IMG/VR virus record: IMGVR_UViG_3300021962_000553
Span: 1-26,386 of that record
Reading direction: 5' to 3' (one strand)
Length of the DNA stretch: 26,386 bases
Source of the DNA: a virus
The stretch's first letter is position 1; the number at the start of each line of letters is the position of its first letter. The position numbers and the translations under genes were made by a program. Below are positions 1 to 26,386 of the stretch, piece after piece. The notes beneath the pieces are model-generated. The model saw only the letters and a list, made by a program, of their open reading frames with translations, was not told the DNA's origin and did no database searches.

Positions 1-77
1 CGGATCGTCGGTGCGTATCCGTGAATTTGCACGAAGGAGCGGATCGCGTCGAGAAGATCTTTCGTTTCCTCCTTCAC
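1..77 (-). CDS. LexA-like winged-helix regulator, N-terminal fragment
   Basis: Partial gene running off the left edge of the window. It starts at a GTG at 77..75, three bases past the stop of the DUF1599 gene, with a GGGAGGG ribosome site ending six bases upstream. About 25 residues are visible, including LLDAIRSFVQIHGYAPTI. This resembles the first helix and turn of LexA/SOS-type repressors (pattern 'fI..f...hGy.PTiReI'). It could be a phage repressor, a LexA homologue or another winged-helix protein; the cut prevents a decision. Confidence 0.5.
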   Translation of the reverse strand, partial: MKEETKDLLDAIRSFVQIHGYAPTI

Positions 78-79
78 GG

Positions 80-511
80 TCAACCCTCCCAAATCCACGA
101 GACGTCGAGCCCGTAGTTCCGAGCCGGCTTCGTCGGGTCGAGAACCATATCCTCGACCCATTGCCCCTCGTGCAGCGCGAGCGCGATTAGCGAATAGTTC
201 GCGAGATCGAGCAGAGAGTCGCGAAGGACTTTCTTCGTCTCCTCGTCCATAGGGTCGAGGACGACCCGACCGTCGACGACGGTTCCTCGGAGTTGCGCCG
301 ACGCTCGTTCGACTTTATTTCGAAGCTGCTCGACGACGCCATAAAGACCCGCGTCAAGAATATTCTTCGGGCCGTACTTCGCTTGACGCTCGACGAGAAT
401 CTCGAACGCTTCCGCGTAGTACGGGAAGAGGAGATATTCGAAGAACGGACGCCCGCTTCCGTCGTGCAGAATCGGGAGCTTCTCCTTCTGCGGTTGCATT
501 TCCTCGCTCAT
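80..511 (-). CDS. DUF1599 / nucleotide-modification-associated domain 1 protein
   Basis: 143 aa, ATG start. The middle and C-terminal parts match the DUF1599 (Nmad1) pattern I recognise: a helix with ERQAKYGPKNILDAGLYGVV, then LRNKVERASAQL, then DSLLDLANYSLIALALHEGQW. The family is helical, is found mainly in phages, and has been linked by gene context to DNA base modification; its exact reaction is not something I can read here. It is the first gene after the repeat-rich gap 512-623 and is probably co-transcribed with the LexA-like gene that follows. An MTase gene lies upstream in the same block, which fits a modification role, but that is inference. Confidence 0.7.
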   Translation of the reverse strand: MSEEMQPQKEKLPILHDGSGRPFFEYLLFPYYAEAFEILVERQAKYGPKNILDAGLYGVVEQLRNKVERASAQLRGTVVDGRVVLDPMDEETKKVLRDSLLDLANYSLIALALHEGQWVEDMVLDPTKPARNYGLDVSWIWEG

Positions 512-529
512 TTTTTAGCCTCACTTTCC

Positions 530-543
530 CTCTTAAATAAGAG
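530..543. repeat. AT-rich inverted repeat ahead of the DUF1599 gene
   Basis: CTCTTA-AA-TAAGAG: a perfect 6-base inverted repeat with a two-base centre, lying 19 bases before the DUF1599 start codon in transcription order. It sits in the AT-rich end of the 112-base gap (512-623), which also carries GTCTAA-type tandem repeats (543-556) and GTATCA repeats (555-566). It could be an operator or a small hairpin near the ribosome site. I see no convincing -35/-10 pair. Confidence 0.35.
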
Positions 544-583
544 TCTAAGTCTAAGTATCACGTATCAAGTCTATGTCTCGTAC

Positions 584-632
584 CGTGACGCGTACGATTC
601 GTCACGTTTTACGAACGGCTCCGTCACGTTTT
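584..632. promoter_or_regulatory. Cluster of CGTCACG heptamers, candidate operator array
   Basis: On the plus strand the heptamer CGTCACG occurs at 600-606 and 622-628, each extended to an identical 11-mer CGTCACGTTTT (600-610, 622-632), spaced 22 bases apart. The reverse complement CGTGACG lies at 584-590. The 622 copy overlaps the stop codon of the upstream nuclease gene. Two direct copies two helical turns apart plus one inverted copy suggest cooperative protein binding upstream of the DUF1599/LexA-like genes. The LexA-like regulator encoded at 1-77 is one candidate ligand (inference). Confidence 0.4.
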
Positions 633-1220
633 CCGTACGGGGAACGCGTCGTCATAGCTCCTCCTTTCGTACGGAATAAGCCATTCGATCGGCCATAGTT
701 GACCGAGCTTTACGTCGTGCATATCGCGCCACGACTTCGAGGTTCCGTTCCCCATAGGCGAACCCTCGGGGACGAAGTGCGAGAACCGCTTAAACCGTTC
801 GACCGGCATATACCCGACAATCCACGCCTCCTCGTAGTGATAGCCCGGACGAGCCGCTTTCGGATACAACGAGACGAAGACGAAGAGATCGGGAAGATCG
901 GGCTTCGCGAGCTGCTCCGCTGCGATCCCCGCCTCGTAGTCAATCCTCGGAGGGACGCTCCTCGGCTTCGTCTTGACGTCGACCCGTCCGTGATCCTCGA
1001 CGAGAAAGTCCCACGGGAGACGCTGATCGCCGACGTACTCCGGCTTCGGGAGTTCGAGAAGTTCAAGAGCCCGCTCGAATGCGGCCTCGCCGAACGCTCC
1101 CGCGACGAGAGCCTCCTCGCCGAGATACGCCGACTCCGGGGAGAGCCCCTTCGGGTAGAGCTCACGAGCCCGAGCCCGTAGAGCCTCGTCGATCTCGATT
1201 CGCATTCCGTACCCGCTCAC
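624..1220 (-). CDS. Putative PD-(D/E)XK-fold endonuclease
   Basis: 198 aa from a GTG at 1220 whose GTGA overlaps the stop of the upstream gene; an in-frame ATG at 1205 is an alternative. An N-terminal helical part (YLGEEALVAGAFGEAAFERAL) precedes a WDFLVEDHGRVDVKTK segment at about residues 69-84, which has the D-x(n)-(D)-x-K spacing of the PD-(D/E)XK nuclease core. The C-terminal half is aromatic-rich (FVFVSLYP, AWIVGYMP, WPIEWLIPYE). A resolvase, a nicking or restriction-type nuclease, or a host-DNA-degrading enzyme would all fit. The fold call rests on the short motif only. Confidence 0.5.
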   Translation of the reverse strand: MSGYGMRIEIDEALRARARELYPKGLSPESAYLGEEALVAGAFGEAAFERALELLELPKPEYVGDQRLPWDFLVEDHGRVDVKTKPRSVPPRIDYEAGIAAEQLAKPDLPDLFVFVSLYPKAARPGYHYEEAWIVGYMPVERFKRFSHFVPEGSPMGNGTSKSWRDMHDVKLGQLWPIEWLIPYERRSYDDAFPVRKT

Positions 1221-1675
1221 GACTCGACCGTCTTTCGAACGATCGACGCGATCGATTGCGGAGCACCATTCGAGGATCGAGGACGCGGTACGCGATCGCG
1301 GAATTTGATCTCGGAAGAAGCGTAACCCGCCGCCTCTCCCGAGCTGACTTCCGGCTTTCGCTCCCGATACGCTTTCGCCCGAGCCGCTGCGGTCGGGTCA
1401 ATTTGATATCGAGTCCAACGCGAGACGTGAATCCCGCCCTCGGGATCGACGGAGAGGAGACCCTTATCGACGAGCTCCTCGACGCACTCCGCGACGGACG
1501 TCGAGACGACCGCTTTTAAATGCGCGAGGGAATCGAACCCTCCTTGCCGATCCTGCTCCTTCGCTGCGAGAACGATTGCGACGAACGCCCAACGGACGCC
1601 GTCCGACGAGAGCGTCGCGACTTTCCCGTCCTTCGGCATTCCGACGTCGAACTTCGCCCACGGTCGACCCTTCAT
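1217..1675 (-). CDS. Replication-initiator / replisome-organizer-like protein
   Basis: 152 aa; its ATG overlaps the stop of the methyltransferase gene (ATGA). The N-terminal half (WAKFDVGMPKDGKVATLSSD, then a helical WAFVAIVLAAKEQ, then CVEELVDKGLLSV and GGIHVSRWTRYQ) has the order of a winged-helix domain as in phage replisome organizers and DnaD-type initiators. The second half is basic and low-complexity (AAARAKAYRERKPE), likely a linker or DNA-binding tail. Its position between a methyltransferase and a nuclease in the early operon fits DNA metabolism. No catalytic motif is visible, and a transcriptional regulator remains possible. Confidence 0.45.
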   Translation of the reverse strand: MKGRPWAKFDVGMPKDGKVATLSSDGVRWAFVAIVLAAKEQDRQGGFDSLAHLKAVVSTSVAECVEELVDKGLLSVDPEGGIHVSRWTRYQIDPTAAARAKAYRERKPEVSSGEAAGYASSEIKFRDRVPRPRSSNGAPQSIASIVRKTVES

Positions 1676-2781
1676 TGCGCCTCCTCCTTATACTTCTTAT
1701 CGACTGCAACCAATCGTCGCCCGATCCATTCCGCAACGTTCGAGACGACTCCGTTCCCGCAGCATCGGTACCGGTGCGAATCCGGGACGGACGCCCCTTC
1801 TTCGTCGACCGAGTGCGTTCCGAGGACGATATGCGTCGCGCGAATATCCCCGACGTCGAACGTATTAACCGTATTTGCGAGTCCGTCGTCGACCCACGTT
1901 TCCGGCGATCCCGGAGAGCTTACCCGTGCGGACTTGCGGTAGACGTGCGGAATCGCCCGTCCGGTATCGAGCGTCGGAGCCGTCCCCGAATCTCGGAATA
2001 TGCGTTCCGACTGCGGAGAATCGCTACCTCCCCCGGTTAGGCTTCCGTCTTTTTCCTGCGAGGATTCCAATCCTTCGCGATCGTCCAACCGTCGGGCCAA
2101 CTCATAAGACGCTCGGTTTCCGTCGGCGTCAACCGACGAACCGTTTCCCCGGAGTCCAATCCGTCCGCAATCGCTTGCAGAGCTGCGGCGAGATCTTCCG
2201 GTAACGCGCGTCCCCGCCTCGTCGCCCGTTGGAGAATGCCCCGCGCCGCATTCGCACTCATGAAGTACTTCTTCGGAGCGGAGAGATCCATAACTTCCGA
2301 TAAGAAACACTCGCCGCCGTCGTTGAGGGACTCCGAAATATTGCGCGTCCAAAACTCGCCACGAAACGCCGAACCCGAGTTCCCCCATCTCGTCGAGGAG
2401 TCGGGCGAAGTCGCGACCGCTATTCGAAGTGAGAAGCCCCGGGACGTTCTCCAAGAGCACCCATTCCGGACGCTTTCGTTCCAAGATTTCGAGAAATCGG
2501 AAAGCGAGAGAGCTTCGAGATCCGGCGAATCCCCTTCGCTTTCCTGCGACGGAGAGATCTTGGCAAGGGAAACCTCCGGAATAGATTTCGGCATTCGGAA
2601 TATCCTCCTCTTTCACTTTCACAATATCTCCGAGATTCGGCACGTCGGGCCAATGCGTCGAGAGTACCGCGGACGCGTACGGATCGATCTCCGAGAAGGA
2701 AACCGTCTTAATCCCTGCGCGTTCGAAGCCAAGATCGAGACCCCCGACCCCGCTAAAAAAGCTCGCGTGCGTAAGGGTCAC
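1672..2781 (-). CDS. DNA cytosine-C5 methyltransferase, large (alpha-type) polypeptide lacking motif IX
   Basis: 369 aa, GTG start at 2781 overlapping the upstream stop (GTGA). Motif I is FFSGVGGLDLGFERAG (residues 8-23), motif IV is GGFPCQDLSVAGKR with catalytic C73, motif VI is ENVPG (111-115), motif VIII is QRRRRVFLIG (153-162), and motif X is RYRCCGNGVVSNVAEWIG (338-355). A segment around AIPHVYRKSARVSS and ETWVDDGLANTVNTFDVGD belongs to the target-recognition region of many phage C5 enzymes. Motif IX (RxLTxxExxRLxxxPD) is absent between that segment and motif X. It is instead encoded in the +1 frame inside this gene (2037-2594). The product transfers a methyl group from SAM to cytosine C5; the target site cannot be read from sequence. 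The frame is uninterrupted, so this is not a simple frameshifted pseudogene. Confidence 0.9.
   Translation of the reverse strand: MTLTHASFFSGVGGLDLGFERAGIKTVSFSEIDPYASAVLSTHWPDVPNLGDIVKVKEEDIPNAEIYSGGFPCQDLSVAGKRRGFAGSRSSLAFRFLEILERKRPEWVLLENVPGLLTSNSGRDFARLLDEMGELGFGVSWRVLDAQYFGVPQRRRRVFLIGSYGSLRSEEVLHECECGAGHSPTGDEAGTRVTGRSRRSSASDCGRIGLRGNGSSVDADGNRASYELARRLDDREGLESSQEKDGSLTGGGSDSPQSERIFRDSGTAPTLDTGRAIPHVYRKSARVSSPGSPETWVDDGLANTVNTFDVGDIRATHIVLGTHSVDEEGASVPDSHRYRCCGNGVVSNVAEWIGRRLVAVDKKYKEEAQ
2037..2594 (-). CDS. C5 methyltransferase small (beta-type) polypeptide carrying motif IX, nested in +1 frame
   Basis: A 185-codon ORF wholly inside the methyltransferase gene, read one base downstream of its frame. 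It begins at an ATG preceded by a perfect AGGAGG (2604-2609) with nine bases between. Residues 153-170, VRRLTPTETERLMSWPDGW, are a clear C5-MTase motif IX, exactly the motif missing from the main frame. Residues 109-132 (KYFMSANAARGILQRATRRG and on) match a 'YxLSxxAxxGILRRAxxRGxxLP' block I recognise from phage methyltransferase-linked proteins. In M.EcoHK31I an alpha chain lacking motif IX pairs with a beta chain read from another frame of the same gene and carrying motif IX. The same split is inferred here. Residues 1-100 have no recognisable domain beyond family resemblance. Confidence 0.7.
   Translation of the reverse strand: MPKSIPEVSLAKISPSQESEGDSPDLEALSLSDFSKSWNESVRNGCSWRTSRGFSLRIAVATSPDSSTRWGNSGSAFRGEFWTRNISESLNDGGECFLSEVMDLSAPKKYFMSANAARGILQRATRRGRALPEDLAAALQAIADGLDSGETVRRLTPTETERLMSWPDGWTIAKDWNPRRKKTEA
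2604..2609 (-). promoter_or_regulatory. Internal Shine-Dalgarno for the nested MTase small subunit
   Basis: AGGAGG on the minus strand, nine bases before the ATG at 2594. In the large-subunit frame these bases encode part of Lys-Glu-Glu-Asp, so a ribosome site is embedded in coding sequence. This is the main evidence that the nested frame starts independently and is not made only by frameshifting from the large subunit. Confidence 0.6.
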
Positions 2782-2999
2782 GACTTCACCGTCCGGGAGA
2801 CGTGAATCATTGCGACGCCGAGGTCGACGACCGCGTCTTGAAAGTTCGTCCCGATCCCGACGACGCTTCCCGCTGCACCGACGACCGATACCTCGACTCG
2901 TTCGCCGATATCGACGACGAAGTGCGGCTCCGTCTTGAAGATCTCGGAATACGCTTTCTTAAACCGCGTCACCTCCGCGGCGAAGTCGTAATTGATCAT
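2778..2999 (-). CDS. Small conserved-looking hypothetical protein
   Basis: 73 aa from the ATG at 2999, which overlaps the stop of the upstream gene (ATGA); a longer reading from 3053 would overlap that gene by 58 bases and is less likely. The sequence is an amphipathic N-terminal helix (FAAEVTRFKKAYSEIF) followed by alternating Val/Gly strands (VVDIGERVEVSVVGAAGSVV). I recognise no family. It sits between the putative annealing protein and the methyltransferase in a fully overlapped operon, so co-translation with both is expected. Confidence 0.6.
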   Translation of the reverse strand: MINYDFAAEVTRFKKAYSEIFKTEPHFVVDIGERVEVSVVGAAGSVVGIGTNFQDAVVDLGVAMIHVSRTVKS

Positions 3000-3658
3000 C
3001 GTCCGCCCCCTTGCGCGTTGACCCACGCGATCGACGGTCGAAGATTGCACCAACCCGAACGCTCCGTATCGTCCTTCGATCCGCAGCTATAAAACGAATA
3101 CGGCCCCTTCGCCCCGGTTCCCTCGCGAAGCTTCCACGGTCGAGCGTGCTTCGGGCATACGCCCGAGCCCTTCGCCTCGTCCGCCTCGACGAAGCCCATA
3201 GCCCGCGCAGCGAAGACGAGAGCCTCGTCCTCGGAAATCGACGGAGAGGCGGATTTCCCGCCCGTAGAGGCTTCGGATTTCGCCGCCGAGGGTTCCGATA
3301 CGGGGAAGACCGTCGGAGCCGCCTCGGGAGCCCGCTTCGCCTCGATCTCGTCCGCCGACGCGATCCGCTTCGAGGCGAGCCCCGCCATTACAAGAGCCCG
3401 ACCGACCGCCGACGTCTCGCAGTTTTCGAGCTCGGAGCCTCGGGTATACGGGGTCGTCCCCGGAATCACCATTGCAGAGTGACCGATCCCCGCGGGGACG
3501 GTCGCCGTCGCGTCGCGGAACGCTTCCGCTTTTACGACGACTTTCTTATCGGTAAGCTCGACGATCGCAGTCGTAACGCGACCGAGCGGATACTTCTCGT
3601 ACCATTCTCGGAGCCGCTCCGCGACGTCGATATAATCCTTCGAAAGTTCGAATCCCAT
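2996..3658 (-). CDS. Putative ssDNA-binding / single-strand annealing protein (Erf/Rad52-like), low certainty
   Basis: 220 aa; the ATG overlaps the upstream stop (TAATG). The N-terminal 110 residues contain YTRGSELENCETSAVGRALV, a block resembling the 'ENaETSAiGRAL' segment of phage Erf-type annealing and ssDNA-binding proteins. A Pro/Ala/Ser linker follows (about 110-145). The C-terminal 60 residues hold CPKHARPW, YSCGSKDD and SGWCNLR, a likely zinc-binding Cys/His set. It follows a Cas4/RecB-like nuclease, echoing nuclease-annealase pairs such as RecE-RecT, so a role in phage recombination is inferred. I cannot distinguish an annealase from a plain ssDNA-binding protein. Confidence 0.5.
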   Translation of the reverse strand: MGFELSKDYIDVAERLREWYEKYPLGRVTTAIVELTDKKVVVKAEAFRDATATVPAGIGHSAMVIPGTTPYTRGSELENCETSAVGRALVMAGLASKRIASADEIEAKRAPEAAPTVFPVSEPSAAKSEASTGGKSASPSISEDEALVFAARAMGFVEADEAKGSGVCPKHARPWKLREGTGAKGPYSFYSCGSKDDTERSGWCNLRPSIAWVNAQGGGR

Positions 3659-4539
3659 TATTCCGCCTCCTCTTCCTCGGCCGCGACAAGCGAGCCGACG
3701 CTACAACCCTCGAACCCTACGTCCGGGTTCGGTTTCCGCCATTCGCACGAGCCGCAAAAATTCGTCGAGAATGCGACGTCTTCTTGCGCACGTGCGCCCA
3801 TAATCGAGCGCGTCGTCTTTACGTACTCTTCCGCGAGGAGGAGTTGCGCCGACGTAACGCTCCCGGTAATGAGCTGATACGTAGGCTTCGTCTTCCGAAC
3901 GTAGGTCAAGTAACCCACGTCGGGAAGATCCCCCTCCGTATACGCCGCCCATAACCAAGCGTAATAAGAGAGCTCCGCCGACCGGAGATCTTTCTCAGAC
4001 TTCGATCGATTCGACGCTTTCAAGTCGAGGATTAGCGTCCGACCGTTCGGCCGCGTCGTCCCCGAGAGGATAAAGTCCGGCGTCCCGATAAGATCCCCGA
4101 CCCGCAGCGATTCGCCGTCGAGTCCTTGCAGCTTCGCCCCGTGGAAGTCCACGAGAGGAGCGTCCGAGGTTCCGTGACGGAGCACGTCGAAGACGAAGAG
4201 ATCGATCGCGACTTTAAGATCGTCCTCGAACTTCAACCAATCGATCCCCGCTTCCGTCTTCTTCCCGCGAACGGCTCCCATACCGTCGGCGAGCACCTCG
4301 TACGGATTCCACGTTGACCCCGCACGCTCCGCGAACGCGATCGAGAGAACCGCTTCGTCGAGAGCTGCGCCGAACGCGACCCGCTCCGGGATAATCCACG
4401 GAACGCGCGAGCCGTCGGGTAGGCGAACGTGCTCCGAGAACCAACCCTTCCGACCGCATAGAGCCGTCGAGGTAATAAGGGACTTCGAGATCCCCGTTCG
4501 CTTCGGGTCGATCGCTTTCGAGATCGGCGACGGGCTCAC
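3658..4539 (-). CDS. Cas4/RecB-like exonuclease with Fe-S cluster cysteines
   Basis: 293 aa, GTG start at 4539 overlapping the stop of the small membrane protein. The core GTPDFIL then LILDLKAS gives the PD-(D/E)XK D...D-x-K active site, and YYAWLWAAY resembles the RecB-family QxxxY region. Cys28 plus Cys262, Cys265 and Cys279 mirror the split Fe-S cluster ligands of Cas4 and AddB nucleases: one near the N-terminus, three after the core. The family degrades or processes DNA ends. With the downstream putative annealing protein it would form a recombination pair. There are no other CRISPR genes nearby, so a spacer-acquisition role is unlikely. Confidence 0.8.
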   Translation of the reverse strand: MSPSPISKAIDPKRTGISKSLITSTALCGRKGWFSEHVRLPDGSRVPWIIPERVAFGAALDEAVLSIAFAERAGSTWNPYEVLADGMGAVRGKKTEAGIDWLKFEDDLKVAIDLFVFDVLRHGTSDAPLVDFHGAKLQGLDGESLRVGDLIGTPDFILSGTTRPNGRTLILDLKASNRSKSEKDLRSAELSYYAWLWAAYTEGDLPDVGYLTYVRKTKPTYQLITGSVTSAQLLLAEEYVKTTRSIMGARAQEDVAFSTNFCGSCEWRKPNPDVGFEGCSVGSLVAAEEEEAE

Positions 4540-4706
4540 CGGAGCCCCTGCACAATCACTCCGAAGAGCACGACCGCGAGTACCGCGACGACGGTCAATC
4601 GTCGACGCTGCGCCGCCCGCTCACCGTGAACGAACGTTTCGTACGAGTCCTTACGGACTGCGAGATTCCGATAAACGATCGGAGACGTCTCTTTATTAAG
4701 CTTCAC
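4536..4706 (-). CDS. Small single-pass membrane protein
   Basis: 56 aa, GTG start at 4706 overlapping the primase stop, preceded by GGAGGAG in the primase tail; its own TGA overlaps the GTG of the next gene. The first 35 residues are charged (KLNKETSP, RAAQRRR), followed by a hydrophobic segment TVVAVLAVVLFGVIVQGL at the C-terminus. The topology is that of a C-tail-anchored or single-span protein. Function is unknown. It fills exactly the gap between primase and nuclease genes with overlaps on both sides, which supports reality. Confidence 0.6.
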   Translation of the reverse strand: MKLNKETSPIVYRNLAVRKDSYETFVHGERAAQRRRLTVVAVLAVVLFGVIVQGLR

Positions 4707-5197
4707 TTCTCCTCCTTCTTCGGTGCGTATGATTCAAAAAACCATTCCGCCCCCGGCTTATGCTGCGGCAAAAAGTACGAGTGCGACGGAGCGGGGAGGT
4801 TATCCCCGAACCCGATTCGCTCCTTTAACTTCCGATACTCGGTCGGCCATAGGCTCGCCTCGACCGCTTGGTCGAGCTTGACGACGACGTGAAATCGAGG
4901 ACTCTCGGGTGAATGCGAATACGTCGAATACGCGACCCACGTCTTCTCCCGGAGAGCCTCTCTCGCCTCGGCGTATGCGGTTCCGCCGTCGACGTCGAGG
5001 ACGAGTGCGGTTACCCGCTCGACGTCCGCATTCCTGCGGCGTCCGCCGTCCGTCAACGAGACGGGAGACCAAAGAGCCCCGCGTTCCTTATCGGTCGATT
5101 CGACGCTTGTCGAGAAGACGTCGACGAGCTGCTCCCAAGCGGTAAACGATCCGACCGGCTTCGTATCGAAGAGCGATCGATATTTGACCGCGATCAT
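4703..5197 (-). CDS. Minimal archaeo-eukaryotic primase (AEP) core protein
   Basis: 164 aa, ATG overlapping the upstream stop (TAATG). Visible motifs: ALVLDVDGG with D68-x-D70 as the metal-binding pair, YSTYSHSPESPRFHVVVKL (90-108) with conserved His/Arg, and PSHSYFLPQ (137-145). This order (DxD, 'thSHTPEaPRfRvvlpl', '..YLP') is that of AEP-type primase-polymerase domains at the N-terminus of phage and plasmid replication proteins. Only the catalytic core is present, with no helicase domain. It probably makes primers or fills gaps during phage replication. Clearly a domain-level call; whether it is active cannot be seen. Confidence 0.65.
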   Translation of the reverse strand: MIAVKYRSLFDTKPVGSFTAWEQLVDVFSTSVESTDKERGALWSPVSLTDGGRRRNADVERVTALVLDVDGGTAYAEAREALREKTWVAYSTYSHSPESPRFHVVVKLDQAVEASLWPTEYRKLKERIGFGDNLPAPSHSYFLPQHKPGAEWFFESYAPKKEEK

Positions 5198-5298
5198 TAC
5201 GAGCCCCGCATAATCTCTCGGGCGTAGAGGTAACCGATTACCGCATACGTCCCGAGAATGATCCCGCGAATAAGTCCAATACGAATTGCCTCTTTCAT
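5197..5298 (-). CDS. 33-aa single-pass membrane peptide
   Basis: ATG at 5298 overlaps the upstream TGA, with AAGGAGG-like purines (GGAGGCGC) just before it; the TAA overlaps the primase ATG. The peptide is MKEAIR, then a hydrophobic IGLIRGIILGTYAVIGYLY segment, then AREIMRGS. It is a short membrane-spanning peptide of unknown function. A longer reading from 5529 in the same frame is Arg-rich and overlaps two genes, so I reject it. Confidence 0.55.
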   Translation of the reverse strand: MKEAIRIGLIRGIILGTYAVIGYLYAREIMRGS

Positions 5299-5450
5299 TC
5301 TTGCGCCTCCTTTACTTCGATTCGTTCCCATTCGTAGCAGGGCCGAAGCTTCCCCGCTTCGATCTTCTTCCGGTACTTGCCGCACGTCGGGCATTCCCCG
5401 AGGTGATCGGCGTCGTCGAGTTCGACTTTCTTCGCCTCCTCCTTTCTCAT
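5295..5450 (-). CDS. Small zinc-ribbon-like protein
   Basis: 51 aa from the ATG at 5450 (ATGA overlap with the upstream stop); an in-frame ATG at 5495 would overlap the upstream gene by 49 bases. GECPTCGKYRKK (18-29) and LRPC (35-38) give C20, C23 and C38, a probable zinc knuckle with one ligand missing or supplied by His16. Charged tail. Function unknown; one of four consecutive small Cys-bearing early proteins. Confidence 0.55.
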   Translation of the reverse strand: MRKEEAKKVELDDADHLGECPTCGKYRKKIEAGKLRPCYEWERIEVKEAQE

Positions 5451-5650
5451 TCTGCGATTCGCTTCGAGTCGAGGGTGCAGTCGCACGAGTCGCATTCGTT
5501 AAAGCGAAGCTTCTCGCGGTCGAGATCACCGAGCTCGATTAGTTCGAACTGCACTCCGGGATTCGCGGCGAGCGTTGCATTCGTGCAGTCGCCGCAGTTG
5601 ACGCTTTCAGACGACGTGCGTCCGTTAACGCGAACGATAAACGCCGCCAT
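5447..5650 (-). CDS. Small Cys-rich hypothetical protein
   Basis: 67 aa, ATG overlapping the upstream stop (TAATG), with GGAGGAA just upstream. Two cysteine groups, C19-x2-C22 (NCGDC) and C53-x2-C56-x-C58 (ECDSCDC), suggest a zinc-binding fold. Acidic overall. No family recognised. Early-operon position and size fit a host-interaction or regulatory accessory protein, but that is inference. Confidence 0.6.
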   Translation of the reverse strand: MAAFIVRVNGRTSSESVNCGDCTNATLAANPGVQFELIELGDLDREKLRFNECDSCDCTLDSKRIAE

Positions 5651-5928
5651 TATTCCTCCTCCGTCTGACCGACGAGATCCGCGTCGCAGTTAGCGCACAA
5701 CCAACCAACCTCGGTCGAGTTGTCGGCGTTGCGGGTGAAGTACCAAAGAGCTGCGAACTCGCCGGGTTGAATCGTCGTGCCGCAGTCGACCGTAACGGTG
5801 CAAGCGGAGAGATGATTAATCTCGTTACCGATTACCGGATCGGACTCCTTGCGGACTGCGCGCCAAAAGCGCGAGCCGAGGTCGCAACGGTGATCGATCT
5901 CGACAATGAGCTTCTTATTGGCAGTCAT
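5650..5928 (-). CDS. Small Cys-containing hypothetical protein
   Basis: 92 aa from the ATG at 5928, which overlaps the upstream stop (TAATG) and has GGGAGG eight bases before; an in-frame ATG five codons earlier is less likely. Cysteines at 15, 43, 49, 78 and 81 (the last pair as LCANCDADLVG, a typical zinc-knuckle end). It has an aromatic core (FAALWYFTRNAD). No family recognised. It belongs to the same translationally coupled series of early small proteins. Confidence 0.6.
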   Translation of the reverse strand: MTANKKLIVEIDHRCDLGSRFWRAVRKESDPVIGNEINHLSACTVTVDCGTTIQPGEFAALWYFTRNADNSTEVGWLCANCDADLVGQTEEE

Positions 5929-6173
5929 TAGCGAACCTCCCAAGCGATATCGTCGACCAAAATTGGAGAATGGTTAGCGTGGGCATAGGCCCCGGTCGGG
6001 CGATGCGAGCCGTGAAACTTGCAACGACGCGCGACCGAACCATCGGCGAAGAAATACGTCCAAGTCGCCGAATCATTGCAACGCATAAAACTGCAAGCGA
6101 TAAGCTTCGCAGAATTCCGCGTAATAAACCGATCGGTCGCGACCGGCTTAACCGAATTATTAAGTACCGTCAT
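5928..6173 (-). CDS. First early gene: small putative zinc-binding protein
   Basis: 81 aa, ATG with a good GAAGGAGG ribosome site eight bases upstream. C27-x4-C32-x18-C51-x2-H54 (ACSFMRC, then RRCKFHG) is a plausible zinc site. It is the first gene downstream of the control region 6174-6360 and so should be among the earliest expressed products of this operon. No family recognised; a host-takeover or regulatory protein is possible. Confidence 0.6.
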   Translation of the reverse strand: MTVLNNSVKPVATDRFITRNSAKLIACSFMRCNDSATWTYFFADGSVARRCKFHGSHRPTGAYAHANHSPILVDDIAWEVR

Positions 6174-6195
6174 TTTTGCCTCCTTCGTTTCTTCA

Positions 6196-6210
6196 CGGGG
6201 AACGTCCCCG
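6196..6210. promoter_or_regulatory. Inverted repeat downstream of the early promoter, candidate operator
   Basis: CGGGGA-ACG-TCCCCG on the plus strand: 6-base arms, 3-base centre. It lies about 11 bases below the -10 box, near +5 to +20 of the expected transcript. Its GGGAAC/GTTCCC character is shared with the repeat inside the promoter spacer (6226-6245), suggesting one protein could bind both. Confidence 0.45.
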
Positions 6211-6220
6211 ATCTACAAGG

Positions 6221-6249
6221 AGAATACGGGAACATTCGTTCCCGTGCAA
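6221..6249 (-). promoter_or_regulatory. Early promoter with inverted repeat filling the -35/-10 spacer
   Basis: On the minus strand TTGCAC (6249-6244) and TATTCT (6226-6221) are separated by exactly 17 bases. The -10 fits the TAnnnT pattern of housekeeping sigma factors; the -35 keeps only TTG. The spacer is almost entirely an inverted repeat, ACGGGAAC-ATTC-GTTCCCGT on the plus strand (6226-6245, 8-base arms). A dimeric repressor bound there would block polymerase. Transcription would enter the early operon starting at 6173. Confidence 0.55.
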
Positions 6250-6267
6250 GTCCCGTTCCACGATTTC

Positions 6268-6289
6268 AAGGTTAAGATTTCTTAACCTT
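6268..6289. promoter_or_regulatory. 22-base perfect palindrome upstream of the early promoter
   Basis: AAGGTTAAGA-TT-TCTTAACCTT: 10-base arms, 2-base centre. It lies 19 bases upstream of the -35 box, where an activator or a second repressor dimer could bind. The GGTTA...TAACC core at the same spacing recurs in the palindrome at 20567-20584 upstream of the capsid gene. It could also form a hairpin in read-through RNA, but there is no T tract. Confidence 0.5.
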
Positions 6290-6308
6290 TCCGCACGGGG
6301 AAGAGAGA

Positions 6309-6339
6309 CCGCGTCCCGGGGGAGGCTCCCGAGACGCGG
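6309..6339 (-). terminator. Hairpin after the phosphoesterase gene, probable terminator
   Basis: Stem CCGCGTC/GACGCGG (6309-6315 with 6333-6339), one mismatch, then CGGG/CCCG (6317-6320 with 6328-6331), loop of seven. On the minus strand it is followed by TCTCTCTTCCCC, a pyrimidine run but not a clean T tract. It lies 21 bases past the phosphoesterase stop and before the early promoter, so it probably separates the late and early units. Confidence 0.5.
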
Positions 6340-6360
6340 CGTACCCGCGATCTTACGAGG

Positions 6361-7401
6361 TCAAGATTCGAGGCGGACGAGGTACTCCGCACTTAGTCCC
6401 GACGCAGCTTGGAATATGAGCCATTGCGCCGGCTCCCCCGACGCTGCGACCCATTCTTGCGCGTAGGTATTCGAGGACTCGATCGAGCCCGCTCCGAATG
6501 CGGTTATGCGGCCGTCCGCCGCAACGACGCGAACGGGCGTATGCCAATGACCGAACGCGGCGTAATCCGGCTTCCCTCCGTCGAGTGCAAGAGACCAACC
6601 GCCGAGACGCTTCGCGAGCGAGTACCACGGGAAGCCGAAGCTCCCGCCCTTCAATTGGTCGCCGTGGAAGAGAAGCCATTTCCGACCGAGGACTTCGACG
6701 TACTCGTGCCAATGACGCTCGCCCTTCGTATACGTCTCCTTCCACGTGATCCGCTTCTCGTCTCGGACGAGCATTGCAGCGGTTCGGTATGCGATCGCGT
6801 CCGCGTTCGACTCGGGAGCCGACTCGCCGTATCGACCGATCCGTCCGTGATTACCGATCACGCCGACAACGTGGACTTTCTCGAAGTTCGCCGCAAGCTT
6901 GCGGATAAGTCCCGCGAGCATTTCTGCGGTCGAGAAAATTTGCGAGTAGAGCGAAGAGTCGACGAGGTAGGACTGACCCGGGAAGATATTCCCGTCGCCC
7001 TCGACGAAGTCCCCAAGAAGGAAGACGTACGCCTCGCGTACCGGGTGATCCTCTCGTTGAATCGCGACGAGCTTCTCGACTTTCTCGGCGAGTTTCTTTA
7101 CGCGATCCGCTGCGACTTCGGAGTTATACGTCGGGGTCACTTTCCCGACTTGCCAATCCGCGAGCAATAAGACCGCGACTTCCGCGTCTTTCTTTCGCTT
7201 GTCGATCTTCGGAGCGGGAACCGGAGGAACCCGCATTCCTGCGGCCGCGTCTCTCGCCGCGTTGTAGACCGCTTCGACGAGCTCGTCTTGCGATCGCTTC
7301 GCTTTTTCAAGTTGACGAAGGACGCGTTTATGCGCCTCTCGCAACTCCGCGACGGACTCGGATTCTTTCGCGACTTCGAGAGCGTCTTCGATCTTCGTCA
7401 T
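6361..7401 (-). CDS. Mre11-like calcineurin-type metallophosphoesterase
   Basis: 346 aa from the ATG at 7401 (TAATG overlap, GGGAGG seven bases upstream); an in-frame ATG eight codons earlier is less likely. A coiled-coil N-terminus (1-50) and Pro-rich linker precede the phosphoesterase domain: LLLADWQVGK (78-87), LLGDFVEGDG (128-137), VIGNHGRIGR (181-190), LLFHGDQLKGG and AFGHWHTP near residue 290. These are the five metal-binding motifs in order, with ADWQ in place of the usual DxH. Phages often encode such enzymes; DNA-end processing or another phosphodiesterase role is possible. It is the last gene before the terminator. Confidence 0.8.
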   Translation of the reverse strand: MTKIEDALEVAKESESVAELREAHKRVLRQLEKAKRSQDELVEAVYNAARDAAAGMRVPPVPAPKIDKRKKDAEVAVLLLADWQVGKVTPTYNSEVAADRVKKLAEKVEKLVAIQREDHPVREAYVFLLGDFVEGDGNIFPGQSYLVDSSLYSQIFSTAEMLAGLIRKLAANFEKVHVVGVIGNHGRIGRYGESAPESNADAIAYRTAAMLVRDEKRITWKETYTKGERHWHEYVEVLGRKWLLFHGDQLKGGSFGFPWYSLAKRLGGWSLALDGGKPDYAAFGHWHTPVRVVAADGRITAFGAGSIESSNTYAQEWVAASGEPAQWLIFQAASGLSAEYLVRLES

Positions 7402-7652
7402 TACGCAGTCCTCCCGCAGCGGCATTCGCCGACCCTATGACGCGCGATCGACGCGCGTTGAATTTCCGACCCGTACGCGACTTGAATCGCGCGCGTAATC
7501 GCAGAATGCGACGCGGGATTATTCGGATCGAGGACGCGGTCGAGTGCGACTCGTTCCTCCTCCGGTAATTCTGCGCGCAGCTTCGCGACGTGGCATCGAA
7601 CGCCGATCCCGTTCCGCGGTTGAAGCGCGAGGGCTTCCTCGATCTTCGACAT
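7401..7652 (-). CDS. Small HTH-like DNA-binding protein
   Basis: 83 aa, ATG with AAGGAGG eight bases upstream. The sequence reads as short helices: CHVAKLRAELPEEERVALDRVL, then SHSAITRAIQVAYGSEIQRASIARHRVGECRCG. The last block resembles the 'aIaraL...G..is..sv.rHrrgeC' recognition-helix end seen in small HTH proteins common in phages of Actinobacteria. Cysteines at the C-terminus (ECRCG) may bind metal. It is translationally coupled to the phosphoesterase. It could be a late regulator; a packaging accessory role is also possible. Confidence 0.5.
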   Translation of the reverse strand: MSKIEEALALQPRNGIGVRCHVAKLRAELPEEERVALDRVLDPNNPASHSAITRAIQVAYGSEIQRASIARHRVGECRCGRTA

Positions 7653-7672
7653 ATATTCGCCTCCTTACTTTC

Positions 7673-7690
7673 CCCGATTGCAAGCTCGGG
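7673..7690 (-). terminator. Weak hairpin after the lysis gene
   Basis: CCCGA/TCGGG, 5-base stem with an 8-base loop, in the 72-base gap between the lysis protein stop and the HTH-like gene. No T tract follows, so it may only attenuate or may be fortuitous. Confidence 0.2.
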
Positions 7691-7724
7691 ATTCGTCGAG
7701 CCTACACCCGGAGCCGAGGTTCGT

Positions 7725-8858
7725 CTACCTCGCAGCGGCTCGGCTTCGCTTCTCCGCCGCTCGTACCGCTTGCACCTTCCCGACCCCGAACCGCTTGTCG
7801 TCGGGGTTTAGAGCCGCAGCGATCACGGTTAGGGACGAGGCGATAATCGCCGAGAGCACCGTTCGGAAGTCTTGCGCGGTCATATCGAGGATCGGAGCAC
7901 CCGTCGCGAGCATTACCGCGATTCCCGTCGAGAGCCCCACGCGGGCCGCTTCGAGAAGTGCAGCTCCGACGCCGCCGTTAATAAGGAACCATTTAATCCG
8001 GTCGATCATCTTTCGCCCTCTCGTCTCTTCAATTCCTCGGGCGAGGAGCTTCCCCGCCTCGTCCCAATTTACCCGACGCAGGATTGCCTCGGGCGTCTCG
8101 TACGTCGATTTCGCCGTAGACCCCGAAACGCGGCTCGTAGAGGCTTCGGGCTTCGGTTTTGGCGTATTGATACTCGCGACGATCTTCGGAGCCTCTGCGG
8201 GCTTCGGAGACGGGAGTTCGAGGGTTCGCGGGTCGATTGCCTCGTCGGGTGCGAGCACCGGAGCGGGAGCCGCTTTCGGGATCTTGACCGAGACAAGCCA
8301 CAACATAGGACGAGGACGCTTCGCGTTGACGGGGTCAAGCCCCCAATGCGCGAGCGTGCGAGCTTCGGCTTCGGAGATCTCGATTCCGTTCGCCTCCTTC
8401 CCCTTACCCGAGAGCGTCGGGTCGGCGAGGTAAAACTTCCCGTCGACGATTGCGAGCGCGACCGCGTGACGGTACGAGTGACCCGGACGACGCTTGATAT
8501 TCGACCGCTGCCACGCCGAGAGCGCGTGACGCGGAATCGCGTTATGCGCCGAGAGTGCGACGATCGCCCCTTGCCCCTTCCGCATTCCCGAGACTGCGGC
8601 CGCCCACGACGGAGCGGGAGTTAGCGTCGCCCCGAGGAGCTTCCCCGCCGCGACCATATGCGCGAACGTCGTCGGGTCGGACTTCCCGAAGCGATCGATT
8701 CGACCCGCTTTCGTCGCCGCGTCGATTGCGGCTTTCACGCCGGGAGAGACCGCTCCCTTCGAGGAATGGTGAATCGCCATTGCGAGCGCGGCGAGACCGC
8801 AGTCGTCGATAAGACCATTCTCGGCGTGCGGGAGTTGCGAGAAGACTTTAAGCGTCAC
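7725..8858 (-). CDS. Papain/C39-like peptidase endolysin fused to a holin-like membrane domain
   Basis: 377 aa, GTG start overlapping the upstream stop. Residues 1-200 form a cysteine-peptidase-like domain: DDCGLAALAMA with Cys20, HSYRHAVALAIVDGKFYLADP with His131 and Asp146, a Cys-His-Asp order as in C39-like domains of phage endolysins. Residues 200-290 are a Pro/Ala/Ser linker. Residues 305-365 hold two hydrophobic segments (GGVGAALLEAARVGLSTGIA... and TVLSAIIASSLTVIAAAL) followed by a basic tail, like short phage holins. One chain would thus carry both the peptidoglycan peptidase and the membrane part. No other endolysin is visible in the window. The domain calls are from motifs only. Confidence 0.7.
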   Translation of the reverse strand: MTLKVFSQLPHAENGLIDDCGLAALAMAIHHSSKGAVSPGVKAAIDAATKAGRIDRFGKSDPTTFAHMVAAGKLLGATLTPAPSWAAAVSGMRKGQGAIVALSAHNAIPRHALSAWQRSNIKRRPGHSYRHAVALAIVDGKFYLADPTLSGKGKEANGIEISEAEARTLAHWGLDPVNAKRPRPMLWLVSVKIPKAAPAPVLAPDEAIDPRTLELPSPKPAEAPKIVASINTPKPKPEASTSRVSGSTAKSTYETPEAILRRVNWDEAGKLLARGIEETRGRKMIDRIKWFLINGGVGAALLEAARVGLSTGIAVMLATGAPILDMTAQDFRTVLSAIIASSLTVIAAALNPDDKRFGVGKVQAVRAAEKRSRAAAR

Positions 8859-9022
8859 GGTGTTACGACTTGCAGGATTGCGCCGATAAGACCCGCGCCG
8901 ATTGCAGCACCGAGGAGGATTAGACCGCCCTTGATTTTATCGACGTCGGATCGAACCTCGTCGAGCTTGCGGGAATGCGAATCGAGACGTCGGAGGATCT
9001 CGTCAACGTTCGACCGCGTCAT
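8855..9022 (-). CDS. 55-aa XhlA-like lysis accessory protein
   Basis: ATG at 9022, three bases after the fibre stop, with AGGGGTAAG as ribosome site; its TGA overlaps the GTG of the lysis gene. The N-terminal 32 residues are an amphipathic coiled-coil helix (VDEILRRLDSHSRKLDEVRS), followed by one membrane span (LILLGAAIGAGLIGAILQVV). This is the layout of haemolysin XhlA-type proteins and of small holin partners. Position directly before the endolysin-like gene supports a lysis role. Confidence 0.65.
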   Translation of the reverse strand: MTRSNVDEILRRLDSHSRKLDEVRSDVDKIKGGLILLGAAIGAGLIGAILQVVTP

Positions 9023-9025
9023 CAC

Positions 9026-10630
9026 TTACCCCTTCGCTTCAAGTTCCTTAACCCGCGCCGAAAGAGCTCGAACGGCTCCGACGAGGTAAGGGATCATTTT
9101 AGCGGGTGCGAGGGACTGATAGACGGGGTTCCCGTCGTCGTCGACTGCGTCCTTCGTACCCTCGACCGCTTCGGGAATATGCGGGGCGACTTCGTGCGCG
9201 ATAAAGCCGAGGAGATTCTCGTCTCCCGATTCTCGATTCGCGAAGAGGACGGGACGAAGCGCGTCGATCTTCTCGACGAAGTCGATCTCCTCGTCCGCTG
9301 AACGAATATCCGTTTTTAATCGATAGTCCGAACCCGCGGCGAACGACGGAGCGGTCGTCGAGTTATTAGCGACGAGGATATGACCGGTTCCCGTAAGTGC
9401 GGTTCCGCCCGAAGTGATCTTTCGAGCGAATCGAACCATTTGTAGATTTCCATTGAAAAAGCCCGAATAAAGAAAGAGCGTCGCGTCCCCTGCGGCGGCA
9501 TTAGGGGATCGTTCGAACGCTGCGATTCCCGTATCCGAGTCGAGAATCCCTCCGGGTTTATCAACTTCATTAAAACTATTAGTCGTCCTCGATCCGAAGA
9601 TAAAACGATCGTTCGTTCTTAGCTGATCCGCAGCGTTTCGATAAAGAACGACGTCGGCGTTCGCGGTTCCGGCTCCGAAGTACACATACCCGCCGTCTTT
9701 CGTGCGAAGCTCGATATCCCCGCTCGTCGGAGTCCCGCCGCCCGTAATCGTTCCCGCTGCGTTTAAGTAAATCGAACCCGTATTCGTATTAAGTTCGAGC
9801 TTCGGATTAAAGCCCGCCGTCCCGAGCGAGTTCGAGTGAATGAGGAATATTCTCCCCGTCTGACCGACGACCGCTCCCGCTTGACCCGGGTATTCTTGGT
9901 CGACGAATGGGACGACGGTCGTCCCTCGAATAAGACGCATTTCGACGAGGTCGATCGTCACCGTTCCCGCGACTGCGGTCGAGAAGGTAACTCCCGTTCG
10001 GAAGAGAATCGACGCGCCGTCCGTGGGGACGGCTCCGCCCGCCGCGGGATAATTGACGAGTTCGAGAGCGGTTGCGTTGTATCCGAAGATTGTCGTCCCT
10101 GCGGTCGTCGTCGTACTCGCCGCACCGGTCGTCGTCGTCCCGTCGGCTTTTAAATATTGCGTCTCGACGAACGCGGAATATCCCGCGGTATTCGAGGCCG
10201 CCGTAAACGCAGCGCGAGCCGAGTAGACGTACGATTGCGCGCGCGAGCTCGGAGCCGAGACCCTTCGTTCGAGATAAATCTTATCGCCGGACTGCGCGCC
10301 GACCGCTCGGAAGCGAATCGAATATCCGTTCGCTTGCGCGGCGTCCTCGACCGCGTACGCCGTGATTCGACCCGAAGAAGAATCGACAAACGTAAAGTAC
10401 GGAAGCGGATTATCGTCGGAAAGCGGAGAGGCACTTCCGATCGACTGCGGAGGAGAGGCGAGGTTTCCGTTTTGAATGCCCGAATAAATGCCCGCCGAGA
10501 GCGTATCGCCGAGAGCGTACGCCGTCCCGCCGTCCGAAGAGGTCGAGAGGAGCGGAGAGCCGTCGTCGGATTGAATCGTTCCCGTGACGCCCTGCAAGAC
10601 GGTTTCGTCGGTTCCGAATTTGTTAATCAT
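9026..10630 (-). CDS. Tail fibre/tip protein with C-terminal S74 intramolecular chaperone
   Basis: 534 aa. Residues 1-430 are Gly/Thr/Ser/Asn-rich beta-type sequence typical of trimeric fibres (for example GTANADVVLYRNAADQL and GSRTTNSFNEVD). The last 101 residues form a Peptidase S74 chaperone: SDYRLK places Ser434 and Lys439 in the S-x4-K spacing of the known self-cleaving Ser-Lys dyad, followed by ALRPVLF, LLGFIAHEVAPHIPEAV and a C-terminal helix (VGAVRALSARVKELEAK). The chaperone is expected to trimerise the fibre and cut itself off. It is the last structural gene before lysis and the likely receptor-binding protein. Confidence 0.85.
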   Translation of the reverse strand: MINKFGTDETVLQGVTGTIQSDDGSPLLSTSSDGGTAYALGDTLSAGIYSGIQNGNLASPPQSIGSASPLSDDNPLPYFTFVDSSSGRITAYAVEDAAQANGYSIRFRAVGAQSGDKIYLERRVSAPSSRAQSYVYSARAAFTAASNTAGYSAFVETQYLKADGTTTTGAASTTTTAGTTIFGYNATALELVNYPAAGGAVPTDGASILFRTGVTFSTAVAGTVTIDLVEMRLIRGTTVVPFVDQEYPGQAGAVVGQTGRIFLIHSNSLGTAGFNPKLELNTNTGSIYLNAAGTITGGGTPTSGDIELRTKDGGYVYFGAGTANADVVLYRNAADQLRTNDRFIFGSRTTNSFNEVDKPGGILDSDTGIAAFERSPNAAAGDATLFLYSGFFNGNLQMVRFARKITSGGTALTGTGHILVANNSTTAPSFAAGSDYRLKTDIRSADEEIDFVEKIDALRPVLFANRESGDENLLGFIAHEVAPHIPEAVEGTKDAVDDDGNPVYQSLAPAKMIPYLVGAVRALSARVKELEAKG

Positions 10631-10632
10631 TG

Positions 10633-12075
10633 TTAACCCTCCCCGAGAATAATTTCTCGTAGACCCTTCTTGCGGAAGTTAAGTTCGAGATCGAGCTTCG
10701 CGATTGACGATCCCGGCTCGAAGCCGAGCGTAAGCGATTCAATTCTAAACATAGTCGCCGTCCCGATATCAAGAGCGGGAGCCGTAAGAAGGAGATAATC
10801 GCCCGCTTGAATCCTCTTAACGAGAGAGAAGGGAGAGCCGCCCGAGTACCCTTGAACGAATCCGTATTCGTGATCGGGAGTCGCAGTCGACGAGCCCGCG
10901 CCGCTGACCGTAAGAGAGATCGTTCGCTTCGGTTGATAATTCAAGTTGAACGTCGCACCCGTGAAGCGGTCGATATAATCCGCTCGGTTCACATTGTCGA
11001 GACCGCGGAACGATCCGAGTTCGAAGAGCTGCTCCGCCCTCGGGCCGCTGCGCGCGTACGCCGTACCCGGGCCGCGAGGCGCAGCGGAGCCCGCCGTTCG
11101 TACGTACGGGTCGACGGTATTCCCCGTCGTGAATGCTCCGGTTCGATCCGCAAGATCTCCTCGTCCACGGTCGAGGTCGGATTGCCACGACGCTGCACGC
11201 GTCACGATTCGGTCGACGGTTGCGTCGTGATCGAGGGTTACCGTAATCGAGTCGGCGTAGACCGTCGTCCGAGCGGAGCTCGACCCGACGACCGGGGTTC
11301 CCGACGTCACGATCGCGAACGGAGCGGTCGGATTTGCGGGTGCGGTTCCCGTCTTTCCGTAATTAAGTTTCCCCGTAGCGTCGACCCAATACCGACGAAT
11401 TACGCCGTCGACTCCTTCGGCGAGCCCGCGGATCGTATCGAGGACGGAGGAGAGAGTCTGCGGTTCGACGCGGAACGGATTCTTCGACGAGGCGATTACG
11501 GTCGACGTTCCGACATACGTCGCACCGAGCGAAGCGTCGAAGATAAGCTTCGTCGCGGCGTCTTGCGTATACGATCCGTTCGCGGCTCCCGCGACGTACG
11601 AGAGGATATTCGTAATAATTTGTTGGTCGGTCGTACCCGCAGCGGTAAACGGGCCGACGTTTTGTTGCGTCGCCGAACCGATCTTCCCTTTACGGACGAC
11701 AATCTTTTCGAGCCAACCCGTCGGATCGCTTGCAGTTACCGCGGCTTTCGTTCCGACGCCGTTCGGAAGAAGAGAGACGTCGATCGAGGTTATATATCCG
11801 AGAGCGATCGGAGTCGAGCCGGAATAGCGCGTATCGAAGAAGCGAACGCGCGCGTTATCGTTCAACGTCGAGAGCGCGAACCACGGGCTCCCGACCGAGA
11901 GAGATTCGGTCACCTCGAAGGAGATCGAGGCTCCGCCGCCGTTCGCGGCTTGACTGACCGAGACCGATTCGGGGAGGACGAACGGGGTTCCCGCTTGCGC
12001 GTACGTCGGGAGCGTAAGGAGATTCGCGCCGCCGTTAACGCCGTCGACTCGCAGCTCCCACGGAAGAGCCCCCAT
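10633..12075 (-). CDS. Minor tail protein, probable tail-tip/hub component
   Basis: 480 aa, ATG overlapping the tape-measure stop (TAATG). The sequence is beta-rich with LPESVSVSQAANGGGASISF early, SSVLDTIRGLAEGVDGVIRR in the middle, and IRAGD-like YLLLTAPAL near the end. The middle block resembles the 'LdviraLA...dg.iyyD..G.l' region of tail-hub proteins. Placement between tape measure and fibre makes it the distal tail/hub protein. Only this gene and the fibre follow the tape measure, so the tip is compact. No enzymatic motif seen. Confidence 0.65.
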   Translation of the reverse strand: MGALPWELRVDGVNGGANLLTLPTYAQAGTPFVLPESVSVSQAANGGGASISFEVTESLSVGSPWFALSTLNDNARVRFFDTRYSGSTPIALGYITSIDVSLLPNGVGTKAAVTASDPTGWLEKIVVRKGKIGSATQQNVGPFTAAGTTDQQIITNILSYVAGAANGSYTQDAATKLIFDASLGATYVGTSTVIASSKNPFRVEPQTLSSVLDTIRGLAEGVDGVIRRYWVDATGKLNYGKTGTAPANPTAPFAIVTSGTPVVGSSSARTTVYADSITVTLDHDATVDRIVTRAASWQSDLDRGRGDLADRTGAFTTGNTVDPYVRTAGSAAPRGPGTAYARSGPRAEQLFELGSFRGLDNVNRADYIDRFTGATFNLNYQPKRTISLTVSGAGSSTATPDHEYGFVQGYSGGSPFSLVKRIQAGDYLLLTAPALDIGTATMFRIESLTLGFEPGSSIAKLDLELNFRKKGLREIILGEG

Positions 12076-13568
12076 TACCTACCCCCGCGGGGCGTTCGCG
12101 TTACATCTCGGGCGAGTACCGGTACGACCGCTTCGGCGACACTCTTCGCGCCGACGTAAACGTTGTAATACTGATTAAAGCCCGGGGCGACGGAGCCCGT
12201 CCCCGTCGGGGTCGGAGTCGGAGTCGTACCGCCGAGGGAGACGGGATTAATACCGCCCATTCGCAAATACTTATCGTTTTCACCTGCACGCTGCGCGTCG
12301 AACATCTTCTTTAACCAATTCACCGCGTCGATTGCGGCGTCGATAATCGCCTCGATAACTCCGAGGATCTTTCCGAGGATTCCGAAGAAGATCTCGAACG
12401 CCGCTCCGAGGAGCTTTACCGCGACTGCGAGCGGGCCGTTTCCGTTATCCCATAGAGCCGCGGCAAGCTCGCCGATCTTCCCGACAATCCGAACCGCTGC
12501 GTCGAAGATTGCGCCGAACGCAGGGACGAGCTTATCGAGGATCGGCCCGACGACTTGACCGATTGAATCGGCGACGCCTCCCGGCTTGACGAGGTTATCG
12601 ATAAATCCTCTTATTGCAGGGACGACTTTATTAAAGATAAAGTTCGCAATTGTGCGGAACGTCGGAGCAAGTTTGTTCGCTAATGCTCCCGCCGTTTTAA
12701 TTGCACCCTGCGCGAATTCGATAATCGTCGGGAGGACTTTTTTAATCGCGGGGAGAATTTCTTTATTCGCCCAATCGACAACTTGAAACGCGACGGGGAG
12801 AAACTCTTTCCCGAGGTCGGTCGTCAACGAGGAGAAATTCGCTTGCAGAACCTTAATTTGATTTGGTAAAGATCCGCCGAGCGTCGCGGCGAAGTCTCCG
12901 AAAGAGCCCGTCTTCTGAGCTTGCGCGAGGATTTCCGCTTGCGCGGCGAGTACTTTATTTTGCGGCGTTAGTGCTCCCTTAGTCGTCTTAATGAGACCCA
13001 TTGCGAACGCGCGTTCCTTTAACGTCGCGTCATTAAGGAGAATACCGAATCTTCGAATCGGCTCGGATTCCCCGCGAAGAGCTGCGCCGATCGCCGTAAT
13101 CGCTTCTTCGTTCGACGCGTTATAGAACGAACCGAAGTCGGCCGCAAGGGTCGTTAGTTGCGTAGAGAACCCTGCGAGATCTTCTCCCGAAAGGTTCGCG
13201 GACTTTCCGAAGATTGCGAACGTTGAAGCCGCGTTTAGAGCCTCGGTTTTTGAAAGACCAATTTTCGAAGCTGCGGTATCTGCGAAAGCGATTACCGCGT
13301 CCGACGCTTCTCCGAGCACGACTCTTGTTTTGTTAAGCGTCTCGTTGAAGTCCGACGCTTGTTTTACTGCGTAAACGAGAGGTGTCGCCGCCGCTGCGAT
13401 TGCGCCAATTGCGACCGCGCCAATCTTTAAGCTCGCACGCAAAGCTCCGCCGACCGTCGAAGCCGTCTTCTTTAATCCTCCGAGCGTCTTCGATAATCCA
13501 CGGATCGTCTTCGACGCGGCGTCTTTCGCGAGGAATGCGAACGTTACTTGCGCGCTATTGCCCGCCAT
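12075..13568 (-). CDS. Tail tape measure protein (short)
   Basis: 497 aa, ATG with GGGGAG upstream. The N-terminus (FAFLAKDAASKTIRGLSKTL) and the repeated Ala/Gly hydrophobic helices (IGAVAIGAIAAAATPLVYAV), then NETLNKTRVVLGEASDAVIA and SFYNASNEEAITAIGAALRG, match the start of TP901/HK97-type tape measures. Later segments are long hydrophobic helices (ALWDNGNGPLAVAVKLLGAA). A Thr/Pro linker (GGTTPTPTPTGTG) and a C-terminal YNVYVGAK strand end it. At roughly 1.5 angstrom per residue a tail near 75 nm is predicted. It lies directly after the chaperones and gp10-like gene. Confidence 0.85.
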   Translation of the reverse strand: MAGNSAQVTFAFLAKDAASKTIRGLSKTLGGLKKTASTVGGALRASLKIGAVAIGAIAAAATPLVYAVKQASDFNETLNKTRVVLGEASDAVIAFADTAASKIGLSKTEALNAASTFAIFGKSANLSGEDLAGFSTQLTTLAADFGSFYNASNEEAITAIGAALRGESEPIRRFGILLNDATLKERAFAMGLIKTTKGALTPQNKVLAAQAEILAQAQKTGSFGDFAATLGGSLPNQIKVLQANFSSLTTDLGKEFLPVAFQVVDWANKEILPAIKKVLPTIIEFAQGAIKTAGALANKLAPTFRTIANFIFNKVVPAIRGFIDNLVKPGGVADSIGQVVGPILDKLVPAFGAIFDAAVRIVGKIGELAAALWDNGNGPLAVAVKLLGAAFEIFFGILGKILGVIEAIIDAAIDAVNWLKKMFDAQRAGENDKYLRMGGINPVSLGGTTPTPTPTGTGSVAPGFNQYYNVYVGAKSVAEAVVPVLARDVTRTPRGGR

Positions 13569-13577
13569 AGTCTCCCC

Positions 13578-14162
13578 TTACTTCTTCGGAATGCGGATCT
13601 TTCCCTTCTTAGGGATTCCGCGTTGAATGATAGCGCGCAACGTATCCTCGAAGATCGATTTCGCCGTTCCGATATTTCGAGAGACCGCTTCCGAGACGAA
13701 CGGTCGTCCGGGAATACGAGCCGTTCGGGTAACGGAGCCGCGGACGCTTGACCCGTTGACTGCGTTCGGAAGGGCGAGTCCGCCCTTTCCCGACTTTCTG
13801 TTCGGGGAGATTACATAGGGGACGCGAGAGACGCCGCTCGTGACGATCCAACGGTAAAATGCCCCTCTCGGATCGTTACGACTTTCTCCGGGACGAATTC
13901 CGACATACGCTCCCGGCTTATCGCGACGGACTTTATTAGACCGTACCGCTCGGGCGAGTCGACCCGTACGTCGAGGAGCTGCGGCTCGAACGGGCTTAAC
14001 CATTGACTTAGCCGCGGCGTCGGAGGCCGCTTGTAAAGCTTTATCAATAAGTTTCTCGTTAAACCCCGCAGCGAAGCCGAGCGCGAGACTCGACATATTC
14101 TCGATCGACTTCTTATCGAGAACGAGGTCGACTCGTGATTGCGCGACGCTACCTCTTGCCAC
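13578..14162 (-). CDS. HK97 gp10-like neck/tail protein
   Basis: 194 aa, GTG start at 14162 overlapping the end of the frameshifted chaperone frame by 14 bases. ALQAASDAAAKSMVKPVRAA then APRRTGRLARAVRSN is the 'a.....a.p.rTG.Lr.si' signature of HK97 gp10-family proteins; IPGRPFVSEAV matches their 'ara.PF..pA' end. The C-terminus is very basic (KKGKIRIPKK). In most siphoviruses this gene precedes the tail tube gene; here it lies between the chaperones and the tape measure, which is unusual. It could instead be a tail-specific paralogue. Confidence 0.6.
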   Translation of the reverse strand: MARGSVAQSRVDLVLDKKSIENMSSLALGFAAGFNEKLIDKALQAASDAAAKSMVKPVRAAAPRRTGRLARAVRSNKVRRDKPGAYVGIRPGESRNDPRGAFYRWIVTSGVSRVPYVISPNRKSGKGGLALPNAVNGSSVRGSVTRTARIPGRPFVSEAVSRNIGTAKSIFEDTLRAIIQRGIPKKGKIRIPKK

Positions 14163-14367
14163 GGTTCCCGCCCTTCGTCGTATTCAAGTCCGAGAGAATC
14201 GTCGCCCATTGTAAGACGTCCCCGAGATCTTCTTCGAGGATCGTCCGCGGAGTGACGCCGAATTTCTCCGCAAGGATAACCGCGGTAACTATTGTCGGCG
14301 AGCTAACCCGCGTCTCGCCGAGGGCGATCCGCTGCGCCGCTCGCCTTATGCGGAAGGGACGGCTCCC
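14149..14367 (-). CDS. Tail assembly chaperone G-T extension, expressed by -1 frameshift
   Basis: In the -1 frame relative to the 96-aa chaperone, an open stretch runs from just after a TAA at 14370-14368 to a TAG at 14151-14149. It has no start of its own and reads as real protein: RRAAQRIALGETRVSSPTIV, then VILAEKFGVTPRTILEEDLG, then DVLQWATILSDLNTTKGG. This is the typical T-part of a G-T tail chaperone. The fusion would be about 162 aa. It fills the otherwise empty space between the chaperone and the gp10-like gene. Confidence 0.75.
   Translation of the reverse strand, partial: GSRPFRIRRAAQRIALGETRVSSPTIVTAVILAEKFGVTPRTILEEDLGDVLQWATILSDLNTTKGGNRGKR
14346..14367 (-). other. Programmed -1 frameshift window
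   Basis: The -1 frame has a stop at 14370-14368 and the zero frame stops at 14348-14346, so slippage must happen within these 22 bases. Candidates are GGGA at 14367-14364 (Gly codon GGA re-pairing on GGG) and the heptamer CCCTTCC at 14358-14352 (CCT to CCC in the P site). Neither is a canonical XXXYYYZ. Which one is used cannot be settled from sequence. Confidence 0.55.
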
Positions 14368-14636
14368 TTAACCGCTGCCCAACGTGTAAGAAGCTGATCG
14401 ATTGCGTCGTCCGGTGCGTCCGTCGGGTCGTCGAGGATCTCCTCGAATCCCGCCTCCTCGCGGAAGTTGTGAGCGACGATAAGCGAACGAATCGCGTTCA
14501 CGCGATCCTCGGCATTCTCCGATTCAAGAAGGAGAGCCATTTTGAACGGGACGTGGAGCTTCATCTCCGCGAACCAACCCTCGAAGGGAGCCGCGAGGTC
14601 GACGCGAATTTTACGATCGGGACGAATATCCGCCAT
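14346..14636 (-). CDS. Tail assembly chaperone G-like protein
   Basis: 96 aa, ATG with AAGGAGG seven bases upstream. It sits between the tail tube and tape measure genes, the conserved site of lambda G-type chaperones. The sequence is acidic and helical: FEGWFAEMKLHVPFKMALLL, then FEEILDDPTDAPDDAIDQLL, ending WAAVKGAVPSA. A -1 shift near its end gives the longer G-T product (see 14149-14367). The pair keeps the tape measure soluble and guides tail tube assembly. Confidence 0.75.
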   Translation of the reverse strand: MADIRPDRKIRVDLAAPFEGWFAEMKLHVPFKMALLLESENAEDRVNAIRSLIVAHNFREEAGFEEILDDPTDAPDDAIDQLLTRWAAVKGAVPSA

Positions 14637-14665
14637 AAAGCCTCCTTATGATTTCCTTCGACCGA

Positions 14666-15691
14666 TTACGGAAGCGCGGCCGTATCGCTTTCGACGACAA
14701 TTTGAATCGTCTTCGCCGAGACCGGATCATATGCGAGAGTACCGGTGACGGTCATCGTCGTAAGCCCGTCCTCGTTCCCCGCGATCGGCTGAACGTCGGA
14801 AACGATAATCGAAGCGTAGACCGCCGCCGAATAGGTTCCGTCCGTCCAATTCAACTTCACAAATGCCTGATCGCCGAGCTTATCGAACCAAGCCGCCGCC
14901 GCTGCTGCGTTCGACTGAACGGTCAACGTGAGCTCGCCGCCGAACGCCGCGGACTCCGCGTGCGTGACCATTGTCTCGGTTCCCGCGAGGTACGCTTGAC
15001 GCGTAATCCCGGTATTGATCGTCAACGAGAAGTCGAGCGCGTAGTTATACGCGGTATACGTCGCCGCGGTTCCGAGCGCGGTTCCCGTCGAGACCGTCCA
15101 TAGACGACCCGACATAAACGGAGAGGTCGGGACGACCGTCCCCGCTGCGGGGACTGCGGTCGAGTTCGCGACGTCCTTCGCGAAGAGATTCGCGGAGAGT
15201 GCAGTCAAGCCGGAGCGATCCGCCGAGATCGTGATTTCGGTCGGGAGACAATAATTCAAGAGGTAGGCATTGCCGCCCGACGCAGTTCCGCCCGCGATAT
15301 CCGCGCTGATAAACGAGTACGAGGTCGGCGAGTTAGCGGCCGTCCCCATGTTCCAATTGAAGTCCCAACGGTTCGGAGTTCCCGCCGTGATCGTCGGAGA
15401 CGTCGCCATTCCGAGCCATACCGGAAGTTCGCCGACGGAGATTGCAGGAACGGAGACCGAGAGCTCGGGCTCGTTCGAGACGAGCGTCGCGGTCGTCGCG
15501 ACGATCGGGTTTCGCAGGGCGACGGAACGTTCGGCTCCGAGCTCCCACGTCTTACCGATTGTGATAATGCCCGTCGGCTCGACGAGGAATTTCCGTCCGC
15601 CGGAAGCGAACGAAGGAGACGTACCCGCCGTACCCTCGGCTTTCCCTACGAGGGACGAGAAGAGAATATTTCCCGAGCTTGCGAGAGGCAC
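14666..15691 (-). CDS. Major tail (tube) protein
   Basis: 341 aa, GTG start with AAGGAG eight bases upstream. The sequence is rich in Thr, Ala, Gly and Val with repeated beta strands. Segments such as KFLVEPTGIITIGKTWELGA, FSLTINTGITRQAYLAGTET and ELTLTVQSNAAAAAAWFDKL match the layout of actinophage-type tail tube proteins. The C-terminus (DGLTTMTVTGTLAYDP) is a final strand pair. It lies between the tail terminator and tail chaperones, as expected. It forms the stacked hexameric rings of the tail. Confidence 0.75.
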   Translation of the reverse strand: MPLASSGNILFSSLVGKAEGTAGTSPSFASGGRKFLVEPTGIITIGKTWELGAERSVALRNPIVATTATLVSNEPELSVSVPAISVGELPVWLGMATSPTITAGTPNRWDFNWNMGTAANSPTSYSFISADIAGGTASGGNAYLLNYCLPTEITISADRSGLTALSANLFAKDVANSTAVPAAGTVVPTSPFMSGRLWTVSTGTALGTAATYTAYNYALDFSLTINTGITRQAYLAGTETMVTHAESAAFGGELTLTVQSNAAAAAAWFDKLGDQAFVKLNWTDGTYSAAVYASIIVSDVQPIAGNEDGLTTMTVTGTLAYDPVSAKTIQIVVESDTAALP

Positions 15692-15705
15692 TTTTTACTC
15701 CTTCT

Positions 15706-16143
15706 TTATGCACTCGTCGAGATCGCTTCGACCCCGACGATTTCTACGTTAGCCGACACTTCGATCACGGGAGCGTCCGCATAATCCGTCGAGTTTATAT
15801 CCGTCGACGTGACCGACGCTTGCGCGACTCCCGTCGTGGAGTTTAGGGTAACCCCGTCAATAAGGAGATCCCGCACCCACGCGCGCCACATATTAAGGAG
15901 CTTGTATTGCGCCGAGTATTCGACGAGCGGGAGGTAGAGGGCGAGCTTAACGGTAAGCGTCGTCCGTCGATTCGAGGCTCCGTACTCGACGGAGTCCGTC
16001 TCCGAGTAGAGCACGACCGCAGGGAGAGCCCCGGAGATCGACTCGACCGGGTAGGCGAAGACTTTCTTTACGACGTATCCCGCGGGAGGAGTCTTCGCTG
16101 CGACGTGCGCGGCGAGAGCTTCGAGGACGGTTACGTCGTCCAT
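15706..16143 (-). CDS. Probable tail terminator / head-tail joining protein
   Basis: 145 aa, ATG overlapping the connector stop (TAATG). An N-terminal helix (VTVLEALAAHVAAKT) is followed by VFAYPVESISGALPAVVLYS and a central TTLTVKLALYLPL strand, then a helix YKLLNMWRAWVRDLLID and C-terminal strands (IEVSANVEIVGVEAI). This alpha/beta order matches small tail-terminator or neck proteins (lambda gpU-like). Position between connector and tail tube supports this. No separate stopper gene is evident. Confidence 0.6.
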   Translation of the reverse strand: MDDVTVLEALAAHVAAKTPPAGYVVKKVFAYPVESISGALPAVVLYSETDSVEYGASNRRTTLTVKLALYLPLVEYSAQYKLLNMWRAWVRDLLIDGVTLNSTTGVAQASVTSTDINSTDYADAPVIEVSANVEIVGVEAISTSA

Positions 16144-16748
16144 TAGACCGCTTCTTTAACGCGTCGATAGGGTCGAATCATTAACTCAACGTCGGGATCG
16201 AGACGCGAGAGGAGACGGATAATACCCCCGTCCGGCGAGCCCGCCACGCCGTATGGGGAATTACGTCTCGCGTGCGTGCGTACACATTGCAGGAGGGTAG
16301 CGGCGACGATCGGTTGCGGTACGGCCGCGAAGCCCCTCGTGCCGCGCACCGAGACCCCTTCGGTCACGCCGACGGGAAGCGTCTTCGTTCCGAAGCTCGT
16401 AATGCGGATTGCGGTATACGGGAAGCCCGGAATCGCACTCGTTCCTTCGGGTCGATAGTCCGTTCCCGTTGTAAGGGTGACGTTCGGCGTCCCCGTATTC
16501 TGCTCGTCAATCACGACCGCAGTAATCGCGGAGAAGTCGTCGATCGGTAGGTAGAGGAAATCTTCCGCGGTATAGAGCACCGTCCCCGCTGCGGAATAAA
16601 AGAAGCGTCCGCACGCGTCGTCGATCGCGCGCGATACCGAATTGACGACTTGATCGATCTCGTCGTCCTCCGGCGTCATAGCCGCAGTCCCGAGCCCGAG
16701 CGCATTCTTGACGTCGTTCCTTGAAACGTACCCGTTAACGATTGCCAC
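16143..16748 (-). CDS. Head-tail connector (gp6-like adaptor)
   Basis: 201 aa, GTG start with AAGGAG upstream. SRNDVKNALGL and EDDEIDQVVNSVSRAIDDAC near the N-terminus are the 'lT.aDvk..L.i...ddd.l...i..As..ie..cgR.F' pattern of phage adaptor proteins that bind under the portal. A middle beta part (FLYLPIDDFSAITAVVIDE) and a helical end follow. It starts the connector-tail block after the sugar cassette. Confidence 0.75.
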   Translation of the reverse strand: MAIVNGYVSRNDVKNALGLGTAAMTPEDDEIDQVVNSVSRAIDDACGRFFYSAAGTVLYTAEDFLYLPIDDFSAITAVVIDEQNTGTPNVTLTTGTDYRPEGTSAIPGFPYTAIRITSFGTKTLPVGVTEGVSVRGTRGFAAVPQPIVAATLLQCVRTHARRNSPYGVAGSPDGGIIRLLSRLDPDVELMIRPYRRVKEAV

Positions 16749-16775
16749 GGAGACTCCTTCTTTATTTCGCGGATC

Positions 16776-17477
16776 TTACTCTTCGTACGCGATCCGTAAG
16801 TTCCCGCCCACGCGAGGGACGCGCGCGTCGATTGTAGCGGATCGATAGTCGGGAACGCGGTCGATCGCGTCCCAATCTCCCGCGTCGTGCCACGAGTAAA
16901 CGTGGAGCGGGTCGATTCGGTGATCGAGCATATACGCATTAAGAAGCCGCGTCATAGGGACGTCGACTTCCCCGGCTTGTGCAGCTTCCGCGCGGGCTTT
17001 CGTGATCGCTTTCTTGACGTCGCCTATGCACGAGAAGGAATACGCCCCGACGCATACCTCGACAAGCGGGACGCCGCGTCGATACCAACCCTCCGGGGTC
17101 GGGAAGTCCCAACGCCGAGCGGGAGCGTAGGCGACGCCGACCCAATCTCCCGACGGGATTCTCGGTTGCGGAGCGATAAGGGTATCGGCGAAAAGGACGA
17201 GGAGTTCGCCCTCGTCCGTATACGCGTCGAGATACGCCGCGAGAGCTCCGACCGGGCCGTCATACGCAGAGTGACCAATTACGCGCGCGACCCACGGGAG
17301 CGCGAGCGCGACTTCCGCCGCCTCTTCCGTACGGGTAACGATCGCGGTCGGGATACCGTCGAGAAGCCGCTCGTGCCACGCGTGAACGGGAAGACCGCCC
17401 GCCTCGACAAGAAGCTTATTCGAGCCGCCGAGCCGCGTCGACTTACCCGCGGCGAGAATGACCGCGTTCCGCTTCAC
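16776..17477 (-). CDS. Nucleotidyltransferase (MobA/GlmU-like, sugar-nucleotide type)
   Basis: 233 aa from the GTG at 17477, which overlaps the GT2 stop (GTGA); a longer in-frame reading to 17609 overlaps GT2 by 136 bases and its extra residues look like shadow sequence. LAAGKSTRLGGSNKLLVEAG (8-27) is the nucleotidyltransferase signature with Lys21, and LVLFADTLI (93-101) is the metal-binding strand. It likely activates a sugar or similar group as a nucleotide conjugate for the two neighbouring glycosyltransferases. A MobA-type molybdopterin role is unlikely in this context. Confidence 0.7.
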   Translation of the reverse strand: MKRNAVILAAGKSTRLGGSNKLLVEAGGLPVHAWHERLLDGIPTAIVTRTEEAAEVALALPWVARVIGHSAYDGPVGALAAYLDAYTDEGELLVLFADTLIAPQPRIPSGDWVGVAYAPARRWDFPTPEGWYRRGVPLVEVCVGAYSFSCIGDVKKAITKARAEAAQAGEVDVPMTRLLNAYMLDHRIDPLHVYSWHDAGDWDAIDRVPDYRSATIDARVPRVGGNLRIAYEE

Positions 17478-18013
17478 GGTCGGGACTCGTGGAGCCAATC
17501 GGGAGAGAGACGGTAGATCCACGTCTTCGACGGGCATACGGAGAAGTTCGCTCCGGCGTCGAGGGCTCGTACCCATAGCTTCCAATCGTAGCCCTTCTCC
17601 GCCCGCCAACCTCCGAGATCGAGGAGGAGTTCGGTTCGAATCATTGCGACGTGAGAGACGATCGAGGATTGCCGAAGGAGTGCAGGATCGAAGGGTCGGT
17701 TATAGAGGTCGAAGTTCGGATCTCCGATAACTTGCGCGTAGGTATAAACGATATCCGCTCCCCCGGAGTGATCGAGGAGCGTCTCGATATGATTCGGGAG
17801 AAGGAGATCGTCGTCGTCGAGGATATGCGTCCACGTCGTCTCGACCGCGGAGGCGAGAAGATTCCGTACCCTATGCCCGCCCTCTCGACGATAGTCAATG
17901 CCGACGAGGTGATCCGCGGGAAGGATTGTCTGCGCACCGACGGACGCGATCGCTTCCGCTCGTTGCACCTCGCGACCCGAAAGGCTCGCCGTAATGACCG
18001 TAACGTCTTTCAC
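17474..18013 (-). CDS. Family 2 glycosyltransferase
   Basis: 179 aa, GTG start overlapping the GT4 stop (GTGA). VTVITASLSGREVQRAEAIA at the N-terminus, a strand-helix-strand GT-A fold, then THILDDDDLLLPNHIETLL with Asp66-69 as the DxD-type metal site, and ELLLDLGGWRAEKGYDWKLW, the usual acceptor-side 'r....GgF.e....ED..L' position with YDWKLW in place of ED. It is short for the family and lacks any membrane segment, so a soluble enzyme is expected. Its acceptor could be virion protein, DNA base or cell-wall polymer. Confidence 0.8.
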   Translation of the reverse strand: MKDVTVITASLSGREVQRAEAIASVGAQTILPADHLVGIDYRREGGHRVRNLLASAVETTWTHILDDDDLLLPNHIETLLDHSGGADIVYTYAQVIGDPNFDLYNRPFDPALLRQSSIVSHVAMIRTELLLDLGGWRAEKGYDWKLWVRALDAGANFSVCPSKTWIYRLSPDWLHESRP

Positions 18014-19242
18014 TTCTTCGCCCTCATTGCAGCTCGACGAGCTTCTCGATTGACGGGAATCGGCCCACGCTTAAAGTCGCGGAAGATCTCCTCCGCCGTT
18101 TTAAGGATCGGCGACCAATGCTCCTCGAAGACGCGTCCCGTCTCATACTGCGAGGAGAACGCGACCGCAGTTTCGGAGACTTTCTTCGCCTCCTCCGTAT
18201 TCCCCTTCAATGCGTACGAGGCTTCGAGCGCGTCGACGATTCCGTCCGTACTCGGGATCTTCCAAAACGAATTTTGATACGGGTCATAATCGAGCTCGCC
18301 GTCGATCTTCCAACCCGCCCCGAGGAGTTCCGGTTGCGCCGTCCAATTGGTCACGATCGCGGGGACGCCGCACGCTTGCGCCTCGACGACGCAGAGTCCG
18401 AACCCTTCTCCGCGAGACGCAGAGAGGAGCACGTCGGACGCGCGGTAAAGATCCGCGACGGTCGAGTTCGGGATTCCCATTCGATACTCGTATTGTGGAA
18501 CGATTCGGATTCGATCGATCGGAGCTTTCACCGCAGCGATAAGACGCTCGAAGTTAATCCCGTTCGCGAGCCCGAGGGCTTCCGTGTGGAGGTAGAGGTA
18601 CGCGTCCTCGTGCCGAGCCGCGAACCTCGACCAAGCGAGGAGCATCTCCCCGAAGGACTTTCGAATCGGCGTCGTCCCCTTATTCGCTGCGTTAATCATT
18701 GAAACGTGCGCGTCCGCGGGGAGTTGCATTTTCGGCCGCATTGTCGAGGAGCCCGGAGCGAAGATCTTCGTATCGATTGAATGCGGAGCGTAAAAAACTT
18801 TATCGCGCGGAATTCCCGCGTTAAGAAGTTCCTTCTCTCCGAAGCGCGACATTGCGACCGCGTACTTTGTTCCGCCGCGCGTAAAGAATTGCTTTACTTC
18901 GTCCGGGACGGGCGAGTGATCGATCGGCGTCCACGAAAGAAGCGGGAGCGTATCCCACGCCGAAGCTTTATAAACCCATACGTCGAAGAGGGTAAGACCA
19001 AAGCCGACTTCTCCGCCGACGAAGTTCGCAATTTGCGCGGGCGTAATATCGTTCGAATATCCGTCGATCCCTTGCGGGAAGACGGGAATTCCGTTCCATT
19101 CGAGAGACGTCCCCGCGAGTCCATAGTTCGCGAGGACTGCGACGTCGTGACCCGCTGACTTCAATCGAGGAGCGAGCTCGGCGACTTGTTGACCGTATCC
19201 GGTCGGAGTCCACGGAGCGTTCGAAGCGATCGCGATTCTCAT
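18010..19242 (-). CDS. Family 4 (group 1) glycosyltransferase
   Basis: 410 aa, ATG with AAGGAGG six bases upstream. N-terminal MRIAIASNAPWTPTGYGQQV with a Gly-rich turn, then HDVAVLANYGLAG, and in the second domain VLLSASRGEGFGLCVVEAQA with Glu279 and Glu287 (E-x7-E), the donor-binding motif of GT4 retaining enzymes. Soluble GT-B fold. It starts the sugar cassette just after the capsid terminator. Close relatives occur beside capsid genes in several actinophages, where modification of virion proteins has been proposed; the substrate here is unknown. Confidence 0.85.
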   Translation of the reverse strand: MRIAIASNAPWTPTGYGQQVAELAPRLKSAGHDVAVLANYGLAGTSLEWNGIPVFPQGIDGYSNDITPAQIANFVGGEVGFGLTLFDVWVYKASAWDTLPLLSWTPIDHSPVPDEVKQFFTRGGTKYAVAMSRFGEKELLNAGIPRDKVFYAPHSIDTKIFAPGSSTMRPKMQLPADAHVSMINAANKGTTPIRKSFGEMLLAWSRFAARHEDAYLYLHTEALGLANGINFERLIAAVKAPIDRIRIVPQYEYRMGIPNSTVADLYRASDVLLSASRGEGFGLCVVEAQACGVPAIVTNWTAQPELLGAGWKIDGELDYDPYQNSFWKIPSTDGIVDALEASYALKGNTEEAKKVSETAVAFSSQYETGRVFEEHWSPILKTAEEIFRDFKRGPIPVNREARRAAMRAKK

Positions 19243-19259
19243 TAAGCCTCCTTAAATGA

Positions 19260-19300
19260 TTCGAGCCCGGAGCCCGATCTTATCGGGTTCCGGGCTCGAA
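19260..19300 (-). terminator. Strong hairpin terminator after the major capsid gene
   Basis: A 19-position stem (19260-19278 with 19282-19300) with one A-C mismatch in the RNA and a three-base loop, GC-rich in the middle, 28 bases past the capsid stop. The minus-strand sequence after it is TCATTT, a short T-containing run, and then directly the AAGGAGG of the glycosyltransferase gene. It likely reduces read-through from the highly expressed capsid gene into the sugar cassette. Confidence 0.75.
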
Positions 19301-19327
19301 GTCTACACCCGCTCGGGTGCGTTCGTC

Positions 19328-20503
19328 TTAGCTATTCGCCGAGACGAGGATTCGACCGGCGTTCCCGTCGGGGAGCTGACCGTCGAACGTGTAGATCGAA
19401 CGAATGCCCGTCGAGTTGATCTCGAAGTAGCGATCCTGCGACGTAGCTACGTCCACGGAGCCGACTTCGCGAATGAAGTACGACGGCTCGTGAATGAGCA
19501 CGACGGACTTCGAAGCGGAGCCGACCGCGGCCATATGCACGTTCTCGCGTACGCGGAAGCCGAGAAGCGTCTCGGGCTGACCCGCTGCGAGGGACGGCTG
19601 CAGGAGGAACTGACCGTTCGTATCGGTAAGCTTGCGAGCCTTGCTAATCGCGGAGGTGCTCATATGCCAAGCCGTCGCGGGGCGACGGTACTCGGGCGAT
19701 AGAGCGTACTGCGCGGTAATCAAGTCCTTAGCGTCCCAATACGCCGAACCGGTAGCGGTCGAGAGAGCACCCGCGGTATTAAGAGCGGTCACGAAGCCGT
19801 TAGGCTGAACCGTTCCCGTACCGAGCGCGCACGCTGAACCCGCTGTGTAGGCAATCTGCCTACCGGCGGCCCGACCAACGTATTCAACCAAATTGAATCC
19901 GGCACTTCGGATCAAATCGTTTGATGCGAGGGTAAGCGTCGCGAGTGCGTTCGCACCGAGCGTTACCGAAGTAAAGACCGGATCCGCCGCCGCGATCGTT
20001 CCGCCCTGCGAAACGAACGCCGCCGCCGGAGCGGTTCCCGCTACGACGGGGACGGTGATATTACGAGCGTCCGAAGTTCGAACCTTCGTTGCGCCCTCGT
20101 AAATCGGGTTCCCTGAAACGAGAGCCTCGACGACGAAGTCGGCGAAAGTAACCGGAGTCGTAGCGGTTGCAGTTGCGAGAGCGCGCATCTCGAACGAAAC
20201 GCGATTCTTCTCGCCCGCGAGGATCGCGCGCAGAAGATCGGCGTCGTTGTCGATTGCAGGAGCCGCGGTTACTTCGAGGCGATCGGCGATTGCGCCGAGC
20301 TTCTTAGCGCGCTCCTCGTTCTTGCCGAGATCGTCGATCTTGGCAAGCTTGCCGTTCATAGCGTCGGAAAGCTTGGCGTACTGCGCCTCTTCCTCGGCTG
20401 ATAGTTCCCGCTTCTCTTCGGCGGCGCGAGCTACGAGTTCCTTAGCGGCCTCGAAGTCTCGACGGTAGCCGTCGTGAAGCGTAGTCAAAACGTCCTTCGA
20501 CAT
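19328..20503 (-). CDS. Major capsid protein, HK97 fold
   Basis: 391 aa, ATG with AGAAGGGG upstream. The N-terminal 75 residues are a charged coiled coil (EAAKELVARAAEEKRELSAE, then KLAKIDDLGKNEERAKKLGA), as in the cleaved delta/scaffold domain of HK97-type capsids. The shell part includes FADFVVEALVSGNPIYEGAT, then TVPVVAGTAPAAAFVSQGGT, the E-loop/spine region, and a C-terminal strand (RSIYTFDGQLPDGNAGRILV). The prohead protease encoded upstream should cut off the N-terminal domain during maturation. Confidence 0.9.
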   Translation of the reverse strand: MSKDVLTTLHDGYRRDFEAAKELVARAAEEKRELSAEEEAQYAKLSDAMNGKLAKIDDLGKNEERAKKLGAIADRLEVTAAPAIDNDADLLRAILAGEKNRVSFEMRALATATATTPVTFADFVVEALVSGNPIYEGATKVRTSDARNITVPVVAGTAPAAAFVSQGGTIAAADPVFTSVTLGANALATLTLASNDLIRSAGFNLVEYVGRAAGRQIAYTAGSACALGTGTVQPNGFVTALNTAGALSTATGSAYWDAKDLITAQYALSPEYRRPATAWHMSTSAISKARKLTDTNGQFLLQPSLAAGQPETLLGFRVRENVHMAAVGSASKSVVLIHEPSYFIREVGSVDVATSQDRYFEINSTGIRSIYTFDGQLPDGNAGRILVSANS

Positions 20504-20617
20504 TTGTAACCCCTTCTTCCCTCATAGGGAAATTCTATTCGCCGTTCCTGCGGTTTCGAGACGAGCGGTTATCCGGGGATAACCTAAGTCGACTGCGATC
20601 CTTAGAGTTAGGGCTTC
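20504..20617 (-). promoter_or_regulatory. Protease-capsid spacer with candidate promoter and two inverted repeats
   Basis: This 114-base gap contains a perfect palindrome at 20567-20584 (GGTTATCC-GG-GGATAACC), a short repeat at 20517-20531 (TTCCC-TCATA-GGGAA) covering the region before the capsid ribosome site, and a TAGAAT that would suit a -10 box (20537-20532). No good -35 lies at 16-18 bases, so an activator-dependent promoter or an RNA-level role are both open. It may provide extra capsid transcription. Confidence 0.4.
20567..20584. repeat. 18-base palindrome upstream of the capsid gene
   Basis: GGTTATCC-GG-GGATAACC, 8-base arms, 2-base centre, no T tract after it. Its outer bases GGTTA...TAACC and total length match the inner 18 bases of the palindrome at 6268-6289, so both may bind one phage regulator. 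Confidence 0.5.
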
Positions 20618-22195
20618 TTAAATATTACGCGCGCGACGCGCGAGTTCGAGTTCCTTCTCGCGGATCGAGCGTGGTACGGACTGCTCCTTCTTCGGAGCCT
20701 CCTCGACGACGATCTCCTCGGCGACGGGTTCCTCGACGGGAGCCTCGACGACCGGAGCCTCGACGGGCTTCTCGGGAGCTGCGGGGAATTTGGTCGGGAC
20801 TCCTTCGACGTCACGAAGGGAGACTTCGAGCGCGGCCGTAATCGCTTTCGCGTGATCGCCTCGCAGCTCGCCCGCGAGCATTGCGGAGAGCGCGTCTCGG
20901 AGTTCGCTCGTATCGACGCCCGCACGATCGGCGAGCGATCGAACCGCGACGAGAGAGAGCGTTCCCGGATAGTACGGTTGCATTCCGGTAAGAGCCGACA
21001 CTTCGACGAGTTTTACGTCGCGCAGTTCGCGCACTCCGTCGTCGTTAATTTGATTCGCTCGGGTCGTAAAGAAGCCAAACGACATTCCGAGGGACGACGA
21101 CATTGTACGAACGAGCTCGGCGAGGTCACGGTGCCACGAGATATTAGAGTTAAGTCGGATACGCGCGAGAAGCCCCTTCTCGTCCTCTTCGAGTTCAAGG
21201 GTTCCCGACTTCGTCGTACCGAGAAGAAGCTTCGGGTCGTGATCCTGATACGCGCGAATATCCCATTCGCCGCGATTAGCGGCCGCAAGACTGCGCGAGA
21301 ATGCGCCCTTCTTGACGACTTCCGGTGCGACGCCGTCGCCGCTCGGGGAGTCGAAGAGGGAAGCGTATCCCTCGAACGTCATTCCCTCGTCGTCGATTGC
21401 GCGTAGGTTCGCGGTCGCGTGCCTGAACTCGATTCCCATTTCGTCTCCCGTCTTCGTTTCTTCTCTCTCCGCGGAGAACGTTTCGATAATAGCCTCGACC
21501 CACGCTTTCGCGGGATCTCCTCCCCACAACGCCCACGCGATCCGACCCGCGGACGGGAAGCCGTCTTCGCCCGGACGGAATCCTTCCGCCTCCTTGTCGA
21601 CTTCGTGACGCGCGAAATATGATCGCATACGACGGATCGTCTCCGCCGGAAGACGCTTACCCGCTGCGATATCCCGAGCTCGTGCGACGCCGACAAGCGT
21701 CCCGCCTCGGTTAAATTCACGCCGCCATTCGAGCCCTCGTTCCGCCTCTTCGCGCATAGCCGCGGTCGGCTCGTACCCGTCGGGATCGATCGCTCGATCC
21801 TCGTCCTCGTCCGTCTCGGCGTGATCGGCGAGATACTCCGCGGGCGTAAATGCGTCGATTCCCATTCCCGCATAAATGCGTCGAATCTCTGCGTCGTCGT
21901 CGATCGCCTCCTCGATATCGTAGCCGTCCTCGATAAGCTTAAAAACCTTATACGACTTAAACGCATTCGACGCGTTCGGCCCGACCGGGAAGTCGGAGAG
22001 GTAGATCTCGGAATAACCGAGACCCGCGTCGTCGAGGAAAAACTTCGTCTCGCGAAGTCGGTCGTCTTGACGACCGGAGACGACGATCACGCGATCGCCG
22101 CTTGCGACTTCTCGATTAAGGATCGCGATTAGCGGTTCGTTCGGCTTCCCGTTTAGGTCGAGCGTCCCGTCGACGTCGACGATAATCACGCTCAC
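20618..22195 (-). CDS. HAD-like phosphatase / conserved middle domain / HK97-type prohead protease fusion
   Basis: 525 aa, GTG start overlapping the upstream stop. Residues 1-115 form a HAD domain: IVDVDGTLDL with Asp7 and Asp9, VIVVSGRQ with Ser40, Lys80 or Lys83, and IDDDAEI with Asp99-101, resembling polynucleotide-kinase-type 3'-phosphatase domains. Residues 145-240 (EEAERGLEWRREFNRGGTLV, then SAGRIAWALWGGDPAKAW) are a block I recognise from phage proteins near prohead proteases. Residues 253-430 are the protease: YQDHDPKLLLGTT with His319 and SSLGMSFGFFT with Ser372. A Pro/Glu/Val-rich acidic tail ends it. An internal ATG at 21439 with GGGAG could start a 273-aa protease alone. It should cut the capsid N-terminal domain. 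Confidence 0.8.
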   Translation of the reverse strand: MSVIIVDVDGTLDLNGKPNEPLIAILNREVASGDRVIVVSGRQDDRLRETKFFLDDAGLGYSEIYLSDFPVGPNASNAFKSYKVFKLIEDGYDIEEAIDDDAEIRRIYAGMGIDAFTPAEYLADHAETDEDEDRAIDPDGYEPTAAMREEAERGLEWRREFNRGGTLVGVARARDIAAGKRLPAETIRRMRSYFARHEVDKEAEGFRPGEDGFPSAGRIAWALWGGDPAKAWVEAIIETFSAEREETKTGDEMGIEFRHATANLRAIDDEGMTFEGYASLFDSPSGDGVAPEVVKKGAFSRSLAAANRGEWDIRAYQDHDPKLLLGTTKSGTLELEEDEKGLLARIRLNSNISWHRDLAELVRTMSSSLGMSFGFFTTRANQINDDGVRELRDVKLVEVSALTGMQPYYPGTLSLVAVRSLADRAGVDTSELRDALSAMLAGELRGDHAKAITAALEVSLRDVEGVPTKFPAAPEKPVEAPVVEAPVEEPVAEEIVVEEAPKKEQSVPRSIREKELELARRARNI

Positions 22196-22461
22196 GGATT
22201 CGGAGCCGTTACGAGAACGTCAACTTGCGCGCCGCCGTTCGTATCGTATCCGTACACGGAGTCTTGGTCGTAGACCATAAAGGAGACCGTATCGCCGTTC
22301 CCGATTTGGTAGCCGGTAGTATCCGTGACCGCGGAGCCGCCGACGTGAATCGCTCCGCCGGAATGATTAGTTATATAAATCATTGCAGCATTCGCGCGAC
22401 TCGTATAAATGAGCGTCGCCGTCGCAGTCCCGAGGCTTGTCCCGAAAGTAAGGAGGCTCAT
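22192..22461 (-). CDS. Small beta-rich head protein of unknown function
   Basis: 89 aa, ATG overlapping the portal stop (ATGA) and stop overlapping the protease GTG. Alternating strands: TLIYTSRANAAMIYITNHSG, then IHVGGSAVTDTTGYQIGNGD, then TVSFMVYDQDSVYGYDTNGG. No family recognised. The small all-beta composition and position in the head module would suit a decoration or stabilising protein, but there is no direct evidence. Confidence 0.65.
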   Translation of the reverse strand: MSLLTFGTSLGTATATLIYTSRANAAMIYITNHSGGAIHVGGSAVTDTTGYQIGNGDTVSFMVYDQDSVYGYDTNGGAQVDVLVTAPNP

Positions 22462-23747
22462 AGACCCGCGACTTTCTTCGCCTCTTCCGGCGACATACCC
22501 GACCCGACGAGGATCGCGAAGATATCCGCTTTTTGACGAGCTGCGGCGAGAGCCGCGTCCGCCTCGTTTAGCGGTTGACGATATGCGTCGGCCGAGTCGT
22601 CGTCGATCGGAGAAAGATCCTCACTTCGTCTAATTTCTGAAACGCTCAACCAACCCGAAGCGAGCCCCTTAGCGTACGCGTTATATCGAGATTCGGTAGA
22701 GCCGCGGAGGAGCGAATCCATATTCAACTTAACGAATGCTTCGGGGAGAGGGATTAGGGTCGAGAGTGCGCGTTCGATGAGTTCCGCAAGCGGGCGAAGT
22801 GTAAAGCGGACGAAGTCCTCTGATAACTGCTCGACTGATCCGTACGACATAGCACCCGGCGTCGTGACTGCGAGGAGTGCGGGAGGCACGCGGTAGATTC
22901 GCGCGATCTCGTTAACCGTGAACTCTCGCGAGCCGAGGAGCTGCGCGTCCTCGGGACGGAACGAGAGAGCTTTAAACGTCGCACCAACGAGGACGCCGGG
23001 AGTGTGCATATTCGCTCCCGTGTGATGACGAATCCAACCCTCCTTGATCGCTTTCACTTGATCGGGAGTCAACGAAGAATCGGAGACTTCAATTACGCCC
23101 GTCGGCGTTGTACCCGTCGCGAAGAATCGGTTCGCGTACTCTTCGAGCGTCAAGCCGAGCGCGAACGTGTTTCGCAGCGCGTCAAGAGGCGAGAGACCAT
23201 AGTCCGCACCCGGAAGTCGGATAAGCGGAATATGCAAAATCGTTTCGGGGCCGAAGACGGTTCCGTCGAGATTCTCGTTACTGCGTACGACGTAGCGAAC
23301 CTCTCGCCCGTGACGTTCGATCGTTACGGACTCCGGGTGAAGGACGCGAACTTCGAGCGGTTCGAGCGTCTCGGGGTCGCGGGGTGCGTATACGTATGCG
23401 TTCCCCGAGAGCATTAATGAGGTTACGATTTCGGAAATGACGGATTGAATCCCATACGAGACTTCGTTCGGTACGGGTTGCGTAATCCACGTCGGCTTGA
23501 CTCCGCCCGGACGATACGGTCGACGCTGACCGTTATCTCTGCGATATGCGTCGAGAGGCATGGTCGAAGTAAGATCGGCGAGAATACGCACGCACGCCCA
23601 CGCCGTCGAGAGTCCGAGGACGGACTTCGGGTCGACGCGTTGAATCGTCAACGAAGGAACGCGATCGAACGCTTGCGGAAGAAGACCGAGTCCGTTTAGG
23701 TTTCGCTCCTCCGAGCTCGTACCGAGAATCCGTCGAAGAACGCTCAC
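22458..23747 (-). CDS. Portal protein, HK97 family
   Basis: 429 aa, GTG start overlapping the stop of the 44-aa gene. Recognised by STAWACVRILADLTSTMPLD near the N-terminus, SLMLSGNAYVYAPRD, LHIPLIRLPGADYGLSPLDA, and FTVNEIARIYRVPPALLAVT followed by SYGSVEQLSEDFVRFTLRPL. These are the ordered landmarks of Phage_portal-family proteins. It forms the dodecameric ring through which DNA enters, docks the terminase and nucleates head assembly. Length is normal for the family. Confidence 0.9.
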   Translation of the reverse strand: MSVLRRILGTSSEERNLNGLGLLPQAFDRVPSLTIQRVDPKSVLGLSTAWACVRILADLTSTMPLDAYRRDNGQRRPYRPGGVKPTWITQPVPNEVSYGIQSVISEIVTSLMLSGNAYVYAPRDPETLEPLEVRVLHPESVTIERHGREVRYVVRSNENLDGTVFGPETILHIPLIRLPGADYGLSPLDALRNTFALGLTLEEYANRFFATGTTPTGVIEVSDSSLTPDQVKAIKEGWIRHHTGANMHTPGVLVGATFKALSFRPEDAQLLGSREFTVNEIARIYRVPPALLAVTTPGAMSYGSVEQLSEDFVRFTLRPLAELIERALSTLIPLPEAFVKLNMDSLLRGSTESRYNAYAKGLASGWLSVSEIRRSEDLSPIDDDSADAYRQPLNEADAALAAARQKADIFAILVGSGMSPEEAKKVAGL

Positions 23748-23878
23748 TTCTTACCCCTCGAATATCCGATTGCGATTAATGAGATTCCGGCGAGTCCGAT
23801 AATAATTGCAGGGTGCAGAATCCACGCGGCGAAGAGTAGCATTGCGAGCCCTGCGAGTTCGAGAACGTTCGAAATCAT
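23744..23878 (-). CDS. 44-aa two-span membrane protein between terminase and portal
   Basis: ATG at 23878 overlaps the terminase stop (ATGA), and its TGA overlaps the portal GTG. Two hydrophobic stretches, LELAGLAMLLFAAWIL and AIIIGLAGISLIAIGY, are joined by HP, with a basic SRGKK end: a membrane hairpin. Similar small proteins at this position are familiar from phages of Actinobacteria. Function unknown; holin-like activity or a role at the membrane during assembly are possibilities. Confidence 0.65.
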   Translation of the reverse strand: MISNVLELAGLAMLLFAAWILHPAIIIGLAGISLIAIGYSRGKK

Positions 23879-25392
23879 AGACTAAAAAACCCCACGCTAC
23901 GAGCCGGCTTCGCGGCTTCGCTTGCATAATACCTCGCCCGGTCGAGAGCCATACATAGCGCGACCGCGCAATCGATTTTCCTCGGAGACGATCTCCCCTC
24001 TTTTGTAAGCCGAGGCCCGAATCGGTCGATCTTAATGCGTGCGTTGTCGACGTGACGGGCGAGAGCCGCCGCGAGGACGGGATCTCCTCCCCACGAGAGG
24101 CTCCCTTGCGTGATCGATTCGAACGCGGCTTGCGTGCAGCTCACCATACGAGACGCGGATTGCGGATATTCGGTGACGTTCATTCCCTCTTTCTCGAAGC
24201 GTTCGAGGGAGCGTTGCCAACGATACGGGTCGGCGCAGAGTTCGACGATCTCGTACTTCGACCGCAGCGCGAGGACGGCTTCCTCGACGTCGCCAATATC
24301 GACGCGCCAATGCGGATCGTCGAGCGGACGCTCGAAGACGAGGAGCGGTTCGATATATCCGTCGAGGGTTGAAGCTACGAGAACCGACGCGTCTCCGTCG
24401 AACGAGCCGTCCCACGCGGCGACGATCTTCTCTCCCGGTTGCAAGCGTCGATCCGTTCGACACTTGTCGAAGACGCCCGCGGGAAGCCACGCCGCCGCAC
24501 CCGCAGTCAACCAACGATTAAGACGCTTCGTCTCGAACGCGTCTCGTGGAAGTGACTTGACCGCCGACTTAAAGTCTTCGGGATCGAGGAAATCTCCGTA
24601 CGCGGGATTGGCCGCTTTCCACGCCTCCTCGGAATCCCATTCGACTCCGTCGGGAGCGTGAAAGTATCGGAAGTAAAACGAGTCGTCTTCGAGCTCGCCC
24701 GAGGCGAGCCGTTGTCCGTATTGAAAGAGCCGATAGCAAATCGAGTCTTGACCCTTCGCGTCCGTCTTCGATCCCGCGGTCGAGATCGCGAGGACGAGCG
24801 GATTCTTGCGCGTACCCGATCCGAGGTTCACGGTCGCCCATAGTCGATCGTTCGGTTGCGTGTGCAGTTCGTCGAAGATAAGCGCGGAGAAGTCGTACCC
24901 TTCCGCCGCGTCCGAGTCGGACGAGAGCACGCGGAGGACGGAGCCCGTCTCGGGATATTCGATCACGTCGCGGAGAACCCGCAGCTTCGACGAGAGCACC
25001 GGGTCGAGTTCGACCATACGCGCGCACTCGCGGAAGACGATTCGGGCTTGCGCGCGGTCGGACGCGACGACCCCGACGTACGCGCCGACTTCGGTAAAGA
25101 GCGAATAGAGCGCGATCCCCGAGGCGAGGAGAGACTTCCCATTCTTTCGCGGGAGGAGAAGAAGACCGCGACGCTTGCGACGTCGGCCGTCCTCTTTAAG
25201 TTCGAAGAGATCGTCGAGAATCTCGCGTTGCCACGGACGCAGCTTGATTAGGTGACCCGCTCCGTCGCCCTTCGAGAGTCGGCAGAACGTCTCGATAAAT
25301 TGCGCGACGAGGTGACCGTCGGAGTTACGCTCGACGCGCGGCTTTAATGATCGCTTCGAGCTTCGCCGTTGCGGAGTTCGCTCCGTCGTCAA
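23875..25392 (-). CDS. terL: Terminase large subunit
   Basis: 505 aa. Walker A-like PRKNGKS (81-87), Walker B IFDELHT (172-178), and C-terminal nuclease acidic positions at AAWDGSFDGD, ELCADPYRW and KIDCAVALCMALDRA. LRPWQREILDDLF is the adenine-binding Q region typical of this terminase family. The best start is a TTG at 25392 with GAGG five bases upstream; it overlaps the small terminase gene by 68 bases, and there is no ATG or GTG nearby that would shorten this. It is the ATP-driven motor and cutter for DNA packaging. Confidence 0.92.
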   Translation of the reverse strand: MTTERTPQRRSSKRSLKPRVERNSDGHLVAQFIETFCRLSKGDGAGHLIKLRPWQREILDDLFELKEDGRRRKRRGLLLLPRKNGKSLLASGIALYSLFTEVGAYVGVVASDRAQARIVFRECARMVELDPVLSSKLRVLRDVIEYPETGSVLRVLSSDSDAAEGYDFSALIFDELHTQPNDRLWATVNLGSGTRKNPLVLAISTAGSKTDAKGQDSICYRLFQYGQRLASGELEDDSFYFRYFHAPDGVEWDSEEAWKAANPAYGDFLDPEDFKSAVKSLPRDAFETKRLNRWLTAGAAAWLPAGVFDKCRTDRRLQPGEKIVAAWDGSFDGDASVLVASTLDGYIEPLLVFERPLDDPHWRVDIGDVEEAVLALRSKYEIVELCADPYRWQRSLERFEKEGMNVTEYPQSASRMVSCTQAAFESITQGSLSWGGDPVLAAALARHVDNARIKIDRFGPRLTKEGRSSPRKIDCAVALCMALDRARYYASEAAKPARSVGFFSL

Positions 25393-25810
25393 TTACGCCT
25401 CGCAGTCCCGCCCGAGCCGCCGGGGTTAGCCCCAACTCTCGCGCGTATTTCTTCACACTCTCCGCATTATCGCGGACAATTTGGTGAAGCGGATTCTTCA
25501 CAAATTCTCCCGCTCGACCCTTCAAGAGAGGCCCCGTCTTCGAGAGCATAGCCTCCGCTTCAACATAGCGAACGTACGCTTCGCAGTAAAGCCGAAGGAT
25601 ATCTTTATCCGCAGAGGTTAAGACTCCGGTCGAACCGAGCGATTCGATCACGCGTTCCCATACGATCCGAGCCTCGGGTCGAAGATCGGGAGGAGGAGTC
25701 ATTGACCCGCCCGCCGGAATCGGCTCCGCGTAATTGATCACGCTCGGACGCGTCTCTCCGGCGAGAAGCTTTAATCGCGTCGGCTTCGGTTGCGGGCCGC
25801 GACTACCCAC
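25325..25810 (-). CDS. terS: Terminase small subunit, P27 family
   Basis: 161 aa, GTG start at 25810 overlapping the ParB-like gene by eight bases. GSRGPQPKPTRLKLLAGETR at the N-terminus is the hallmark of P27-type small terminases. ARIVWERVIESLGSTGVLTS and DKDILRLYCEAYVRYVEAEA then SVKKYARELGLTPAARAGLR complete the family pattern. It recognises packaging sites and loads the large subunit. Confidence 0.9.
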   Translation of the reverse strand: MGSRGPQPKPTRLKLLAGETRPSVINYAEPIPAGGSMTPPPDLRPEARIVWERVIESLGSTGVLTSADKDILRLYCEAYVRYVEAEAMLSKTGPLLKGRAGEFVKNPLHQIVRDNAESVKKYARELGLTPAARAGLRGVIDDGANSATAKLEAIIKAARRA

Positions 25811-26303
25811 GAGGCGAGAACTCCTCGCCGCAGCTCGGGCAAGTCACCTTCCGCTCCGGCTTCGACGTCGGGTTGACGACCGCGTCGAGGACGCCCGCTT
25901 CGGACGCGACGGATTCGAGGAGTTGCATAACTGCGGCTTCTCCCGAGGTGACGTCGTCGAGGAGTTCGCGTAGTCGAGCCGAGTCCGCATAGGCGAGATC
26001 TCCGACCGGGTCGTACGTCGCGAGGACGAGACGCTCCTCCTCTTCGGAGAGTTCGACGTAGGAAACGGGGATCGCTTTCTCGTCTCGGGAAAGAGCGAGC
26101 TCGACGCGGAGGTGACCGTCGACGAGGTGACCCGTCGTACGGTTCACGATCACGGGAGCCACGAACCCGACTTCGTCGAGGAGCGCGAGGAGCGCGTCAC
26201 GTTGACGGATCGGGTGACCGCGGAAATTACCGGGGTTCGCGAGGAGCTGCTCGGGATCTTCGGCTCCGATTCCAACGATTCGATTTCGTAGCGGCTTCGT
26301 CAT
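25803..26303 (-). CDS. ParB/Srx-domain protein with C-terminal zinc-knuckle motif
   Basis: 166 aa, ATG. Residues 15-95 match the ParB N-terminal/Srx fold: NPGNFRGHPIRQRDALLALL, then GFVAPVIVNRTTGHLVDGHL (the 'P.vvn..tg.lidGh.R' box), then AIPVSYVELSEEEERLVLAT. The final 15 residues contain CPSCGEEF, a half zinc ribbon. It directly precedes the terminase genes. Phage members often sit by terminases or methylases; DNA binding or nuclease/CTPase activity are possible. First gene of the late block in this window. Confidence 0.8.
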   Translation of the reverse strand: MTKPLRNRIVGIGAEDPEQLLANPGNFRGHPIRQRDALLALLDEVGFVAPVIVNRTTGHLVDGHLRVELALSRDEKAIPVSYVELSEEEERLVLATYDPVGDLAYADSARLRELLDDVTSGEAAVMQLLESVASEAGVLDAVVNPTSKPERKVTCPSCGEEFSPRG

Positions 26304-26309
26304 TCGTCG

Positions 26310-26348
26310 AGTGTAGCGGTTCGAGTTCCGAACCGAAACCCGTTCGGT
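26310..26348 (-). promoter_or_regulatory. Upstream control region with two nested inverted repeats
   Basis: The plus strand has CGGTTCG-AGTTC-CGAACCG (26317-26335) and the partly overlapping ACCGAA-ACCCG-TTCGGT (26332-26348). On the minus strand TACACT (26315-26310) fits a -10 box just below the first repeat; no good -35 is visible. The T-rich TTTTTCGATTTTT further up (26364-26352) may be the tail of a terminator whose stem lies outside the window. Likely control region of the packaging/head operon. Confidence 0.4.
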
Positions 26349-26386
26349 AACAAAAATCGAAAAACCTCTCCGAGCGTACGCGGCTT

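Follow-up and report, generated by a model that had tools for sequence, protein, structure and literature searches.

Does the C5-cytosine methyltransferase gene of a phage encode one protein or the two chains of a single enzyme, read from overlapping frames? The question arises from a 26,386-base IMG/VR virus record, the whole of which we analysed and refer to as the window. The record carries portal, major head, tape-measure and tail-fibre genes, which indicates that the virus is a tailed phage. On the minus strand, a 369-aa ORF with a GTG start (2781..1672) encodes the methyltransferase, here called the alpha chain, and a 185-aa ORF with an ATG start (2594..2037), the beta chain, is nested within it in the +1 frame. 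Alpha overlaps both of its neighbours, its GTG coinciding in part with the stop codon of the upstream ORF and its own stop codon with the downstream ATG. An initial annotation of 1672-2781, whose coordinates and motifs were right and whose strand is minus, had proposed that the main frame lacks motif IX, that the nested frame supplies it, and that the phage makes a two-chain methyltransferase from one overprinted gene.

Alpha is a C5-cytosine methyltransferase in which motif IX does not accompany motifs I-VIII, as it would in a single-chain enzyme. It matches Pfam PF00145 (DNA_methylase; 1.9e-57) over residues 5-168 only and NCBIfam TIGR00675 (5.6e-58) over motifs I-VIII only. M.HhaI aligns to residues 6-163, which comprise motifs I-VIII, and a weak second stretch of that alignment, at residues 334-355, fits motif X. 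An AlphaFold model of alpha superposes on M.HhaI with a Z of 24.7 and an rmsd of 2.7 over 215 aligned residues. Motif profile maps place the motif I region (FSGVGGLDLGFERAG) at 2647..2766, motif VIII (QRRRR, within QRRRRVF) at 2296..2361, a conserved TRD-like segment (YRKSARVSSPGSPETWVDDGLANTVNTFD...) at 1822..1941 and motif X (CCGNGVVSNVAEWIGRRL), which the weak M.HhaI alignment also covers, at 1702..1785, all on the minus strand. Motif IV (PCQ) with the catalytic Cys73, assigned from the alpha sequence and the M.HhaI alignment, lies at 2560..2568 on the same strand, and motif VI (ENV) is carried in the same chain. As the initial annotation had it, motif IX is missing from the main frame: the best score anywhere in an HMM scan of the alpha frame was -2.6 bits, and alignment to M.HhaI revealed no motif IX in that frame. 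The part of alpha that follows motif VIII is a poorly conserved linker that is predicted to be disordered, with predicted disorder at residues 178-276, the stretch that faces the beta domain and motif IX of the overlapping frame. A peptide module, SIREDA...FSAT..ID...PSxQSHHAQTFIA, recurs between motifs VIII and X in the alphas of loci L001, L006 and L014; it is absent from the alpha of the window and is perhaps a target-recognition cassette.

The missing motif is found in beta. Motif IX (VRRLTPTETERLMSWPDGW) scores 51 bits in the beta frame, compared with a maximum of 21 bits in 1000 alpha-preserving recodings, and the motif map and HMM score place it (VRRLTPTETERLMSWPDGWT) at 2082..2141 of the minus strand. 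A Shine-Dalgarno sequence, AGGAGG (2609..2604, minus strand), lies 9 nt 5' of the beta ATG (2594-2592); both the clear motif IX and this start site had been recognised in the initial annotation. Beta also contains a conserved domain (YFMSANAARGILQRATRRGRALPEDLAAALQAIA; 2166..2279, minus strand, +1 frame) that is delineated by profiles, shuffles, codon-position pattern and predicted structure and has the consensus YFLSAKACxGILRRAxxRGKxLPxxLxxAL. Rows from annotated records were left out of the alignment used for fold prediction. In the AlphaFold model of the window beta, a confident helical hairpin occupies residues of about 110-150 (pLDDT up to 97), and motif IX comes after it; the N-terminal arm (residues 1-100) is of low confidence (pLDDT about 52), and the pTM of the model is 0.36. 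Neither a Foldseek search with the beta model (best E 3.2) nor a profile search of PDB sequences with beta returned a match, which is not informative for a fold of only two helices; we nevertheless count a mostly low-confidence model without a PDB match against the two-chain explanation. Pfam and NCBIfam contain no model for the beta domain. PHROG family 16143 ('DNA methyltransferase', 139 aa) matches residues 43-116 of the window beta with an E of 1.9e-7, and its relatives with values up to 1e-12; it covers only part of the chain, and its annotation gives no hint of an overprinted subunit.

The initial annotation likened the locus to M.EcoHK31I, whose beta chain, as reportedly shown by Lee et al. 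in 1995, comes from a different reading frame within the alpha gene, much as 2594..2037 is nested in the +1 frame of 2781..1672. We find the analogy apt. In M.EcoHK31I, which recognises YGGCCR, the large chain carries motifs I-VIII, a predicted TRD and motif X, and the small chain carries motif IX only (PMC3404938). The same layout of motifs is seen in the window, where the large chain has motifs I-VIII, a TRD-like segment and motif X without motif IX, and the small chain has motif IX. In motif layout, M.EcoHK31I is the closest known enzyme; unlike this restriction-modification enzyme, the gene of the window resides in a phage, among overlapping phage genes. A second natural two-chain C5 methyltransferase, M.AquI (CYCGRG; PMC3404938), is split after motif VIII, and its second chain carries both IX and X. 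The window differs from the M.AquI plan because its motif X is in alpha.

We next consider whether the nested frame is truly coding or a shadow of alpha, which was assessed through alpha-preserving recoding, synonymous codon identity and codon-position variability. After motif VIII, real beta sequences score 63-81 bits, compared with means of 0-11 bits for alpha-preserving synonymous shuffles (median z 9.4), and beta-preserving recoding of this stretch costs alpha little (median z 2.3). Over motifs VI-VIII, alpha is dominant (z 7.9) and beta is weak (median z 2.75, and 1.3 in the window itself); we count the weaker selection that beta shows before motif VIII against the two-chain explanation. 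The initial annotation had suggested a check for reduced synonymous change. Measured against codon usage, synonymous codon identity along alpha stays near 1.0 up to the beta start, rises at window position 2605, remains at 1.2-3.0x through 2173 and then returns to about 1.0x, and synonymous constraint on alpha is thereby confined to the span from the start of beta to the end of its domain. The codon-position pattern flips after motif VIII from alpha-like (.66/.67/.32) to beta-like (.45/.63/.66), such that variability peaks no longer at alpha position 3 but at alpha position 1, the third position of beta codons, and the +1 protein is 58% conserved there, compared with 35% for alpha. The earlier proposal that roughly 560 bases are constrained in two frames stands in that both frames are constrained, but the constraint is uneven, acting on alpha up to motif VIII and on beta after it. 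These patterns indicate that beta is a real, selected, overlapping gene with conservation far beyond chance. Two other signals were rejected as evidence: an open +1 frame, because alpha-preserving recodings often stay open (0.55-0.62 of the window shuffles in one recoding test and 0.74 in another), and a match to the BETAN profile (the VI-VIII stretch in the +1 frame) alone, because the alpha motifs cast a similar shadow.

Most loci have a start codon and a Shine-Dalgarno sequence about 105-110 codons before the beta domain, which matches the AGGAGG-ATG of the window. Among 36 representatives with Lys-Glu-(Trp/Tyr) at the Shine-Dalgarno site, the Lys-Glu codons are AAGGAG in 28, compared with 6.3 expected (p 4e-15). 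At the other Lys-Glu sites of these genes, AAGGAG is used in 9 of 60, compared with 9.6 expected. This bias indicates that beta is initiated internally at a Shine-Dalgarno sequence under selection.

The beta domain is also widespread. Motif profiles applied to three-frame translations located it in the +1 frame of motif VIII at 272 of the 272 loci that have both the beta domain and a frame reference, and at each of these loci the frame is open and the domain conserved; homologues with a broken +1 frame, which the initial annotation had named as evidence to the contrary, were not among them. A ten-residue conserved stretch (profile A2) matched at least 600 places in IMG/VR, a two-stretch search yielded 464 confirmed places in GTDB genomes, and a consensus-like beta was matched by 172 phage records; because the loci are interrelated and were collected by similarity to alpha or beta, these counts do not represent a random sample. 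A search for related loci with the window beta alone as query found nothing, and a search at the class level, covering 369 genomes, contributed L275 as its one useful locus. Beta spans several bacterial phyla and phage P1, and in hundreds of phages and prophages, P1 included, it lies mostly unannotated inside the same gene.

The position of motif IX varies among these loci. Motifs IX and X are both in the alpha ORF at 198 loci, both in a third ORF at 41 and both in the beta ORF at 2; motif IX is in beta and motif X in alpha at 12 loci, including the window, and additionally at L275 on a bacterial chromosome, for a total of 13. On a tree of alpha motifs I-VIII (171 rows), the split seen in the window requires at least three changes, and in the sister lineages of this split motif IX resides in alpha. 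Where IX and X are in a third ORF, that ORF in many cases begins shortly ahead of the alpha stop, which results in the order alpha, overprinted beta, gamma. L218, L259 and about 40 further loci are built of three pieces: an alpha with motifs I-VIII, an overprinted beta and, opening near the end of alpha, a third ORF with TRD, IX and X. At L078 and L252, the loci closest to the M.AquI plan, the beta ORF continues in a single frame across motifs IX and X. The alpha of most relatives has every motif, which we count against the idea that beta always supplies motif IX. The initial view of beta as the missing motif IX piece therefore holds for the window, where motif IX is only in beta, but is too narrow for the 198 loci that keep it in alpha. 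Conservation of beta at those 198 loci suggests that beta is more than a carrier of motif IX, and it is probably an accessory subunit that would sit next to motif IX and the target-recognition region. Most simply, beta would always adjoin this region, and motif IX could then be supplied by either chain. The distribution supports the interpretation of beta as a broad family of overprinted subunits with a helical hairpin of its own, one that would not depend on carrying motif IX.

Other origins of the beta signal are difficult to reconcile with these data. One is that conservation of the +1 ORF simply follows the alpha motifs and codon bias, with motif IX as the decayed remnant of an old frameshift. 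Over VI-VIII, the +1 frame is indeed mostly a shadow of this kind: BETAN matches even loci that have no hairpin, L022 and L030, and alpha-preserving shuffles retain much of the score. However, the shuffles destroy the score after motif VIII (z 7-13), where the codon-position pattern flips, 13 diverged loci have an intact motif IX, and the internal Shine-Dalgarno sequence is under selection; these patterns already contradict the explanation, which we consider extremely improbable. A +1 slippage near motif VIII would instead generate a chimera of motifs I-VIII, hairpin and motif IX rather than a separate chain. Slippage at that site would account for constraint on the beta frame being strongest after motif VIII, but the constraint already begins upstream, at the internal Shine-Dalgarno sequence and start, and the chimera of the window would have no motif X. 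In most loci, a start codon also precedes the domain by about 105-110 codons, and the Shine-Dalgarno sequence is specifically selected. Both observations speak against a frameshift as the way in which beta is made, and we judge this route very unlikely.

A real and internally initiated beta could still be an independent phage protein overprinted on the methyltransferase, acting in anti-restriction or regulation, for instance, that recruited motif IX secondarily and is not a subunit of the enzyme. Consistent with this possibility, beta is conserved where alpha has all motifs, which suggests that its basic role is not the supply of motif IX. In contrast, none of the examined loci had the beta domain apart from a methyltransferase gene, and motif IX, which belongs to the enzyme core, entered beta on at least three occasions, a move that would require beta to sit on alpha. 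We regard an independent role as decidedly improbable, and conclude that the locus very probably encodes one C5-cytosine methyltransferase composed of two chains from two overlapping frames. The initial proposal of a two-chain enzyme is in this respect supported at the level of sequence, with the same split at twelve further loci. According to this two-chain explanation, ribosomes would initiate at two separate sites, at 2781 for alpha and at the internal AGGAGG-ATG (2609/2594) for beta, each independently of the other. Alpha would supply SAM binding and catalysis (motifs I-VIII), the target-recognition segment and the C-terminal motif X, and beta would supply the conserved helical hairpin and, in the lineage of the window, motif IX. 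Motif IX normally organises the target-recognition domain, and the two chains are therefore expected to be active only together. Alpha and beta would then form a physical complex, methylation activity would depend on beta, and the enzyme would methylate the DNA of the phage itself against host restriction.

Several relatives place the window among known systems. The chromosomal locus L275 has the arrangement of the window, with an alpha of 302 aa and a beta of 182 aa that is 30% identical to the window beta over 173 residues (E 1e-24), and it looks like a bridge between EcoHK31I and phage loci of the window type. A convergent 302-aa ORF at L275 (2079-2987, minus strand), which has no Pfam, NCBIfam or PDB family match, may be a candidate restriction endonuclease; an EVE-domain-like ORF lies near it. 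Nested genes were annotated as 'C5 methyltransferase alpha/beta subunit' in Streptococcus phage MM1 1998 (GenBank DQ113772), and a nested beta in a phage has thus been annotated before. As in the window, the MM1 1998 beta occupies the +1 frame relative to alpha and has an internal Shine-Dalgarno sequence; unlike in the window, its alpha keeps motif IX, and its shorter beta (141 aa) comprises only the first part of the hairpin, without motif IX. In phages P1 and P7, the same beta ORF is overprinted, unannotated, in the C5 part of dmt (Dam); here an adenine methyltransferase part is joined to alpha, which retains motif IX. Among P1-like phages, the sequences of L280 and L283 differ from that of L024 (P1) where the beta domain ends and the gene enters the specificity region, and the domain is intact in each version. 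A P1-like dmt on a Shigella flexneri plasmid (L031, NZ_CP058773.1) has motifs I, VIII and X in different frames and no dmt gene listed, and looks broken or mis-sequenced.

Our literature searches, whose scope did not extend to the original EcoHK31I papers, returned no paper on the alpha/beta overlap and encountered EcoHK31I only in passing. What is new is the breadth of beta, the evidence for its selection and the observation that motif IX has moved from chain to chain. We put somewhat better than even the chance that a large lineage of the phage C5 enzymes now taken as single-chain, P1 Dmt included, consists of two-chain methyltransferases with a conserved, overprinted accessory subunit, and that motif IX is mobile among alpha, beta and a third ORF because this subunit always adjoins it. 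Annotation seldom captures a gene nested entirely within another, and studies in which methyltransferases of this type were cloned, expressed or recoded may have dropped a subunit or retained one without knowing it. With its repeated changes of frame, motif IX provides a natural series for how C5 methyltransferases tolerate being split, which is relevant to split-enzyme tools for DNA methylation, and EcoHK31I, a curiosity of the 1990s, gains the context of a broad family.
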